From: Desulfobulbaceae bacterium
Lineage (GTDB): Bacteria; Desulfobacterota; Desulfobulbia; Desulfobulbales; SURF-16
Direction: 5' to 3'
DNA length: 64,000 bases
NCBI GenBank assembly: GCA_024637145.1
Contig: JAGXFQ010000021.1
Location: 1-64,000, forward strand
Part shown: one piece after another, positions 1-64,000 of the stretch
How positions within the stretch are numbered: the first letter of the stretch is position 1
Layout: each line of letters opens with the position of its first letter
Program-made: the position numbers and the translations under genes
The notes under the pieces: generated by a model
Databases searched by the model: none
The model's input: the letters and a program-made list of their open reading frames with translations, nothing else
What the model was told of the DNA's origin: nothing

Positions 1-129
1 GTTATGCGCAGTGAGGTTAAGGCATGGGAGTCAGCAAGAAACGGGATGAAAGCCGGGGTCAACTGGCAATTTACTACCGAGGATGCCCGGACCAAACTGA
101 AACGCCTTTATCCAACATTAGAGATGTGA
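1..129 (+). pseudogene. IS630-family transposase, C-terminal end only (partial at window edge)
   Basis: The open frame from base 1 to the TGA at 127-129 encodes about 42 residues ending VNWQFTTEDARTKLKRLYP then TLEM. From memory of the family, WQFTT-x-DAR-x-KLKRLYP is the typical C-terminus of IS630-type DDE transposases, which cut and paste at TA dinucleotides. The start lies outside the window, so I cannot tell an intact copy from a remnant. The stop lies 8 bases before the MITE-like repeat that begins at 137, which may be related to this element. Confidence 0.65.
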
Positions 130-136
130 CAGGACA

Positions 137-341
137 CTAGTACTCCGTAAAACTTAAATGTACGTGTAGAATTTCGTTATTGCATTCGAACCACAAAGAC
201 ACGAAGGCACAAAGAAAAAACATAAAAACAAGAAGCTCTTCGTATTTTTGTACCCCTCAAGGGGGTATTAAAAAGAATGCCTTTGTGGTTAAAGGCAGAG
301 TTACATAAATATACGAAACTTTAAGTGATACACTGCACTAG
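137..341. repeat. MITE-like repeat, copy 1 (205 bp, bounded by CTAG)
   Basis: The element is bounded by CTAG at both ends (137-140 and 338-341). Its ends form imperfect inverted repeats of about 26 bp (AGTACTCCGTAAAACTTAAA against AGTGCAGTGTATCACTTAAA). A near-identical inverted copy lies at 38419-38595. The interior is a hairpin of CACAAAG-type motifs. Copy 1 carries about 28 extra bases holding CCCCTCAAGGGGG, a motif shared with the larger repeat family of this window. There is no open frame, so any movement would need a transposase in trans. It ends one base before the pabBC stop codon. Confidence 0.7.
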
Positions 342-342
342 G

Positions 343-2280
343 TCAGCAAGGAGCCTCGGCAAAGGTTGTTTGCCAAAGGCCCTCTGGCGGGGCGAGCAGC
401 TCAACCGGCACCAGACCTCGCACGGCATTGCCCAGATAGACAGAGGTGGCCGGCTCAAGGAGGTCCTTGCTGCAAAGGGTCTTCTCTCTGACCCGCTCCG
501 GAAAGGCGGCCAGGAGATAGGCCCGGAAGACCCCCGGCAAAAGCCCGGAAGCAAGGGGCGGGGTGAAGAAAATACCCTCTTTTTCCACAAAGACATTGGT
601 GATGGCCCCTTCGGTGATCTCCTCCCGTTCATTGGTGAAGATAAGATCAAGGAAGCCTCCTGCCCGTGCTTGTTGGCCGAGACGGTCATAGGTCGGGCGC
701 TGGGTGGTCTTGTGGTAGAGGAAAAGGTCGCTGGAATCGGTGCGCTCAGAGGCCAGGAAACTCTTTGCCCGGTCGAACTGAGGGGCTCCCTGCGGCGGCA
801 GCCCGAGATTTTTGGGCAGCGGGCAGGGGAGATGGGAGAGGGACGTGGCGCCCTCTCTGTCCACCAGGAGGCGGACCCGGGCTGCGGTGCTGCCGGCAAG
901 TTCGCTCTGATAGGTGGCGATGGCCGTTGCCACTTCCTCTTTGGCGAAGGGAAAACCAAAATAGCGGGCAGAATCCGCCACCCTTTCCAGGTGGTGGTCA
1001 AGGAGCCAGTAGCCTTGCCCGCTAATCCAGAGCATGGTCTCAATGAGCTGAAAATCGGGGCGCTCTTTGCTGAGGAAATGACCCTTCAGGCAGCACTCCT
1101 GCCACTCTTTTTCCGGGCTGGAGTCGGCCACGATACCGGAGCCGATCCCCATCTTGCCCTTCTGGTCGTCCAGGACCACAGTGCGGATGGGTACGTTGAA
1201 ACAGGCATCCCCGTCAGGGGCAAGATAGCCGATGGCCCCGGTGTACACACCCCGGCGCTCTGTTTCCAGTTCGTGGATGATTTCCATGGTGCGGATTTTC
1301 GGGGCGCCGGTGACCGAACCGCAGGGGAAGAGGGCCTTGAAGAGCTGGACCAGGGGCAGGTCAACAGCAATTTCAGCGGTGATGGTGGAGGTCATCTGCA
1401 GGAGCGATTCATAGGTCTCGACATCAAAGAGGGATTTGGTCTCCACCGAGCCCATGGCGGCCACCCTGCCCAGATCATTGCGGAGCAGATCGACAATCAT
1501 CACATTCTCCGCCCGGTTTTTTGCATCGTTGTGCAACATGGCGGCGAGCTGACGGTCCTGGCTCAGGGTGCGGCCCCGGCAGCTGGTGCCCTTCATGGGC
1601 CGCACCGTGCACAGCCCTTTTTCCTTGCGGAAAAAAAGCTCAGGAGAAAAGGACATGAGGCGTTGCCTGTCATGGCGGAGGTAGGCACTGTAGCTGACCA
1701 TCTGGTTACGGCGGAGCCGCAGGTAAAGTTCGTCCGCACTGCCCAGCAGGTCAAAGAGGAGCTGCAGGGTGTAGTTGACCTGGTAGGTATCCCCTGCGGC
1801 GATGTAGGCCTTGATCTTGGCAATGTTCGCCTGGTAGGCCTCCTGGTCCTGGCTCAGCCGGATGTTGTCCAGCTGGCAGGAGGCCTGAGGAACGGAGCCG
1901 GCCGGAATCTCGTCGCCCTTCCACGTCCCCAGGCCATGATCATAGCAGCAGGGAGAATGGTATACCCCGAGATCAGCCAGGATAAAAGGCTTTGGGGGTA
2001 GCAGGTGTTGCAGGCGCGGCTCAAGTCCCAGGCCGAATTCGTAACTGAACCAGCCGGCCAGATAGAGGCCCTGGGCCAGGATGGCCCGGCATTGGGCGAG
2101 GAATTCCACGGGGCTGATCGCGGCGGTACATTGCAGACGATCAACGGGCTTCTGGAAGAGGAGGCTTCTGGAGTTGTCCTTGGTGATCTTGGCGCTCTCC
2201 AGCAGGACAAAATCATCCTGCAGGCCAGCCAGAAGGGTGGCGAGCTGCTGTTGGGAAAAGGGGCGGGGGGGATGGATCAT
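343..2280 (-). CDS. pabBC: Aminodeoxychorismate synthase component I fused to 4-amino-4-deoxychorismate lyase
   Basis: A 645-aa fusion making p-aminobenzoate for folate. Residues 1 to about 400 are a chorismate-binding PabB domain with DLLRNDLG (about 263) and GSVTGAPK (about 316-323), which uses ammonia from a PabA partner to make aminodeoxychorismate. From about 410 to the end is a PLP-dependent class IV lyase (PabC) with YHKTTQRP, whose Lys should hold PLP, and TEGAITNVF; it releases p-aminobenzoate and pyruvate. The frame is open upstream to 2586, but the extension looks non-coding and MIHPPRPF is the first family-like start. No strong SD precedes it. No PabA gene is in the window. The stop almost touches the MITE-like repeat. 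Confidence 0.9.
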   Translation of the reverse strand: MIHPPRPFSQQQLATLLAGLQDDFVLLESAKITKDNSRSLLFQKPVDRLQCTAAISPVEFLAQCRAILAQGLYLAGWFSYEFGLGLEPRLQHLLPPKPFILADLGVYHSPCCYDHGLGTWKGDEIPAGSVPQASCQLDNIRLSQDQEAYQANIAKIKAYIAAGDTYQVNYTLQLLFDLLGSADELYLRLRRNQMVSYSAYLRHDRQRLMSFSPELFFRKEKGLCTVRPMKGTSCRGRTLSQDRQLAAMLHNDAKNRAENVMIVDLLRNDLGRVAAMGSVETKSLFDVETYESLLQMTSTITAEIAVDLPLVQLFKALFPCGSVTGAPKIRTMEIIHELETERRGVYTGAIGYLAPDGDACFNVPIRTVVLDDQKGKMGIGSGIVADSSPEKEWQECCLKGHFLSKERPDFQLIETMLWISGQGYWLLDHHLERVADSARYFGFPFAKEEVATAIATYQSELAGSTAARVRLLVDREGATSLSHLPCPLPKNLGLPPQGAPQFDRAKSFLASERTDSSDLFLYHKTTQRPTYDRLGQQARAGGFLDLIFTNEREEITEGAITNVFVEKEGIFFTPPLASGLLPGVFRAYLLAAFPERVREKTLCSKDLLEPATSVYLGNAVRGLVPVELLAPPEGLWQTTFAEAPC

Positions 2281-2715
2281 AGGTGGTGAAAGAAGAAGAG
2301 GTGGAAACAGGGAAAGAAGGAGGGCCGGGAGATGGCTGGGGGTTGCTGTTAAAAAAGGGTTCGGCATAGCTAGCCATGGACGACAATCTACACATGGAAA
2401 GCCAAAAAAGCAAATAATGTCGGCTGGGGAAGAAAGAGGGAAACAGGGGGCTCTTCTCTTGTTTTTGCCCTCTTTTGTGGGGCAACGGGATTTGTCGTGG
2501 AGTTCCCCGGCAAGAGGTGGTAGGGTCACTAGGTGAAAATACCTATGTGAAAAAACAGTGTGCCAACAATGTTGCCAGAATGACAAGAATATTTTATAAG
2601 AATGAGTGGAAGATAGGCAGAGTGATAGGCAGGCCTAACAGCCTGCGCGTCTTATGATATAGTGCTAAATTTTACATGTTGCGGATAAACTTTCCCACTG
2701 GGAGGAGAAATTAAT
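2281..2715. other. Divergent intergenic region, no gene seen
   Basis: This is the 435-bp gap between the divergent pabBC and CBS-ACT genes. The pabBC frame stays open through part of it, but composition and lack of family similarity argue against coding. An AT-rich stretch near 2653-2680 probably holds the promoter of the CBS-ACT gene, but I see no convincing -35/-10 pair. Confidence 0.4.
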
Positions 2716-3381
2716 ATGTTGATTCAAGATTGGATGACTAAAGATGTATTAACCGTTGATGAGAATACCTCTCTTATGCGTGCCATCCGGATAATGAAAG
2801 AAAATACCATCCGCCGTTTGCCTGTTGTTTCCCACGGCAAGCTGATTGGTATTGTCACTGATCGTGACGTCAAAGACGCCTCTCCATCCAAGACCACCTC
2901 GCTGGATGTGCATGAACTCTACTATCTTCTCAGTGAGATGAAGATTAAAGAGGTGATGACCTCTAACCCTGCTACCTTGAATGGCTTCGATTCCCTGGAA
3001 AAAGCCGCGGTTATCATGCTGGACAAGAAGATCTCCGGCATGCCCGTGGTGAACAGTGAGGGGCAGATTGTGGGGCTGGTCAGTGAAACCGATGTCTTGC
3101 GCGGCTTTATTCATTCCACCGGCATTAAGGACGGCGCCATCCAATATGTCTTTGATCTGAAGGATGTCCCCGGTTCCGTGACCAGCGTGGTCCAGACCCT
3201 GCGGGATCATCATGCCAGGGTGATCAGTGTGTTGACATCCTTTGAGGATGCCGAAGAGGGTTATAAGAGAGTGGCCATCAGAATTATCGCCGAAGAGGGC
3301 TGTGATTGCGAAAATCTCACCAGCGAGTTGCAGAAAAAGTTTACCGTGGTCTATCACGGTATGGACGAGCTTCAGGAATAG
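2716..3381 (+). CDS. Tandem CBS domain protein with C-terminal ACT domain (AcuB-like)
   Basis: A 221-aa soluble protein. Two CBS motifs (about residues 8-60 and 75-132) each carry the GIVTDRD / GLVSETD type strand that usually contacts adenine nucleotides. Residues 145-215 look like an ACT ligand-binding domain. CBS-ACT proteins of the AcuB type are regulators rather than enzymes, generally taken to sense AMP/ATP or amino acids; the partner is unknown here. GGGAGGAG sits well before the ATG. The gene stands alone and converges on the penicillin-binding protein gene across a shared terminator. Confidence 0.8.
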   Translation: MLIQDWMTKDVLTVDENTSLMRAIRIMKENTIRRLPVVSHGKLIGIVTDRDVKDASPSKTTSLDVHELYYLLSEMKIKEVMTSNPATLNGFDSLEKAAVIMLDKKISGMPVVNSEGQIVGLVSETDVLRGFIHSTGIKDGAIQYVFDLKDVPGSVTSVVQTLRDHHARVISVLTSFEDAEEGYKRVAIRIIAEEGCDCENLTSELQKKFTVVYHGMDELQE

Positions 3382-3564
3382 GCCCTAAGAAAAAAGCATC
3401 TTTTCCAGTAACCACAATAATGCCGGAAACGGATGAAAACCACCAAGTTATAACTGTTCAGCACTGCTCCAGCTGCGAGAAAGAGGCCTGAGAAATGTGC
3501 TGTCTGCCCACGAGCAGGGTGATGATAACGCAGAAGGGATGTTGCTGGCTAGGTACCTTATTCA

Positions 3565-3600
3565 TAAAAAAACCCGGCCTGACAAGGCCGGGTTTTTTTA
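3565..3600. terminator. Bidirectional rho-independent terminator
   Basis: A-tract, stem ACCCGGCCT / AGGCCGGGT with a short loop, then a T-tract. It lies between the convergent CBS-ACT gene and the penicillin-binding protein gene, whose stop codon sits in the T-tract. Confidence 0.9.
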
Positions 3601-5634
3601 TGGCCATTTCCGGACAAGTTGGTTCGGCCCTATCCCCGGCAGCTGTTTTTCGATATCCTTGGTCCAGAAGGGCAGCCAGCGTTCTTTATTACGCATCTCC
3701 GGGTCATAGAGACCTGTTTCACGGTCAGTGGGTAAAAAGGTTATTCCGGCGGGGACCTGGAATTTTTCCGGTGGCAGGTCTGCCAGGGCCTTTTTCATGA
3801 AGTCAAACCAGATGGGGGCGCTGGCCTGCCCCCCGGTTTCATTCTTGCCCAAGCTGCGCTTCAGATCAAATCCTACCCAGACGCCGGTCACCAGATGGGG
3901 AGTATAGCCGATAAACCAGGCATCCATATTCTGGTCAGCGGTCCCTGTCTTGCCGGCAGATTCACCGGCAAGTCCCCAGGCTTTTTTGCCGGTGCCCTCA
4001 CGGATGACATCCTGCAGAAGTCGGGTCACCTGGTAGGCGGCTCGTTCATCAAGGACCTTGTTCTGTCTGGGAATATTGTTTTCCAGGATCCGGCCGTCAG
4101 GGGCAAAGATGCGGTTGATGAAAATGGGTCGGCAATATTGGCCCTGATTGGCAAAGGTGGTATAGGCGGCGGTGAGTTCCAGCAGGGAGAGTTCTGAGGC
4201 ACCCAGGGCCAGGGAAAGATTGGGGTGGAGGCTCGATTTGATTCCCATCTGGCGGGCCAGCAAGATGACATTCTGGAGGCCTATTTCCTGCAGAAGTTTA
4301 ATGGTGACAATATTCCTCGACTTGACCAGGGCGGTACACAGGGTGGTGGGGCCGTAGGAGGTGCCGGAGAAGTTCTTGGGCTCCCAGAAAACGCCCTTGC
4401 GATGACCGGGAAGGTGGAGAGGCGCATCAATAAAAACAGAGGCCGGACTCAAGCCAGAGTTGAAGGCCTGGGCAAAGACCAGTGGTTTAAAGGCGGAACC
4501 TGGCTGTCTTTTGGCCTGGGTGGCTCGATTGAATTGACTCCTTGAAAAATTGACGCCGCCGGTCAGGGCCCTGACCTTGCCGGTTTTGCTTTCCATGGCC
4601 ACCAGGGCGCCTTGGGGGGTAATACGTCTGCCGTGACCACTGCGCAGGGCCCAATTGCTCACCCCCTTTTCAATGGAGCGGCCAGCCTCTTTTTGTAATC
4701 TCAGGTCCAGGGTTGTTTCAATGGTAAGGCCGCCTTCATAGAGCATTTTCCGACCATATCGTTTGCTGACATCATTGCGGACCGCTTGCAGGAAATAGAG
4801 GGCTTCCTGGTGGTCATTAGGGCGGGATGCCCAGAGCAGGGGCTGGTCAAAGGCCTTGCTGGCCGCAGATGAGCTGATGAACCCTTCCTCTGCCATGCGG
4901 TTGAGAACATAGCCCTGTCTCTTTTTGGCGGCTCCGTAATTATGAAACGGCGAATAGCGGCTTGGGGCCTGGGGAAGACCTGCCAGGATAGCAATTTCCG
5001 CCAGGTCCAGTTCCGCAGCTTTTTTGCCGAAATAGGTGAAAGCGGCCGCTTCCACCCCGTATGATTTTTCGCCCAGATATATCTGGTTAAGATAAATGTG
5101 TAGCACATCCTTTTTGGTGAGAACCTGACCAATGCGATAGGCGAGAATGGCCTCTTTTATTTTGCGAAGATAGGTCTTTTCTCTGCTGAGCAGGAGAGAG
5201 CGCGCCACCTGCTGGGTAATGGTGGAACCACCCTGGCTTCTGCCGCCGGCCTTGATATTGTTGATAAGGGCCCGGACAATGGACCAGGTGTCCACGCCGC
5301 CATGTTCAAGAAAACGGGCATCTTCTGCGGCAATAAAGGCCTTGGGCAGCAGATCGGGCATGGCGGCAAGGGGAACGACAATCCTGTTTTCCGTATAGGC
5401 CCGATCAACAATCAGACCCTCTCTGTCCTTGATAATGGAGGTCTGTTTGGGCTGGTAATCAGTGAGCGAGTCAAGGGCCGGAATGTTTAAGGTGACAAAA
5501 AGAAAGAGGAGGACGGTGATGAAAGCGCTGAGCAGCAAAGCGGTTGCCAGTAGGAAAATGCTGAGCTGAAAATGGTTCCAATGCCAGATGCGGGTGGGGG
5601 GCGAACTCTTTTGTGGCAACGGGCGAGAAGACAT
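3598..5634 (-). CDS. Class A penicillin-binding protein (transglycosylase/transpeptidase)
   Basis: A 678-aa bifunctional murein synthase. One N-terminal membrane anchor (about 24-50) is followed by a GT51 glycosyltransferase domain with the catalytic Glu in AAEDARFLEHGG (E104) and GGSTITQQ, which polymerises lipid II. The transpeptidase domain has the SxxK motif as SAFK, SRN as KSRN, and KTG as GKTGTADQN, all three intact. It acts in the periplasm and resembles the PBP1a/2d group, without the long C-terminal additions of E. coli PBP1b. The single gene is followed by a shared terminator and preceded, on the same strand, by the cytochrome c7 gene, which has its own terminator. Confidence 0.92.
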   Translation of the reverse strand: MSSRPLPQKSSPPTRIWHWNHFQLSIFLLATALLLSAFITVLLFLFVTLNIPALDSLTDYQPKQTSIIKDREGLIVDRAYTENRIVVPLAAMPDLLPKAFIAAEDARFLEHGGVDTWSIVRALINNIKAGGRSQGGSTITQQVARSLLLSREKTYLRKIKEAILAYRIGQVLTKKDVLHIYLNQIYLGEKSYGVEAAAFTYFGKKAAELDLAEIAILAGLPQAPSRYSPFHNYGAAKKRQGYVLNRMAEEGFISSSAASKAFDQPLLWASRPNDHQEALYFLQAVRNDVSKRYGRKMLYEGGLTIETTLDLRLQKEAGRSIEKGVSNWALRSGHGRRITPQGALVAMESKTGKVRALTGGVNFSRSQFNRATQAKRQPGSAFKPLVFAQAFNSGLSPASVFIDAPLHLPGHRKGVFWEPKNFSGTSYGPTTLCTALVKSRNIVTIKLLQEIGLQNVILLARQMGIKSSLHPNLSLALGASELSLLELTAAYTTFANQGQYCRPIFINRIFAPDGRILENNIPRQNKVLDERAAYQVTRLLQDVIREGTGKKAWGLAGESAGKTGTADQNMDAWFIGYTPHLVTGVWVGFDLKRSLGKNETGGQASAPIWFDFMKKALADLPPEKFQVPAGITFLPTDRETGLYDPEMRNKERWLPFWTKDIEKQLPGIGPNQLVRKWP

Positions 5635-5731
5635 GGTGTTTTAAGGTCTCTTGATTCCATAGCCGTGAGCCAGGCCAGGAACCGGTGTGGAGAAGAGGAT
5701 GTGCCGGTCTGGCACAAACAGGAGGGGGCAT

Positions 5732-5769
5732 AAAAAAAAAGGCCACCTTAAAAAGGCAGCCTTTTTTTG
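5732..5769 (-). terminator. Rho-independent terminator after cytochrome c7
   Basis: AAAAAAGGC / GCCTTTTTT outer stem with an inner CCTT/AAGG stem, separated by a symmetric CA/CA internal loop. It lies just downstream of the cytochrome c7 gene on the minus strand. Confidence 0.75.
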
Positions 5770-5801
5770 CAATCTAACGCGAAAAAGAAAGCAGAGGGGG
5801 C

Positions 5802-6134
5802 TTAGCAGCCCTCAATGGCTTTTTTCTTCTTGGGATGGCAGGTGTTACATTTGGTGTCAGCGCCCAGTTCCTTATGACAGGCCTTGCAACCTTCGTTATG
5901 GGCATAGTCCTTATCGGTAGCCATTTTCTTGACGTCAAGATTCTTGTGGCAGTCGTCACAGCTTACTTTGTCGCTGGTCTGATGAGCGGCGTGGGGAAAA
6001 ACAGCAGGCTTTTTGCCGGCTTCGGTTGTCAGGGTCATTTCAGCAGGACCTTTGTCCTCAGCCATGGCGCCACCGGCTACGGTGAAACCGAAAAGCATGG
6101 TGAAAGCTGCTGCGCAAAGTACGGATTTCTTCAT
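5802..6134 (-). CDS. Periplasmic triheme cytochrome c7 (PpcA-like, class III)
   Basis: A 110-aa precursor. The signal peptide (about 1-25, ending GGAMA) leaves a mature domain of about 85 residues with three CxxCH heme sites (CDDCH, CKACH, CNTCH) and FPHAAHQ, whose histidines match the distal heme ligands of cytochrome c7. Canonical tetraheme c3 has four CxxCH, so this is the c7/PpcA type known from Geobacter and relatives, where it carries electrons across the periplasm. I start at MKKSVLC: an upstream in-frame ATG (6146) overlaps the GGAGAG that serves as SD. The system II heme attachment genes lie directly upstream, which fits its need for covalent heme. Confidence 0.9.
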   Translation of the reverse strand: MKKSVLCAAAFTMLFGFTVAGGAMAEDKGPAEMTLTTEAGKKPAVFPHAAHQTSDKVSCDDCHKNLDVKKMATDKDYAHNEGCKACHKELGADTKCNTCHPKKKKAIEGC

Positions 6135-6199
6135 TTTTCTCTCCATTTAGTTATTATGTGAATTTTTACAAAAAACTAACACAAACATTAATTCACTAT

Positions 6200-6228
6200 T
6201 TTTTATTATGTTCAAGGGCGTTTGTCAA
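6200..6228 (-). promoter_or_regulatory. Likely sigma-70 promoter of cytochrome c7
   Basis: On the minus strand TTGACA (6228-6223) is followed 17 bases later by TAAAAA (6205-6200), in an AT-rich region upstream of the cytochrome c7 start. The -35 is perfect; the -10 is weak. Confidence 0.45.
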
Positions 6229-6297
6229 GTTTTAAGCAAAGAATTTGCTTGAGAAAAATAACAAACATTTCCTTTGCTTGCGGCATCATTTGAAATA

Positions 6298-7134
6298 TTA
6301 ACTGCCGCCGTAGCTGTGCAGGCCAGAAAGCAGATAGTTGACCCCGTAATAAGTGAAGACAACGCAGAGAAAGCCACCTATGGCCAGCCAGGCAATGCGG
6401 GTGCCGTGCCAGCCCCGGGTAAATCGGGCATGGAGGATGGCGGCGTAGAAGAACCAGGTGATCAGCGACCAGGTCTCCTTGGGATCCCAGCTCCAGTACG
6501 TGCCCCAGGCCGAGTTGGCCCAGATGGCCCCGGTGATAATCCCGGCCGAGAGCCAGAGGAAACCGTACACCATGCTCTTATGGATAATATCGTCAATAAC
6601 CTTGAGATCGGGCAGGGCGGCAAGCAGGCCGGTGCTCTTCGGCGCTTTGTCCTTCAGGAGGTACATGACGGCAATACCGCAGGCCACGGCAAAGGCGGCG
6701 TAGCCGATGAAACAGGTGACTACGTGGGCGATGAGCCAATTGGACTGCAGGGCCGGGATCAGGGGGTTGATATTTTGGTCAACCCAGCCGGAGGAGGCAA
6801 AGGCCATGGCCAGGAAGGCGAAGGGCATGGCAAAGGCGCCCAGGCTTCTGTTTTTAAATTTATACTCTAAAATCAGGTAGAAGGAGGCGATGGCCCAGGA
6901 GAAAAAGACCAGGGATTCGTACATGTTGGTCAAAGGGGCATGACCGGCGCCAAGCTGATACGACTCATACCAGCGCAGGCCCAGGGCAAAGGTTTGCAGG
7001 AGAAAGGTCAGGGCGGTCAGGGTGGTTCCTGCCAGGCCGGCTTTTTTTGACTTGAAAAGAAAGGCCGCCAGGTAAGCTCCTGTAGCCGCCAGGTAGCCGA
7101 AGGTTGATAAGCTTAAAAGCGAAGAACTGTCCAT
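6298..7134 (-). CDS. ccsB: System II cytochrome c biogenesis protein CcsB/ResC (CcsA family)
   Basis: A 278-aa polytopic membrane protein with about eight helices and the tryptophan-rich heme-handling motif WGTYWSWDPKETW (around residue 210). Conserved His residues flank it. With ResB it carries heme to the outside of the membrane and attaches it to CxxCH cysteines of apocytochromes. Its ATG shares a base with the TAA of resB (TAATG), so the two are translationally coupled. It is the separate-subunit form, not the fused CcsBA. The cytochrome c7 gene just downstream is an obvious client. Confidence 0.9.
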   Translation of the reverse strand: MDSSSLLSLSTFGYLAATGAYLAAFLFKSKKAGLAGTTLTALTFLLQTFALGLRWYESYQLGAGHAPLTNMYESLVFFSWAIASFYLILEYKFKNRSLGAFAMPFAFLAMAFASSGWVDQNINPLIPALQSNWLIAHVVTCFIGYAAFAVACGIAVMYLLKDKAPKSTGLLAALPDLKVIDDIIHKSMVYGFLWLSAGIITGAIWANSAWGTYWSWDPKETWSLITWFFYAAILHARFTRGWHGTRIAWLAIGGFLCVVFTYYGVNYLLSGLHSYGGS

Positions 7135-8507
7135 TATTGAGCCTCGATTTGGTTAATGTCAGCCACACTGTCGCTGAGAGTGTTGAATTCAGTTTCGAAA
7201 CCAGCCTTGTTTTTATTGGTGGTGCCGCCCAGAAAAATATGGGTGGTATCCTGCTCCCGGCTCACCAGGATCCAGAGCCGTTTATGAAAAACAAAGAAGG
7301 CCACCCACAGACCGATCAGCATGAGGCCGCAGCCAAGATAAACGATCCAGACCCCAGGGTCTTTGGCGACCTGAAGACCGGTGGAATAGAACTCTTTGAC
7401 GTGAAAGGTATAGCTGCTGCCGTCTTCCTGATTGATGGTCAGCTGTTCATTGTCAGGAAGGATGTGTATTTTTTGGCCGCCTTTGCCGTCAGAAAGCAGA
7501 AGCTTGTATTTGTAGTTGCCCGGAATGGCGGTGGGGATAAGCTCCTGAATACCGAAAAGGAGATTTTCCTGCTGCCAGCGCACCGCCTGTTTGGGGGGGG
7601 CCAGAAACCGCTCTTCCACCTGGGTATCACTGTTGGCCACGGAGATAATAAATTTCTGGTGGGACTGGTAGCTGGATTGGTAAAATGTCCAACCCTTATA
7701 GGTGAGGGGGTCATTGACCGCGATAGTTTTAGTGAGGATTTCCTCGTCGTTCTCAAGGATGACCAGCTCTGATTCATATTTCTTGGGAGCGCCGTTTGGA
7801 TATTTAGTCAGGTGAAACCAGTTGCATTTCACCGTAAAGCCGAGATCAATGGGGGTGCCTGGGCCAAATTGATAGATCTTGTCGGTGGTTAAGGTCTCAG
7901 GTATATTGACTGCGCCTTTTTGTCCCCAGATGGAACCGATCAGGGCGCCGGTAAAGATTGTTAAGATTGAAATGTGAACCACATAGACCCCAAGCCTGCT
8001 CCACGGCGCCTTCTGGGCAAAGAGGAGGGTGCCGCCGTCGCGGTCTCGACGGCTCGTTTGCCAGCCTCGGGTCTGCAATTTGGCGCTTACGGCCTCACAA
8101 CTTTCCTTGACGCCCAGGTTGGTTGTGTATTGGCGCCGGGTTCGCATGTTGGTGATACGATCAAGAGGGGTGGCAAGATTATCCAGGACCACCAGACGCC
8201 AGACATCAGGCAGACGCTCAATGCTGCAGACAATAAGATTTAAGGAGAGCAGGAGAAGCAGACCACGGAACCACCAGGATTGATACATGGCGTCGAGGTC
8301 GAGCTGGAAGGTAATCTTGGTGAGGATGTCGGCGCTGCTGCCGCTTAGTCCAAAAGATGTGGTGTAAAAATCGCGGTAGACACCGGCCGCTTCCCCCTGG
8401 GGTAGAATAGTGCCGATAATGGAGGCGGCAGCCAGCAGAAAGAGGATAGAGAGCGCCAGTTTCACCGAGGCCAAGAACATCCAGATGTTGTTTTTTTGTG
8501 GATTCAT
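7134..8507 (-). CDS. resB: System II cytochrome c biogenesis protein ResB (Ccs1)
   Basis: A 457-aa partner of CcsB. Early hydrophobic segments (about 10-30, 80-95 and 165-190) and one near the C-terminus frame a large periplasmic domain, the usual ResB topology. ResB is thought to shuttle or position apocytochrome and heme with CcsB. It is first in the two-gene operon and divergent from rpmB. The start MNPQKNN is the only sensible one, as the frame closes soon upstream. Confidence 0.88.
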   Translation of the reverse strand: MNPQKNNIWMFLASVKLALSILFLLAAASIIGTILPQGEAAGVYRDFYTTSFGLSGSSADILTKITFQLDLDAMYQSWWFRGLLLLLSLNLIVCSIERLPDVWRLVVLDNLATPLDRITNMRTRRQYTTNLGVKESCEAVSAKLQTRGWQTSRRDRDGGTLLFAQKAPWSRLGVYVVHISILTIFTGALIGSIWGQKGAVNIPETLTTDKIYQFGPGTPIDLGFTVKCNWFHLTKYPNGAPKKYESELVILENDEEILTKTIAVNDPLTYKGWTFYQSSYQSHQKFIISVANSDTQVEERFLAPPKQAVRWQQENLLFGIQELIPTAIPGNYKYKLLLSDGKGGQKIHILPDNEQLTINQEDGSSYTFHVKEFYSTGLQVAKDPGVWIVYLGCGLMLIGLWVAFFVFHKRLWILVSREQDTTHIFLGGTTNKNKAGFETEFNTLSDSVADINQIEAQ

Positions 8508-8901
8508 ATCATTAGAAGGGCGAGTCGAAAAGGTTGAGGATTCGATATCTTGGTTAAGGTTGAAAAATAATTAACAGATACCATGAGTTATATTGGGGTG
8601 TCAAATCAATTGCAGAAGGGCTGTCCTCTCGGATATCCGTGGCTCTGGGCGGCAAAGGGGGGGATCTATGGTGAACATTCTGCTGAGGGAAAGTTCCCCT
8701 GGGCAAAACAAATTCCTTTCCGGGGAAGGAGATCGGTAAAAAAAGGATAAAAATCTTGCCAAGAGGCGTGGGAGGGGGTATACAATTCCCTTCTCTTTTC
8801 CGATAGCCGGGTGGAGATGTTTTTTTGGCTTAATGATAAATAAATAATTGATCGGTTGGTCCTTTTGGGCCGCTGATTTTTCCTTGTAAGGAGATAATGT
8901 T
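8508..8901. other. Divergent intergenic region between resB and rpmB
   Basis: These 394 bases hold the rpmB promoter (8756-8784) and its leader of about 110 bases. Apart from GC-rich purine runs I see no gene, RNA or repeat. The resB promoter should lie near 8520-8600, which is AT-rich. Confidence 0.4.
8756..8784 (+). promoter_or_regulatory. Likely sigma-70 promoter of rpmB
   Basis: TTGCCA (8756-8761), a 17-base spacer, then TATACA (8779-8784). The implied start near 8791 gives a leader of about 110 bases before rpmB, long enough for translational feedback, though I see no specific structure. Confidence 0.55.
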
Positions 8902-9108
8902 ATGGCTCGTGAATGTGAAATGTGCGGAAAGAAGCCCATTACCGGCAACAATGTAAGTCATGCCCATAATAAAAATCGTCGTCGCTGGCTGCCCAATCTG
9001 CAAAGTGTGAGAATGGCTACCCCCAGTGGCAATGCCAAGAAGATCCGGGTTTGTACCCGCTGTCTCCGTTCTGGTGCGGTGGTCAAGCCGGTCGTAAAAA
9101 ACGTCTAG
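8902..9108 (+). CDS. rpmB: 50S ribosomal protein L28
   Basis: A 68-aa basic protein beginning [20 protein letters not shown], the classic bL28 N-terminus. Cysteine pairs (CEMC and CTRC) mark the zinc-binding form of L28. Length is normal. A clear AAGGAG SD lies eight bases before the ATG. It stands alone, without rpmG, and is closed by a strong terminator. Confidence 0.97.
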
Positions 9109-9130
9109 CCTCCCCTGCATCTCTGTACAT

Positions 9131-9168
9131 AAAAAAAGCCCGCCGGTTTAAACCGGCGGGCTTTTTTT
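9131..9168. terminator. Bidirectional rho-independent terminator
   Basis: Perfect stem AAGCCCGCCGGTTT / AAACCGGCGGGCTT with A- and T-tracts. It ends rpmB, and on the minus strand it overlaps the stop codon of the small zinc-finger gene. Confidence 0.93.
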
Positions 9169-9346
9169 ATGGGCTCGTCTCCTCGGGATCTTCTTCTTCC
9201 CTCTTTTTCTCCTCGTTCTGCTCAGGAATGGAGCCTAGACCGCCGCAGGCCGGGCACTCTTCCCAGGACATCAGAAATCTGCTGGCCCCCTGAAAAAAAG
9301 TGATCTGCCCTGAGCCGCCACACACCTCGCATGGTTTGTTCATCAT
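9167..9346 (-). CDS. Small CxxC zinc-finger protein (DnaJ-type zinc motif)
   Basis: A 59-aa frame below common length cut-offs. It reads MMNKPCEVCGGSG, then ECPACGGLGS about 20 residues later, and ends in an acidic/basic tail. Two CxxCxGxG-like knuckles match the zinc centre of DnaJ and of small proteins that bind unfolded chains or act in redox, but there is no J domain. AAGGAG lies directly upstream; ATG at 9346 or 9343 could start it. It follows the RSH gene by 10 bases on the same strand, so it is very probably cotranscribed. Function unknown. Confidence 0.75.
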   Translation of the reverse strand: MMNKPCEVCGGSGQITFFQGASRFLMSWEECPACGGLGSIPEQNEEKKREEEDPEETSP

Positions 9347-9356
9347 TTCTCCTTTT

Positions 9357-11546
9357 CTACTGCCGTTTTGCCTCCATCACGCCAGCCACCTGGCGGAGGC
9401 GCTGCAGGGTGGAGGAGAGATGATCAAGACTGCTCACTTCGATAATAAGGTTGAGATGCGCCACCCTGTCTTTGGAAGAATGGGCATCAATATTGAGGAT
9501 GTTGGCATTGCCATCGCTTAAGGCGTTACAGAGTTCGGCAAGAAGACCTTTGTGATCTTGGGCAATGACGTGGATCTGGGTTCGATGACTGGTCTTGGTT
9601 TCATTCCAGCGCACCTTGAGCCAGCGCTGCGGGTCGGTGTTGAGGAGATTCGGGCAGCTTTCCTTGTGGACGGAGATGCCCCGGCCGGCGGTGATAAAGC
9701 CCATGATCTCCTCGCCCGGCATGGGCATGCAGCATTGGCTGATGCGGATCAGCATGTCCGGGATCCCGTCAATGGTGATGGCATCGTCAGAATCCGTGCC
9801 GGCAGAAGTGAGGGGCAGGGGGATTTCCGGTCCCTGCGGTGTCTCCTTCTCCGCCTCTGTTTGCTCTGGAAAGAGGATGGTGGCCAGCTGTTTGGTGGTT
9901 ACCTTTCCGGAGCCTACCCGAATCAAGAGTTCCTGCAGGGAATTGCAGTGCACTTTCTTGAGGATCGATTTGAGATCGCCGCTTTTGACCAGTTTTTTCA
10001 GGGAAAGGGCATGCTTCTTGAGCTCTCTCTCACAGATTTCCTCGCCAAGGCGCAGGGATTTTGCCTGTTCATCCTGGCGCAGCCAGTGGCGAATACGGCT
10101 TTTGGCCCGCCCGGTTTTCACCAGTTTAAGCCAGCCCTGGTGGGGGTGCTGCTTCTGGCTGGTGATGATCTCCACGGCGTTGCCGTTTTTGAGTTCGGTC
10201 TTCAGCGAAACCATGGTGCCGTTAATTTTGGCGCCGGTGCAGCGGTTGCCCACCTCGGTGTGGATTGCATAGGCAAAGTCAAGGGGGGTGGCCCCGGCTG
10301 GTAATTCTTTCACCTCACCATTTGGGGTCAGCACATAAATCTTTTTGGCCTGGGCAAGTTCGTTTTTGACGGTGTCCAGAAACTCCTTGGGGTCCTTGAG
10401 CTCCTGCAGCCAGGTGACCAGCTGTTTGAGCCATTGGAAGGTGGAGGCGTCCTCTTCTGAAATCCGGGCTCCCTCTTTATAGGCCCAATGGGCGGCGATT
10501 CCCTCTTTGGCGATTTTGTCCATCTCTGCTGTGCGGATCTGGATCTCCATGAATTCCCCGGAAGGTCCGATCACCGAGGTGTGGAGGGACTGGTACCTGT
10601 TGGACTTGGGCTGGGAGATATAATCCTTGATCCGGTGATCAATGGGGGTCCATAGGGAGTGGACCAGGCCCAGGGCCTGGTAGCACTCACGCACCGTGCT
10701 GAGAATAATGCGAAAGGCAACCTTGTCATAGACCTTGTCCAGGGTGATTTTCTGGACAAGGAGCTTCTGGTAAATGGAAAGGAGATGCTTGGGGCGGCCC
10801 AGAATCTGAAAGTCGCTGATGCCTTGTTCCTTAAGCTTTTCCGTGAGGAGTTTCTTGATGTCGGTAACGTATTTTTCCCGGTCTCCCAGGGAGGAATTGA
10901 TCCTGCTTTCAAGCTCCTTGTACTCCGTGGGGTGCAGAACCGAGAAGGCCCGATCCTCAAGCTCCCGTTTCATCCAGTCAATGCCCAGCCGGCTGGCCAG
11001 GGGCGCATAGAGGTCAAGGGTCTCCTGGGCAAATTCCTTCTGCTGGTCAGGGGGGAAGTCGAGGATCTGCATATCATTGAGACGGTCGGCGAGCTTGACC
11101 AGCAAGACCCGGATATCCGCAGACATGGCCAGCAGCATCTTGCGGATATTCTCGGCCTGATAATCTATCTTTGAGTTGTACTGCACATCGGATATTTTGG
11201 TGGCGCCGCTGACGATATGGGCCACATCCTTGCCGAAATTCTTGCTGATCAGGGCCTCGTCAACCCCGCTATGAGGCTCCTTGAGGATGCCGTGGAAGAG
11301 GCCGGAGATAATGGTATCCGCATCCAGCCGCATGGCTGCTAAAATCTGGGCGACAGAGAGGGCATGGGTGATGTAGGGGTCACCATTGGGCCGGGTATGG
11401 CCCTCATGGGCCTTGGCGGCAAAGGCGTACGCCTCCGCAATGACCGGGAGCTGCTGGGCCGGCAGATAGCCCTTGGCCCGGTTCAAGAGGTCGTCAATGG
11501 TGATATGGTGTTCCGCGTGTCCCATCTCTTCTCTGGCTATATCCAT
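9357..11546 (-). CDS. RelA/SpoT-family (p)ppGpp synthetase with degenerate hydrolase domain
   Basis: A 729-aa long RSH protein in the order HD, synthetase, TGS, helical/zinc finger (ISQCCMPMPGEE) and ACT. The synthetase keeps YDKVAFRI, KDYISQPKSNRYQSLHT and EIQIRT. The HD hydrolase does not: HDxxED is replaced by HGILKE (H85-G86, K89-E90), and the later DRLHN is DRLND. A metal ligand and catalytic acids are therefore missing, as in E. coli RelA, so I infer a synthetase-only enzyme responding to uncharged tRNA on ribosomes. The C-terminal regulatory half is complete. It sits between proS and the small zinc-finger gene on the same strand. A separate hydrolase should exist elsewhere in the genome. 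Confidence 0.88.
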   Translation of the reverse strand: MDIAREEMGHAEHHITIDDLLNRAKGYLPAQQLPVIAEAYAFAAKAHEGHTRPNGDPYITHALSVAQILAAMRLDADTIISGLFHGILKEPHSGVDEALISKNFGKDVAHIVSGATKISDVQYNSKIDYQAENIRKMLLAMSADIRVLLVKLADRLNDMQILDFPPDQQKEFAQETLDLYAPLASRLGIDWMKRELEDRAFSVLHPTEYKELESRINSSLGDREKYVTDIKKLLTEKLKEQGISDFQILGRPKHLLSIYQKLLVQKITLDKVYDKVAFRIILSTVRECYQALGLVHSLWTPIDHRIKDYISQPKSNRYQSLHTSVIGPSGEFMEIQIRTAEMDKIAKEGIAAHWAYKEGARISEEDASTFQWLKQLVTWLQELKDPKEFLDTVKNELAQAKKIYVLTPNGEVKELPAGATPLDFAYAIHTEVGNRCTGAKINGTMVSLKTELKNGNAVEIITSQKQHPHQGWLKLVKTGRAKSRIRHWLRQDEQAKSLRLGEEICERELKKHALSLKKLVKSGDLKSILKKVHCNSLQELLIRVGSGKVTTKQLATILFPEQTEAEKETPQGPEIPLPLTSAGTDSDDAITIDGIPDMLIRISQCCMPMPGEEIMGFITAGRGISVHKESCPNLLNTDPQRWLKVRWNETKTSHRTQIHVIAQDHKGLLAELCNALSDGNANILNIDAHSSKDRVAHLNLIIEVSSLDHLSSTLQRLRQVAGVMEAKRQ

Positions 11547-11588
11547 GGTCCGGGTCTTTCCTTGGCGCAGTAGTTTTTCAACGGACTG

Positions 11589-13304
11589 TCAGGCCTCTGT
11601 CTTGGCGATAAGTTCCATTACCGTGGCAACCGTCTCTGGCAGGGGAATGGTGAAGGTCTGGCCATCGGCCCGTTGTCGTATCTCGATCAGCCCTTGCTGG
11701 CTGAAACTCTTACCCACCGTGATCCGCAACGGCATGCCGATAAGGTCGGCATCCTTGAATTTGCTGCCGGGCCGCTCATCGCGGTCATCAAGAATGACCT
11801 CGATATTCTTGCTGCGCAGCTCCTGGTAGATATCTTCGGCCGCTCGGGTGATCTCTTCATCCTGGGGCGAGAGGTTGAGGAGCAGGGCCTGGACCGGGGC
11901 AATGGCGGCCGGCAGTTTGATGCCGTCTTTGTCGTGATGCTGTTCAATGGCGGCAGCCACCACCCGGCTCACCCCGATGCCATAGCAGCCCATGACAAAG
12001 GGGGTCTCGGCTCCCTGATCGTCAAGAAAGGTGGCTTTCATGGCCAGGGAGTATTTGGTGCCGAGCTTGAAGATGTGGCCAACCTCAATACCCTTGGTGA
12101 GCTCCAGTTCGCTGCCGCACAGGAGGCAGTGGTCTCTGTCGGTCACCTTGCGGATGTCGCCTGTGAGGGTGGGGCTGAAGTCGCGGCCCATGTTGACGCC
12201 CTGCAGGTGAAAATTTTTGTCATTGGCCCCCACCGTAAAATTGCGCAGGGCAGCAATTTCCTGGTCAGCCACGGTCCTGATCTGCAGGCCGATGGGGCCC
12301 AGGTAGCCGGAGGGGGTGCCGGTGGCGTCAAAGATCTCCTTGTCATCGGCCAGGCGCAGCTCCTCATCGCTCACCCCAAGAATGTTGGCCAGTTTCACCT
12401 CCTCCACCTCATGGTCGCCGCGCAGCAGGACGGCAATGGTCTCCCCGTTAACGATATAGACCAGGGTCTTCACCAGTTCGGCGGGGGTGATCTGCAGAAA
12501 ATCACAAACCACCTGCACCTTGCGTTTGCCCGGGGTTTCAATCTTCTTGATCTCCTCCAGGCGGATATCCTCGGGGGGAGGGCTCTGCCGGCAGGCCGCC
12601 TTTTCCATATTGGCGGCATAGGAGCATGACTTGCAGATGACAATGGTGTCTTCGCCGGTATCGGCCAAGACCATGAATTCGTGGGAAAAGCTGCCTCCGA
12701 TGGCGCCGGAATCGGCATCCACGGCGCGGAAACGCAGGCCGCAGCGGCTGAAGATCCGGTGGTAGGCATATTTCATCTTTTCATAGGTCTCGTTAGCGCC
12801 CTGATCTGAGGCGTCAAAGCTGTAGCCATCCTTCATGATGAACTCCCTGCCCCGCATGAGGCCGAAGCGGGGGCGGGCCTCGTCACGATATTTGGTCTGG
12901 ATCTGGTAGAGATTCAGGGGCAGCTGCTTGTAGGAATGGATGTTTTTCCGGGCCAGGTCAGTGATGACCTCCTCGTGGGTGGGGCCCAGGCAGAAATCGC
13001 GGTTATGGCGGTCCTTGACACGGAGGAGCTCTTTGCCGTAGACCTGCCATCTTCCCGACTCCTGCCAGAGGTCGGCTGGTTGGACCATGGGCATGAGGAT
13101 TTCCTGGGCGCCGGCGGCATTCATCTCTTCGCGGACAATCTTCTCGACCTTGCGGATGGCGGCAAGGCCCAGGGGCAGGTAGGTATAGGAACCGCTGCTC
13201 AGTTTACGGATGTAGCCGGCCCGCAGCAGGAGCTTGTGACTGATGACCTCCGCCTCAGAAGGGTCTTCCTTCAAGGTGGGGATGAGAAGCTGGGAGAATC
13301 GCAT
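11589..13304 (-). CDS. proS: Prolyl-tRNA synthetase, bacterial type
   Basis: A 571-aa class II synthetase that charges tRNA-Pro. Motif 1 region (GSYTYLPLGLAAIRKVE), motif 2 (YRDEARPRFGLMRGREF) and motif 3 (GCYGIGVSR) are intact. Between motifs 2 and 3, about residues 220-400, lies the YbaK-like insertion that edits mischarged Ala-tRNA-Pro, so this is the long bacterial form. Length is normal. The start MRFSQLLIPT is standard for the family. It lies 42 bases upstream of the RSH gene in the same direction, a natural pairing of a tRNA charger with a stringent-response enzyme. Confidence 0.96.
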   Translation of the reverse strand: MRFSQLLIPTLKEDPSEAEVISHKLLLRAGYIRKLSSGSYTYLPLGLAAIRKVEKIVREEMNAAGAQEILMPMVQPADLWQESGRWQVYGKELLRVKDRHNRDFCLGPTHEEVITDLARKNIHSYKQLPLNLYQIQTKYRDEARPRFGLMRGREFIMKDGYSFDASDQGANETYEKMKYAYHRIFSRCGLRFRAVDADSGAIGGSFSHEFMVLADTGEDTIVICKSCSYAANMEKAACRQSPPPEDIRLEEIKKIETPGKRKVQVVCDFLQITPAELVKTLVYIVNGETIAVLLRGDHEVEEVKLANILGVSDEELRLADDKEIFDATGTPSGYLGPIGLQIRTVADQEIAALRNFTVGANDKNFHLQGVNMGRDFSPTLTGDIRKVTDRDHCLLCGSELELTKGIEVGHIFKLGTKYSLAMKATFLDDQGAETPFVMGCYGIGVSRVVAAAIEQHHDKDGIKLPAAIAPVQALLLNLSPQDEEITRAAEDIYQELRSKNIEVILDDRDERPGSKFKDADLIGMPLRITVGKSFSQQGLIEIRQRADGQTFTIPLPETVATVMELIAKTEA

Positions 13305-13443
13305 GGTAAATCCTGAGTATATGAGGCTGTTATTGAGTTATTATTGAGGCCAGGCACTCCAGGCGGGGCACCCTTTTTTAGAAAAATATTTTTCTAGGGC
13401 CGGTTATTTTGTGGGCTCTGTGGCCAAGCCAGAGAAGGTGCCC

Positions 13444-14508
13444 TTATCTTTCTGTGTTCATGGCATCGAGTTCTTTGATAAAGACCTCAAAAAGATCCGC
13501 CTCCGGCACCTTTTTGTAGAGCTGCCCCTTTTTGAAGATAATGCCGAAGCCGTTGCCGCCGGCCAGGCCGATGTCGGCCTCTTTGGCCTCGCCCGGGCCG
13601 TTGACCACACAGCCCATCACTGCGATCTTAAGCGGCGTCTTCATGGTCTGGATGTGGGCCTCCACCTTTTCGGCCAGGCCGAAGAGATTGATCTGGCAGC
13701 GTCCGCAGGTGGGGCAGCTGATGAGCTCAGGGCCGCGCTCCCTTATTTTCAGGCAGCGCAGCAGCTCGTAGCAGACGCGGATCTCTTCCACGGGATCGCG
13801 GGTCAGGGAGATGCGCAAGGTGTCGCCGATGCCTTCGTAAAGGAGCATGCCGAGGGCAACACTTGACTTCACTGTGCCGGCGATGAGTCCGCCGGCCTCA
13901 GTGACCCCCAGGTGCAGGGGGTAGTCCGTGGCCTGGGCAAGCTGCCGATAGGCGGCCAGGGTGGTCAGGACATCTGAGGACTTGATGGAGATTTTTATCT
14001 CCTGGAAGCCCAGCCCTTCCAGAAGGGCGACATTGCGCAGGGCGCTCTCCACCAGGGCGGCCGGGGTGGGGTGGCCATGTTTTTTGAGGATCTCTTTCTC
14101 CACGGAGCCGGAATTGACCCCCACCCGGATGGGGACATGGTGGCTCTTGGCGGCATCCACCACCTTCTGCAGTTTTTCTCTATTGCCGATATTGCCGGGA
14201 TTGATCCGGATGCCCTGGGCCCCCTGCTCCATGCTGGCCACGGCCAGGCGATGGTCAAAATGGATATCGGCAATAAGGGGCAGGGTGATCTGCTCCCTTA
14301 TTTTTTTGAGGGCGGCTGCGGCCTCCAGGTCGAGAACCGCCACCCTGATGATCTCACAGCCGGCAGCGGCCAGGGCGTGGATCTGCGCCACGGTACCGGC
14401 CACATCCCGGGTGTCTGTATTGGTCATGGACTGCACGGCAATGGGGGCATCGCCACCAATCTTCACCGTGCCCACCGTTATCTGGCGTGTTTTTTTTCTG
14501 GTAATCAT
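13444..14508 (-). CDS. ispG: 4-hydroxy-3-methylbut-2-en-1-yl diphosphate synthase
   Basis: A 354-aa GcpE enzyme of the MEP isoprenoid pathway, converting MEcPP to HMBPP with a [4Fe-4S] cluster. The TIM-barrel N-terminus carries VQSMTNTDTRD and ADIHFDHRLA. The C-terminal cluster domain has CPTCGRC and GCVVNGPGEA, supplying the cysteine ligands. Length is that of the short proteobacterial form without the plant-type insertion. It heads the minus-strand run ispG-proS-RSH-zinc finger, a common order in Desulfobacterota. The start MITRKKTRQ is well placed. Confidence 0.96.
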   Translation of the reverse strand: MITRKKTRQITVGTVKIGGDAPIAVQSMTNTDTRDVAGTVAQIHALAAAGCEIIRVAVLDLEAAAALKKIREQITLPLIADIHFDHRLAVASMEQGAQGIRINPGNIGNREKLQKVVDAAKSHHVPIRVGVNSGSVEKEILKKHGHPTPAALVESALRNVALLEGLGFQEIKISIKSSDVLTTLAAYRQLAQATDYPLHLGVTEAGGLIAGTVKSSVALGMLLYEGIGDTLRISLTRDPVEEIRVCYELLRCLKIRERGPELISCPTCGRCQINLFGLAEKVEAHIQTMKTPLKIAVMGCVVNGPGEAKEADIGLAGGNGFGIIFKKGQLYKKVPEADLFEVFIKELDAMNTER

Positions 14509-14693
14509 AAAAGGGGCCTGTCTGCTGAAAAAATAAGAAGCACACCACTATAACTGAAAAAGGCCTTTCCAGCATTATTTATCAAGGGCCCACCAGGGTG
14601 GGTGGTGACAAAAAAAGGAAATTTATGCCCCTTGGGGCAGGGCCCGGCCAGCAAGCTGTTGAAATTGAGGCCGCCTCTTGCTATCATGCCGCC

Positions 14694-14894
14694 ATGAAAC
14701 TGCTCATCTCCCTTGTCGGCCTGGTTCTGATTCTTGAGTCCCTGCCCTATATCGCCTTTCCTGATTCCATGCGCCAATGGCTCAAAGAGCTTTCGGAGAT
14801 GGAATCATCTATCCTCCGCATCTTCGGTTTCATTGCCCTGGCCGCGGGGCTCCTTCTGTGCTACCTGGCCCAGCGCACCTCCTGGTTTTCTTAG
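14694..14894 (+). CDS. DUF2065 small membrane protein (YjeT-like)
   Basis: A 66-aa protein with two hydrophobic helices (about 2-20 and 42-60) separated by SMRQWLKELSEME. This two-helix shape with a PDSMRQWLKEL-type linker is the DUF2065/YjeT family, an inner-membrane protein of unknown function often near hflC or purA in other proteobacteria. The frame is open further upstream (14598), but MKLLISLVGL fits family length. It precedes queA by 20 bases on the same strand, so the two are probably cotranscribed. Confidence 0.75.
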   Translation: MKLLISLVGLVLILESLPYIAFPDSMRQWLKELSEMESSILRIFGFIALAAGLLLCYLAQRTSWFS

Positions 14895-14914
14895 CCCTTT
14901 ATTTATATATACAC

Positions 14915-16009
14915 ATGCCTTCAGATCTTTTTGACTTAACGTCCTATAATTTTCATCTGCCCCCTGAGCTGATAGCCCAGCATCCGGCGGTCAGCCGTGA
15001 TGCCTCAAGGCTTCTCTCCTATCAGACCCAAAACAGGACCATTGCGGATCTGCCTTTCCGGTCCGTGGTGGAGCTCTTCGCCCCGGGAGATGTGCTGGTG
15101 GTCAATAATACCAAGGTCTTCCCGGCCCGGCTGCTCGGCAGAAAAGAAACAGGGGGCAGGGTGGAGCTGTTATTGCTCTCCTTTCCCGCCGTGGACCCCC
15201 TGCCTGTTCCCGGCCAGGCCGGCTGGCGCCAGGTGGAAGGGGTGGGGCTGGTAAAGAGTTCCAAGCGGCCCCGGCAGGGTGCGCGGCTCATCTTTGGTGA
15301 GGGGCTCACGGCCGAGGTCAAGGAGATCCTGGCGGACGGCAAGGTGGTGGTGCTTCTTTATTTCTCAGGTACCCTGCCTGCGCAGCTTGAAAAATGCGGC
15401 CAGCTCCCCCTGCCGCCCTATATCAGCCGGGACCCTGATGGGCAGTCCGAGGAGGACAAGCAGCGCTACCAGACCGTTTATGCCGCGCATGCCGGGGCGG
15501 TGGCGGCGCCTACTGCCGGCCTCCATTTCACTGAGGCCCTGCTGGAGGCCATCAGGGCCAAGGGGGTGGTCATTGCCCCGGTCACCCTCCATGTGGGCTA
15601 CGGCACTTTTGCGCCGGTGCGGGTAGCCGATATCCGCCACCATCTCATCCATTCGGAGTATCTGGTGGTCTCAGAGGAGACAGCAACCCTTGTCAACAGG
15701 GCAAAGGCGGCCGGCGGCAGGGTATGGGCGGTGGGCACCACCAGTATCCGGGCCCTGGAGTTTGCCGCTGATGACCAAGGGCGCTTGCATGCCAGGGAGG
15801 GGGCGTGTGCACTCTATATCTATCCCGGCTACTGCTTCAAAATAGTTGAGAATGTCATTACTAATTTCCACCTGCCCCAGTCGTCACTGCTCTTTCTGAT
15901 CAGTGCCCTGATGGGCCGGGACGAGCTCCTCCGTTGTTACCGGCATGCCATTGCACAGAGATACCGCTTTTTCAGTTATGGTGATGCCATGGCTATTGTC
16001 ACTGTCTAA
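14915..16009 (+). CDS. queA: S-adenosylmethionine:tRNA ribosyltransferase-isomerase
   Basis: A 364-aa enzyme that moves the ribosyl part of SAM onto preQ1-modified tRNA to form epoxyqueuosine. Family motifs are present: FHLPPELIAQHP near the N-terminus, DVLVVNNTKVFPARLLG, GAVAAPTAGLHFTE, HVGYGTF and TTSIRALE, ending near SYGDAMAIV. Length is usual. The start MPSDLFDL is set by the family N-terminus; an open frame upstream overlaps DUF2065 and is not coding. Followed by a bidirectional terminator. Confidence 0.95.
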   Translation: MPSDLFDLTSYNFHLPPELIAQHPAVSRDASRLLSYQTQNRTIADLPFRSVVELFAPGDVLVVNNTKVFPARLLGRKETGGRVELLLLSFPAVDPLPVPGQAGWRQVEGVGLVKSSKRPRQGARLIFGEGLTAEVKEILADGKVVVLLYFSGTLPAQLEKCGQLPLPPYISRDPDGQSEEDKQRYQTVYAAHAGAVAAPTAGLHFTEALLEAIRAKGVVIAPVTLHVGYGTFAPVRVADIRHHLIHSEYLVVSEETATLVNRAKAAGGRVWAVGTTSIRALEFAADDQGRLHAREGACALYIYPGYCFKIVENVITNFHLPQSSLLFLISALMGRDELLRCYRHAIAQRYRFFSYGDAMAIVTV

Positions 16010-16090
16010 ACAGTGCCCTTGTCCGGTGAAGGGCTTGGGCTAACAGCAGGGGGAGGTTCGGCAAAGGGGAAGGCCAGAGCGCTGCCATAA

Positions 16091-16129
16091 AAAAAACCGC
16101 CAGCCTGGATCAAGGGCTGGCGGTTTTGC
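16091..16129. terminator. Bidirectional rho-independent terminator
   Basis: Stem AAAACCGCCAGCC / GGCTGGCGGTTTT with a 9-base loop and an A-tract on the left. It lies between the convergent queA and FmdB-like genes. Confidence 0.88.
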
Positions 16130-16154
16130 AGGGCAGGGAGGTGGGGAATAGGTC

Positions 16155-16433
16155 TTATGAGGCGCAGGGACAGGTGGCTGCCTGGGGGCAGGGAGCTTTC
16201 TTGTCGCTGCTGCCGGCTTTCTCGCTGGTGGCAGCCGCAGCCACCTTCTCCTTGGGGCTGTTGTAGCCATCGGCATACCAGCCGCCGCCCTTGAGGTGAA
16301 AGGCGCTCTGGGAGATGATTTTTTTCACCGAACCGGCACACTCCGGGCAGGTGGCAAGGGGGGCGTCAGACATGGATTGCCACAGCTCGACAATTTTATG
16401 GCATGCTTCACATTCATATTCATATATGGGCAT
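16155..16433 (-). CDS. FmdB-family zinc ribbon protein
   Basis: A 92-aa protein opening MPIYEYECEACHKIVELWQ, with a second CPEC pair about 20 residues on: the CxxC...CxxC zinc ribbon of the FmdB/YhdD putative regulatory family. The family was named from a formamidase operon regulator; its real role is unclear. The low-complexity tail is rich in Ala/Lys/Ser and ends with several more cysteines (CPQAATCPCAS), which is unusual and might bind metal. A single gene between a terminator and a 388-base gap. Confidence 0.8.
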   Translation of the reverse strand: MPIYEYECEACHKIVELWQSMSDAPLATCPECAGSVKKIISQSAFHLKGGGWYADGYNSPKEKVAAAATSEKAGSSDKKAPCPQAATCPCAS

Positions 16434-16821
16434 AGGTTCAACCTCCGGCTGAACTGCTTTAGATTTGGGACTGAATTTTACAGATGTTTTTTGCCTTGCT
16501 TAATGGTACGTAATGATAATGTTGGTGTGCGTATTTGTCAATGCCGGCCAATAAAAAAAGGGCTTCACCGCGTCCATGCTCCTTGCCGCCAGGGCAAGCT
16601 GTATCCTCATGAAGGCGCCCCTGGCAGGGCATGAGTCATTTTGTTCCTCTTCGAGACGTTCAGCGGCCTGGTTTAGGCGCTGTTCAGCGGAAAAGGGCAG
16701 GGGCGGCTTTTGTTATGGAGAAGATCTCCTAAAAGGAGTATGGGCTGACGATCTTTATGATTTGCCTTTTATTGACAAGCAAGATCTGGGCGGGTCATCA
16801 AATTAAAAGAGAGGCAACATC
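16434..16821. other. Intergenic region, no gene seen
   Basis: This 388-bp gap separates the divergent FmdB-like gene and the signalling operon starting at 16822. Short frames here have no family likeness. A small inverted repeat around GAGATCTCC (16719-16727) precedes AAGGAG, with no supported gene behind it. Confidence 0.35.
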
Positions 16822-17139
16822 GTGCAAAAAATTCTCTGTCAACAGGCCGCGGCAGGTATGGTGCTGGCCAAGGATGTCGAGACCCCGGAAGGCCGCATTC
16901 TCTGTGGCAAGGGTACTCTCCTCACCGAGGCCATCATTGCCCGGTTTATGAAGATGGATATCAGCTATATTGCCGTGGAGGGTCATCCTGTTGAGGTGGC
17001 AGGGGAAAAAACCTTACAGGAGGAGCTCGTGGATATTGAAAAAAGATTCTCCCGGGTTAAGCATGTACCTCCTCTGATGTTTCTGAAAAAAAGGATCATG
17101 GCAAGAGCGGTGGCCTCGCGCCAGGAGCAGGAGCGTTGA
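16822..17139 (+). CDS. Conserved hypothetical protein upstream of HDOD gene
   Basis: A 105-aa protein with a GTG start behind AGAGAGG. The first half (AAAGMVLAKDVETPEGRILCGKGTLLTEAIIARFMKM, split here at about residues 10-45) resembles the short domain that often precedes HD-GYP or HDOD phosphohydrolase-like domains, where it holds the GMVLAKDV...GxxLLxxG pattern. The second half is charged and helical. Its stop overlaps the ATG of the HDOD gene, so the two are coupled and probably act together; this may be the split N-terminal part of a signalling protein. No enzyme motif is visible. Confidence 0.65.
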   Translation: MQKILCQQAAAGMVLAKDVETPEGRILCGKGTLLTEAIIARFMKMDISYIAVEGHPVEVAGEKTLQEELVDIEKRFSRVKHVPPLMFLKKRIMARAVASRQEQER

Positions 17140-18011
17140 TGGAAAAGGATCGCAAGGCGGAATTCCGCAGAGCCCTGCAGGAAGTGAAAAATCTGCCTAC
17201 CCTGCCCGGCATTGTAGCCAAACTGACCCGGATGGCAGAAGATCCTGACACAACAACAGAGCAGATGGGTAGGGTGATCAGTAAGGACCATATCCTGGCT
17301 GCCAAGTTATTAAAACTTGTTAATTCAGCATTTTATGGGTTCCCGCAAAAGATAAGCTCCCTGTCCAGCGCCATCATTCTGCTTGGTTTTAATGTCATTA
17401 AAAGTTTGATCATTAGTGCCTCCATCTTTGAGCTCATGGAAAGTTCTGATGTGGAACTCTGGGAACATTCCCTGGGCACGGCGGTTGCCGCCAGCATTCT
17501 GGCCAAACGTCTGGGGATAAAGGATCCGGAAGAGGTAAGCACCGCCGGTCTCATCCATGATATCGGCAAGGTGGCGGTGAAGATGGAGTTGCCTGAACAG
17601 TATGATGAAATTCTCAATATTGTCGAGATGAAAAAGGTCTCCATGTTTGAGGCGGAGCGGCTGGTTCTGGGCCTTGATCATGCCGAGGTGGGTGGCTGGC
17701 TGGCCAAGAGCTGGTTTCTGCCCCGCAAGCTGGTGGAGCCGATATCCTGCCACCATTTGCCCAAAGCCTCCAAGGAAGAGCCCCTTGCCAGCGCCATTCT
17801 CCATTTCAGTGATGTCCTGATCCGGGGCCTCGGTTATGGTCACGGCACCGATATCTGGGTCCCGCCTTTAAGTAAATTCGCCTGGGATACCCTGGGTCTT
17901 TCCGCCCAGGATCTGGACGAGATCCTGGCGCAGGTCGAAGAGAATCTCTGGGAGGTCAAGGGCTTCAGCCTTGACATCCAGTCTGAATTGGTAAACAAAA
18001 AACAGGAGTAG
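17139..18011 (+). CDS. HDOD domain signalling protein
   Basis: A 290-aa protein almost wholly made of an HDOD domain (about 15-215), with LPTLPGIVAKL, the VNSAFYGFPQKI signature and a later HDIGK. HDOD domains are HD-like but usually not proven hydrolases; they take part in bacterial signalling, often beside c-di-GMP proteins. HDIGK is preserved here (LIHDIGKVAV), so phosphohydrolase activity cannot be excluded. ATG overlaps the previous stop (TTGATG). A GGDEF gene follows after 47 bases. Confidence 0.85.
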   Translation: MEKDRKAEFRRALQEVKNLPTLPGIVAKLTRMAEDPDTTTEQMGRVISKDHILAAKLLKLVNSAFYGFPQKISSLSSAIILLGFNVIKSLIISASIFELMESSDVELWEHSLGTAVAASILAKRLGIKDPEEVSTAGLIHDIGKVAVKMELPEQYDEILNIVEMKKVSMFEAERLVLGLDHAEVGGWLAKSWFLPRKLVEPISCHHLPKASKEEPLASAILHFSDVLIRGLGYGHGTDIWVPPLSKFAWDTLGLSAQDLDEILAQVEENLWEVKGFSLDIQSELVNKKQE

Positions 18012-18058
18012 CCAGCTGTTGTCCAGCAGCGGTGCTGCCCTGGGGAGTTTTTTTTGAT

Positions 18059-18982
18059 ATGACACGCCTTCTTTTTGCCGGCAATGTCCTGGTCGGTGAA
18101 GAGTCAGCTTTTCTCTTGCAGAGCCGTGGTTATCAGGTTCAGCAATTCACCACGGCCTATGACGCCATAGGCCTTATTCTGGAAGATCCGCCGGATATAC
18201 TCATTGTCGACAAGGCGCTGCCCGACTGTGCGTCCCTCCTTGAGACGGCCCACGCCTGCCTGCACAAGGCCAATATGCCCATCCTGCTGGCGGCGGAGGC
18301 AAAGGGGCTCAGTACCCTTGATTGGGCTGAATATTCTGTTGATGATATTGTGGTCAAGCCGGTGGATTGTGAAGATCTCCTGGCCCGGATCCGTCTTGCT
18401 CAGGTCCGCATGGACAGGGTCTTTGATAATAATCCCTTGAGTCGCCTGCCCGGCAACACCTCTATTCTGCAGGCCATCCAGAAGACCATTGATGCAAAGG
18501 AAAACTTCGGCGTCTGTTATGTGGATATTGATAATTTCAAAGCATATAATGATCGCTATGGTTTTTCCCATGGTGATGATGTCATACTCATGGTGGCCCG
18601 GATTATTGTTAATGTGGTGACGGAGATGGCCCGCCATAAGAGTTTTGTCGGCCATGTCGGGGGAGATGATTTCTTATTTATTGTGCCTGCAGAGATGGTT
18701 GCTGAAATCTGCAAACGTCTGCTTGGTCATTTTGATGCCGTTCGTAATATGTTCCTTTCCAAGGAGGACATCGAGGCCGGTTTTTATCTTGAAAAAGATC
18801 GTCAAGGCCGGGAAACAACATTCGGCCTGATAACGCTCTCCATTGCCGTTATCCTCACTGGTAATCATAATTTCAGTCATTCGGCTGAAGTCTCCACTGC
18901 CGCCTCTCAGCTGAAGCATTATGTTAAACAGCAGACCGGTTCTAATTATGTAATAGATCGGCGCAACACTCCCCACATGTGA
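18059..18982 (+). CDS. Receiver-like/GGDEF protein, putative diguanylate cyclase with GGDDF motif
   Basis: A 307-aa protein. Residues 1-115 form a receiver-like domain with ILIVDKALPD (D51 would be the phospho-acceptor) but few of the usual N-terminal acidic residues, so it may be degenerate. Residues 130-300 are a GGDEF domain with VCYVDIDNFKAYND, FSHGDD and the active-site loop GGDDF at 201-205, where the third acidic position is Asp instead of Glu. The inhibitory site position reads RHKS, not RxxD, so product inhibition should be absent. Activity is plausible but unproven. An upstream ATG at 18032 is less likely than 18059. Probably in one unit with the HDOD gene. Confidence 0.8.
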   Translation: MTRLLFAGNVLVGEESAFLLQSRGYQVQQFTTAYDAIGLILEDPPDILIVDKALPDCASLLETAHACLHKANMPILLAAEAKGLSTLDWAEYSVDDIVVKPVDCEDLLARIRLAQVRMDRVFDNNPLSRLPGNTSILQAIQKTIDAKENFGVCYVDIDNFKAYNDRYGFSHGDDVILMVARIIVNVVTEMARHKSFVGHVGGDDFLFIVPAEMVAEICKRLLGHFDAVRNMFLSKEDIEAGFYLEKDRQGRETTFGLITLSIAVILTGNHNFSHSAEVSTAASQLKHYVKQQTGSNYVIDRRNTPHM

Positions 18983-19196
18983 TGTGGTCATCTTTTTTCA
19001 TCGCGCATCTCCTGATTCATGCCAAAGGGTGTCCCTCTCGTAACCGCCATTGATCTGTCATGTGGATTTTTTTTAGCGTAAATCCGGCAGTAATAATTTG
19101 ATCTTAACCAAAGGCAGTGCTATGGTATTCCGCAATCGTGTTTGTTAAACATTGTGTTTTGATAGAGGTTGTCTAAAATTTACTGAGGATAAAATT

Positions 19197-19670
19197 ATGG
19201 CTAAATCACTTTTGGAGATGGCCGCTGACATTGTCAAATCACAATGTCAAGGAACCTCCATGTCCACTGAAGATGTTACTGTTGCCCTGAGCAATACCTT
19301 TAACGCCCTCCAGTCTCTGCAGGGCGTTGAGGCGCAGGGAGATATGGGCGAGACTGCTGAAGCAGCCCCGGCAGTGGTTGATGTGAAACCGGAAAAGTCG
19401 ATCTTGAAAAACAAGATCATCTGTCTTGAGTGTGGGGAGTCTTTCAAGATGCTCTCTCCCAAACATCTGCGCTCTCATGGTCTTGATGGCCGTGCCTATC
19501 GCGTGAAGCACGGCCTGCCCCTGCGCCAGCCCTTGTGTGCTAAGGCGCTTTCCGATAAACGGAAAAAGGCGGGCAAGGCCCGCGGTCTTCCCGATAACCT
19601 GCGCAAGGCCATTGAGGAAAGAAAGGTGAAGAGCAAAAAGAGTGTAGGCCGGCCCCGCAAGAAGGCTTGA
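19197..19670 (+). CDS. MucR/Ros-type zinc-finger transcriptional regulator
   Basis: A 157-aa protein. The N-terminal part (MAKSLLEMAADIVKSQ) matches the MucR/Ros oligomerisation region. About residues 80-125 hold the prokaryotic zinc finger CLECG...F...LRSH with KHLRSH (C-x2-C...H-x3-H) and GRAYRVKHGLP. The tail is basic and ends GRPRKKA, an AT-hook-like DNA contact. MucR proteins bind AT-rich DNA and act as global silencers of motility, exopolysaccharide and virulence genes in alphaproteobacteria; in Desulfobacterota targets are unknown. Single gene with its own terminator. Confidence 0.88.
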   Translation: MAKSLLEMAADIVKSQCQGTSMSTEDVTVALSNTFNALQSLQGVEAQGDMGETAEAAPAVVDVKPEKSILKNKIICLECGESFKMLSPKHLRSHGLDGRAYRVKHGLPLRQPLCAKALSDKRKKAGKARGLPDNLRKAIEERKVKSKKSVGRPRKKA

Positions 19671-19692
19671 TCTCTGGTCGTTGCCGTAGTTT

Positions 19693-19737
19693 AAGAGGGG
19701 ACCCGGGCCACAGGCCAGGGTCCCCTCTTTTATTTTT
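19693..19737 (+). terminator. Rho-independent terminator after MucR-like gene
   Basis: Stem AAGAGGGGACCC / GGGTCCCCTCTT with a 13-base loop, then a T-rich run. Confidence 0.9.
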
Positions 19738-19838
19738 GGCGCAGCCTCTTTTGTTCTATGTTAAGAGAGGTGGATACGTGCGCTGTTTGGGCTATCTTAT
19801 GATAAGAAGGGCCGTTTATTTTTTTCAATGAGTCGGAT

Positions 19839-20630
19839 ATGATCGGGATTTTTGATTCGGGTGTCGGGGGCATGACAGTGGCCCGAGCTGTTGAAGAGGT
19901 ATTGCCCGAGAGATCCATCATCTATTTCGGTGATGTGGCCAGGGCCCCGTACGGCTCTAAGAGTCCGGCCACCATCAGCCGTTATGCCCGCCAAAACTGC
20001 GATTTTCTGCTGGCCAAGGGGGCCAGGGTCATTATCGTCGCCTGTAATTCAGCGGCCAGCGTTGCCGGCCACCTCCTGCAACAGGAATATGACGTGCCCA
20101 TTATGGAGGTGATCAGCCCGGCTGTTGCCCAAGCTGTCCGCGCTTCTGTTTCAGGGCGCATCGGCGTCATCGGCACCAGGGCCACCATCAACGCCCGGGT
20201 CTATGAACAGGAGATATGTGCCTTGAAGCCGGCGGCCAAGGTCTTTTCTCAGCCCTGCCCCTTGCTGGTTCCTCTGGTTGAAGAGGGGTGGTTGGCCAAG
20301 AGGGAGACCAAGATGATCATCCGCCGTTATCTGCATCCCTTACGGGCCCGGAGCATCGACACCCTGGTGCTGGGCTGTACCCATTATCCCTTGCTCGCCC
20401 ATCTGATCAAGCCGCGCCTGGGGCCGCATGTCCAGGTCATTGATTCCTCCCTGGCCGTGGCCCATGTGCTGAAGAAATTTCTGGTGGATAACCCCACCCT
20501 GGCCGACAGTCTGGCTAAAGGCGAAGAAAACCGTTATTATGTGTCTGACCTGACAGAGGCGGCGCAGAGCACGGCCCGGCGCATTTTCGGCCGGCCAATA
20601 AACTTAGAACTGGTACAGATTGAGAAATGA
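19839..20630 (+). CDS. murI: Glutamate racemase
   Basis: A 263-aa enzyme making D-glutamate for peptidoglycan. Motifs of the Asp/Glu racemase family are intact: FDSGVGGMTVAR at the N-terminus, ACNSAAS with the first catalytic Cys, and VLGCTHYPLL with the second. Length is normal. The stop overlaps the lolA start, so murI and lolA are coupled, linking cell wall precursor and outer membrane lipoprotein transport. Confidence 0.96.
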   Translation: MIGIFDSGVGGMTVARAVEEVLPERSIIYFGDVARAPYGSKSPATISRYARQNCDFLLAKGARVIIVACNSAASVAGHLLQQEYDVPIMEVISPAVAQAVRASVSGRIGVIGTRATINARVYEQEICALKPAAKVFSQPCPLLVPLVEEGWLAKRETKMIIRRYLHPLRARSIDTLVLGCTHYPLLAHLIKPRLGPHVQVIDSSLAVAHVLKKFLVDNPTLADSLAKGEENRYYVSDLTEAAQSTARRIFGRPINLELVQIEK

Positions 20631-21292
20631 TGTCTTTGCTGAATAACCTGAAAATTTCTTTCTTTCTTTTTTTTCTTTTCGTGTGTAGCCAACCTGCCCA
20701 CGGCTTTGATGCGGAAAATATTGCCCGTCAGGTCCAGGAGAAATATGATGCCATTACCTCCATTGAGGCCCAGTTCCAGCAGCGGACAACCCTGAGTGGC
20801 TTAAGCGGCAGGACCCAGACTGGGAGCGGCGTCATGGTGATTCAAAAACCAGGCCAGCTGCGCTGGGATTATGAAACGCCAAGGCGCCAGATTCTGGTCT
20901 GCGATGGGGAGGACGTTTCTTTTTACCTGGCCAGAGAAAAACAGCTCATCGTCTCCAAGGCCTCCACCTATCTGGACGAAGATCTCACCTACGCCTTTTT
21001 CACCGGCCAAGGGAATCTGCGCACCGATTTTTTGATTGAGGCGGCCCCGGAAGAGCTGGCCGAGCCCGGCAGCTATTGTCTGCGCTTGACCCCCAAAAAG
21101 CCCCATGGTCAAGTGCATCATCTTTTTCTGTGGGTGGCTGCAGAAAGTTTTGCAATGAAGCGCATCCGTCTGGTGGATCATCTGGAGAGTATCACGGATA
21201 TCAGGTTTACCAATATGGTCTTTAACAAGACCTTTGCCGACTCCTTTTTCCTCTTTGTGCCCCCCCCGGGAACAGAGATTATTCTGCAGTAG
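20627..21292 (+). CDS. lolA: Outer-membrane lipoprotein carrier protein LolA
   Basis: A 221-aa periplasmic chaperone that takes lipoproteins from LolCDE to the outer membrane. A signal peptide (hydrophobic run FFLFFLFVCSQPAHG, cleavage near residue 27) leads into the LolA beta-barrel half, with FQQRTTLSG, GVMVIQKPGQLRWDYETP and LTPKKP typical of the family. ATGATG overlaps the murI stop; either ATG is possible. Presence implies a diderm envelope. Confidence 0.92.
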   Translation: MMSLLNNLKISFFLFFLFVCSQPAHGFDAENIARQVQEKYDAITSIEAQFQQRTTLSGLSGRTQTGSGVMVIQKPGQLRWDYETPRRQILVCDGEDVSFYLAREKQLIVSKASTYLDEDLTYAFFTGQGNLRTDFLIEAAPEELAEPGSYCLRLTPKKPHGQVHHLFLWVAAESFAMKRIRLVDHLESITDIRFTNMVFNKTFADSFFLFVPPPGTEIILQ

Positions 21293-21434
21293 TCTCTAAG
21301 GAAAAATAATTCCGCGAAAGAGCCCCCGTCTATAACAAAAAACCCTTCTCTTGTTCACCACCAAGACCACGAAGAAACAGCCAAAGGCTCCCTTGGGGGC
21401 TGCATTTTTCGTGGTTGACCATTTAGGGCAAGCC

Positions 21435-21977
21435 ATGCAGGAAAAACTACCAGGATCTCTTTTTTTTATCGGTGGCTGCCGGAGCGGCAAGAGCCGTCTG
21501 GCCGAAGAGTTTGTGGACCGCCATTTTCTGCACCCCTGCTATGTGGCCACCATGACCATGAGCCAGGACCCTGAGCTCCGGGAACGTCTCGAAATTCACC
21601 AAAAACGGCGGGGCGCTCACTGGCAACTCCTTGAAGAACCCCGCCATCTGGCCAGGCTCTTATTGTCGCCAGCTGAATGTGACGTGATGCTTATTGACTG
21701 TCTCACCATGTGGCTCACCAATCTCCTGCTTGCCGATCTGGATGATCAGGATATCCGGGCAGAGGTGGCCACTCTTTTACAGGCCGTTGCTGCCTCTGCC
21801 GTCCCGGTGGTGATGGTGGCCAATGAAGTGGGGCTGGGCATTGTCCCTGAAACGCCCCTGGGACGACGCTTCCGGGATCTGGCCGGTTGGCTCAATCAGC
21901 AGGTGGCAGAGTGCTGCCAGCGGGTGATCTTTGTGGCCGCCGGTCTGCCCCTTGTTTTAAAGGATGTGAGCCGATGA
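21435..21977 (+). CDS. cobU: Adenosylcobinamide kinase / adenosylcobinamide-phosphate guanylyltransferase
   Basis: A 180-aa enzyme of cobalamin nucleotide-loop assembly. The P-loop is GGCRSGKSR at the N-terminus; further motifs are IHQKRRGAHWQLLEEP (site of the guanylylated His in the family), LIDCLTMWLTNLL and NEVGLGIVPETPLGRRFRDLAG. Length matches CobU/CobP. The frame is open upstream to 21351 through a repeat-like hairpin, but MQEKLPGSLFF fits the family start. The stop overlaps the cobD start (ATGA). Together they indicate corrinoid salvage or synthesis. Confidence 0.92.
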   Translation: MQEKLPGSLFFIGGCRSGKSRLAEEFVDRHFLHPCYVATMTMSQDPELRERLEIHQKRRGAHWQLLEEPRHLARLLLSPAECDVMLIDCLTMWLTNLLLADLDDQDIRAEVATLLQAVAASAVPVVMVANEVGLGIVPETPLGRRFRDLAGWLNQQVAECCQRVIFVAAGLPLVLKDVSR

Positions 21978-23029
21978 CTTTTGTCCACGGCGGTAATATC
22001 ATCGCCACCGCCGGCCAACTGGGTCTCCAGGTCGCTGAACTTATCGACATGAGCAGCAACCTTTCCCCCCTGGGGATGGTGCCGGGTCTGCGTCAGGTGC
22101 TGATCCAGGGTCTCGATCAGATTGGTTATCTGCCGGAGGCCACCAGTGCTGCCCTCTGCACCTTGTTTGCGGCGCACAACAACTGCCGGCCCCAGCAGGT
22201 CATGGCCGGTAACGGTACCACTGATTTTATTTATGACCTGCCCGCCATGGCCCCCTTCACCAGGGCCGTTATCGTCAACCCCACCTATTCCGACTATGGG
22301 CTGGCCTGCGACTATGCCGGCCTCCCCTGGCAGAGTTTCACCCTGCAATTCCCTGATTTCGGTGTTGATCTGGCGGCCCTTGGTGCTACCCTTGAAGGCG
22401 GTGAGCTGCTCTTTCTGTGCAACCCCAACAACCCCACCGGCCATCTGGTGGCGACCTCCGAGCTGCGCACCTTTATCCGGGCGCATCCGCAGACCACCTT
22501 TGTCATTGATGAGTCCTATCTGCCCTTTACCCATGAACCCTCCCTGGTCAGAGAGGAGATGCCGGAAAATCTCTTTGTGCTCTGTTCATCTTCCAAGATT
22601 TATGGTATTCCGGGCCTGCGGTTAGGTTTTCTGGTGAGCAGCGCCGGGAATATGACGGTCCGGCGCCGCCACTGCCGGCCCTGGAGTGTGAATCGCCTGG
22701 CCCAGCTGGCCGGCGAATTCTTGCTGGGCCAGGGGGAGCCTTATGTCCGCCAGGTCCAGGCCTTCATGGCCGGGGAAAGGCCGGCCTTTGTCGAGGCGCT
22801 GCAGGAATTGCCCGGCCTCACGGTGATCCCCGGGGTGACTAATTTTATCCTGTGCCGCTGCACCACCATGGGGGCTGCGCAACTTGCTGCTAAAATGCTG
22901 ACTGAGAAGATAATGATCCGCAACTGTGCCAGTTTTGACGGCCTTGATGACAGCTATTTCCGGGTTTCTCTCCAGAAGGCCGCTGCTAACCGCGTTTTTC
23001 TTGATGCCCTCACTTCTCTCCTGCACTAA
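21974..23029 (+). CDS. cobD: L-threonine-O-3-phosphate decarboxylase-like PLP enzyme
   Basis: A 351-aa fold-type I PLP enzyme of the histidinol-phosphate aminotransferase group. It opens HGGNIIATAGQLG, the CobD-type start, has DMSSNLSPLG, NPNNPTG, FVIDESYLPF and the PLP lysine in SSSKIYGIPGLRLGF. With cobU overlapping upstream, the best call is CobD, which makes aminopropanol phosphate for the cobalamin side chain. A HisC-like aminotransferase is the alternative but is less consistent with context. Start set by overlap with the cobU stop. Confidence 0.85.
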   Translation: MTFVHGGNIIATAGQLGLQVAELIDMSSNLSPLGMVPGLRQVLIQGLDQIGYLPEATSAALCTLFAAHNNCRPQQVMAGNGTTDFIYDLPAMAPFTRAVIVNPTYSDYGLACDYAGLPWQSFTLQFPDFGVDLAALGATLEGGELLFLCNPNNPTGHLVATSELRTFIRAHPQTTFVIDESYLPFTHEPSLVREEMPENLFVLCSSSKIYGIPGLRLGFLVSSAGNMTVRRRHCRPWSVNRLAQLAGEFLLGQGEPYVRQVQAFMAGERPAFVEALQELPGLTVIPGVTNFILCRCTTMGAAQLAAKMLTEKIMIRNCASFDGLDDSYFRVSLQKAAANRVFLDALTSLLH

Positions 23030-23039
23030 TAGTCTCTCT

Positions 23040-23561
23040 ATGCGTATAGCCATCCTTTCTGATACCCATGATCATATCCCCAATCTGCGATCTGCAGTTA
23101 CCTATTGCCAGGCCTACGGCGTGCAGATGATGATCCATTGTGGTGACCTGATTTCACCCTTTATGCTCAAGGAACTTGCCGAGTTTTCCGGTCCTGTCCA
23201 TCTTATTTACGGCAATAATGTCGGGGATCAGCATCTGATCTCCCAGTCCTGCGGGACCAGGTATGCCCATATCACCCATCACGGCACCCTGGGGGCGGTG
23301 GAGGCAGGGGGCATCAGATTCGCCTTTAACCATTACCCGCAGCTGGCCCGGGGCATCGCCCTGCAGGGCCGCTTTGATGTGGTGTGCTGCGGCCACACCC
23401 ATCGCTATGGGGTGGAGAAGATCGGCGATTGCCTGCTTATTAATCCCGGTGATCTCCATGGCGGTAAGAAACAGCCCTGTTTTGTCATTTTTGAAACAGC
23501 AACAAAAAATATTGAAAGGGTCGATATTGGTGAGCCCTTTTTTCCGGATAGTCCGGAGTAA
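23040..23561 (+). CDS. YfcE/MJ0936-type metallophosphoesterase
   Basis: A 173-aa calcineurin-like phosphodiesterase. The metal-binding blocks are clear: ILSDTHDH (D-x-H), HCGDL (GD), YGNNVGD (GN) and CGHTHRYG (GHTH). Such small enzymes hydrolyse phosphodiesters in vitro; the natural substrate is unknown. MRIAILSDTH starts 11 bases after cobD, and the S1 gene follows closely, so it is probably part of that operon. Confidence 0.88.
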   Translation: MRIAILSDTHDHIPNLRSAVTYCQAYGVQMMIHCGDLISPFMLKELAEFSGPVHLIYGNNVGDQHLISQSCGTRYAHITHHGTLGAVEAGGIRFAFNHYPQLARGIALQGRFDVVCCGHTHRYGVEKIGDCLLINPGDLHGGKKQPCFVIFETATKNIERVDIGEPFFPDSPE

Positions 23562-23573
23562 GAAAACGAGGAT

Positions 23574-24809
23574 ATGTCGATGACCGAAGAAAAAGAGGGG
23601 ATGGAAGAATCCATGGAAAGCTTTGCCGATATGTTTGACTCTTCTCTTGTCGAGGGCAGTCAGTTCGAGCCGGGCCAGAAGGTCGAGGGCGAAGTGGTGC
23701 GGGTGGAAAAAGAGTGGGTTTTTCTTGATGTGGGGGGCAAGAGCGAGGGTGCCCTGGCCTGTGCGGAAATCCTTGGTCCTGATGGCCTGCCCACGGTGAA
23801 GGAGGGCGACACCCTCAGCGCTTATTTTCTGGCCGCCAAAGAAGGCCAGATGCTCTTTACCACCAAGATGAGCGGCGCTGCGGCCCTGGCCCATCTTGAG
23901 CAGCTCTACAAGGGTGGTATTCCCATTGAGGGCGAGATCACCAAGGAGATCAAGGGGGGCTTTGATGTCAAAATAGCCGGCACGGTCCGGGCCTTTTGTC
24001 CCTACTCCCAGATCGCCCTGCGCCGGGTCAGTGATGCCGCTCAGTTTGTCGGCCAGACCCTGCCCTTTGTGATTATTGAATATAAGGAGAAGGGCCGCAA
24101 TATCATCCTTTCCCGCCGCGCTCTTTTGGAAGAGGAGCAGAAGGAAAAGAGAGAGGCCTTGCAGGAGAAACTGGCGGTGGGCGACGTGGTCAGCGGCACC
24201 ATCACTTCCCTCCAGAATTTCGGGGCCTTTGTCGATATCGGCGGCATCGAGGGACTTATTCCGGTCTCGGAAATCAGCTGGGGCCGGGTTGCCGACATCC
24301 GGGCCACCCTTGAGGAGGGCCAGCAGGTGGAGGTCTCGGTGCTGAAGCTGGATTGGGAGAGCAACCGCTTTTCCTTCAGTCTCAAGGCCAATCAGGCGGA
24401 TCCCTGGGAGAGCGCCGCCGCCCTCTTTACGGAGGGGCAATGTCTCACCGGCACGGTGGTGCGCCTTGCCGATTTCGGCGCCTTTGTCAGTCTGGCCCCG
24501 GGCATCGACGGTCTGGTCCATATCTCCAATCTGGGCGCCGGCCGCCGGATTAATCATCCCCGCGAGGTGGTGGCCGACGGCCAGGAGCTTGAGGTGCGTA
24601 TTGATCAGATAGATGCGGAAAACAAGAGGATTTCCCTCTCTATTCCGGAGCTGGAACTGAAGAAAGAAGAGATGTTGACCAGGAAACGGGGGAGCAAGGA
24701 GAAAGAGCCTGAGCTGCGGGAAGAGTTCGACCGCTTCAGCAAGGAGAAGAAAGAGGCCAAAAGCGGTATGGGCACCTTCGCTGATCTGCTCAAGGGCAAG
24801 GGCAAGTAA
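23574..24809 (+). CDS. Four-S1-domain RNA-binding protein (ribosomal protein S1-like)
   Basis: A 411-aa protein with four S1 folds at about 25-100, 115-195, 200-275 and 285-360. The third and fourth carry the best motifs (TSLQNFGAFVDIGGIEGLIPVSE and RLADFGAFVSLAPGIDGLVH, the latter two being typical strand 1-3 runs). N-terminal residues are acidic; the tail is highly charged and coiled-coil-like. Shorter than the six-domain S1 of E. coli and probably not the main ribosomal S1. GAGGAT precedes the ATG. It converges on rlmB across a GC hairpin. Confidence 0.85.
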   Translation: MSMTEEKEGMEESMESFADMFDSSLVEGSQFEPGQKVEGEVVRVEKEWVFLDVGGKSEGALACAEILGPDGLPTVKEGDTLSAYFLAAKEGQMLFTTKMSGAAALAHLEQLYKGGIPIEGEITKEIKGGFDVKIAGTVRAFCPYSQIALRRVSDAAQFVGQTLPFVIIEYKEKGRNIILSRRALLEEEQKEKREALQEKLAVGDVVSGTITSLQNFGAFVDIGGIEGLIPVSEISWGRVADIRATLEEGQQVEVSVLKLDWESNRFSFSLKANQADPWESAAALFTEGQCLTGTVVRLADFGAFVSLAPGIDGLVHISNLGAGRRINHPREVVADGQELEVRIDQIDAENKRISLSIPELELKKEEMLTRKRGSKEKEPELREEFDRFSKEKKEAKSGMGTFADLLKGKGK

Positions 24810-24820
24810 TTTTCACTCAA

Positions 24821-24866
24821 GAGGCACCAAGGCCCCAGCGGAAGACCTTTGCCCCTTGGTGGCCTC
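24821..24866. terminator. GC-rich hairpin between convergent genes
   Basis: GAGGCACCAAGG pairs with CCTTGGTGGCCTC (one bulge) around a loop of about 20 bases. There is no T-tract, so it is a weak terminator candidate between the S1 and rlmB genes. Confidence 0.35.
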
Positions 24867-24884
24867 ACGGGCGGTTTGCTGCTT

Positions 24885-25676
24885 TCAGGCGGTCTCCGCC
24901 CGCTGGCGGACCACCTCAAAGAGGCTGATGCCGGCCGCCACCGAAGCATTGAGGGAGTCCAGGGAACCGGGCATGGGGATGGTGACGCTGAAGTCACATT
25001 GCTTGGCCACCAGGGGGCGGAGACCCTTCTCCTCATTGCCGATGACCAGACAGACCGCTCCTGTGAGATCCGTCTGGAACACAGGGGTGCCGCCCTCCTT
25101 CACCGTGCCGTAGAGCCAGATGTTTTCCTTCTGCAGCTTTTGCAGAAAGGTTGCCAGGTTGGTTACCAGGCAGATGGCCAGGTGGGCCAGGGCGCCGGCT
25201 GCGATCTTGGCCGTGGTGCCCCCCAGCGGGGCGCTGCGGTCTTTGGGCAGGATAATGCCGGTGACCCCGGCCGCGGCGGCCGAGCGCAGAATGGCACCCA
25301 TATTATGGGGGTCCTGGATGGAATCCAGGGCCAGCAGAAAGGGCGGTCGGCTCTCCTTTCGGATCAGGGCCAGGAAGGCCTCTTCGCTCAAGGTTTCCGT
25401 GGCCCGGGTCCGTGCCGCCACCCCCTGGTGATTAACGCGGCCGCCGGTTTCGCTGCTGATGTCCAGGGAGGTCTCAAAACGGATCTTGATGCCCTCAGAG
25501 CGACAGAGTTCGATGATCTCCTGGATCTTCTGGTTCGGCCTGCCCTTGCTGATATAGATCTCGTTGATGGTGGCGGGGGCCTGCTCGAGCAAGGCCCAGA
25601 CAGGGTGGATCCCCCAGACCAGATTCTCGTTGGCCTGTAGATGCTTGCCCTTGGGGGCTGAATTTTTCGTGTCCAT
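24885..25676 (-). CDS. rlmB: 23S rRNA (guanosine-2'-O-)-methyltransferase, SpoU/TrmH family
   Basis: A 263-aa SPOUT methyltransferase, most like RlmB which methylates G2251 in the 23S P-loop. The N-terminal substrate-binding domain (LVWGIHPVWALLEQ) precedes the knot domain with ALDSIQDPHNMGAILRSA (motif 1), VIGNEEKGLRP (motif 2) and IPMPGSLDSLNASVA (motif 3). The ATG shares a base with the gmk stop (TAATG), so translation is coupled. An ATG seven codons upstream lies inside gmk and is less likely. Confidence 0.88.
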   Translation of the reverse strand: MDTKNSAPKGKHLQANENLVWGIHPVWALLEQAPATINEIYISKGRPNQKIQEIIELCRSEGIKIRFETSLDISSETGGRVNHQGVAARTRATETLSEEAFLALIRKESRPPFLLALDSIQDPHNMGAILRSAAAAGVTGIILPKDRSAPLGGTTAKIAAGALAHLAICLVTNLATFLQKLQKENIWLYGTVKEGGTPVFQTDLTGAVCLVIGNEEKGLRPLVAKQCDFSVTIPMPGSLDSLNASVAAGISLFEVVRQRAETA

Positions 25677-26290
25677 TATTGCCCCTCCGGCAGGCAAAGA
25701 GGCTCGCCGCTTAAGTGGCGGCGGTTTTTGGCCCGCATGGCAAGGACAATGGCCTCCAGCAGGCGGGCCGCTGTCTCCAGATCATCATTCACCACCACAA
25801 AATCATAGAACCCCGCTTCTGCCATTTCTGCCTTGGCATTTGCCAGGCGCAGGCGGATGGTTTCAGCGCTGTCCGTGCCGCGGCCCCTGAGCCTTCTTTC
25901 CTGTTCCTGCCAGGAGGGCGGCGAGATGAAGATGGAGATGGCATCCGGGGCGGCTTTGCGAACCTGGCGGGCCCCCTGGATATCAATATCAAGAAAGACG
26001 TCCAGGCCCTGGGCCATGCGGGCAGCTACCTCTTCTTGGCTGGTGCCGTAAAAATTGCCGTGCACCTCTGCCCATTCCAGAAAACCACCCTGGTCGCGGC
26101 GGCCAAGAAACGCCTCCCTGCTGACAAAGTGGTATTCCCGGCCGTCTTCCTCGCCCTGCCGCGGGGCCCGGGTGGTGTGGGAGACGGAAAAGGTGAGGCC
26201 CTGCAGTCGGGGCATCACCTTCTGCAGAAGGGTGCTCTTACCGGTGCCGGACGGCGCCGAGATAATGATCAGATTCCCCTTCATCTTCAA
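25676..26290 (-). CDS. gmk: Guanylate kinase
   Basis: A 204-aa enzyme converting GMP to GDP. P-loop SAPSGTGKSTL lies at the N-terminus; SHTTRAPRQGE, DGREYHFV and the C-terminal lid arginines (RGTDSAETIRLRL) are present. Length is usual. It overlaps the RemA-like gene by 4 bases at its start and rlmB by one at its end. In many bacteria gmk follows yicC and a DUF370/RemA gene, exactly as here. Confidence 0.97.
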   Translation of the reverse strand: MKMKGNLIIISAPSGTGKSTLLQKVMPRLQGLTFSVSHTTRAPRQGEEDGREYHFVSREAFLGRRDQGGFLEWAEVHGNFYGTSQEEVAARMAQGLDVFLDIDIQGARQVRKAAPDAISIFISPPSWQEQERRLRGRGTDSAETIRLRLANAKAEMAEAGFYDFVVVNDDLETAARLLEAIVLAMRAKNRRHLSGEPLCLPEGQ

Positions 26291-26544
26291 TCCTTTGTTT
26301 CTTCCACGGGCTGGAAGCGGAGATTAATGGTTTCCGGCTGGATAGCGGACAGGAGGATGTGGTCACTGTCTAAAAAGATGATGGACCTTGTTTTCCGCCC
26401 CTCTGTGACATCAATGAGCTTTTTCTGAAGCTTGGCTTCGTCCTTCAGCTTTTTGATGGGTGATGATTTGGGATTGGCCACCAGAAGGATCCGGTTGGCT
26501 ACCACGGAATTACCAAAGCCGACATTGATCATACGGGAGTTCAT
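26287..26544 (-). CDS. DUF370 / RemA-like regulatory protein
   Basis: An 85-aa protein with MINVGFGNSVVANRILLVA and GRKTRSIIFLDSDHILLSAIQPE, the signature of DUF370. The Bacillus member RemA is a DNA-binding activator of biofilm matrix genes that forms oligomeric rings; in Gram-negatives the role is untested. The family typically sits between yicC and gmk, as here. A GAGG lies about 10 bases before the ATG; MINVGF (26535) is a second possible start. Confidence 0.85.
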   Translation of the reverse strand: MNSRMINVGFGNSVVANRILLVANPKSSPIKKLKDEAKLQKKLIDVTEGRKTRSIIFLDSDHILLSAIQPETINLRFQPVEETKD

Positions 26545-26565
26545 ATATGGTGAACCTCATTTTTT

Positions 26566-26632
26566 ACCACAGAGACACAGAGAGCACAGAGGCCTTTTTA
26601 TGCTTTCTCCGTGCTTTCTGTGTCTCTGTGGT
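26566..26632. repeat. CACAGAG-type hairpin repeat between yicC and RemA-like gene
   Basis: ACCACAGAGACACAGAG pairs with its inverse near 26616-26632 around a roughly 30-base middle. It lies within the yicC-remA-gmk operon and has sister copies at 28582 and 50769. Confidence 0.8.
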
Positions 26633-26671
26633 TAGTCTTTTTTCATTTACGATCACTGACAACAAAAAAAC

Positions 26672-27562
26672 TTACTCTAGATTCTGCACCTGTTCGCGCA
26701 TCTTTTCCATCTCGTTTTTCAGCTCCACTGTCTGGTGGGCAACAGTGGAGGTGGATATCTTGGAGGCCAGAGTGTTGATTTCCCGCAAAAATTCCTGGAG
26801 CAGAAAATCAAGCCGGCGGCCGGTGGGCTCATCCGCCTCAAGAAAGGCGCGGAACTGGGAGATATGGCTGTTGAGGCGGACCACCTCCTCGGTAACATCC
26901 GCCTTGTCGGCCAGGATCACCACCTCCTGGGCCAAACGGGCCGGGTCAATGTCGATCCCCTCCAGCCGTTTCTGCAGTTTTTCTTCCAGACTGCTGGTGC
27001 GCAGAGCGAGAAGCTCCGGGCTCTTCTCCTGAATGGCGGCCACCGTGGCTGTAAAGCTCTCCAGCCGTGCCAGCAGATCTTCCTTGAGATTGCTGCCCTC
27101 CTGGACGCGCATGGTCAGGCTGCTGGCGCAGGCCTGCTCCAGGGCGGGTTGCAGCTGGTTCCAGAGGAGCTCACCATCGGCCTCGTCATCAAGGGTGCGG
27201 ATAACCTGAGGGTAGGTGGAGACCAGCTTCAGCAGGATGGCGGGGTCGCAGGTCAGGTTGAGATGGTCGCTGAGCTCCACCAGACAGTTTCTGTACTGAT
27301 CAGCCAGGTTACGGTCAACCTCCAGATGCCGGGCGCTCTCCATGGAGCCGCTGCTGGTGATGATCACCTCGGCATGACCGCGACTGAACGAACCGGAGAC
27401 CCATTTTTTGATGCGGTCCTCCAGGGCATAGAGCTGCCGGGGCATCTTGATCTTGATGTCGCAGAAACGATGGTTCACTGATTTGATTTCCACGCTCCAG
27501 GTGTGATCGGCAACCTTGTTGTCGCCCCGGCCGAAACCGGTCATGGATCTCGGATAACTCAT
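26672..27562 (-). CDS. yicC: YicC-family endoribonuclease
   Basis: A 296-aa protein. The N-terminus (SMTGFGRGDNKV) and C-terminus (REINTLASKISTSTVAHQTVELKNEMEK, of which EINTLASK is the signature) match the YicC/YloC family, whose E. coli member is an endoribonuclease acting with PNPase on small RNAs. The middle is long and helical. Length is normal. Start overlaps the heptose kinase stop (ATGA). Confidence 0.92.
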   Translation of the reverse strand: MSYPRSMTGFGRGDNKVADHTWSVEIKSVNHRFCDIKIKMPRQLYALEDRIKKWVSGSFSRGHAEVIITSSGSMESARHLEVDRNLADQYRNCLVELSDHLNLTCDPAILLKLVSTYPQVIRTLDDEADGELLWNQLQPALEQACASSLTMRVQEGSNLKEDLLARLESFTATVAAIQEKSPELLALRTSSLEEKLQKRLEGIDIDPARLAQEVVILADKADVTEEVVRLNSHISQFRAFLEADEPTGRRLDFLLQEFLREINTLASKISTSTVAHQTVELKNEMEKMREQVQNLE

Positions 27563-28551
27563 GCCATTACCTCCAGAAGTTCGGCGGGGCTTGCTGTGGC
27601 CGTGCCCACCTTGCCCACCACGATGCCGGCGGCATAATTGGCGATGGTCGCGGCCTCGGCATGGCTGAGCCCCACGGCCAGCCCCAGGGCCAGGGTGGCG
27701 ATCACCGTGTCGCCGGCGCCGGTGACGTCATACACCTCTTTGGCCCCGGTGGGGATGGTAAAGAGAGGCTTGTCGCCGGAGAGAAGGGCCATGCCTGCTT
27801 CGCCGCGGGTGATGAGGACCGCCTCGCTGGCCAGTTCTGTTTTGATGGTGGTGGCCGCCCTCAGGAGGGAGGCATCGTCGGTGATCCGGATCCCTGACAT
27901 CAGTTCCGCCTCAAGATGATTGGGGGTGATCAGGGTGGCCCCCCTGAAAAATTCCGAATGGCCCGGTTTGGGGTCAATCACCAGGGGAATGGGATGACTC
28001 TGGCGCAGGGTGCGCAGATGGTCAACCAGGGCCTGGCAGATGACGCCCTTGTTGTAATCGGAAACCACCACCGCCCCAAAGGAGTGGATATTCTCATCCA
28101 GAAAGGCACACAGCCCGGCAATAACTTCTGCTTCCAGGGGGCCGGTCACCTCCCGGTCAAAACGCACCACCTGCTGGTTTTGGGCAATGACCCTGGTTTT
28201 TTTGGTGGTGGGCCGGTCATCGCAATAGATAACGCCGCTGGTGGGGGAATCTATATTCCTGAGGAGCTCCAGGAGCTGCTCCCCCATGGCATCACGACCG
28301 ATCACCCCGCAGATGGCCCCTTTGCCGCCCAGGGCATGCAGGTTGTGGAGGACATTGGCTGAGCCGCCGAGATGCAGATCTTCCCGCCGGACATTGACCA
28401 CGGGCACCGGGGCCTCGGGGGAGATGCGGGTCACCGAACCATAGATGAAATGATCAATAATGATATCACCGATTACCAGGATGTTGGCCTCTGGGAAGCG
28501 GGGCAGGGCGGCCCTTAAGATGTCGTGATCAATGGAGACAAGCTGGTGCAT
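27559..28551 (-). CDS. rfaE1: D-glycero-beta-D-manno-heptose-7-phosphate kinase (RfaE domain I)
   Basis: A 330-aa PfkB-family sugar kinase. VIGDIIIDHFIYGSVTRISPEAPVPV is the HldE/RfaE N-terminal signature (shown in part: DHFIYGSVTRISPEAPVP), with LGGSANVLHNLHALGG and the catalytic DVTGAGDTVIA near the C-terminus. There is no C-terminal nucleotidyltransferase domain, so the adenylyl transfer step (RfaE2) must be encoded elsewhere. It makes the ADP-heptose precursor of LPS core. A GT9 heptosyltransferase-like gene lies upstream on the same strand. Confidence 0.92.
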   Translation of the reverse strand: MHQLVSIDHDILRAALPRFPEANILVIGDIIIDHFIYGSVTRISPEAPVPVVNVRREDLHLGGSANVLHNLHALGGKGAICGVIGRDAMGEQLLELLRNIDSPTSGVIYCDDRPTTKKTRVIAQNQQVVRFDREVTGPLEAEVIAGLCAFLDENIHSFGAVVVSDYNKGVICQALVDHLRTLRQSHPIPLVIDPKPGHSEFFRGATLITPNHLEAELMSGIRITDDASLLRAATTIKTELASEAVLITRGEAGMALLSGDKPLFTIPTGAKEVYDVTGAGDTVIATLALGLAVGLSHAEAATIANYAAGIVVGKVGTATASPAELLEVMA

Positions 28552-28581
28552 GGTTTTTTATTATGGCTGAAATTATAAAAT

Positions 28582-28655
28582 AACCACAGAGACACAGAGG
28601 CACAGAGGTAGATGTATTTTTAAAAAAAACTCTGTATCTTTGTGTCTCTGTGGTT
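28582..28655. repeat. CACAGAG-type hairpin repeat between GT9 and heptose kinase genes
   Basis: AACCACAGAGACACAGAG and its inverse complement frame a short AT-rich loop. Same family as 26566 and 50769. Confidence 0.8.
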
Positions 28656-28701
28656 GCGGAAAAGACTTTTTAAGGTTTCCCCTGGGGGTATCAGAAAAGA
28701 G

Positions 28702-30150
28702 TCAGGTTCGGTACCCGTCTGCTCTCTGGGCAATTTTTTCAATGAGCCCGGCGCGCTGCCTTGGGCTCAGCGGTTGCTGGTCGATGATAAAGGTTGTGGT
28801 CTTGCCATGATGATTGGCGGGTTGCCACCGGGCCAGGAACCTTTTGTTGGGCGCCCCGGTGAAGCAGATGATGGCCGGGGTCTTGGTGGCAGTGGCCACA
28901 TGCTGGCCGCACGAGTCATAGCCGATAAAAAGATCGCTGTTGCTGATCAGGCCGGCCATGGCGTCGATTCTGCCGCTGAAGCGCAGGAGGCCGTGCGCAA
29001 CTGCAATCTCAGCCTCAGCTAGTTCCTGGTCGGAAAGTTCGGCCGTGTTATAGCCCTTTTCCTCTATTTTGGCCATCAATCTCTTGGCCATGCCTTCTTC
29101 AATTTCCCCCTTGCCGGAATCAAGGATGATCAGGGTGTTTTTTGTCTCCAGCAGGCGGCTGAGTAATTCTTCCTCAAAGGGGTCGGCCAGGCGCTTCTTC
29201 TCATCATGACCCACCCCGAAATTGATGATGATCTTCAAGGTGGTGGGGGGCAGTTGCCGACAGAATGATCGGCAGGCGGCAAAGAGGTGCGGCTGGATCT
29301 GGAAATAGGGGGCAGTGGGGGGGATATCCGGCAGGATCCGGTCCAGCCAGGCCTGGGTGATTGCCGACAGGCGCACTTGCTCCTTCTGGTCCTGACGGGA
29401 GCAGAGATAATGGGTGGCGCTTAGCGGGGCCAGGGGGAGCAGGCCAAGCTGGCTCAGTCTGGAATCCGGGTCAAAGAGGAGGAATTCTTCGGGCCCGAGA
29501 GCTGCTGTTTCCCGGGCGATAAGACAAAAGAGGCGGGGCCAGGCCGTCATCTTCTCCAGGAACCCCCCTTCCCGGTTATAGGAGAATTCCAGGTAGCGCA
29601 GGCCATCATGGTAAAAGAGATGGCGCAGATGATCGAGGCCCACCAGGATGATCTCGGCCTCAGGCCAGGCCTTCTGGGTACGGCCGATAAGGGGCGAGGT
29701 GATGGCGATATCCGCGCCCAAGCTGACCCTGGAGAGGATGAAGACCTTTTTCACTACCCCTCTCTGGGCCGGGCTCAGGGGCCGGTTCTTGCTAAGGGCC
29801 CGGTACCGGGTCAGCAGAGCGGCCCGCTCTGGCAGGTGCAGATCCGCCAGGATCTGCCGGGCCTCCTGGCCTTGGCTGGTGCGGCAGAAGGTGTCGATCA
29901 TGGTGAGAAGAACGCTATTGGCCACCTGGACGCTTGCTGAGCTGAAATCATCACACAGGGGCAGGATGATGCGGCCATAGAGGCTGGCCGTGGCCTCGGC
30001 TGCCAGAGCAACGTCTGGTCCCAGGGCCATTTGGCTAAGCAGGGTAATCAGCTCCTGGGCGGCATTGCTCTCCTTGTCCGCCTCAGCCATGAACAGGGCA
30101 GTCAGGTGGTGGGGCAGGCCGGCTCTTTTTTTTATCTGGTTACCATTCAT
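28702..30150 (-). CDS. Glycosyltransferase family 9 (heptosyltransferase-like) protein
   Basis: About 482 aa. The C-terminal half carries IINFGVGHDEKKR and SNSDLFIGYDSCGQHVATATKTP, which is the nucleotide-sugar site of GT9 ADP-heptose:LPS transferases in a modified form (YDS instead of the usual DTG). The first 140 residues are an extra helical region not typical of WaaC/WaaF, and the full length is about 130 residues above normal. I take ATG 30150 over an upstream TTG (30192); neither has a good SD. With the downstream heptose kinase it suggests LPS core assembly, but the acceptor is unknown. Confidence 0.7.
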   Translation of the reverse strand: MNGNQIKKRAGLPHHLTALFMAEADKESNAAQELITLLSQMALGPDVALAAEATASLYGRIILPLCDDFSSASVQVANSVLLTMIDTFCRTSQGQEARQILADLHLPERAALLTRYRALSKNRPLSPAQRGVVKKVFILSRVSLGADIAITSPLIGRTQKAWPEAEIILVGLDHLRHLFYHDGLRYLEFSYNREGGFLEKMTAWPRLFCLIARETAALGPEEFLLFDPDSRLSQLGLLPLAPLSATHYLCSRQDQKEQVRLSAITQAWLDRILPDIPPTAPYFQIQPHLFAACRSFCRQLPPTTLKIIINFGVGHDEKKRLADPFEEELLSRLLETKNTLIILDSGKGEIEEGMAKRLMAKIEEKGYNTAELSDQELAEAEIAVAHGLLRFSGRIDAMAGLISNSDLFIGYDSCGQHVATATKTPAIICFTGAPNKRFLARWQPANHHGKTTTFIIDQQPLSPRQRAGLIEKIAQRADGYRT

Positions 30151-30244
30151 CGTCAGCCACCACTCAAGGCAGTGAGGTGTTACAGGGTGCAAAACAAGGG
30201 GAAAAAGGTGAGGCAGGCCTCAGCAGGAGCGCCCGGGCTGACCA

Positions 30245-30970
30245 TTATTCAATGGGCAGGCCTGCCCTCACCCAGTTGATCATGCCGCCCTCCAGGATGG
30301 CCAGATCACGGTAGCCCATTTTGTAGAGGAAGCGGGCGCAAATGGGGGACTGCTTGCCGGCATGGTCAATAATGATGATGGCTTTGTCCCGTGGCAGCTG
30401 CTCATAGTGGCGATCCAGATCATCCAGGGGGATCTTCACCGCCTGCTTGATCTCGCCCACCTGGCTCACCTCCTCGCCGCGGATATCAAGGAGAAGAGCA
30501 CTCTCCATGCTCTTGTATACCGTCAGGGGCTCAAGGAGCAGGGGTTCTATCTCCGGATAGGAGGTGAAATGGCTCACAGGCAGGCCGCGCTCTTTCCATT
30601 CGGGCAGGCCGGCGGTATAGATTTTCACCTGCTCATAGCCGAACTCCATGGCCCGGCGGGCCGCGCGTCTGCTCTTGGTGCAGCGGATCCCCTTGCAGTA
30701 AAAAATGAGCAGGGTGGATTTGTCCTCCGGCAGCAGATGGTGGTGGGGCCGCATATGGCTGGCCGGGATGTTGACGGAATCGCTGATGGCCTCCTGGTTA
30801 TACTCAATGGGGCTCAGGGCATTGATGAGCAGGAAGGGGGCCGCTCCTTTTCTAACGGCCAGCAGTTCGTCGGTGCTGATGGTTTCAAAACGTTCCGCCT
30901 GGACAGGGGAAGCAAGAATGCCTAGCAGCATGGTTGTCAGCAAAACAAATACGGACAATCCGTTCTTCAT
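30245..30970 (-). CDS. Secreted two-domain rhodanese with C-x4-C active-site loop
   Basis: A 241-aa protein with a signal peptide (1-25, ending SPVQA). Rhodanese domain 1 (about 27-130) has the loop FYCKGIRCTKS, so two cysteines, C92 and C97, in C-x4-C spacing. Domain 2 (about 135-241) has the fold but IIDHAGKQS where the Cys should be, so it is inactive as a sulfurtransferase. It should act in the periplasm on sulfane sulfur. Its ATG overlaps the response regulator stop (30967-30970), so kinase, regulator and rhodanese form one operon. The C-x4-C loop matches the C-x4-U loop of the selenoprotein at 35018. Confidence 0.88.
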   Translation of the reverse strand: MKNGLSVFVLLTTMLLGILASPVQAERFETISTDELLAVRKGAAPFLLINALSPIEYNQEAISDSVNIPASHMRPHHHLLPEDKSTLLIFYCKGIRCTKSRRAARRAMEFGYEQVKIYTAGLPEWKERGLPVSHFTSYPEIEPLLLEPLTVYKSMESALLLDIRGEEVSQVGEIKQAVKIPLDDLDRHYEQLPRDKAIIIIDHAGKQSPICARFLYKMGYRDLAILEGGMINWVRAGLPIE

Positions 30971-32400
30971 GGGGTCTCCTTTTCCGACTTTTTCAGGCGC
31001 CAGTTAAGGGCCTGTCTGGTGATGCCCAGCATCTCCGCGGCAATGGCCTGGTTGCCCCCGGAGCGGAGCAGGGCCTCCTGGATAAGCAGGCCGTTGGCTT
31101 CCTTCAGGGTGGGCAGCTGTTCCAAGACGCCGAAGGGGGTGGCATCGTTCTTGTCGGGCAGGGCATGGGCAGAGCCCAAGTCCTTGCCGGGGGTCTGACT
31201 TTGGATATACTGTCTGAAGCGCTCCATGGAAAGCATCTTTTCCTTATGATGGCTCAGGGCATCAAAAATGAGGTGGTTGAGCTCCCTGATATTGCCCGGA
31301 TAATGATAGGTGGCCAGCAGAAGACGGAGCTGGTCCGGGTAGGCTGGTTTCTTTTTTGCTAATTTCTGGGCCCCCTCGGTGAGGAAAAAATCAAAGAGCA
31401 GGGGGATGTCATCAAGACGTTCGCGCAGGGGCGGGATGTGGATGTGGTGGGCCCGGAGGCGGAAAAAAAGATCGGTGCGGAAAGCCCCTTCTTTCTGCAG
31501 GGTGTCGAGATCGCGGTGGGTGGCGAAGATCATGCGGGCATCGGTCTTTCTGGCCAGATCACTGCCCAGCTGGAAATATTCCCGCTCCTGGAGGAGGCGC
31601 AGCAGCTTGACCTGGGAAGAAGGGGAGAGGTCGCCGATTTCGTCAAGAAAGAGGGTGCCCCCCGCCGCCTTCTTGATGAGGCCGTCCCGGGCGCTCTCCG
31701 CCCCGGTAAAGGCGCCTTTACGGTGGCCGAAAAGGGTGTCGGCGAACATGGTGTCATCCAGGCCGGCGGCATTTGCCACCACAAAGGGGGCCTCCTGGTG
31801 GCACAGCTTATGGAGGGCCTGGGCAAAAAGCTCCTTGCCCACTCCGGTCTCGCCGGTGATCAGCACCGGTTCACAGCTGGCGGCAATGGCCTCCATATAC
31901 TGGAACAGGGTCCGCATCTTTTTGTTGCCCGTGATGATGTGGGCAAAGGCCTCCGGATGGTCCAGCCTGTCTTCCAGAAAATGCTCTTTCAGGGAGGAGT
32001 TTTCCCGGCGCAGCTTGCCCACCTCAATGGCCCGTTGCACCCCGGAAATGAGCCTGTTTTCCTCTGAGACCTTGGTGAAATAATCAAAGGCTCCCTGCTT
32101 GATGCAGTTGACGGCGGTATCCACCTGGTCGAGACCGCTGATGATAATCACCGGGATATGGGGGAATTCCTCCACCGTTTTGATGAGAATTTCCGCGCCG
32201 TTGATGTGGGGCATGGTGAGGTCAAGCACCATCAACGCAATGGCTTCCCTGCCCACAATGTCCATGACTTCGCGGCTCTCCTTACAGGTGCGGATGTTGT
32301 TGATGCCGGCAGAGCGCAGGCTGAGGCTGAAGCTGTGCAGCCATGCCTCTTCATCATCAACAAGGAGAACGGGCTGGAGGGGATATTTATTTTTAGACAT
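30967..32400 (-). CDS. Sigma-54-dependent response regulator (NtrC family)
   Basis: A 477-aa activator. The receiver (1-125) has LVDDEEAW and the phospho-acceptor in VLDLTMPHING. The AAA+ domain (about 155-390) has Walker A GETGVGKELFAQ, the sigma-54 contact loop GAFTGAES and GTLFLDEIGDL. A Fis-type helix-turn-helix ends the protein (GGNQAIAAEMLGITRQALN). It overlaps the sensor kinase gene by 8 bases upstream and the rhodanese gene downstream. A consensus-like -24/-12 promoter lies beyond the kinase, before the divergent selenoprotein gene, and is its obvious target. Confidence 0.93.
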   Translation of the reverse strand: MSKNKYPLQPVLLVDDEEAWLHSFSLSLRSAGINNIRTCKESREVMDIVGREAIALMVLDLTMPHINGAEILIKTVEEFPHIPVIIISGLDQVDTAVNCIKQGAFDYFTKVSEENRLISGVQRAIEVGKLRRENSSLKEHFLEDRLDHPEAFAHIITGNKKMRTLFQYMEAIAASCEPVLITGETGVGKELFAQALHKLCHQEAPFVVANAAGLDDTMFADTLFGHRKGAFTGAESARDGLIKKAAGGTLFLDEIGDLSPSSQVKLLRLLQEREYFQLGSDLARKTDARMIFATHRDLDTLQKEGAFRTDLFFRLRAHHIHIPPLRERLDDIPLLFDFFLTEGAQKLAKKKPAYPDQLRLLLATYHYPGNIRELNHLIFDALSHHKEKMLSMERFRQYIQSQTPGKDLGSAHALPDKNDATPFGVLEQLPTLKEANGLLIQEALLRSGGNQAIAAEMLGITRQALNWRLKKSEKETP

Positions 32401-34696
32401 TGATCTTACCCTGGTCTAACGGCAGGCTGCTGCCTGGCTTAAAGGCAAGGGTCACGGTGGTGCCCTTGCCGAAATCGCTCTGGAACTGGATAGTGGCGTC
32501 ATGCTCCTTGATGATGCCGGCGGAAACCGAGAGGCCGAGCCCTGTCCCTCCCCTGGTCCTTTTGGAGGTATAAAAGGGATCCGTGACCTTGGTGATGGAC
32601 TGGGGATCAATGCCGCAGCCCTCATCGGTAATGGTCAGCTTGACCAGGTTTTCCTTGGGGTCAAAAGAGGAGGTGATGATGATCCCCTTTTCCGGGCCGC
32701 TTAAGGCTTCGCAGCTGTTTTGGATAAGGTTGATCACCACCTGTTCCAGACGTTGCCGGTTGCCGATGACAGGGGGGATTTTGGCCAGTCTGGTGCTGAA
32801 ATGGTTGGTGGCGTTCTTGATCTTGTTGAAGGTGAGACGGCTGGCGGCCTCCACCACGGAGTTGAGGTCAATCAGGTCAAAATGGGAGGCGCTGTCCTGG
32901 CGGGCATAATCCTTGAGATCCTTGACAATCTGTTTGATGCGGCGGCCGCTCTCCTCGATCTCCTCGCATAGCCGGGGGATCTGGTTCCGCATCTCCGGGT
33001 AGTCGAGGCCCGCCACCAGGAACTCGCCGTTTTCCTCATGAAACTCGTCCAGGATGGGCAGGATGGAGTTCCAGGAGCGGGCCAGCAGGGGGGTGTTGAG
33101 GAGAATAATGGAGTTGGGGTTGTTAATTTCATGGGCCACCCCGGAAACAAGCAGGCCCAGGGAGATCATTTTGTCGGCCTGAATGAGCTGCTGCTGCTGC
33201 TCATGGCTTTTGGCCTCGGCCCGGATGCGCTCTGTGATATCCCGGACAATCCACAGGGCATGCCATTGTTCAGTGATGTAGGCCGCGGACAGGGAGAGTT
33301 CCATCAGGATTTCCGAGCCGTTCTTTCGGGTGGCAGTGAGGGTGATGATCTCGTGCACCGGCAAGCCCTCCCCGTTCCCCCCCAGGGGCAGAACCCCTTC
33401 GCCGGTCTCCGGCCGGCGCGGCGTAATCAGAGTATGGATGGGCTGGCCCAGGGCCTCGCTGCTCTGATAGCCGAAAAAGGTCTCCGCTGCCTTGTTCCAG
33501 AAGGAGATGTCGCCGTGGTGGTCCATCATGATGATGGCGTCATGGGCCGAACTGGTCAGGTTGCGGAAATTTTTCTCACTCTCCCGCAGGGCGTTTTCGG
33601 CCTGGCTGCGGGCCGTCTGGATCTCATGGTAATGGTGGGCCATGCTGGTGAGATCCTTGGCCAGTTTCTTTAACTCCTGCGGACCCTGCCAGGAAAATTG
33701 CACGGGTTCATCATGGTTTAAGATGCGGTCAAGGCCCTGGACAATATCATTTTTGATGGTGGCCAGGTGACTGGCGATGAAGTGGGCAATGCCGAAGACC
33801 ATGAGGCCGGTGATGGCGACAATGAGGAAGATATTCCTGGTGATAGCGGCCTTCCAGGCCAGGGTGGCGGATTGGTCGATGGGGCTGGCAATCCACAGCA
33901 GGGGGCGATGGTCTGGATTAAAGGAGAGGGGAAGCCACGCCACCTGGTTGCCGGTGCTGGAGTCGATAATGGAGATATCCACCGGCTGGCTGAAATCCTC
34001 GGCAATGAAGGGTGGCGGGGTGTAGGGGGGGATGTCCGTGGGGGCATAGAGGACCTGGCGGTTGGTCAAAAGCCACAGCGAGTCGTTGAAATCGTGCAAA
34101 AAGGTGGTGAGATCTACCTTAATCACGGCCAGGCCGATGACCTCTTCAACCCGCCTGCCAATGGGGGTTACCATATAAAGGACATACTCTTCCTCGCTGC
34201 TGAAAGTATCGCTGGTCTGGTTTTCTATGCCCACAAAGACCTTCTGGGGCATCAGTTGCAGGCCTTGGAGGAAGGAGGCGTTCTGTTCCAGTCTTTTCAG
34301 CTGGCTGGCGGCAATCCTGGTGAGGCCGTGCTGGCCGCGGCTCATCCGAAAGGTCTCATTGCCGATAATGTCTACGAACTGGACATCATCAATCTGCAGG
34401 TCCGCCGCAAACCAGTCGGCAATGAGCAGTTCCATGCGCTCTTGCTGATCTGGGCTGGCCTCCATGATGATATCTTCGCTCACCGGCACCGCTGCCAGAC
34501 GGATGATGGATTTTTTCAGGCAGGTAACCTTGGCATTGAGCTTGGTGTAGCGGGTTTGGGTGAGGGCCACTGTTTCTAAGCGGGCGGCATCATCCAGCTG
34601 CTCCATGGCCTGGGGCAGGCTGGTGATAAGGAGAATGGCCAGGGGCAGCAGTCCCAGGGCGGTGATGGCGAAAAAAATAAGATAACGAAGATTCAT
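32393..34696 (-). CDS. Membrane sensor histidine kinase (periplasmic sensor, PAS, HisKA, HATPase)
   Basis: A 767-aa kinase. Helices at about 5-27 and 275-300 bracket a periplasmic sensor domain of about 250 residues (cache/CHASE-like, helix-rich at first). A HAMP-like stretch, a PAS domain (FRNLTSSAHDAIIMMDHHG), the phospho-His box VSGVAHEINNP (His near 520) and a HATPase domain (NLIQNSCEAL, DEGCGIDP, RGGTGLGLSV) follow. The ligand is unknown; given the linked rhodaneses, a sulfur, selenium or cyanide compound in the periplasm is a reasonable guess. Paired with the overlapping response regulator gene. Confidence 0.9.
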   Translation of the reverse strand: MNLRYLIFFAITALGLLPLAILLITSLPQAMEQLDDAARLETVALTQTRYTKLNAKVTCLKKSIIRLAAVPVSEDIIMEASPDQQERMELLIADWFAADLQIDDVQFVDIIGNETFRMSRGQHGLTRIAASQLKRLEQNASFLQGLQLMPQKVFVGIENQTSDTFSSEEEYVLYMVTPIGRRVEEVIGLAVIKVDLTTFLHDFNDSLWLLTNRQVLYAPTDIPPYTPPPFIAEDFSQPVDISIIDSSTGNQVAWLPLSFNPDHRPLLWIASPIDQSATLAWKAAITRNIFLIVAITGLMVFGIAHFIASHLATIKNDIVQGLDRILNHDEPVQFSWQGPQELKKLAKDLTSMAHHYHEIQTARSQAENALRESEKNFRNLTSSAHDAIIMMDHHGDISFWNKAAETFFGYQSSEALGQPIHTLITPRRPETGEGVLPLGGNGEGLPVHEIITLTATRKNGSEILMELSLSAAYITEQWHALWIVRDITERIRAEAKSHEQQQQLIQADKMISLGLLVSGVAHEINNPNSIILLNTPLLARSWNSILPILDEFHEENGEFLVAGLDYPEMRNQIPRLCEEIEESGRRIKQIVKDLKDYARQDSASHFDLIDLNSVVEAASRLTFNKIKNATNHFSTRLAKIPPVIGNRQRLEQVVINLIQNSCEALSGPEKGIIITSSFDPKENLVKLTITDEGCGIDPQSITKVTDPFYTSKRTRGGTGLGLSVSAGIIKEHDATIQFQSDFGKGTTVTLAFKPGSSLPLDQGKINV

Positions 34697-34823
34697 GGCT
34701 GCGAAAGGGGTGCAAAAAAAATTGCCCGGACAAATATCTTTGTTTCTAAAAAGTATGTGCAGGCAGGATGTTACCGGGAATCCCCCATGTCTGTCAAATA
34801 AATTTGCAGGTCTTGCCAGACGG

Positions 34824-34852
34824 CTTGCTGGGGCCTGGTGCCCGGCAGCAAG
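34824..34852. promoter_or_regulatory. Candidate upstream activator site
   Basis: Inverted repeat CTTGCTG ... CAGCAAG (34824-34830 and 34846-34852), centred about 86 bases upstream of the -24 element at 34923. Position and symmetry suit binding of an NtrC-type dimer; the assignment is inference. Confidence 0.45.
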
Positions 34853-34922
34853 GCCAAGTGTAACCAGAAAAACAAGGAGTTAGTCTGGAAGTATCGGGTC
34901 GAAAAAAGTGGTTGGCACCAGG

Positions 34923-34938
34923 TGGCATGGGGATTGCT
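34923..34938 (+). promoter_or_regulatory. Sigma-54 (-24/-12) promoter of the selenocysteine rhodanese gene
   Basis: TGGCAT-GGGGA-TTGCT matches TGGCAC-N5-TTGCW at all but one base, with the correct GG-to-GC spacing. It lies 80 bases before the rhodanese ATG and beside a divergent operon encoding a sigma-54 activator. Confidence 0.75.
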
Positions 34939-35017
34939 ATACTCTAGACGTGACGATGTATGTCCACCTGGCGTTGTGAAACGTCCTCTTTACTTCCCAT
35001 TTTTTAAAGGAGTTGCC

Positions 35018-36343
35018 ATGAAGCATAAAATCTTAAAGCGCCTGCTCCCCCTGGCCTGCGGGGCGGCATTATTTGCCACCTGCGGCGCTCAGTATGAGCT
35101 GGTGTACGCCACAGACCACGCCGCACCAGCAATAAAGACGGAGGCCACGAAAAACGACAACGTCTTCAAGGGAGAAGTTGTCGGCCTCTCCAATAAGGCC
35201 AAGAGTATTTCCCTGAAAGTCGGCAAAGGTGATAAGGCCAAGACCGTGATGCTCAAGTTCGACGACAACACCAAGGGCATTGAGCACGCCGTTAAGGGAC
35301 ATGCCGCCATCATTGAATTCACCGGCACGGGCAAAGATCGCCTGGCCACGGTGATCAAACCGAAACTGGCCAAAATGCCCAAGGGCACCTCAGAGATGAA
35401 GCCTGCTGAACTGTTAGCCCTTATGGGCTCAGGCCAGAAATATGTTCTGGTGGACTCCAGGCCATCCTCTCGCTTCCACGAAGGAACTGTTCCCGGTTCC
35501 ATCAATATCCCTGTTGAGGCCATGAAGAAAAAGGGAGCAGAACTGCTGCCCGCTGATAAGGATATCCAGCTTGTTTTTTACTGTGGAGGTCCCACCTGAG
35601 GTATGTCAACATCTTCCGCCGGTCTGGCGGTCAAATTGGGATATACCAATATTAAGGTAATGCTTGCCGGTGTTCCGGGCTGGAAAAAGGCCGGGAACCA
35701 TGTGGTGGCAAGTGATGAATTTGTCAAGAAAGGGAATATCGTGCTGGTGGACCTGCGTTCCAGCAAGGAATACGAGGCGGGTCATATTCCCCGGGCCCAT
35801 AATATCCCCATGGCGGATATTGAGTATGCCGAGTATGATTTCCCCTCCAGCATGGCGGCTCCCATAGTGGTCTATGGCAATGGTGACGATGCCAAGAAGG
35901 CCTATAAAATTATCAAGGGCTGGGGTTACACGAAAAGTTCCCTGGCCGGCATGGATTTTGCCGCCTGGAAAAAGGCAGGCGGACCTGTTGAGACCGGTGT
36001 CAGCCCGGAAGAAATCGTCTGGAAGCGGGTGCTGGGCAAGCATGAGATCAGCATTGCCGAGTTCCTGAAGGCCGTTGAGGGTGCTGATGATACATTGATT
36101 ATCGATGTCCGGAGTAAGGATGAGGCCGCTACCGGCAAATTCGCCAATGCCCGCCAAATCCCCCTGGACGAGATCCAGAACCAGCTGGAATCCCTGCCCA
36201 AGGATAAGGAGCTGCTCGTCCATTGCACCACCGGTGCCCGGGCTGAAATGGCCGCCACCGAACTGCGCAATGCCGGTTTTAAGAGCCGTTATCTGGTGGC
36301 CAATGTCGAGTGTGATGGGACCGAATGTGAGGTCTCGGAATAG
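35018..36343 (+). CDS. Secreted three-domain rhodanese, selenoprotein with in-frame UGA (C-x4-U)
   Basis: The 441-residue reading runs through a TGA at 35597-35599, read as Sec (residue 194). A signal peptide (1-31) is followed by a small beta-rich domain (about 47-118) and three rhodanese domains. Domain 1 (about 121-218) carries FYCGGPT-U-GMS, that is C189-x4-U194; domain 2 (about 225-325) has no Cys in its loop (VVYGNGDDAKKA); domain 3 (about 340-435) has a standard loop HCTTGARAE. Frame and rhodanese homology continue directly after the TGA (LGYTNIKV...AGVPGWKKAG). The rhodanese at 30245 has Cys where this has Sec. A SECIS-like hairpin follows the UGA. Good SD AAAGGAG. Periplasmic redox or sulfur/selenium transfer is inferred. 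Confidence 0.85.
35597..35630 (+). promoter_or_regulatory. UGA codon and bacterial SECIS-like hairpin
   Basis: TGA at 35597-35599, then after 16 bases a stem CCGCC / GGCGG (35616-35620 and 35626-35630) with the five-base loop GGTCT. The apical GGUCU matches the loop of the E. coli fdhF SECIS bound by SelB, and its distance from the UGA (21 bases to the loop) is in the working range. Confidence 0.75.
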
Positions 36344-36408
36344 GTTCTGATCAACCCTTTACCCGGGTCGGCCAAGCTGCCGGCCCGGTGACATAAAACT
36401 AATCCCGG

Positions 36409-36446
36409 GAGGGGTGGCGGCTCAGCTGTCACCCCTCTTTTTTTTT
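36409..36446 (+). terminator. Rho-independent terminator after the selenoprotein gene
   Basis: Stem GAGGGGTG / CACCCCTC with a 13-base loop, followed by nine T. Confidence 0.9.
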
Positions 36447-36469
36447 ATGGACAAGCCGGGGGTGAAAGG

Positions 36470-36757
36470 TGTCAGGGGAATCAAAAAAAACAGCAGATTG
36501 TCACTCTTTTGCGTCTCACCCTTCACCTGCACAAAATAAGATGTCCTATGTAATTGCATGATTCCTGTTCAACACAAAGGCACAAAGGCACAAAGATTTA
36601 GGACCTTTATGCTCTTTGCACCCCTCAAGGGGATATTGTAAAGAATGTCTCTGTGTTTTTGTGTCTCTGTGTCTTTGTGGTGAAAAAAAGGATCTCCCCC
36701 TGTGTCAGGATACCTTTCGCCTCTGGACTGCCGCGTCGCGGTACTCCTCGCCGTGAC
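36470..36757 (+). repeat. Dispersed repeat family A, copy 1
   Basis: About 288 bp. It runs from GTGTCAGGGGAATC, through CTTCACCTGCACAAAATAAG, a CACAAAG...CTTTGTGG hairpin with an inner CCCCTCAAGGGG, to CTCTGGACTGCCGCGTC. Other copies are at 51881, 52087, 53446 (plus) and 61096, 61932 (minus). Confidence 0.85.
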
Positions 36758-36866
36758 GAAGGAGGTGGGCATGATTGCCGCAGAGTGGTGATAAAAAAAA
36801 GAAGAGAGATGTGGGAAGCGGCTTTAAAAAAACTTCCTCACCGTGTACTTTGGAGAAGATCTTGCG

Positions 36867-36889
36867 GGGACCCAGACGGGCGTCCCCTC
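36867..36889 (+). other. GC hairpin in the leader of the AF1514-like gene
   Basis: GGGGAC ... GTCCCC stem about 20 bases before the SD of the gene at 36908. No T-tract follows. It could affect translation or mRNA stability; no known riboswitch class is recognised. Confidence 0.35.
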
Positions 36890-36907
36890 GCCAGCAGAGG
36901 AGGAGCA

Positions 36908-37204
36908 ATGATGGCCGAAAACATTCCCTTAACCGCAGCGGCTATGGCCCCGGTAGCCCTTCTTGTTGACGGGGTCGGGCTGAACTGGGATCTGGCCCGT
37001 GATCTGGCCTATGCCATTGCCAACCGTCATGATGAAGATCCCATGCTCATCTCCTGGTTTGACAAGACCACCGGCAAGTTTTCACCCTCCTGTTGTCAGT
37101 GCGAGTTGGCGGCCGGCCCGGCCTGGGAAATCTATGGCAAAAACCATGGCGGCCGCTTCCGGATCAGTATCAACAACGACACCTATGTTTTTATTTATAG
37201 CTAG
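36908..37204 (+). CDS. AF1514-like small protein (DUF5619)
   Basis: A 98-aa soluble protein with DGVGLNWDLARDLAYAIA, DPMLISWFDKTTGKFSPSC and a C-terminal ISINNDTYVFIYS. The pattern (VEG-LD-D...DPMLLSWYD...YSP...Y.F) is what I recall of the AF1514/DUF5619 family found in archaea and sulfate reducers; function unknown. A CC pair and a further Cys lie in the middle (SCCQCE). GGAGGAG precedes two adjacent ATG codons, so the start may be three bases later. Confidence 0.65.
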   Translation: MMAENIPLTAAAMAPVALLVDGVGLNWDLARDLAYAIANRHDEDPMLISWFDKTTGKFSPSCCQCELAAGPAWEIYGKNHGGRFRISINNDTYVFIYS

Positions 37205-37321
37205 CCCGGCCAAGTAAGCGGCCAATTTTTTTCAAGGCCCCATCCTGTTACAGCCCCCCGCAGCAGAGGAATTAGCCCCTCGCTGTGGCGTCTTTTTCTC
37301 TTTTTCCAGGAGACCATCCCC

Positions 37322-37504
37322 GTGCTCAAAAAAGAACTTCTTGATATCCTGGCCTGTCCCCAATGTAAAGGGCCGGTTTCTCTCACTCCCCAGGGTGACG
37401 GCCTCATCTGCCCGGCCTGCAAACTCGTCTATGCCATCAAGGATGATATCCCTGTTATGCTCATTGACGAGGCCAGGCCCCTTGAGGGTGAAGAGCAGGA
37501 TTAA
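37322..37504 (+). CDS. Trm112-family zinc protein
   Basis: A 60-aa protein, LLDILACPQCKGPVSL ... LICPACKLVYAIKDDIPVML, the standard Trm112/YcaR fold with two CxxC knuckles. In eukaryotes and archaea Trm112 activates methyltransferases; bacterial partners are uncertain. It starts with GTG, nine bases after AGGAG. It precedes the TIM-barrel gene on the same strand. Confidence 0.88.
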   Translation: MLKKELLDILACPQCKGPVSLTPQGDGLICPACKLVYAIKDDIPVMLIDEARPLEGEEQD

Positions 37505-37570
37505 GGCAAAACAGCGTCTGCTTCCGTGAACTTCGTGTTTCCCCATTCTCATTCTGACTCCTTGCAAACC

Positions 37571-38380
37571 ATGCCTTTTGCAGAGCTTAAAAAACGGAGC
37601 TTCGTCTCTGTGCCTTTTTACCGTCTTAAGCAGGATCTGGCCGCCATTGTTGCCCAGGGGATCCAGCCGGAGATTGGTTTGGAAGGCACGGTGTTGTATG
37701 ATGAGAAGGAAGAGGATTTCGCCCTGGTTGCCCAGACCCTGCACCGGGCCGGTCTCCGCTGCACCCTGCACGCCCCTTTCTTTGAACTCTACCCCGGCAG
37801 CCTTGATCCCTATATCCGGCAGCTGAGCCGCTATAAGCTGCAGAAGGCCTTTGATCTCATCGATATTTTCAGGCCCGCCTCGGTGGTCTGTCATCTTGGT
37901 TTTGAGGCCAACAAGCATGGCTATAAGGAGGCGGAGTGGTTTAAATACTCCCTGGAGGCCTGGCAGCAGTTAGTGGAATTTTCCAGCCGCCGCCACACCC
38001 CCTTGATGCTGGAAAACACCTACGAACAGGGCCCCCACCAGCTCAAACGTATCCTGGCCGCTCTCGACTCTCCCCAGGCCCGTTTTTGCCTGGATGTCGG
38101 CCATGTCATGGCCTTTGCCAAGAGCCGCTGGCAGGATTGGTTGCCGGAGATGTCGGCCTGGCTGGGGCAGGTGCACCTCCATGATAATGACGGTGAGCAG
38201 GACCTCCATCTTGCCCTGGGGGAAGGGATCTTTGATTTTCAGGAATTTTTCGCCTACCTGGAAAGGGAAAAACTCAAACCCCTGGTGACCTTGGAGCCCC
38301 ACCTTGCCGGCGGCATGGAGAGAGGCTTCCATTTTATGGATAAGGTCGGTTTTCTGCCCCAGCTCCTGCCGGAGGGGTAA
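37571..38380 (+). CDS. Sugar phosphate isomerase/epimerase-like TIM-barrel protein
   Basis: About 269 aa (284 if a GTG at 37526 is used; neither start has a good SD). The xylose-isomerase/AP-endonuclease IV-like barrel shows CTLHAPFFEL, VVCHLGFE, PLMLENTYE, FCLDVGHVMAF, VHLHDNDG and LVTLEPH, the metal-binding His/Glu/Asp positions of the fold. Substrate unknown. It could equally be a DNA repair nuclease-like protein, but the small size and context do not help. It lies just after the Trm112-like gene. Confidence 0.72.
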   Translation: MPFAELKKRSFVSVPFYRLKQDLAAIVAQGIQPEIGLEGTVLYDEKEEDFALVAQTLHRAGLRCTLHAPFFELYPGSLDPYIRQLSRYKLQKAFDLIDIFRPASVVCHLGFEANKHGYKEAEWFKYSLEAWQQLVEFSSRRHTPLMLENTYEQGPHQLKRILAALDSPQARFCLDVGHVMAFAKSRWQDWLPEMSAWLGQVHLHDNDGEQDLHLALGEGIFDFQEFFAYLEREKLKPLVTLEPHLAGGMERGFHFMDKVGFLPQLLPEG

Positions 38381-38418
38381 TCTCCTGGTTGCTGGCCGGG
38401 AAATTTTGCTTTTTCGCA

Positions 38419-38595
38419 CTAGTGCAGTATATCGCTTAAAGTTTCGTATATTTATGCAACTCTGCCTTTAACCACAAAGGCATAAAAACACGAAGATCTT
38501 CTTGTTTTTATGTTTTTCTTTGTGCCTTCGTGTCTTTGTGGTTCGAATGCAATAACGAAATTCTACACGTACACTTAAGTTTTACGGAGTACCAG
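38419..38595. repeat. MITE-like repeat, copy 2 (177 bp, inverted)
   Basis: Inverted complement of 137-341 with the same end motifs (CTAG on one side, CCAG on the other), lacking about 28 internal bases. It separates the TIM-barrel gene from dnaE and extends an open frame into dnaE that is not coding. Confidence 0.75.
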
Positions 38596-38694
38596 GCGCA
38601 GCGCGTCAAAAAAGAGTATGTCGTCATCTTTGCTTTTGTTAAAATATTTTCCTTTCTCCCCCTTTCACAAACCCATTCTGAAACGATAAAAATA

Positions 38695-41600
38695 ATGCAA
38701 GAACAGCACGTGGCCCCGGCCAATTTCGTTCATCTCCACGTCCATACCCAGTACAGTCTCCTTGACGGGGCTATCCGGCTGCCGGATCTCTTTGACAAGT
38801 GTAAGGCCTATGGCATGGAGGCGGTGACCATCACCGATCACGGCGCCATGTACGGGGCCCTGGAGTTCTATGTCCAGGCCAAGGCCAAGGGCTTGAAGCC
38901 CATTGTCGGCTGTGAGTTTTATATCGCCCCTGATTCCCGGTTTGAAAAAAAGGCCAAGAGCGCCGGCCGGGCCGCTTTTCATATCGTCCTGCTGGCCATG
39001 AATCATGCCGGCTATAAGAATCTCCTCAAGTTGGCCTCCCTGGCCCAGCTTGAGGGTTTTCACTACAAGCCCCGCATCGACAAGGAGATCCTGGCCCTCC
39101 ACAGCGAGGGCCTCATTGCCCTCACCGCCTGTCTGCATGGCGAGATTCCCCACTGCATAGCCAAGGAAAAGAATATGGCCATGGCCCGGCAAAAGGCCCT
39201 GGAGTTGAAGGCCATCTTCGGGGATCGCCTCTATTTCGAGATGCAGGAAAACGATATCCCCGAGCAGACCGTGGTTAACCAGGGCCTCATGCAGCTGGCC
39301 CGGGAGCTTGATATCCCCCTGGTGGCCACCAACGACTGCCATTACCTCAATCGACAGGAGGCCGCGGCCCACGAGTTACTGCTCTGCATCCAGACCGGCA
39401 AAACCCTCCAGGACGCCAATCGTTTCCGTTTTTCCACGGATGAACTCTATTTCAAGACCCCGGACGAGATGCGCCACGCCTTCGCCTATTGCCCTGAGGC
39501 CCTGGAAAACACGGTGAAGATTGCTGAAAGATGCAATCTGGAGATTGAATTCGGTAATAATTATTTCCCCAATTTCGCGGTGCCGGAAGGGGAGAGCCTC
39601 GATTCTCTCTTTGATGACCTGAGCCGCCAGGGCTTTAAGAAGCGCTTTGCCGCCATCCAGGCCAAGGAAGAGATCACGCCGGAGCTTGAGGAGACCTATC
39701 GCAGCCGTCTGGACATGGAACTGGGCATTATCAAGACCATGGGTTTTCCCGGCTATTTCCTCATTGTGGCCGACTTCATCAACTGGGCCAAGGACCAGGA
39801 TATCCCGGTGGGCCCGGGCCGCGGCTCCGGGGCCGGCTCCCTGGTGGCCTATGCCATGGGCATCACCGACATCGACCCCATCAAGTACGGCCTCATCTTT
39901 GAGCGCTTTCTCAATGTGGAGCGCCAGTCCATGCCCGATTTTGATGTGGATTTCTGTCAGGAACGGCGGGGCGAGGTGATCAAATATGTCCATGGCAAGT
40001 ATGGCGGTGATGCCCATGTCTGCCAGATTATCACCTATGGGTCCATGAAGGCCAAGGGCGTCATCCGCGATGTGGGCCGGGCCCTGGGCATGACCTTTTC
40101 GGACGTGGACCGGGTGGCCAAGCTCATCCCTGACGAGTTGAAGATGACCCTGAAAAAGGCCCTGCTGGACGAGCCGCGCCTGAAGGATCTCTATACCCAT
40201 GACAACCAGGTCAAGCAGCTCCTTGAGGTGGGCATGACCCTGGAGGGTCTGCAGCGCCACACCTCCATCCACGCCGCCGGGGTGGTGATCTCGCCGGAAC
40301 CCATGGTGGAGTATCTGCCGGTGTGCAAGGGCCCCAAGGGCGAGGTGCTCACCCAGTATGACATGAAGTACACCGAGAAGACCGGCTTGATAAAATTCGA
40401 CTTTCTCGGTCTCAAGACCCTCACCGTTATTGACCGGGCCCTGAAGATCATCAAAAAAGGTCGGGATATTGAGCTGGATATCTCCCAGATCCCCATGGAT
40501 GACCAGAAGACCTATGATCTGCTGGTGCGGGGTGATGCCCTGGGCGTCTTCCAGCTGGAAAGCTCAGGCATGCGCCAGCTCTTGATGAAGATGAAGCCCG
40601 AGCAGTTTTCCGACCTCATCGCCTTGGTGGCCCTCTACCGGCCCGGCCCCCTGGAGAGCGGCATGGTGGATGACTTCGTCAACACCAAGCATGGCCGCAT
40701 GGTGGCCTCCTACCCTCTGCCGCAGCTGGAGCCCATCCTCAAGGAGACCTACGGGGTCATCGTCTACCAGGAGCAGGTGATGAAGATCGCCAATGTCCTG
40801 GCCGATTATTCCCTGGGCGATGCCGATAATCTGCGGCGGGCCATGGGCAAGAAGATTGCCGCCGTCATGGAGGCGGAGCGCGTCAAGTTCATGGCCGGCG
40901 CCAAGAAGCTGGGGGTTGATCTCAAGAAGGCGGAATATGTCTTTGATCTGATGGCCAAGTTTGCCGGCTATGGTTTCAATAAGTCCCATTCGGCGGCCTA
41001 TGCCTATATCTCCTATCAGACCGCCTACCTGAAGGCCCATTATCCGGCCGAGTTCATGGCGGCGCTGCTCTCCTGCGACGTCAATAATACCGACAAGGTG
41101 GTGCGCTACATCCAGGAGAGTCAGGATCATGGCATTGCCGTTTTGCCCTCGGACATCAATGAGAGTGATCATGATTTCACCGTCATCAAGGGGGATATCC
41201 GTTTTGGCCTGGCCGCAGTGAAAAATGTCGGCGGGGCTGCTCTGGACTCCATCATTGAGGTGCGCAAAAGTGGCGGTTTTTATAAATCTCTGGGTGATTT
41301 CTGTACCCGGGTGGATTCGCGCAAGGTTAATAAGAGGGTGATAGAGAGTCTGATCAAGGCCGGCGCCTTTGACACTCTGGGCGGCAGAAGGGCGCAGATA
41401 TATGCCATTCTGGATCAGGCCATGGAACAGGCCCAGGCGGCCCAGCGCGATCGGGAGAGCGGTCAGATCTCGCTTTTTTCCGCCATGGCCGGCGGCACCA
41501 CCCAGAAGGCCACGGATATCCCCCTGCCCGATATCCCGGAGTGGGATGATCGCCAGCGCCTGGCCTTTGAGAAGGAGACCGTGGGCTTTTACATCACCGG

Positions 41601-42243
41601 CCATCCCCTGGACAATGTCAGGGAGGAGATGGCCAATGCCACGGAGTGCGCCATTATCGATCTCGCCGCCAAGAGCGATGGCTCGGCCGCCAGGGTGGGG
41701 GGGCTGATCAAGACCCTGAAGAACCATAAGAGCAAAAAGGGCGATGCCATGGCCTTTCTCACCCTGGAAGATGTCACCGGCGAGGTGGAGGTGGTTGTCT
41801 TTCCCACGGCTTACGCCCACTGCTCCCATCTCTTGAGCTCAGATGAGCCCCTGGTCATCCAGGGCCAGGTGCAAAAAGAGGAGGAGGGGGGAGCCAAGAT
41901 CTTGGCGGATGAAGTGTTCAGTCTGGCGGACGCCTTGGAGCGCTACACCACCGGTGCCCGTATTTTCCTGCATGCCGAGAAGATCAGCCGCCAGCAGATT
42001 GAAGAGCTCAAGACCGTGATCCATAAACATCATGGCCCCTGCCCGGTTTCGCTCACCCTCCATTTCCCGGATCGCGGCGAGGCGGATATCGAGATCCAGA
42101 AGGATCTCACCATCATGCCCAGCGCCAGCTTCAGCAGAGGGGTGGCGGCCATTCTCGGGTCGGCCGGCCTCACCTATCAGAAAAAACAGGCGGAACTGGT
42201 GCCGCGGCAAAATAATAAGAGCTGGCAGAAGAAGGCGTCTTAG
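38695..42243 (+). CDS. dnaE: DNA polymerase III alpha subunit
   Basis: The 1182-aa replicative polymerase. The PHP domain opens FVHLHVHTQYSLLDGAI; the palm has the catalytic pair in MPDFDVDFCQERR (with a third Asp further on), GRGSGAGSLVAYA, and the fingers include HAAGVVISP. The C-terminus has the beta-clamp region (QISLF), an OB fold (ARVGGLIKTLKNHKSKKG) and a tau-binding tail. Length is normal for DnaE1. The frame is open back to 38530 through the MITE-like repeat, but MQEQHVAPANFVHLH fits the family. Single gene. Confidence 0.97.
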   Translation: MQEQHVAPANFVHLHVHTQYSLLDGAIRLPDLFDKCKAYGMEAVTITDHGAMYGALEFYVQAKAKGLKPIVGCEFYIAPDSRFEKKAKSAGRAAFHIVLLAMNHAGYKNLLKLASLAQLEGFHYKPRIDKEILALHSEGLIALTACLHGEIPHCIAKEKNMAMARQKALELKAIFGDRLYFEMQENDIPEQTVVNQGLMQLARELDIPLVATNDCHYLNRQEAAAHELLLCIQTGKTLQDANRFRFSTDELYFKTPDEMRHAFAYCPEALENTVKIAERCNLEIEFGNNYFPNFAVPEGESLDSLFDDLSRQGFKKRFAAIQAKEEITPELEETYRSRLDMELGIIKTMGFPGYFLIVADFINWAKDQDIPVGPGRGSGAGSLVAYAMGITDIDPIKYGLIFERFLNVERQSMPDFDVDFCQERRGEVIKYVHGKYGGDAHVCQIITYGSMKAKGVIRDVGRALGMTFSDVDRVAKLIPDELKMTLKKALLDEPRLKDLYTHDNQVKQLLEVGMTLEGLQRHTSIHAAGVVISPEPMVEYLPVCKGPKGEVLTQYDMKYTEKTGLIKFDFLGLKTLTVIDRALKIIKKGRDIELDISQIPMDDQKTYDLLVRGDALGVFQLESSGMRQLLMKMKPEQFSDLIALVALYRPGPLESGMVDDFVNTKHGRMVASYPLPQLEPILKETYGVIVYQEQVMKIANVLADYSLGDADNLRRAMGKKIAAVMEAERVKFMAGAKKLGVDLKKAEYVFDLMAKFAGYGFNKSHSAAYAYISYQTAYLKAHYPAEFMAALLSCDVNNTDKVVRYIQESQDHGIAVLPSDINESDHDFTVIKGDIRFGLAAVKNVGGAALDSIIEVRKSGGFYKSLGDFCTRVDSRKVNKRVIESLIKAGAFDTLGGRRAQIYAILDQAMEQAQAAQRDRESGQISLFSAMAGGTTQKATDIPLPDIPEWDDRQRLAFEKETVGFYITGHPLDNVREEMANATECAIIDLAAKSDGSAARVGGLIKTLKNHKSKKGDAMAFLTLEDVTGEVEVVVFPTAYAHCSHLLSSDEPLVIQGQVQKEEEGGAKILADEVFSLADALERYTTGARIFLHAEKISRQQIEELKTVIHKHHGPCPVSLTLHFPDRGEADIEIQKDLTIMPSASFSRGVAAILGSAGLTYQKKQAELVPRQNNKSWQKKAS

Positions 42244-42393
42244 TTTGAAGGCAATGTCATGACGGCTCTCTGGCAGCGGGTCATTCCCGGTGGTGAGGGT
42301 GTATAAAAAAAATTTCATAAGAAACTTGTCCTCGGTGGACTGTTCTGGCGTGGAAATGAGAGAGGGTCTTGCCGATAATTTTTTAGGATCAGG

Positions 42394-44037
42394 ATGATGG
42401 CCAGGGTCAACAATTCACAAAAGATTAAAGAGCTCCAAGAGCAGATCAATGGTTTGTTACAGGAGATAGAGACTCTCCAGCAAAGGGATGATATCTGGCA
42501 GGTATTGCTTGCTAGTTCACCCGATGCGATTTTGATGGCAGATCCTGAATCAGGCCTGATTGTCGAGGCTAATCAATATGCTGTGGATCTTCTCGGCTAT
42601 AGTCGGGATGAGATCATTGGTATGCATCAAACCCAGTTGCATCCTCCGGCAACTCAAGAACAATACTCCCAGACTTTTCAAGAAAGTGTTGCTGCTGGCC
42701 GCAGGTTTGCAAAGGATATGTGTGTCCAGCGGAAAGATGGTGAAGAGGTCCCGGTTGAGATTTTCTCCAGTACCTTTGTTTATGACAATAAGAAGGTGGT
42801 TGTCGGTTTCTTCCGGGACATGAGCGCCATGAAGGATTCCCAGCAATCCCTGGCTGCCAGTGTTGAACGCTATCAGTTTCTCTTCAACAAGGCCTATGAT
42901 GGCCTTACCGTTTATCATCCCATGCCGGACGGCAAGCCTGGTTCTTTTATCGAGGTCAACGACTCGGCCTGCCGAATTTTTGGTTATTCTCGGGGTGAAA
43001 TGTTGCGACGCTCCCCCGTAGACATGGTGATGGAGCATGAGTGGTCGAAAATCGCCAAGGTGATCGAGGAACTCAAGGCCAAAGGCTCGGCGGTTTTTAC
43101 GATTCAGGTCGCCCGCAATGATAGCCGGATTATTACCGTGGAGATCCATGATCATCTCTTTGAATTTGACGCTAGGCCCACAGTTCTTTCCATCATTCGC
43201 GATATCAGCGAAAGGGTGGAGACCGAGGCGAGACTGAAAGAGACCCAGGAGAAATTGATCTACACCGATAAGATGACGTCTTTGGGGCAACTGGTTGCGG
43301 GCGTGGCCCATGAGCTCAACAACACGGTTAATTTTATCACCGGCGCCACGCCGTCTCTCAAGCGCAATGTTAGAATGCTGCAGGTGGGATTACGGGAGTT
43401 GTTCGCCAAAAATTCTCAGTTGTTAAAAAGGGAAAGATCGCAAAAAGATGTGGCAGATATCAATGATCTCCTTGCCAATATTGAGACGCTCTTTGCGAAT
43501 GTCGAGGAAGGAGCCAGGCGTACCAGTGCCATTGTTCAAAATTTAAAAGTTTTTTCTCATAAAAAAGGCGAAGAGTTTATCCCTTATGATCTCCATGAGA
43601 TTTTGGCGACAAATCTTGCCCTGGTGGCTCATGAGCATGTTGACATAAGCAAGGATTTCGGGGCAAGCAGCCATCACATCTTTTGCCAGCCAGATTTTTT
43701 AGCCCAGGTTTTTATGAATCTGCTCATCAATGCCGTTCAGTCAGTCCCTTCCAACGAACAGGGCAAGGTCTTGGTGAGGACATGGAATGATGATGGCCAT
43801 ATTTTCATCTCTATCCGTGATAATGGCACCGGTGTTCCTGAAAAGATACGAGCCCGGATATTTGAACCATTTTTTACCACCAAAAAAGTAGGGACTGGCA
43901 CCGGCTTGGGGCTGAGTATCTCCTACAGTCTTGTTGAAAAACACAAGGGGCAAATAAGGTTGTTGAGTAGTGGTGAGCAGGGTGGCAGTGAATTTGTGGT
44001 GTCATTGCCGGTTGACCTGCGCCGTCTCCCTGAGTAA
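42394..44037 (+). CDS. Soluble PAS-PAS histidine kinase
   Basis: A 547-aa cytoplasmic kinase with no membrane segment. An N-terminal coiled coil (5-35) precedes two PAS domains (about 38-150 and 160-275), the phospho-His box [16 protein letters not shown] and an HATPase domain ([28 protein letters not shown]). The AHELNN box resembles the H-box of NtrB-like and hybrid PAS kinases. No response regulator is next to it, so it is an orphan. Its cue is unknown. Confidence 0.88.
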
Positions 44038-44138
44038 GGAGGGGCGCGCTGAGACCCGCTGTTGCCGGCCGGCCAAGTTGTTCGGCCGTAAGAGTCAATT
44101 TTTTCGAGTGCGGCCAAGCAAGGGCTTGGCTCTTGGCA

Positions 44139-44822
44139 TCAACGCGTCCCGAAGATGGCTGTGCCCACCCGGACCAGGGTGGCGCCTTCGGCAATGGCGA
44201 CCTCAAAATCGCCGGACATGCCCATGGAGAGCTGCAGGGGGCAGTGGACGGCGATCAGCCCCTTGTGCTGCAACTCCTCACCCAGTTTGCGCAGCTCGGC
44301 AAAATAGGGGCGCACCTCTTCTGGGTCGGCCCGGTAAGGGGGCATGGTCATCAGGCCCTGGATCTCCAGGTGGCAAAACTCCTGCATCTGCCTGATTAAT
44401 TCCTCGGCATCTTCCGGCAGCACGCCCCCCTTCTGCTCTTCCCGGCCCACATTTACCTGGATAAGAATGGCTAAGGTCCTGTTGGCGGCCTTGGCATGTT
44501 TATTCAGTTCCCTGGCCAGCTTCAGGCGGTCGACGGTATGGATCATGGCGCACAGGGTGGCGGCATCTTTGGCCTTGTTTGACTGCAGGGTGCCGATGAA
44601 ATGAAAGCGGGCCTGGTGGCCCAGGGCCTTTATTTTCTCCGTGGCCTCCTGAAGATAATTTTCCCCGAAATCAAGCTGGCCGGCGGCAATGGCCTCGGCA
44701 ATCATTGCCAGGGGCTGCCGTTTGGAGACCGCAATGAGGGTTATTTCATCGGCCTGGCGCCCGGCCTGGGCCGCCGCCTTATTGATTCGCTCATAGATGG
44801 CAGCGAGGTTTTCTTTGATCAT
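44139..44822 (-). CDS. yggS: YggS-family PLP-binding protein (PLP homeostasis)
   Basis: A 227-aa alanine-racemase-like barrel. The PLP Lys lies in LIAVSKRQP near the N-terminus; FGENYLQEA, FHFIGTLQSNKAK and LSMGMSGDFEVAIAEGATLVRVG are family signatures (split as typical blocks). YggS/PLPBP proteins bind PLP and balance B6 and amino acid pools but have no known enzymatic reaction. It overlaps closely with the TatD-like gene 14 bases upstream on the same strand. Confidence 0.93.
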   Translation of the reverse strand: MIKENLAAIYERINKAAAQAGRQADEITLIAVSKRQPLAMIAEAIAAGQLDFGENYLQEATEKIKALGHQARFHFIGTLQSNKAKDAATLCAMIHTVDRLKLARELNKHAKAANRTLAILIQVNVGREEQKGGVLPEDAEELIRQMQEFCHLEIQGLMTMPPYRADPEEVRPYFAELRKLGEELQHKGLIAVHCPLQLSMGMSGDFEVAIAEGATLVRVGTAIFGTR

Positions 44823-44836
44823 GGGGGTAAGCCGCT

Positions 44837-45688
44837 TTAGAGGTTGATCTTGAAGAGGGTGGCAATGTTCTTGCTGGTCTGGCGGGCAACCTCGTCCAGG
44901 GAGATCCCCTTGAGCTGGGCTATTTTTTCCGCCGTGTAGAGGGCATAGGCCGGCTCATTTCTTTTGCCGCGCCACGGCTCAGGGGCCAGAAAGGGTCCGT
45001 CGGTTTCCACTACCATCCTCTCTAAGGGGATGAAGGCGGCGGCCTCCTGGAGCTCGCTTGCCTTTTTAAAGGTGACCACCCCTGGAATGGAGAGATAACA
45101 ACCCAGATCAAGAAATCTGCGCGCCACCTCCTTGTCGCCGGAAAAACAGTGGATAAGGGCGCCGGCCGGGAAGGGGCCGCTGTCCTGCAAGATCTCCAGA
45201 ATCGTCTCATGGGCATCCCGGTCATGGATGATAACCGGCAGCGCCACTTTTTTGGCCACCTCAAGCTGCTGGCTGAAGGCGGCGATCTGCACAGCCAGGG
45301 GCGCATAATCCTTGCACAGGTCAAGGCCGATTTCGCCGTAGCCGATCACCTTGGGCTGCTTTGTCAGTTCGGCCAGGGCGGCATAGGCCTCAGCATCTGC
45401 CGAAGCGGCATGGTGGGGATGGATGCCGACGCTGGCGTAGACGTGGTCATGGCGGGCTGCCAGCGCCGCTGCGGCCCTGGAGCTCTCCAGGTCAATGCCG
45501 ATGGTGAAAATGGTCTTCACCCCGGCCCGCTCTGCCCTGGCCAGCACCTCCGGGTACTCCTCACCATAGGCGCTCATGTCCAGATGGCAATGGCTGTCCA
45601 CCAGTTGTAATCCCGGGTTCAAGCCGGGCAGGGCTCTTCGCTCTTTCTTTTTTGACACGGTTTCTCGGTACCTTGAGGTGAAGGGCAT
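44837..45688 (-). CDS. tatD: TatD-family metal-dependent hydrolase/DNase
   Basis: A 283-aa TIM-barrel enzyme. Metal-binding motifs are VDSHCHLDMS, YASVGIHPHH, IGYGEIGLDL, VIIHDRDAHE, IHCFSGD and VETDGPFLAPEP. TatD enzymes act as 3'-5' exonucleases or, in some, D-aminoacyl hydrolase-like; cytosolic. An N-terminal extension (about 28 residues before LVDSHCHL) makes the start uncertain; a GTG at residue 11 is an alternative. Confidence 0.9.
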   Translation of the reverse strand: MPFTSRYRETVSKKKERRALPGLNPGLQLVDSHCHLDMSAYGEEYPEVLARAERAGVKTIFTIGIDLESSRAAAALAARHDHVYASVGIHPHHAASADAEAYAALAELTKQPKVIGYGEIGLDLCKDYAPLAVQIAAFSQQLEVAKKVALPVIIHDRDAHETILEILQDSGPFPAGALIHCFSGDKEVARRFLDLGCYLSIPGVVTFKKASELQEAAAFIPLERMVVETDGPFLAPEPWRGKRNEPAYALYTAEKIAQLKGISLDEVARQTSKNIATLFKINL

Positions 45689-45884
45689 GGGGCCCCTTTC
45701 GGACTATCATCTGTCTGCGGCCAGGGCTTGCTGCCCCGTTCTGTTTTGAAAAAAAAGAAGGGGCAGGGCCTGGTCACCGCCAGGTAAATTAATTGACAAA
45801 CCACGGTGAGGCAACTAGTTTATGTATGCCCACCAGCGCAGTAAAAAAGAGCAGCAGGTTGGCCCAAAAAAGAATCGGACATTG

Positions 45885-45905
45885 CCCCCCCCCCCCTTTT
45901 TTTTT
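45885..45905 (+). repeat. C12-T9 homopolymer tract before the nitroreductase gene
   Basis: Twelve C then nine T, ending a few bases before the AGGAAGG SD of the gene at 45919. Such tracts slip readily and could vary the distance between promoter and SD, or switch an in-frame N-terminal extension on or off. Confidence 0.7.
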
Positions 45906-45918
45906 CAGGAAGGTTACC

Positions 45919-46428
45919 ATGGCAAATAAAATAATAAAGGCGATTCATGAAAGGCGGAGCCGCCGGGAGTTCACGGACAAAGCCATTGCCGGCGATGACC
46001 TGCAGGAGATTGTCAGAGCCGGCATCTGGGCGCCGTCAGGTCTCAATAATCAGCCGTGGCGGTTCGTGATTATTACCGATGCTAAAATCAGAGAAGAACT
46101 GAGCGCCACCACCCATTACAGCCATATTGTCCTGGGTGCCCAGGCCCTGATCGCGGTTTTTCTAGATTCCGAGGTGGTCTATGATCCTGTCAAGGATCAG
46201 CAGTCTGCCGGTGCCTGCATTCAGAACATGCTGCTTGCCGCGGAAGCCCTCTCCCTGGGCGGGGTCTGGCTGGGTCAGATCCTCAAAAAGAAGGAGCAGG
46301 TCTGCCAGATTCTTGATATGAGCGACAGATATGAGCTGGCGGCAGTGGTGGCCCTGGGCCATCCGGCCCATTATGATCAGAAATCAAACCGTAAAGATCT
46401 CAACCATTTTATCTTAAAAACCCTTTAG
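45919..46428 (+). CDS. Nitroreductase-family flavoprotein
   Basis: A 169-aa FMN-dependent enzyme. RRSRREFTDKAI holds the phosphate-binding arginines, APSGLNNQPWRFVII binds FMN, and the C-terminal half has LLAAEALSLGGVWLGQI. Length is that of small nitroreductases. The substrate is unknown. The SD AGGAAGG is directly preceded by the C12-T9 tract. An open frame runs in phase back to 45793, so a 42-residue extension cannot be wholly excluded. Confidence 0.88.
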   Translation: MANKIIKAIHERRSRREFTDKAIAGDDLQEIVRAGIWAPSGLNNQPWRFVIITDAKIREELSATTHYSHIVLGAQALIAVFLDSEVVYDPVKDQQSAGACIQNMLLAAEALSLGGVWLGQILKKKEQVCQILDMSDRYELAAVVALGHPAHYDQKSNRKDLNHFILKTL

Positions 46429-46439
46429 GAGGCCCTGTT

Positions 46440-46925
46440 ATGAAACATCTACATGCTACCGGTCTGACATTTTTTCTCGCCCTGTTTTTGTCTCTTGGGG
46501 TAAGTGGTTGTGTTGCCGGCCTGGGATCATCCTCTGATGAGGGGGCCCTTGCCGCCCAGCCGCTCTCTCCTGAAGAGACCAGCCAGCCCTTCTACCACTA
46601 TTCATATCGCCAGATTCTTCTGCCCTATGGTCTTGAACTGGATAAAAAGGAAAGCTTTTTTGTCGATACCGATTCCTTCATAGGCGGTCATCTGCGCTAT
46701 TACGGTAAATTGGAGATCGAGTCCCTGGCCGAGTTCTTTATCAATACCATGCCGAAAAACAAGTGGAAAAAGGTGTACAGCAGTGTCAGCGGCAGAATGC
46801 TGCAGGCCTATTCCAGGGAAGGACGGACCTGTATCATCAAGATAACGGAAAGTAATTTCAAAACCTATGTTGATATTTTTGTTTCCGATGTGATCGGCAA
46901 CGCCAAGAGTGATTTCTCCAACTAA
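46440..46925 (+). CDS. Putative outer-membrane lipoprotein
   Basis: A 161-aa secreted lipoprotein. The signal peptide ends with lipobox LGVSGC (Cys 24), and the residue after the Cys is Val rather than Asp, so it should be sorted outward by Lol. The mature domain (about 45-160) is a compact alpha/beta domain with FYHYSYRQILLPYGLEL, LRYYGKLEIESLAEFF and KKVYSSVSGRMLQAYSREGR (partial blocks), similar to DUF-type periplasmic lipoproteins; no function known. It follows the nitroreductase by 11 bases and precedes coaBC by 6, in the same direction. Confidence 0.7.
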   Translation: MKHLHATGLTFFLALFLSLGVSGCVAGLGSSSDEGALAAQPLSPEETSQPFYHYSYRQILLPYGLELDKKESFFVDTDSFIGGHLRYYGKLEIESLAEFFINTMPKNKWKKVYSSVSGRMLQAYSREGRTCIIKITESNFKTYVDIFVSDVIGNAKSDFSN

Positions 46926-46931
46926 AGGGTT

Positions 46932-48146
46932 ATGATGGCGGCGCATACCCTCTCGGGCAAAAAGATACTTCTGGGGGTTTGTGGCTCCATTGCGGCCTAC
47001 AAGGCCTGTGATCTCACCCGCCACCTGCGCAAACTCGGCGCCGAGGTGACCGTGGTTCTCACCAGTGGCGGGGCCCGTTTTGTCTCCCCCCTCACCTTTG
47101 CCGCCCTGTCAGCAGCCAGGGTGTACGGTCCCATGTTCGACGCGCAGGATGCCCACACCATCCCCCATATCAATCTCGGCCGTGATCACGATCTGATTCT
47201 GGTGGCCCCGGCAACCGCCCAGACCATTGCCCGTTTTGCCGGCGGCCTGGCTGATGATCTCCTCAGCACCCTGGTCCTGGCGGCCGATTGTCCGGTCCTG
47301 GTCTGTCCGGCCATGAACAGCAGGATGTTCACCCATCCAGCCACCCAGGCCAATCTGGAGAAGATCAGCGCCTTCGGCTATCAGGTGGTGCCCCCTGATT
47401 CCGGCCCCATGGCCTGTAAGGAGGAGGGGCCGGGGCGCCTGCCTGAGCTGGCTGTCATGGTAAGCGCCGTGGAGAAGGTCTTTACCCCCCAGGATCTGGC
47501 CGGCAAACGCCTGCTGATCACGGCGGGCCCCACCGAAGAGCCCCTTGATCCGGTGCGCTATCTGAGTAACCGCTCCTCCGGCAAGATGGGATACGCCCTG
47601 GCCCGGGCGGCTCTGCGCCGGGGCGGCCAGGTGGTTCTGGTGAGCGGCCCCTGTGGTCTGGAGCCGCCCCCCGGCCTGGAGCTGGTGTCGGTTCGTACCG
47701 CCCGGGAGATGTATGAGGCGGTGCTGGAGCGTTTTGCGGAGGTGGATATTGTGGTTAAATGCGCTGCGGTTTCCGATTTTAGACCAGCCCGCTGTGCCCC
47801 CGTCAAACTCAAAAAGAAGGGCGCTGACCTGTTCCTGGAACTGGCCGCCAATGAGGATATCCTCCACACCCTGGGTACCAGGAAGCAGGGCCAGATCCTG
47901 GTGGGATTTGCCGCGGAAAGCCAGGGGCATCTGGCTGCGGGCAAAGAGAAACTGGCGGCCAAGAATCTCGATATGATTGTAATTAATGACATACAGGGTG
48001 AGAGCACCGGCTTTCAGGCCGACACCAATCAGGTCACCATCCTCACCCGGGAGGGGGCGGTGCAGGAACTGCCCCTGCTCAGCAAGGAAGAGACCGCCAT
48101 GGCCATATTTGACAGCGTGGTGGCCCTGGCCGGAGGTGGCAGGTGA
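46932..48146 (+). CDS. coaBC: Bifunctional phosphopantothenoylcysteine decarboxylase/phosphopantothenate-cysteine ligase
   Basis: A 404-aa coenzyme A pathway enzyme. The flavin-dependent CoaC domain (1-185) has GVCGSIAAYKACDL, PHINLGRD with the catalytic His, PATAQT and CPAMNSRMF. The CoaB ligase domain follows with ITAGPTEEPLDPVRYLSNRSSGKMG (in part) and a CTP-site. Length is normal. Either of two adjacent ATG codons can start it. Its stop overlaps the GTG of the molybdopterin enzyme gene, though the pathways are unrelated. Confidence 0.94.
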   Translation: MMAAHTLSGKKILLGVCGSIAAYKACDLTRHLRKLGAEVTVVLTSGGARFVSPLTFAALSAARVYGPMFDAQDAHTIPHINLGRDHDLILVAPATAQTIARFAGGLADDLLSTLVLAADCPVLVCPAMNSRMFTHPATQANLEKISAFGYQVVPPDSGPMACKEEGPGRLPELAVMVSAVEKVFTPQDLAGKRLLITAGPTEEPLDPVRYLSNRSSGKMGYALARAALRRGGQVVLVSGPCGLEPPPGLELVSVRTAREMYEAVLERFAEVDIVVKCAAVSDFRPARCAPVKLKKKGADLFLELAANEDILHTLGTRKQGQILVGFAAESQGHLAAGKEKLAAKNLDMIVINDIQGESTGFQADTNQVTILTREGAVQELPLLSKEETAMAIFDSVVALAGGGR

Positions 48147-50317
48147 AATTGAGCCGCCGCACATTGCTGAAGGCCGGCTCTCTCTCTGCCCTGGCCCTCA
48201 CCTTTCCCCAGACCGGCCCCGCTGTGGCCAAGGCAGCCCCTGGGATGCCGGCCGACCGGAGTGGTGCCCAGATTCCCACCATCTGCGGGATGTGCAAGGC
48301 CAGTTGTCCCATGCTGGCCGTACGCCACCGCAACGGCCATCTCCGCCTCACCGGCAATCCGGTGAGCCCCATCCATGGCAACACCCTCTGCGCCCGGGGC
48401 ATGGCAGCGGTACAGCTCCTTGCTGATCCTGATCGTCTTAAATATCCCCTGAAGCGGGTGGGGCCCCGGGGCAAAGGGGTCTGGAAAAGAATCACCTGGT
48501 ATGAGGCCCTGGCCGAAATCAGCGGCCGGATCAAAAAGGCCCATGCCGATTTTGGGCCGGAATCTCTGGCCCTGTTGTGCGGCAGCAGCTCCGCCACTTT
48601 TATCCGCCAACTCTATGAGGGGCTCTCCTCTCCCCATATCTACGATGCCTCCAGAAGCCATTCGGCCGCCATCCGGGAACTTGGCTATGGCACGGTTTTC
48701 GGCCAGGTCCCTGACCCCGCTTTTGTGCCCGAGCTGGATCAGGCCGATTGCCTGCTCCTCATGGGCTGTCATGTCGGGGAGAATAATCAGGTCTCCCAGC
48801 TCAAGCAGGTCTGCGATTTCCTCAATCGGGGCTCGGAACTGGTGGTGGTTGACCCCAGATTTTCCGCCATGGCGGCCAAGGCGGATCACTATCTGGCCAT
48901 CAGGCCGGGCACGGATACCGCCCTGCTGCTGGGTTGGATGCACCACATCCTGGCCCAGGGCCTCTATGATCCTTTCTTGGCGGCGCAGGTGGTGGGTATG
49001 GAGGAGTTATGGGAGGCGGTTGCCCCCTATACCCTGACCAAGACCGCCGAGATTACCGACATTCCGGCCGAGAAGATCCGGCGGGCCGTGGAAACCATGG
49101 TGGCGGCGGCCCCGCGCACCGTCATTATGCCCGGCGGCCATCTCAGCTGGTACGGCACGGATGTGGACCGGGTGCGGGCCCAGGCAATTCTTACGGCCCT
49201 GCTGGGCAGCCGGCCTTCCCCTTCTTTACCGGCCTTTGACTTTGCCGGCCAGCGCCAGCCGCTCTCCTTTGCCCCCCTGATCAACCAGATAGGCAGCGGC
49301 AAGATCAAGGTCACCGCCCTCTGGGGGCAAAACCCCCTGCAGGCGGAAATGGCGCCCTATAAGACCATGGTCGCTCTCAAGGATGCCGACTTTATTTTCG
49401 CCTGTGACGTGCTGCCTTCAGAGGCAACCCTCTATGCCGATATCATTCTGCCCGAGGCCGCCTTTCTGGAGCGCCTGGATGCCCTGCACTCCTGGGATAT
49501 CGGCGAGCAGACCATGACGGGCTGCCGTTTTCCGGTGGCAGCCCCCGGCCATGAATGCCGCGATCCCTATGAGATCGTCAAAAATATCGCGGAAGGCTGC
49601 GGCCAGGGAAGATTGTTTGCGGCCCGGGATATCAGACACTATCTGGAGATGTCCCTGGCGGAGCAGGGCACGTCCCTGGCCGCCCTGCAGAAGGCCGGCG
49701 GCCTCCTGCTGCAAAACAAGGAGGCCAAGAGCCGGACGCCCCTGGAGGCGGATGCAGCCACTGGGCCTGAGGCGGTGCTGGTGCCGCCCGACACTTCTGC
49801 TCGGGGCCTGACCTTGCCGACGCCGTCCGGAAAAATCGAATTTTATTCCGCCTGGCTGGCCCATAACGGCTTCTCCCCTCTGCCGCTCTATGTGGCGCCG
49901 GACCAGGCCCCGGAGGGTTATTTACGCCTGCTCTACGGCCGCTGCCCGGCCCATTCCCTGACCCGGACGGCAGGTTTCACCTGGCTCAATCATGAGGTGC
50001 CGGAAAATGAACTGTGGCTGGCCCCCTCTGTTGCCGAACCCCTGGGTATTGTTGACGGTGAAGAAGTGCGTCTGGAGAACAGAGATGGCTTCCGCTCCCT
50101 GCAGCGGCTCAAGGTCAAGGTGACGCCGGGCATCAGAGAAGATTGCTGTTATATGAGCCACGGCTTTGGCAACCGTTCCCCCTTTATCCAAGATGCCTAT
50201 CTGCGCGGCGTCTCGGATTCCGGCCTGATGAGCCGCGGCAGGGTTGATCCGGTCTCGGGAACCCGCGGCATGCGCGATTCCTTTGTTCGCCTGCTGCGGA
50301 GCGGTCATGACTCCTGA
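48143..50317 (+). CDS. Tat-exported molybdopterin oxidoreductase, catalytic subunit (CISM superfamily)
   Basis: A 724-aa protein of the DMSO-reductase superfamily. A Tat signal (KLSRRTLLKAG) is followed by a [4Fe-4S] site C-x2-C-x3-C-x27-C (CGMCKASC ... C at residues 47-82 or so) and the molybdopterin domains. LYEGLSSPHIYDASRSHSAAI is the region of the Mo ligand (given in part); here it reads SRS rather than a Cys or Sec, so a Ser ligand is possible. C-terminal MopT-like MGD domain complete. Resembles PhsA/PsrA-type enzymes; the substrate is unknown. GTG start overlaps coaBC; the Rieske gene overlaps its end. Confidence 0.85.
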   Translation: MKLSRRTLLKAGSLSALALTFPQTGPAVAKAAPGMPADRSGAQIPTICGMCKASCPMLAVRHRNGHLRLTGNPVSPIHGNTLCARGMAAVQLLADPDRLKYPLKRVGPRGKGVWKRITWYEALAEISGRIKKAHADFGPESLALLCGSSSATFIRQLYEGLSSPHIYDASRSHSAAIRELGYGTVFGQVPDPAFVPELDQADCLLLMGCHVGENNQVSQLKQVCDFLNRGSELVVVDPRFSAMAAKADHYLAIRPGTDTALLLGWMHHILAQGLYDPFLAAQVVGMEELWEAVAPYTLTKTAEITDIPAEKIRRAVETMVAAAPRTVIMPGGHLSWYGTDVDRVRAQAILTALLGSRPSPSLPAFDFAGQRQPLSFAPLINQIGSGKIKVTALWGQNPLQAEMAPYKTMVALKDADFIFACDVLPSEATLYADIILPEAAFLERLDALHSWDIGEQTMTGCRFPVAAPGHECRDPYEIVKNIAEGCGQGRLFAARDIRHYLEMSLAEQGTSLAALQKAGGLLLQNKEAKSRTPLEADAATGPEAVLVPPDTSARGLTLPTPSGKIEFYSAWLAHNGFSPLPLYVAPDQAPEGYLRLLYGRCPAHSLTRTAGFTWLNHEVPENELWLAPSVAEPLGIVDGEEVRLENRDGFRSLQRLKVKVTPGIREDCCYMSHGFGNRSPFIQDAYLRGVSDSGLMSRGRVDPVSGTRGMRDSFVRLLRSGHDS

Positions 50318-50729
50318 GGCCAGGGAGCTCGCAGGGCGCCGCCGCTTTCTCAGCTCCTGGTGGGGCTGGCTGAAGCTGGCTGCCGGGATTATCCTCTGCT
50401 ATCCGCTCTGGCGTTTTGTCCGCTTCCATGTCCCCCCTAAACCCCGTTTTATCAAGGTGGAAAAAAGACTTCTGGTCGGGGATGTCCATCTTGATCCTGA
50501 ATTTGCCCTTTTTGTCACCGCGGACAAGGCGTGGGCTGTGTCGCGGACCTGTACCCATCTGGGCTGCCGCCTCAACTTCAGCCAGGAAGAGAAACAGTTC
50601 ATCTGTCCCTGCCATCAATCCAGATTCTCCCCCCAGGGCAAAAGGCTGGCCGGCCCGGCCCAGAAAGACCTGCCCGTTTTCAAAGTGGAACCCCTGGCTG
50701 AAGGGAAGGGCTACATGGTGACAGTGTAA
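50307..50729 (+). CDS. Membrane-anchored Rieske [2Fe-2S] protein
   Basis: A 140-aa Rieske protein. A Tat-like RRRFLSS and one anchor helix (about 17-38) lead to a soluble domain with box 1 CTHLGC (C82, H84, C87) and box 2 CPCHQS (C100, C102, H103): all cluster ligands and the disulfide pair are present. QcrA/PetC-type in size and motif. It starts inside the molybdopterin gene (11-base overlap), so the two are coupled. In a bc complex it takes electrons from quinol; here it would link the cytochrome b quinone site with the molybdenum enzyme. Confidence 0.92.
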   Translation: MTPEARELAGRRRFLSSWWGWLKLAAGIILCYPLWRFVRFHVPPKPRFIKVEKRLLVGDVHLDPEFALFVTADKAWAVSRTCTHLGCRLNFSQEEKQFICPCHQSRFSPQGKRLAGPAQKDLPVFKVEPLAEGKGYMVTV

Positions 50730-50768
50730 ATGAACAGTTTACGTATTCCCAGAAAGCTTTTTTTGTTG

Positions 50769-50835
50769 ACCACAGAGGCACAAAGACACAGAGGTTTTTT
50801 TTTTGTTCTTCTTTGTGCCTCTGTGCCTCTGTGGT
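50769..50835. repeat. CACAGAG-type hairpin repeat between Rieske and cytochrome b genes
   Basis: ACCACAGAGGCACAAAG and its inverse complement. Same family as 26566 and 28582; it interrupts a three-gene respiratory operon. Confidence 0.8.
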
Positions 50836-50864
50836 GAAAATGAAGTGACCTCTATGTATCTATA

Positions 50865-51719
50865 ATGTCTTATCTCCAGAATTTGTTAACACGATTGACT
50901 GCTGTGAAATGGGGGGAGTTTTGTCTGGTTGCCCTCTATTTTTCCGTGGTCTCAGGGGTGGTTGTTGCCCTGCAGTATGATCCGGCCGCGCCTTTTTTTT
51001 CGGTCAGTGCCATTGATCTGCTGGTGCCCTTTGGCGATTTCTGGCGCAGCCTCCATTTTTATAGCAGTCAGATTTTCTTCCTGCTTTGTCTGGGCCATTT
51101 CCTGGCGGTTTTACTTGATAAAAGTTATCTCCGGCTCTCCTTTGGCCGGTGGCTGCCCCTGGTAATCAGTCTGCCCGTGGCCTTGCTGCTGCTTTTTGGC
51201 GGCTATGTCTTACGGGGGGATGCCACCGGTGAAAATGCCGGGATTATTGCTGAAAATATCCTGCTTGCCATTCCCCTGCTCGGCTCGTTTTTGAACAGCC
51301 TCTTTTTTGCCATTGTCGAGGACGGCCTGAAAAGGGTCTATGCCAATCATCTCATCGGCCTGGGGGTGGTATGGGGTGTTCTCTGCTGGGACCATGTCCG
51401 TAAATACCGGGCCCATCTCAAAGAGCATCTGCTCTTTATCTCTTTTCTCCTGCTCTTTTCACTGCTCTGGCAGGCGCCCATGGAGCCGGAAGCCCTGGGC
51501 GTCTTTCACCGGCCAGGGCCCTGGTTCTTTTTGGGGCTGCAGGAGATACTCCGCTATATGCCCCCCTTCTGGGCCGGCATTGTCTTTCCCCTCATCTTTG
51601 TCTTCGCCCTGATCCTCCTCCATGGTGATGAGGGCCGCCGGCAACGGGCCACCTACTATTGCGGCTGTTGGCTTCTCCTCTATTGCGGCCTGAGCATTGC
51701 CGCCCTTATCGGCCACTGA
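50865..51719 (+). CDS. Compact cytochrome b, fused cytochrome b6/subunit IV-like
   Basis: A 284-aa membrane protein with about seven helices. Two bis-His heme pairs are complete: H64-x13-H78 in helix B and H162-x14-H177 in helix D, the x14 spacing being the b6 type. The early helices match cytochrome b (GGYVLRGDATGEN). The C-terminal part resembles subunit IV, with RPGPWFFLGLQEILRYMPP in place of the PEWY quinol-site motif, and the Glu is missing. It should be the quinone-reactive subunit of the preceding Mo-Rieske pair. The SD is weak; a repeat separates it from the Rieske gene by 135 bases. Confidence 0.85.
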   Translation: MSYLQNLLTRLTAVKWGEFCLVALYFSVVSGVVVALQYDPAAPFFSVSAIDLLVPFGDFWRSLHFYSSQIFFLLCLGHFLAVLLDKSYLRLSFGRWLPLVISLPVALLLLFGGYVLRGDATGENAGIIAENILLAIPLLGSFLNSLFFAIVEDGLKRVYANHLIGLGVVWGVLCWDHVRKYRAHLKEHLLFISFLLLFSLLWQAPMEPEALGVFHRPGPWFFLGLQEILRYMPPFWAGIVFPLIFVFALILLHGDEGRRQRATYYCGCWLLLYCGLSIAALIGH

Positions 51720-51880
51720 AAGAGACCGCCTCTTAGACAAGTTCAGGGCAGGCATTGGGAAGGTCGCGCGGTAATCCAATGTGCTGTCATTATAACGTGC
51801 CGTCATTGCGAACGAAGTGCGGCAATCCAGGAAATAGCGGGGGCCCCGGAGTCAAAAACCTCTGGACTGCCGCGTCGCGT

Positions 51881-52050
51881 CACCCTTCATCTGCACAAAA
51901 TAAGATGTCCTAGGTAATGCATGGTTCCTGTTCAACACAAAGACACGAAGGCACAAAGATTTCGGGCCTTTATGCTCTTTGCACCCCTCAAGGGGGTATT
52001 GGAAATAATGTCTCTGTGTCTCTGTGTCTCTGTGTCTTTGTGGTGAAAAA
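51881..52050 (+). repeat. Dispersed repeat family A, copy 2
   Basis: Has the CACCCTTCATCTGCACAAAAT start, CACAAAG/CTTTGTG hairpin and CCCTCAAGGGGGTATT of the family. The left end is fused to CTCTGGACTGCCGCGTC (51861-51877), which is the right end of other copies. Confidence 0.8.
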
Positions 52051-52086
52051 ATAGATGTCGCTTCATGGGAGAAGCAAGGGGCAAGG

Positions 52087-52336
52087 TGTCAGGGGAATCA
52101 AAAAAAACTGCAGATTGTCACTTTTTTGCGTCTCACCCTTCACCTGCACAAAATAAGATATCCTAGGTAATGCATGATTCCTGTTCAACACAAAGACACG
52201 AAGGCACAAAGATTTAGGGCCCTTATACTCTCTGCACCTCTCAAGGGGGTATTGTAAAGAATGTCTCTGTGCCTCTGTGGTGAAAAAAAGGATCTCCCCC
52301 TGTGTCAGGATACTTTTCCCTCTGGACTTCCGCGTC
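52087..52336 (+). repeat. Dispersed repeat family A, copy 3
   Basis: Full-length copy from GTGTCAGGGGAATC to GGACTTCCGCGTC, 37 bases after copy 2. It carries all internal landmarks of the family. Confidence 0.85.
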
Positions 52337-52339
52337 TTC

Positions 52340-52378
52340 CCCTTGAACCTTGGGCCTTGCATCTTGCACCTGATAAAA
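52340..52378 (+). repeat. 39-bp direct repeat, left copy (CCTTGAACCTTG type)
   Basis: The same sequence (CCTTGAACCTTGGGCCTTGC and following) recurs at 53405-53443. The two copies flank the toxin-antitoxin genes in direct orientation. Confidence 0.8.
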
Positions 52379-52555
52379 GGTACGTCATTGCGATTAAGAT
52401 GAAGCAATCCAGAAGGTGTTGCTGCTCTGTTGCCACACATCCCCCCGGAGCCTCCCCAATTTTCATAAGAAAACAACAGTAATTTCGTGTGTTGTCTCCT
52501 CCGGAATTCTTCTAAGGCCTGCTGGACAAATTGCTATCCGAACCCATTTTCTCCC

Positions 52556-52583
52556 TTGCACAAGCTTAATTACGGCCTATATT
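52556..52583 (+). promoter_or_regulatory. Likely promoter of the toxin-antitoxin operon
   Basis: TTGCAC (52556-52561), 16 bases, TATATT (52578-52583), about 35 bases before the antitoxin ATG. An A/T-rich near-palindrome (TTAATTTTTAATT, 52594-52606) lies between and may be the antitoxin operator. Confidence 0.6.
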
Positions 52584-52617
52584 AGAGGTGATATTAATTT
52601 TTAATTGGGGGTCGAAT

Positions 52618-52890
52618 ATGAAGTCTATTCATGTTTCAGAAAACATTGTCTCTTTGACTGATTTTAAAAATCAGGCATCCAAGATGCTGCGACGGGTGCA
52701 AAGTTCGCATAGGCCAATCATTATTACGCAAAATGGCAGAGCTGCCGGGGTGCTCATCTCCCCGGCTGAATTCGACCAGCTTTCCGAACAGTGCCGATTT
52801 ATCCAGGCCGTCCAAAGTGGGTTGAGCGATGTGGAACAGGGCCGGGTATTGAGCGAAGAAGAACTGGACAGGGCTCTTGATGAAGCTTAA
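52618..52890 (+). CDS. Antitoxin, Phd/YefM family
   Basis: A 90-aa protein with IVSLTDFKNQASKMLRRVQ and IIITQNGRAAGVLISPAEFDQL, the N-terminal DNA-binding fold of Phd/YefM antitoxins. The acidic C-terminal tail (VLSEEELDRALDEA) is the part that would bind the toxin. It overlaps the toxin gene by 11 bases. It probably represses its own promoter just upstream. Autonomous module, framed by repeats. Confidence 0.88.
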   Translation: MKSIHVSENIVSLTDFKNQASKMLRRVQSSHRPIIITQNGRAAGVLISPAEFDQLSEQCRFIQAVQSGLSDVEQGRVLSEEELDRALDEA

Positions 52891-53173
52891 ATGGTCTGAA
52901 ACGGCCAGCAGAGACCTGCTTTCTATTCGGCGTTATATTGCCGAGGATAATCCCACCGCCGCGAATAACTGGATTGTCCGTCTCCGGACCAGGGCTCGAA
53001 ATGCCGTACATGCTCCCTTGGCCGGTCGGAAAGTACCTGAGTTCTCCCGGGATGATGTCCGTGAGGTTATCGAAGGCAACTATCGCATCGTCTATCAAGT
53101 CCATAATGACCATATATCGGTCCTGACCGTCTTTGAGGCCCATCGACTTATTCCGGTAAAGAACGCTATCTGA
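52880..53173 (+). CDS. Toxin, RelE/ParE family
   Basis: A 97-aa basic protein. The fold is shown by LKWSETASRDLLSIRRYIAEDNP, GNYRIVYQVHND and ISVLTVFEAHRL. This is the ParE/RelE superfamily; whether it hits gyrase (ParE) or ribosome-bound mRNA (RelE) cannot be decided from the sequence, but a Phd/YefM partner with a ParE-like YxRIVY suits either. An ATG behind the antitoxin's own sequence starts it; TTG at 52877 is an alternative. Confidence 0.87.
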   Translation: MKLKWSETASRDLLSIRRYIAEDNPTAANNWIVRLRTRARNAVHAPLAGRKVPEFSRDDVREVIEGNYRIVYQVHNDHISVLTVFEAHRLIPVKNAI

Positions 53174-53265
53174 GTGGGAGTTTTTCGGCTCCGGCACCCG
53201 GCTTTAGCCCCTGTCGCGGAAGCTGTTTCCCAAGGGGGAGGCTCAAGGGGCAAGATTTAAGGTTC

Positions 53266-53293
53266 AAGGTACAAGGTACAAGGTACAAGGTAC
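53266..53293 (+). repeat. Tandem 7-mer AAGGTAC x4
   Basis: Four perfect copies of AAGGTAC downstream of the toxin gene, within the repeat-rich segment. No coding frame is affected. Confidence 0.85.
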
Positions 53294-53404
53294 GCGGGAG
53301 GGGTCTTGGGGTGCGTTGAGTGTGTCGAAATGCGGGGTGGGCGTCGTTGCGAAAAGATGCGCCGGCACGGTAGATGCCACAGCCCCGCAATCTGCCTTGT
53401 CTTT

Positions 53405-53443
53405 CCCTTGAACCTTGGGCCTTGCATCTTGCACCTGATAAAA
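53405..53443 (+). repeat. 39-bp direct repeat, right copy
   Basis: Identical to 52340-52378 within the limits of reading by eye. With the adjoining family A copies it makes a direct-repeat frame around the toxin-antitoxin genes. Confidence 0.8.
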
Positions 53444-53445
53444 GT

Positions 53446-53663
53446 CTTCACCTGCACGAAATAAGATGGCCTAGGTAATGCATGATTCCTGTTCAACACA
53501 AAGACACAAAGGCACAAAGATTTCGGGCCTTTATACTCTCTGCATCCCTCAAGGGGGTATTGTAAAGAATGTCTCTGTGTCTCTGTGGTGAAAAAAAAAG
53601 ATCCCCCCTGTATCAGGATACTTTTCGCCTCTGGACTGCCGCCTTGCTCCGCTCCCGCAGTGA
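53446..53663 (+). repeat. Dispersed repeat family A, copy 4
   Basis: Starts CTTCACCTGCACGAAAT and ends near GCTCCCGCAGTGAT, with the family hairpin inside. It directly follows the right 39-bp repeat and precedes the 3' end of the kinase gene. Confidence 0.83.
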
Positions 53664-53690
53664 TGTAGGAAGAGGTCCGTGCCAGATCCT

Positions 53691-55370
53691 TTAAAAAGAG
53701 ACCTGGGGCAGGGGCAGGGAGATGGTGAAGCAGGTGCCGGAGCTTTCTGAGGTGACGGTGAGCAGCCCTTCATGGCTGGCGATGATCTGATTGACAATGG
53801 AGAGGCCGAGGCCGGTGCCGCTTTCGCGGGTGGTGAAAAAGGGGTCAAATATCTGGCTGCTGATGGTCTCAGCCATGCCGGGGCCATTGTCTGCAATATC
53901 CAGCACCAGCCAGGTCTGGCCCTGGTCGGTTTTTTCGGCAGCCGTTATGGTCAGACAAGGCCTGGTGGTGTTGCTCAGGGCATGGACAGCGTTGGTGATG
54001 AGATTAATCAGCACCTGCCGCATCTGGTTGGCGTCGGCCCAGCACTCCATGGTTACCGGGATGGCCAGATCGATCTCCACCTCATGCCAGGCGGGATCGT
54101 GGCTCGCCATGGTAAGGGCCTCTTCTGTCAGTTCCTTTAAGGGAAACCATTCCATAACGGGCTCCACCGGCCGGCTGAATTTGAGGAAACCATGGATGGT
54201 GGCCTCCAGCCTGTCGCTCTCTCTGATAATGATATTCATCAAGGCCTGGGTGGTGGTATCTGCGGTCAGTTCCTTCTCCAGGATCTGGGCGGCACCGCTC
54301 ATGGCAGCCAGGGGATTGCGGAATTCATGGGCAATGCCCGCCGCCATTCTACCGATGGCCGCCATTTTTTCGGCCTGCCGCACCCGATATTCCATCTTCT
54401 TGATCTTGCTCAGGTCCTGCATGGTATAGACCCGGTAATGATCTTTCTCGCCGGGCATATTGAGCCGGGTCCAGGAGTAGCCCACGGGAATCTTTTCACC
54501 ATCCTTACGCTCGAGTATCGCCAGAGGGCGGATTTCACCCTTGCCATCGGCCATGATCTCCGGCATCAACTCCGCCAGGGAGAGGCCCTCCACCTCCTGG
54601 GCGGAAAAGCCGCTGATTTTTTCGGCAGCCCTGTTGAAGGAGGTGATTGTTTTGTCGCCGTTTATGGTGATGATGCCGGTGGTGATATCGGCAAGGATCT
54701 GTTTGTAGAGCACGGCCAGCCGGTCGCGGTCAAGGATGGTTGCCGACAGGGCCGTCTCGGTGAGCTGCAGCCGTTCAGCCATGAAGGAGCTGAGTAAGGC
54801 GATGAGGAAAAAGGCAAGCCCGGCAATGGAGAAGATGGGCAGGAGCATCATGAACTGCTCCAGATTGCTGGAAGGAAAATAGACAGCCATGCTTCCCGAG
54901 AACTCCAGCCATAGGATGGCCCCATAGAGCAGAGAGGCCTGGGCCGCCATGAACAAGGCGCCGCGCCGCATGAGCAGGGTTGCCCCGCAGATGATGGGAA
55001 AAAAGTAGATGATGATGAGAAAGGATTGGCTGCCGCCGCTGAAGAAGACCAGAACAGAGGTGAGCAGGACGTCCAGCGATATCTGGATGTAGGTAAAGGG
55101 CTTGGAGCAGGGGATGTACTTAACCAGAAAGGCGGAGCCGATGGTGAAGAGATAGACCCCGCCGATGAACATGCCCACCAGATGGAGGGGGATCACCTGA
55201 TAATGGGCGGTGTCCTGATACTGGAAAAAGAGGATGATGCCCAGGAGAAAGCTGAGAATCACCACCCTGAAGAAGAGGACCCAGAGCAGCTGTTTGCGCA
55301 GCTGGATATCCTCCTCGTAATGCAGAGGGTCAATGGGGCAAACCGGTAGCTGGGGCGCTTTTCTTTTCAT
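53691..55370 (-). CDS. Membrane histidine kinase, PilS-like architecture
   Basis: A 559-aa kinase. Six hydrophobic helices fill about residues 28-200 with almost no periplasmic loops, then a PAS domain (LADITTGIITINGDKTI), the phospho-His box AAGIAHEFRNPLAAMSG and an HATPase domain ([27 protein letters not shown]). This is the layout of PilS, which senses pilin in the membrane, but no pil genes are in view. It sits after its NtrC-type regulator on the same strand and downstream of the symporter operon, so a transport-linked cue is also possible. Confidence 0.88.
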   Translation of the reverse strand: MKRKAPQLPVCPIDPLHYEEDIQLRKQLLWVLFFRVVILSFLLGIILFFQYQDTAHYQVIPLHLVGMFIGGVYLFTIGSAFLVKYIPCSKPFTYIQISLDVLLTSVLVFFSGGSQSFLIIIYFFPIICGATLLMRRGALFMAAQASLLYGAILWLEFSGSMAVYFPSSNLEQFMMLLPIFSIAGLAFFLIALLSSFMAERLQLTETALSATILDRDRLAVLYKQILADITTGIITINGDKTITSFNRAAEKISGFSAQEVEGLSLAELMPEIMADGKGEIRPLAILERKDGEKIPVGYSWTRLNMPGEKDHYRVYTMQDLSKIKKMEYRVRQAEKMAAIGRMAAGIAHEFRNPLAAMSGAAQILEKELTADTTTQALMNIIIRESDRLEATIHGFLKFSRPVEPVMEWFPLKELTEEALTMASHDPAWHEVEIDLAIPVTMECWADANQMRQVLINLITNAVHALSNTTRPCLTITAAEKTDQGQTWLVLDIADNGPGMAETISSQIFDPFFTTRESGTGLGLSIVNQIIASHEGLLTVTSESSGTCFTISLPLPQVSF

Positions 55371-55401
55371 GTTGGTGGTCAGGGACCTTGGGAGAGGATG
55401 A

Positions 55402-56775
55402 TTAGAGATTGTGTTTCTGCAGCTTGTAGCGGAAGGAACGGAAACTTATCTTGAGGAGATCTGCGGCCCGCATTTTAGAGTAATGGGTTTTTTCCAGGGC
55501 ACAGATGAGCAGCTTCTTCTCAAAACGGCTGACTATTTTTTCCAAGCCTTCCTCAAAAAGCTCCTCTTCACTGTGCAGCCCCACCAGCTTCTCCGGCAGG
55601 GCGGGCTGGCTGGCGCCGGCCTTCTTGCGGTGGCTGGAAAGGGTAAGGCTTTCCGGCAGGATGATGTTTGAGGTGGAAAGGGCCACTCCCCGTTCGATGA
55701 TGTTTTCCAGCTCCCTGATATTGCCCGGATAATCATAGTCCATGAGCACCTCCATGGCGTAGGAGGAGAGCTCCATGACCTCTTTGTCAAAGATGGCGGC
55801 GTATTTCTTGAGGAAAAAATCCACCAGCAGGGGCACGTCACCCTTTCTTTCCCGCAGGGCCGGCATCCGGATGGGGACCACGGCCAGGCGATAGAAAAGG
55901 TCTTCGCGAAAGCGGCCCTCCATCACCTCAGCTTCCAGGTCGCGGTTGGTGGCGGAAATGATCCGGACATTGATCTTGGTGATCTGGGTGTCACCCACCC
56001 TTTTAAACTCACGTTCCTGCAGAACGCGCAGCAGCTTGGTCTGGGTCAGGGGGGTGAGTTCCCCCACCTCGTCGAGAAAGGCGGTACCGTTATTGGCCTG
56101 GCCGAAAAGACCGATGGTATTGGCGGTGGCGCCGGTAAACGACCCCTTGACGTGGCCAAAGAGTTCACTCTCAAAAAGTGTTTCCGGGATGGCATTGCAG
56201 GTGATGGGCACAAACTGGTGGGAGGCGGCCTTGCTGTTGTTATGGATGGCCTGGGCCACCAGTTCCTTGCCCGTGCCTGATTCCCCGTAAATAAGGACAT
56301 TGGCCTGGGTGGGGGCGATACGGTTGATCAGGTCGAAGATCTTCAGCATCTCCGGGCTCTGGCCGATGATGTCCTGGGAGGGGCTTTGCAGCTGGGTGGG
56401 GATCACGGCACTGCCTGTGGCTCCCAGGGCCGTGGTGATAATGGTGATGATCTCATCGACCTTGAACGGCTTGGTTATGTAGTCAAAGGCGCCGTTTTTC
56501 ATGGCGGTCACCGCATCTTCAGGGGAGGCAAAGGCGGTGATGATGAGAACGGGCAGGTCCGGGAAAGAATCTTTGAGTTCCTTGAGGAGATCAAGGCCGG
56601 ACATGCCCCCCATGCGGATATCCGTGATGACAAGATCAAGTTCGTGATTTGCGGCCATCTCCAGGCCGCGCTGGCCATTGGCGGCAGTAAAGACCTGGTG
56701 GCCTTCTTTCTCAAGGAGAATAGACAAAAACTCCCGCATGGAAAGCTCATCATCAACAACAAGGATTGTGGACAT
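55402..56775 (-). CDS. Sigma-54-dependent response regulator (PilR/NtrC-like)
   Basis: A 457-aa activator. The receiver has ILVVDDELSM and phospho-Asp in LVITDIRMGGMSG; the AAA+ domain has GESGTGKELVAQ, GSFTGATAN (the sigma-54 loop in GSFTGA form) and GTAFLDEVGEL. A C-terminal Fis-type helix-turn-helix (YSKMRAADLLKISFRSFRYKL in part) ends it. The start MSTILVVDD is the family start; the open frame upstream to 56877 is not coding. It precedes the kinase gene by 31 bases. Confidence 0.93.
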   Translation of the reverse strand: MSTILVVDDELSMREFLSILLEKEGHQVFTAANGQRGLEMAANHELDLVITDIRMGGMSGLDLLKELKDSFPDLPVLIITAFASPEDAVTAMKNGAFDYITKPFKVDEIITIITTALGATGSAVIPTQLQSPSQDIIGQSPEMLKIFDLINRIAPTQANVLIYGESGTGKELVAQAIHNNSKAASHQFVPITCNAIPETLFESELFGHVKGSFTGATANTIGLFGQANNGTAFLDEVGELTPLTQTKLLRVLQEREFKRVGDTQITKINVRIISATNRDLEAEVMEGRFREDLFYRLAVVPIRMPALRERKGDVPLLVDFFLKKYAAIFDKEVMELSSYAMEVLMDYDYPGNIRELENIIERGVALSTSNIILPESLTLSSHRKKAGASQPALPEKLVGLHSEEELFEEGLEKIVSRFEKKLLICALEKTHYSKMRAADLLKISFRSFRYKLQKHNL

Positions 56776-56874
56776 GGATTTTAGGGGCAGAGGTGAAAGG
56801 GGGAGAAGGAAGAGGCCCCCTCTTCCTTCCTTACTCCTTTGCTTAACTCTTTTTTTGTTTTTTTTCCACTCTAA

Positions 56875-56912
56875 CAAAAAAACGCGCGGGTTAGAAAACC
56901 CGCGCGTTTTTG
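56875..56912 (-). terminator. Rho-independent terminator after symporter 1
   Basis: Stem AACGCGCGGGTT / AACCCGCGCGTT, loop AGAA, flanked by A- and T-tracts. It separates the symporter operon from the two-component genes on the minus strand and works in both directions. Confidence 0.92.
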
Positions 56913-56987
56913 GTAAAGGGCGCTCAAAGCGCTTTAGCGCCCTTGTATGTGCACTACTGCAAGCGCAGTAGTTTTTTCAACAAGTTG

Positions 56988-58757
56988 TTAATGGTCTACG
57001 GCATCGCCGGCTCCCATGGGCACACGGAGATTTTCCACCATGACCCGGATCTCTTTGGGAGGCGCTTCCGTCAGGTTGGAGACGATAAAGGCCACGATAA
57101 AGTTGAGCAGGGCTCCCACGGCGCCGAAAGAGCCGGTGGAGATGCCAAACAGCCAGTTATCGGCGGTATCCGCCATGATGGCCGTGGACTGGATGAAGAG
57201 AAAGCCCTTGAACCAGAAGATGTAGAGCAGGGTGGAACCAATACCGGTGAGCATACCGGCAATGGCGCCCGCCCTGTTCATCCGCTTGGAGAAAATACCC
57301 ATCATCAGGGCCGGGAACAGCGAAGATGCAGCCAGACCAAAGGCCAGGGCCACCACCTGGGCGGCAAATCCTGGCGGATTGAGGCCCAGATAACCGGCAA
57401 CCACAATAGCGCCTGCCATGGCGATCCGGCCCGCTTTCAGCTCGGCCTTGTCGCTGAGGTTGGGCATGAAGGTACTCTTTAAGACGTCATGGGAAATGGC
57501 GGAAGAGATGGCCAGCAGCAGACCGGCCGCCGTGGACAGCGCCGCGGCAATACCACCGGCCGCCACCAGGGCGATAACCCAGTTGGGCAGATTGGCGATC
57601 TCCGGATTGGCCAGTACCATGATGTCACGGTCCACCTTCACCATTTCATTGCCTTCCCAGCCAAAGGAGGCGGCTTGTGCATCAAGGCCCGGACCATAAT
57701 ACTGGATCCTGCCGTCGTTGTTTTTGTCCTCAAACTGCAGCAGGCCGGTGGCCTCCCATTTCTTGAACCAGCTGGGACGCTCTGCGTATTGCAGATTGCC
57801 ATCAGCAGCGCCGATCTCGCCGGTCTGGATGGTGCTCACCAGGTTGAGACGGGCCATGGCGCCAACCGCCGGGGCAGTGGTGTAGAGAATGGCGATAAAG
57901 ACCAGGGCCCAGCCGGCGGAAGAGCGGGCATCACGCACCCGGGGCACGGTGAAAAAGCGGGTAATAACATGGGGCAGACCCGCAGTACCGATCATCAGGG
58001 AAAGGGTGAGCAGCACCATGTTGGTGGTGGAACCCTTCTGGATGGTGTATTCCTTGAAACCGAGATCAAGCAGGGTTCCATCCAGCTTGTCCAGCAGCGA
58101 GGTGGTGGAACCGAGCATATCCGAACCCAGGCCGAGCTGGGGAACCGGGTTGCCGGTGAGTTGCAGGGAGATGAAGACAGCAGGCACCGTATAGGCGAAA
58201 ATCAGCACGCAGTACTGGGCGATCTGGGTATTGGTAACCCCCTTCATGCCGCCCAGAACCGCGTAAATGAAGACGATGACCATACCAGCCACCAGGCCTG
58301 TGGCAAAATCAACCTCCAGGAAACGGGAAAAGGCCACGCCGATACCCTTCATCTGGCCGATAACATAGGTCAGGGAGGCGACAATGAGGCAGAAAACCGC
58401 GACCAGGCGGGCGGTATTTGAGTAGTAGCGATCGCCGATAAAGGCGGGCACGGTAAATTTGCCGTGCTTGCGCAGATAAGGGGCCAGCAGCATGGCCAGC
58501 AGGCAGTAGCCGCCCGTCCAGCCCATCAGGTAGACAGAGGCGTCATAGCCGTTAAAGGCGATAAGGCCGGCCATGGAGATGAAGGAGGCGGCAGACATCC
58601 AGTCGGCGCCGGTTGCCATACCATTTAACACCGGATGCACACCGGTGCCGGCCACATAAAACTCCTTGGTGCTGACGGCCCGCGAGCGGATGGCGATATA
58701 GATGTAGAGGGCAAAAGTCGCCCCTACCACGAGAAAAGTGAGTGTTTTAAGATCCAT
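56988..58757 (-). CDS. Sodium:solute symporter (ActP-like) 1, with EF-hand-like loop
   Basis: A 589-aa SSS-family transporter with about 13 helices. FYVAGTGVHPVLNGMATGADWMSAASF (in part) is the ActP/DUF4212-linked subgroup signature, and the Na-site helices are intact. Between helices, about residues 305-385, lies a soluble insertion with DKNNDGRIQYYG (D344, N346, D348, G349, I351), an EF-hand-like loop lacking the usual twelfth Glu. The substrate is probably a short carboxylate such as acetate. It follows its DUF4212 gene by three bases. About 60 percent alike by eye to the symporter at 59172. Confidence 0.9.
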   Translation of the reverse strand: MDLKTLTFLVVGATFALYIYIAIRSRAVSTKEFYVAGTGVHPVLNGMATGADWMSAASFISMAGLIAFNGYDASVYLMGWTGGYCLLAMLLAPYLRKHGKFTVPAFIGDRYYSNTARLVAVFCLIVASLTYVIGQMKGIGVAFSRFLEVDFATGLVAGMVIVFIYAVLGGMKGVTNTQIAQYCVLIFAYTVPAVFISLQLTGNPVPQLGLGSDMLGSTTSLLDKLDGTLLDLGFKEYTIQKGSTTNMVLLTLSLMIGTAGLPHVITRFFTVPRVRDARSSAGWALVFIAILYTTAPAVGAMARLNLVSTIQTGEIGAADGNLQYAERPSWFKKWEATGLLQFEDKNNDGRIQYYGPGLDAQAASFGWEGNEMVKVDRDIMVLANPEIANLPNWVIALVAAGGIAAALSTAAGLLLAISSAISHDVLKSTFMPNLSDKAELKAGRIAMAGAIVVAGYLGLNPPGFAAQVVALAFGLAASSLFPALMMGIFSKRMNRAGAIAGMLTGIGSTLLYIFWFKGFLFIQSTAIMADTADNWLFGISTGSFGAVGALLNFIVAFIVSNLTEAPPKEIRVMVENLRVPMGAGDAVDH

Positions 58758-58760
58758 TCG

Positions 58761-59018
58761 TTACACCTCGTCAACTTTGAATTTCTTGTCCAGCTTGTTC
58801 ATGCGGGATGCATAGAAAAAAATCAGGACCACAAAGGTGTAAATAGAACCTTGCTGGGCAAACCAGAAACCGAGCTTGTAGCCGCCCAGGCGGACGTTGT
58901 TGAGGGCGTCGACAAACAGGATGCCGCAGCCGTACGAGACAATGAACCAGACGACAAGACAACCGACAACCAGTCGGATGTTTGCCTTCCAGTATTGTGC
59001 TGCTGAGTTCTCACTCAT
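58761..59018 (-). CDS. DUF4212 small membrane subunit of symporter 1
   Basis: An 85-aa protein with two helices (about 15-40 and 48-72). The sequence GFWFAQQGSIYTFVVLIFFYA is the DUF4212 core (given in part as FWFAQQGSIYTFVVLIF). DUF4212 proteins always go with an SSS symporter and are thought to be its small subunit. GGAGGAAG precedes MSENSAAQYW; an ATG six codons upstream overlaps that SD and is not used. The leader holds a long GC hairpin. Confidence 0.9.
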   Translation of the reverse strand: MSENSAAQYWKANIRLVVGCLVVWFIVSYGCGILFVDALNNVRLGGYKLGFWFAQQGSIYTFVVLIFFYASRMNKLDKKFKVDEV

Positions 59019-59048
59019 TTTTCTTCCTCCATACATTGGGTTGGTCGG

Positions 59049-59085
59049 AGCCCCCGGGATGTTGCTACTCCCGTACCCGGGGGCC
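59049..59085 (-). other. GC-rich leader hairpin before DUF4212-1
   Basis: GCCCCCGGG and CCCGGGGGC arms around a 17-base loop in the leader of the DUF4212-1 gene. No T-tract, so an attenuator is not shown; it could stabilise the message processed from the upstream symporter 2 gene. Confidence 0.4.
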
Positions 59086-59171
59086 TCATGGTAAATTTCA
59101 GGCCGAGTTATTCCGCCTAAAAACGAAACGCGTCATGCTCCTCTTTCTTATTTTGGGCCGAAGGGAGGCCG

Positions 59172-60947
59172 TTACTGGTTGAGCCGCGCCCCTGCCCCCC
59201 GGGGATAGCGGATGCTCTCCACCATCTCCTGGACATCCAGGGGCGGCGGCGGCGTCAAGCGGGAAATGGTCAGGGTGATCATGAAGTTGAGCAGCATGCC
59301 CACCGTGCCGATGCCCTCGGCGGAAATGCCGAAGAACCAGGCCGTTCCACCAAGATATTTGATATTAATGATATAGAAGAGGGTGAAGAGGATGCCGCTC
59401 ACCATGCCGGCGATGGCCCCCTCCTTGGTGGTGGACTTGGAGAAAATCCCCAGAATAATGACCGGGAAGAACGATGAGGCCGCCAGACCAAAGGCAAAGG
59501 CCACCACCTGGGCCACAAAGCCGGGGGGATGGATGCCGAAATAACCGGCCACGCACACGGCCACCCCGATCATGAGGCGGCCCATGAGCAGCCGCTGCTT
59601 TTCCGAGGCATTGCGGTTGATGAGGCGATAATAGAGGTCATGGGAAATGGCGGAGGAGATCACCAGCAGCAGTCCGGAGGCGGTGGAGAGGGCGGCGGCC
59701 AGACCGCCGGCCGCCACCAGGGCAATGACCCAGTTGGGCAGATTGGCGATCTCCGGATTGGCCAGCACCATGATGTCGCGATCAATATAGAGCTCGTTGT
59801 CATTATCGGTGAGGGGGTTGGCAACAATGAGCTGACCAAAGGAGCCGGTTTCCCCCACAAATTCCGGTTTGCCGCTGAAGGGCTGGCCCTCGCTGTAGTT
59901 GATGATGCCGTCGTGGTTCTTATCCACCCAGGCGATGAGACCTGTTTTCTCCCAGTTGGTGAGCCAGGTGGGGGCCTTGCTGTAGGGCACGCTACTGATG
60001 GAGTTGATCATGTTGTAGCGGGCAAAGGAGGCAATGGCCGGCGCCGTGGTGTAGAGCACCGCGATAAAAAGCAGGGCAAAGGCCGCGGAAAGACGGGCGC
60101 TGCGGACATTGGCCACCGTGTAGATGCGGACAATGACATGGGGCAGGCCGGCGGTGCCCACCATCAGGGCCATGGTGATGCAGAACACGTCCAGCATGGA
60201 TTTACCGCCCTCGGCAAAGGGCTTGGTGTATTCGGCAAAGCCGAGATCGGTATTAAGCTTGTTTAAGGTCTCCAGAAGGTACTGGCCGCCATGGCTGCCC
60301 TCGGCAATGGTGCCGCCGAAGCCGAGCTGGGGAATGGCCGTGCCGGTGATCTGCTGGGAAATGGCAAAGGCCGGCACCAGGTAGGCGATGATCAGGACAA
60401 TATACTGGGCAACCTGGGTGTAGGTAATGCCCTTCATCCCCCCCAGGGAGGCGTAGAAGAAGATAAGGGCCATGCCGATGAGGACCCCGGTGTTGACATC
60501 CACTTCCAGAAAACGGGAGAAAACAATACCCACTCCCCGCATTTGGCCCGCCACATAGGTAAAGGAGACAAAGATGACGCAGATCAGGGCTATGAAGCGG
60601 GCCGCATTGGAGTAATAACGATCCCCGATAAAATCAGGAACAGTGAATTTGCCGAATTTGCGCAGATAGGGCGCAATCAGCAGGGCCAGCAGCACATAAC
60701 CGCCGGTCCAGCCCAGAAGGTAGATGGAGCCGGTATAGCCCATGAAAGAGATGAGCCCGGCCATGGAGATAAAGGAGGCGGCGCTCATCCAGTCCGCCGC
60801 CGTGGCCATGCCGTTGGCCAAAGGCCCCACACCGCCGCCGGCCACGTAAAAACCCTTGGTGGTCTTGACCATGGAGATCCAGGCAATACTCAAGTAGAGG
60901 CTGAAGGTGACTCCAACCATTATGTAAGTCCAGTCCAGGATCGACAT
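59172..60947 (-). CDS. Sodium:solute symporter (ActP-like) 2, with canonical EF-hand loop
   Basis: A 591-aa paralogue of the symporter at 56988, same helices and same insertion. Its loop D342-KNHDGIINYS-E353 fits the twelve-residue EF-hand pattern fully (acidic/Asn at 1, 3, 5, Gly 6, Ile 8, Glu 12), so calcium binding is likely. The insertion lies between transport helices; by ordinary SSS topology it should be outside the cytoplasm, though I cannot prove this. Its DUF4212 partner is 408 bases upstream, separated by a family A repeat. The duplication with the next pair is tandem. Confidence 0.9.
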   Translation of the reverse strand: MSILDWTYIMVGVTFSLYLSIAWISMVKTTKGFYVAGGGVGPLANGMATAADWMSAASFISMAGLISFMGYTGSIYLLGWTGGYVLLALLIAPYLRKFGKFTVPDFIGDRYYSNAARFIALICVIFVSFTYVAGQMRGVGIVFSRFLEVDVNTGVLIGMALIFFYASLGGMKGITYTQVAQYIVLIIAYLVPAFAISQQITGTAIPQLGFGGTIAEGSHGGQYLLETLNKLNTDLGFAEYTKPFAEGGKSMLDVFCITMALMVGTAGLPHVIVRIYTVANVRSARLSAAFALLFIAVLYTTAPAIASFARYNMINSISSVPYSKAPTWLTNWEKTGLIAWVDKNHDGIINYSEGQPFSGKPEFVGETGSFGQLIVANPLTDNDNELYIDRDIMVLANPEIANLPNWVIALVAAGGLAAALSTASGLLLVISSAISHDLYYRLINRNASEKQRLLMGRLMIGVAVCVAGYFGIHPPGFVAQVVAFAFGLAASSFFPVIILGIFSKSTTKEGAIAGMVSGILFTLFYIINIKYLGGTAWFFGISAEGIGTVGMLLNFMITLTISRLTPPPPLDVQEMVESIRYPRGAGARLNQ

Positions 60948-60972
60948 GTTTTTTTAAGTAGTCAGTAGGCTT

Positions 60973-61018
60973 AGAAATAAGAAATAAGAAATCAGAAATA
61001 AGAAATAAGAAATAAGAA
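60973..61018. repeat. Tandem 7-mer AGAAATA, about 6.5 copies
   Basis: AGAAATA repeats with one T-to-C-type change (AGAAATC), just upstream of symporter 2. It may influence spacing in the transcript between DUF4212-2 and the symporter. Confidence 0.85.
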
Positions 61019-61095
61019 TTCAGTCTTTAGTATTCAGTCTTCAAGTTGCAAGCACCTCAAATTGTTTCCTTGTCCCCTCTCTCCCTCCCACCGCC

Positions 61096-61329
61096 GTCAC
61101 TGCGAGGAGCGGAGCGACGCGGCAGTCCAGAGGCGAAAAGTATCCTGACACAGGGGGAGATCCTTTTTTTCACCACAGAGACACAGAGACACAGAGATTT
61201 CGGACCTTTGTGTCTTTGTGCCTTTGTGTTGAACAGGAACCATGCATTACATAGGACATCTTATTTTGTGCAGGTGAAGGATAAGACGCAAAAGATTGAA
61301 AATATGCAGTTTTTTTTGATTCCCCTGAC
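61096..61329 (-). repeat. Dispersed repeat family A, copy 5 (inverted), inside the DUF4212-2/symporter-2 operon
   Basis: Near full-length inverted copy, from GTCACTGCGAGGAGCGGAGC to TCCCCTGAC. It lies between DUF4212-2 and symporter 2, genes which in the neighbouring pair are only three bases apart. Confidence 0.88.
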
Positions 61330-61355
61330 GCCTTACCCCTCACCCCTGCTTTTCC

Positions 61356-61658
61356 CTATTCATCAACATCAAACTCTTTATCCAGCCTCTCCATGGCGAA
61401 AAAATAGACAAAAACGAGGATGACAAAGACATATATGGCCCCCTGCTGGGCAAACCAGAAACCCAGAGGGAAACCGGCAAGGGTAAAGGCGTTGAGTTGT
61501 TCAACAAAGAGGATGCTGCAGCCGAAGGCAACAGCTGCCCAGATAATGAGGAGGATCAGCATGAGCATAAGGTTTTTCCGCCAATATCGGCCGAGTTTGC
61601 TGAGCAGCTCTTCCTTGGCAGTCAGGCCTGCTCTGTCCGGGTTTTTATTCGTTTCCAT
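61356..61658 (-). CDS. DUF4212 small membrane subunit of symporter 2
   Basis: A 100-aa two-helix protein with GFWFAQQGAIYVFVILVFVYF (core FWFAQQGAIYVFVILVF), clearly a paralogue of the protein at 58761. Its N-terminus is about 15 residues longer and charged. Start METNKNPDRAG at 61658 follows AAGGGAAGG. The promoter region upstream holds several palindromes. Confidence 0.9.
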   Translation of the reverse strand: METNKNPDRAGLTAKEELLSKLGRYWRKNLMLMLILLIIWAAVAFGCSILFVEQLNAFTLAGFPLGFWFAQQGAIYVFVILVFVYFFAMERLDKEFDVDE

Positions 61659-61771
61659 GAACCTTCCCTTGAAATCCGGCTAACTCGTTGCATATACATG
61701 CCAATTTGCCCGGCCCAGTTGCTCCGGGAATCATCGAGGTGTTTTTTAGGGGCTTTTAGCTGAAATTACAA

Positions 61772-61811
61772 TAGGTAGGACTACCTAGGTAGTTATGCCC
61801 GGGCATAACTA
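61772..61811. promoter_or_regulatory. Palindrome cluster upstream of DUF4212-2
   Basis: Three overlapping palindromes: TAGGTAG-GA-CTACCTA (61772-61787), CTACCTAGGTAG (61781-61792) and TAGTTATGCCCGGGCATAACTA described by its arms TAGTTATGCCC / GGGCATAACTA (61790-61811, perfect 22-mer). Likely operator(s) for a dimeric regulator of the symporter operon. Confidence 0.55.
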
Positions 61812-61931
61812 CGCAGCTGATAAGCGTTGTGGGTAGTGGTACTTAGGTGTTTTTTCCTAGGTGCGGCAATAGGTATAAAAAAATAATATCCGCCCTCATT
61901 TCAAAGCATTATCTTGCTTCTGCTTCATGTC

Positions 61932-62122
61932 ATAACTGCGAGGAGCGGAGCGACGCGGCAGTCCAGAGGTGAAAAGTATCCTGACGCAGGAGGAGATCTT
62001 TTTTTTCACCACAGAGACACAGAGACATTCTTTACAATACCCCCTTGAGGGGGGGGCAAAGAGTATAAAGGCCCGAAATCTTTGTGCCTCTGTGTCTTTG
62101 TGTTGAACAGGAATCATGCATT
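61932..62122 (-). repeat. Dispersed repeat family A, copy 6 (inverted)
   Basis: Inverted copy with GCGAGGAGCGGAGCGACGCG, the hairpin with CCCCCTTGAGGGGGG and AACAGGAATCATGCATT. It fills the gap between the exonuclease gene and the palindrome cluster. Confidence 0.85.
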
Positions 62123-62178
62123 CTTCTCCTCTGAACCCTGATCCCCTTGACCATGCCGACCCCTCTTGAACCAGCCCT

Positions 62179-62895
62179 TTACACAATCCTCTGCAGATTC
62201 TGGCCTGCAGCATAAAAATCCTTCAGGGTGTGGAGGCCGCTTTTTTGCAGTGTTTTAACCAGGAAAATAAAAAGATAGGCGGTTTGCAGGGCATCCTGTA
62301 GGGCGTTGTGGGCCGGAAAGAGGGGCAGTTTATACTGTTTGCAGAGGTCGGTGAGATTGTAGGAGACATTGAAATTAAAGCGGTCATCGTGGTGCTGCCA
62401 GTTGAGTTCGGTATAGATCTGCGCCAGGCGGATGGTGTCCAGGCCCGGGGATTTCAGCTTGGCCTTAAAGAAGCGCTGGCACTCCTTGTTGAGAAAGCCG
62501 GTGTCCAGGTCGATATAGTGGCCCACCAGAAGGGCCTTGCCGCAAAAATCGACAAATCCGGGCAGGATCTCCTCGATCTTGGGCGCTTCCAGAAGCTCCT
62601 GCGGGGTGATGCGATGAATGATGGTGGAGTCGGTGGCGTCAATCTTGTGTTCGGGCTGGATCAGGGTGTAAAAGGTCTGGCCGGCCATGATCTGCAGATT
62701 TTTGATGTGAATCGCCCCGATGGAGACGATCTCATCCCTCCTGCGGCTCAGACCGGTGAGCTCAGTGTCCACCACCACATAATCATAGTCGGCAATGGGC
62801 CGGTGCTGATCAAACCCCTTGAACAACGCATGGTTGCGGGCAAAGGCCGGATGTTCCGGCGGCTTTGCTTGGAATAAATTTAATAACTTGAACAT
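62179..62895 (-). CDS. DnaQ-like 3'-5' exonuclease
   Basis: A 238-aa protein of the DEDDh exonuclease fold. Exo I is VVVDTELTGL (Asp, Glu), Exo II region is VGHYIDLDTGFLNKE, slightly unusual where HNxxFD is common, and Exo III is HNALQDALQTA (His, Asp). Such stand-alone exonucleases next to DUF294 proteins and DUF4212/SSS genes are a known genome neighbourhood in proteobacteria. The biological substrate is unclear (a second messenger or RNA is possible). Single frame, start MFKLLNLFQA. Confidence 0.85.
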   Translation of the reverse strand: MFKLLNLFQAKPPEHPAFARNHALFKGFDQHRPIADYDYVVVDTELTGLSRRRDEIVSIGAIHIKNLQIMAGQTFYTLIQPEHKIDATDSTIIHRITPQELLEAPKIEEILPGFVDFCGKALLVGHYIDLDTGFLNKECQRFFKAKLKSPGLDTIRLAQIYTELNWQHHDDRFNFNVSYNLTDLCKQYKLPLFPAHNALQDALQTAYLFIFLVKTLQKSGLHTLKDFYAAGQNLQRIV

Positions 62896-62910
62896 TTTTT
62901 AAGACTCAGA

Positions 62911-62993
62911 ATGTAGAGGAGGTAAAGAAGTTAAAGAAGGTAAAGGGGTAAAGAATGTAGAGAAGTTAAAGAAGTTAAAGGAGGTAAAGAAGA
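62911..62993. repeat. Degenerate AAAGAAGTT/AAAGGAGGT repeat array
   Basis: Purine-rich array of GTAAAGAAGTTAAAGAAG-type units. Inverse-complement pieces (CTTCTTTAACTTCTC) occur at 63066-63110, so a long imperfect hairpin can form between exonuclease and DUF294 genes. Confidence 0.7.
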
Positions 62994-63068
62994 TATTCCC
63001 GAACGCTTCCATTTCATTTCCCGCACCCTGCAATCTGCCTATTGGCTCCCATTCTTTATTTCTCTACC

Positions 63069-63129
63069 TTCTTTAACTTCTCTTATTCTGAATTCATCCT
63101 TCTTTAACTTCTCTTATTCTGAATTCATC
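63069..63129. repeat. Two tandem copies of a 30-bp unit at the DUF294 stop
   Basis: TTCTTTAACTTCTCTTATTC and ten more bases recur with a period of 31. The second copy reaches the stop codon of the DUF294 gene. Confidence 0.85.
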
Positions 63130-64000
63130 ATTCTCCCAGCCTGAATTCCTGTTTGATATAGCTCTGCATGCGCCGGATGACCTCAAAGGCCTCTTTCAAG
63201 GTCTGTTTCTCCAGGTCGGAGAGCCGGGCCGGATTGATATAGTTGTCCGGTTTCTCGTTGTTTTCGGTCTGATGGAGCTGGTGGACCAGGCGGAGCTGCA
63301 TGATGAGCTCATAGGCGTCGACAATCTCGGCGTAAAATTCCGGGGAGAGGAGCTGCTGCTCCTGCAGAAGCTGGAAGCGGCCCAGAGTATTGCTCTCTTT
63401 GATGCCGTTTTTAAGGGCCATGACCCGGGCAAAGTCCACAAAGGGGGTGAGGCCGTTATATTTGAGATTGAGGCTGTTCTTGTGCTCGCCATTCTTTTCC
63501 ACAATAAAATTGCGGAAGAAGGAGAGGGGAGGGCGGACACTCAGGCAGTCGCTGGCCAGATGATAGAGGAAGAGCTCGTTTTTGGGGATCACCTCGGCCA
63601 GGTGGTCGCGCAAGCCCTCGGCCAGGCCCTTGTCGCCAAAGCCGGACCGGAAATCAAAAAAGATGGTGGATTTGAGCACTTCCTGGGGGTCGGGAACCCG
63701 GATCCAGCGGTCAAAGATGCGCTGCCAGGCCACGCTGTCCTGCCGCAGCTCCGGGTTTGAGGCCATGATATTGCCGGGGCAGCGCGGAAAGCCGCATTTC
63801 TCCAGGTGGTTGATGGCCTCCTCGCTGAAGCGGCTGAAGTATTCGGCGGATTTCTGCTGTATATCCGCATCATCGCTGGCCTGGTAGAGAAGGGCGTTGT
63901 CCTGGTCGGTGAGAAAGGTCTGCTCCTGGCGCCCCTCGCTGCCCATCAGCATCCAGCAGAAAGGCACAGGCGGCGCGCCATGTTCCGCCTGAAGCAGGGT
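63128..64000 (-). CDS. DUF294 putative nucleotidyltransferase (partial, N-terminus beyond window)
   Basis: The last 291 residues of a longer protein whose frame runs off the right edge. The DUF294 nucleotidyltransferase-like domain shows WMLMGSEGRQEQTFLTDQDN, where GS-x(9)-D-x-D is the nucleotidyltransferase metal site. The DUF294 C-terminal domain (from about residue 150 here) is helical. Whole proteins of this kind usually have N-terminal CBS and cyclic-nucleotide-binding domains, which I cannot see. Commonly encoded beside a DnaQ-like exonuclease and DUF4212/SSS genes, as here; it may sense adenylates and control transport. The function is not established. Confidence 0.85.
   Translation of the reverse strand, partial: TLLQAEHGAPPVPFCWMLMGSEGRQEQTFLTDQDNALLYQASDDADIQQKSAEYFSRFSEEAINHLEKCGFPRCPGNIMASNPELRQDSVAWQRIFDRWIRVPDPQEVLKSTIFFDFRSGFGDKGLAEGLRDHLAEVIPKNELFLYHLASDCLSVRPPLSFFRNFIVEKNGEHKNSLNLKYNGLTPFVDFARVMALKNGIKESNTLGRFQLLQEQQLLSPEFYAEIVDAYELIMQLRLVHQLHQTENNEKPDNYINPARLSDLEKQTLKEAFEVIRRMQSYIKQEFRLGE

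Follow-up and report, generated by a model that had tools for sequence, protein, structure and literature searches.

A predicted exported rhodanese selenoprotein with a Cys-x4-Sec loop in a Desulfobulbaceae bacterium

The rhodanese gene and its surroundings

The window analyzed here, a 64-kb stretch of DNA, is located in contig 34 of the draft genome (41 contigs, 86% complete) of a Desulfobulbaceae bacterium. Two same-phase open frames separated only by the TGA at 35597–35599 had been noticed in it; translation of 35018–36343 yields one continuous frame of 441 residues with this single internal TGA at codon 194 and a TAG at its end (Table 1). The read-through protein, MKHKILKRLL...YCGGPT-U-GMSTSSAGLAVKLGY..., matches the Pfam family Rhodanese in three stretches with 138 bits, as compared to a gathering cut-off of 22.2. 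Residues 129–225 form a rhodanese domain which is unbroken across the TGA, in agreement with the uninterrupted homology claimed by the original prediction; the upstream half by itself scores 36 bits. The active-site loop reads YCGGPT-U-GMS, and its UGA indeed stands at the second Cys of the C-x4-C loop, as present in the motif YCKGIRC of the rhodanese encoded by 30245–30970. Routine gene prediction would divide this gene into pieces. A search of the whole window against Rfam at the gathering threshold gave no match.

Table 1. Features of the rhodanese locus (positions in the 64-kb window)
Feature	Position	Strand	Basis or remark
Second, two-domain rhodanese with YCKGIRC loop (Cys-x4-Cys) and signal-like N-terminus	30245..30970	-	
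Sigma-54 activating response regulator	30967..32400	-	neighbors 60-87% identical in 18 loci
PAS histidine kinase, divergently transcribed	32393..34696	-	orthologue linked in other families
Sigma-54 promoter-like site TGGCATGGGGATTGCT	34923..34938	+	95 nt ahead of start codon
Ribosome binding site AAAGGAG	35006..35012	+	sequence
Predicted selenoprotein gene	35018..36343	+	441 aa ending in TAG, codon 194 for Sec; homologues cover its length with a single TGA or without any
Signal peptide region, residues 1-31	35018..35110	+	sequence, alignment; this copy reads ATCG
CusF/SilF-like OB domain, residues 46-120	35153..35377	+	AlphaFold2 pLDDT 90; Foldseek 1zeq TM 0.76
Rhodanese domain 1, residues 129-225, loop Cys189-GGPT-Sec194	35402..35692	+	
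Cys189 codon TGT, first residue of loop	35582..35584	+	Cys in 109/110 homologues
GGAGG, Shine-Dalgarno-like, ends 7 nt before TGA	35585..35589	+	kept with Sec, rare with Cys
TGA, almost certainly read as selenocysteine (residue 194)	35597..35599	+	82 TGA, 28 Cys, 0 other, n=110 homologues
bSECIS hairpin CCGCC-GGTCT-GGCGG	35616..35630	+	core stem formed by all 82 Sec genes; pairs covary
Rhodanese domain 2, loop without Cys	35723..35974	+	
Rhodanese domain 3, loop HCTTGAR, Cys403 at 36224-36226	36056..36292	+	
Terminator-like hairpin, then T run	36409..36446	+	sequence and fold

The protein had been described as secreted. Export is supported by predicted N-terminal signal sequences across the family; a lipobox-like site, however, was recognized by a simple pattern in just 28 of 107 members. 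Congeners possess a lipobox-like Cys in the signal peptide region, where the present copy has ATCG instead. Residues 46–120 gave no Pfam family at cut-off. The succession of three rhodanese domains, one with the Sec loop, one with a loop devoid of Cys and one with a standard Cys loop, is borne out by the Pfam stretches, the alignment and the structural model. In the AlphaFold2 model (pLDDT 89), Cys189–Sec194 lies between a strand (184–188) and a helix (196–206), and Cys403 follows a strand (398–402), with a helix starting at 407; judged from the model, the Cys189–Sec194 loop is the rhodanese active-site loop. Cys403 is invariant in a 38-sequence alignment and absent in a few of the 110 relatives compared, e.g. 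L098, L104 and L108. Ten relatives (L148, L152–L158, L161 and L133), nine of them outside the order, contain a CxxCH motif just ahead of the OB domain, a possible site of covalent heme attachment; such a heme might serve as electron source for the Cys-Sec pair.

Orthologues of the divergently transcribed kinase and of the response regulator adjoin the rhodanese gene in 18 loci each, belonging to several families. The sequence TGGCATGGGGATTGCT scores 24.2 out of 24.7 on the sigma-54 consensus, and a corresponding site is found at the same place (–95/–96) in three congeners. Upstream of genes with linked regulators, sigma-54 scores exceeded 99% of the background in 11 of 20 cases, as compared to 13 of 88 other genes. 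Sigma-54 control of the rhodanese gene by the linked kinase/response regulator pair is thus probable. Several other neighbors recur, for example a purD-like gene, but only in some subgroups of the order, and were regarded as having no link to the rhodanese gene.

In two more distant relatives (L155:3380–4189 and L157:2–877), a divergent PAS sigma-54 activator replaces the two-component pair, and a sigma-54 site is located upstream of the rhodanese gene. A small DUF5619 open reading frame (36653–37204) adjoins the gene in the window; at 12 other loci, related frames likewise lie close to the rhodanese gene.

Decoding of the UGA at codon 194

The window contains 2263 TGAs, 156 of which (7%) precede a hairpin that is at least as good as the one after codon 194 and conforms to the bSECIS limits, as well as six pairs of same-phase frames (≥150 codons) with a TGA between them; the other pairs inspected are antisense frames or adjacent genes. 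Since such single-locus signals lie within the range of chance and prove little by themselves, the locus had to be compared with other genomes, and this comparison is decisive.

A search of the same order detected homologues (E up to 1e-20) in 175 out of 258 genomes; they are mostly of the Sec type and belong to sulfur-cycle bacteria. Among the matches listed in the order, most have exactly one TGA and most others none, and a phylum-wide search yielded more TGA-containing homologues in several other families. In a comparison set of 110 distinct homologue sequences, codon 194 is TGA in 82 and TGC or TGT in 28, with no other codon observed, which is the Cys/Sec exchange that the original prediction had proposed to look for; residue 189 is Cys in 109 of the 110. 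In the 28 Cys homologues, the gene is a single uninterrupted frame. On a tree built without the loop columns, parsimony placed 18 changes between Sec and Cys, at least 11 of them on well-supported branches. Where the Cys copy alone was found, selA was present in 23 of 24 genomes, and therefore the exchange usually occurs where the Sec machinery persists. In congener pairs, dN/dS is about 0.11–0.23 on both sides of the TGA, and the substitution rates indicate purifying selection on either side. Residue 194 has alternated solely between Sec and Cys in evolution, and the gene almost certainly encodes a selenoprotein, as had been suggested from the single locus. The many natural exchanges, with the machinery mostly retained, amount to a natural experiment on the benefit of Sec and on its RNA signals.

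Bacterial SECIS elements, according to the bSECISearch model, are small stem-loops with a G in the first two loop bases, located 16–37 nt after the UGA. The GC stem with the loop GGTCT, previously noted at a distance suitable for SelB, conforms to this model: the hairpin (35616–35630) extends from +17 to +31, and its loop starts 21 nt after the TGA. All four core pairs (+18 to +30) are formed in each of the 82 TGA genes, whereas 10.8 core stems were expected and 22 was the maximum in 2000 synonymous reshuffles, in which codons were drawn for each gene from its own codon usage. Six of the 28 Cys genes have the core stem (2.9 expected). Both third-base pairs covary, pair 18–30 being CG in 75 genes, GC in four, and AT, TA and TG in one each, and pair 21–27 being CG in 79 and AT in three. 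Codons 201, 202, 203 and 204, which make up the hairpin, occupy ranks 1–4 for synonymous conservation among 124 eligible codons. Gly202, whose codon supplies the GG of the loop, occurs in 67 of 82 Sec genes vs. 6 of 28 Cys genes. In the Cys genes L125 and L126, placed beside a Sec sister, the stem was lost via a change from GCG to GCA.

As regards the sel genes that had been expected in the genome, the host possesses a tRNA-Sec (selC) with UCA anticodon, a selB scoring above cut-off, and a Sec-type selD which itself contains a TGA Sec codon within the motif SGUAAKIS; selA, however, gave no match in the 86% complete draft. Nineteen of 22 genomes of the host's family, including all three congeners, contain selA, and its absence here is most simply explained by a gap in the draft. 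Two other, near-complete genomes (G115 and G119) contain the Sec version of the rhodanese gene and gave no selA match with the model used; they may have a divergent selenocysteine synthase, or lack the stretch.

Codons before the UGA contain GG[AG]GG in 57 of 82 Sec genes vs. 3 of 28 Cys genes, and in 57 of 68 vs. 3 of 24 if only genes encoding Gly190-Gly191 are considered. GGA at codon 190 was observed 43 times, with 13.5 expected and a maximum of 26 in 5000 draws. The motif tracks Sec in 8–9 of 10–11 independent pairs, with almost none to the contrary (median p 0.008–0.016). It does not occur in the host selD, nor in two other rhodanese genes with in-frame TGA. Its geometry relative to the UGA is close to that of the prfB frameshift site. 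Tentatively, GGAGG/GGGGG might be a second signal of the Sec codon, either holding the ribosome via 16S rRNA and thereby favoring SelB, or restarting translation of the second half under selenium shortage, although we consider such a role rather doubtful. If true, the upstream motif would be a bacterial Sec-decoding element of a kind for which no description was found.

The motif also bears on a reading in which translation stops at the UGA and re-initiates two codons on, at the ATG at 35603, to give separate halves, perhaps beside the Sec form. ATG is found at codon +2 in 66 of 82 Sec genes vs. 11 of 28 Cys genes, upstream GGAGG and this ATG are both present in 55 vs. one, and the association of GG[AG]GG with Sec in the independent pairs, as well as a Met196 codon preceded by GGAGG, would suit such a restart. 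However, the break would fall within a folded domain, the second half would be without a signal peptide, and GGAGG and ATG are 13 nt apart. Moreover, the uninterrupted frames of the 28 homologues do not fit separate halves, within the following 12 codons three Sec genes have no start codon at all and nine have no ATG, and the hairpin from +17 to +31 and its covariation would be left unexplained. Two products are thus very unlikely, and insertion of Sec is the preferred reading. An open frame by itself cannot tell which amino acid is inserted, but decoding of the UGA as another residue, by suppression or a changed code, is hardly credible in view of the hairpin, the exchange with Cys only, the presence of the Sec machinery, and the TGA at the Sec position in selD of the same genome. 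A lone stop in one genome could be a sequencing error or mark a pseudogene or decayed gene; such a reading is already refuted by the homologues, in 82 of which TGA occurs at the same codon, with replacement by Cys only and low dN/dS on both sides.

A possible role in sulfane-sulfur reduction

We propose that SelB, directed by the hairpin, inserts Sec at UGA codon 194, which would place it at loop position 6 of domain 1, five residues after Cys189, as a putative redox pair. Cys403, in the standard CxxGxR sulfurtransferase loop of domain 3, and/or Cys189 would accept sulfane sulfur as a persulfide, presumably from extracytoplasmic thiosulfate or polysulfide. Attack of Sec194 on the Cys189 persulfide would release sulfide and form a Cys-Sec bond, to be reduced by an electron donor outside the cytoplasm. 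The divergent histidine kinase and the response regulator would activate expression of the gene via sigma-54. The Cys-Sec mechanism is suggested because of the position in the loop, general rhodanese and selenol chemistry, and the analogy to TsoB (see below). That the protein is an exported sulfane-sulfur enzyme seems quite likely, and a reductive Cys-Sec cycle has slightly less than an even chance. The explanation as a whole, i.e., an exported selenoprotein which releases sulfane sulfur by means of a Cys-Sec pair and is under sigma-54 control, is moderately probable. With a Cys-Sec pair in its loop, a rhodanese would become a reductase rather than a carrier of sulfane sulfur, which would be relevant to the still unsolved initial steps of sulfur disproportionation.

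In the published proteome of Desulfolithobacter dissulfuricans GF1, thiosulfate disproportionation was the only condition in which the rhodanese GF1_13980 was seen (PMC9751629). The genome taken to be that of strain GF1 (G071) contains a homologue with one TGA at 1.5597–1.5610 Mb (G071:C1:1559692–1560996). Interpolation of locus tags between the Dct genes GF1_10880–10900 (DctM taken at 1.228 Mb) and HynAB, GF1_18090–18100 (2.011 Mb), placed GF1_13980 near 1.564 Mb, with the other nearest rhodanese genes at 1.31 and 1.65 Mb, suggesting that GF1_13980 probably is this homologue. As the gene would be divided by routine gene prediction, the answer may already lie in proteomes of cultured relatives. 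A three-rhodanese protein in a Psr operon, described in the D. dismutans paper, is a candidate relative of the family.

Alternatively, the selenoprotein might serve in the handling of metals or selenium oxyanions, or in redox sensing, rather than in sulfane-sulfur reduction. The N-terminal domain shares its fold with the copper/silver chaperones CusF and SilF, and the gene adjoins a two-component system. In CusF, the metal is bound by Met, Trp and His ligands; in the family alignment, however, the copper ligands are not conserved in the OB domain. Two of the rhodanese loops retain their sulfurtransferase Cys residues, and the probable connection of the GF1 homologue with thiosulfate disproportionation also argues against this alternative. 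We consider it unlikely, and sulfane-sulfur reduction by an exported selenoprotein remains the favored explanation.

Relation to known selenoproteins and rhodaneses

Rhodaneses containing Sec have been listed since 2005; they appear in selenoproteome surveys, and a Sec rhodanese-like domain protein was also listed in a paper on a marine deltaproteobacterial genome. A review from 2026 distinguishes five forms of rhodanese selenoproteins (PMC13188914). Form 1 (PF00581, UxxS, WP_010941598.1), which appears in lists of the prokaryotic selenoproteome (PMC13188914, PMC9312934), resembles the present protein in having a rhodanese domain and a Sec followed by x-x-Ser: the sequence UGMS fits the UxxS motif of the review, and distant relatives have UVLS. 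By its motif, the family is a likely candidate for form 1; as far as these form 1 entries go, neither a Cys-x4-Sec pair nor a domain layout nor any regulation is mentioned.

TsoB (NF045694, UxxxxU) is presented in the review entry as a rhodanese that carries two Sec five residues apart and is joined to a DsbD-like portion (PMC13188914). Domain 1 is matched by the rhodanese part of TsoB (best stretch, residues 140–232), and both proteins have a chalcogen pair five residues apart, whereas two Sec residues and the DsbD-like part are features of TsoB. With 72.8 bits in the rhodanese part only, as compared to a curated cut-off of 805, the protein was not assigned to TsoB. Similarly, the model NF041203 (rhodanese_LYCAU, rhodanese-related (seleno)protein, CxU) has Cys and Sec close together in a rhodanese, but describes a single domain of 126 positions with a Cys-x-Sec motif; the protein scored 56.5 bits against a curated cut-off of 115 and was not assigned to it.

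The closest folds to the whole protein are 1yt8, EanB and YnjE, with a different domain arrangement. E. coli YnjE (2wlr, 3ipo), which is exported, and EanB (6ktw) likewise comprise about 410–460 residues and several rhodanese domains; they differ in not being selenoproteins, in sharing 15–16% identity, and in the arrangement of their domains (TM about 0.22). The likeness to the periplasmic Cu/Ag chaperones CusF and SilF is one of fold (TM 0.76), their metal ligands not being conserved here. ExtH of Geobacter, a 49-kDa rhodanese (PMC5877670), was dropped from consideration, because the two relatives inspected from elsewhere in the phylum have other neighbors.

Two additional rhodanese genes with in-frame TGA were observed. 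One, in the host genome (L178, G000:C8:24977–25267, minus strand), encodes a single-domain protein with signal-like N-terminus and a TGA at the Cys-x4-Sec position (FYCRGYSUGLAP). The other, in genome G071 (L163, G071:C1:813409–813660), carries its TGA at the catalytic position, the first of the loop (IIFYURSGKR), and resembles the UxxG form.

Our literature search found no functional study of this selenoprotein family and no paper on its domain architecture. The original prediction had regarded the architecture with its linked regulators as undescribed; the linkage is conserved in several families, but Sec rhodaneses were already catalogued. Hence the kind of protein is known, and the family is widespread among sulfur-cycling bacteria; the new parts are the Cys-x4-Sec anatomy, the regulation, and the GGRGG motif upstream of the UGA.
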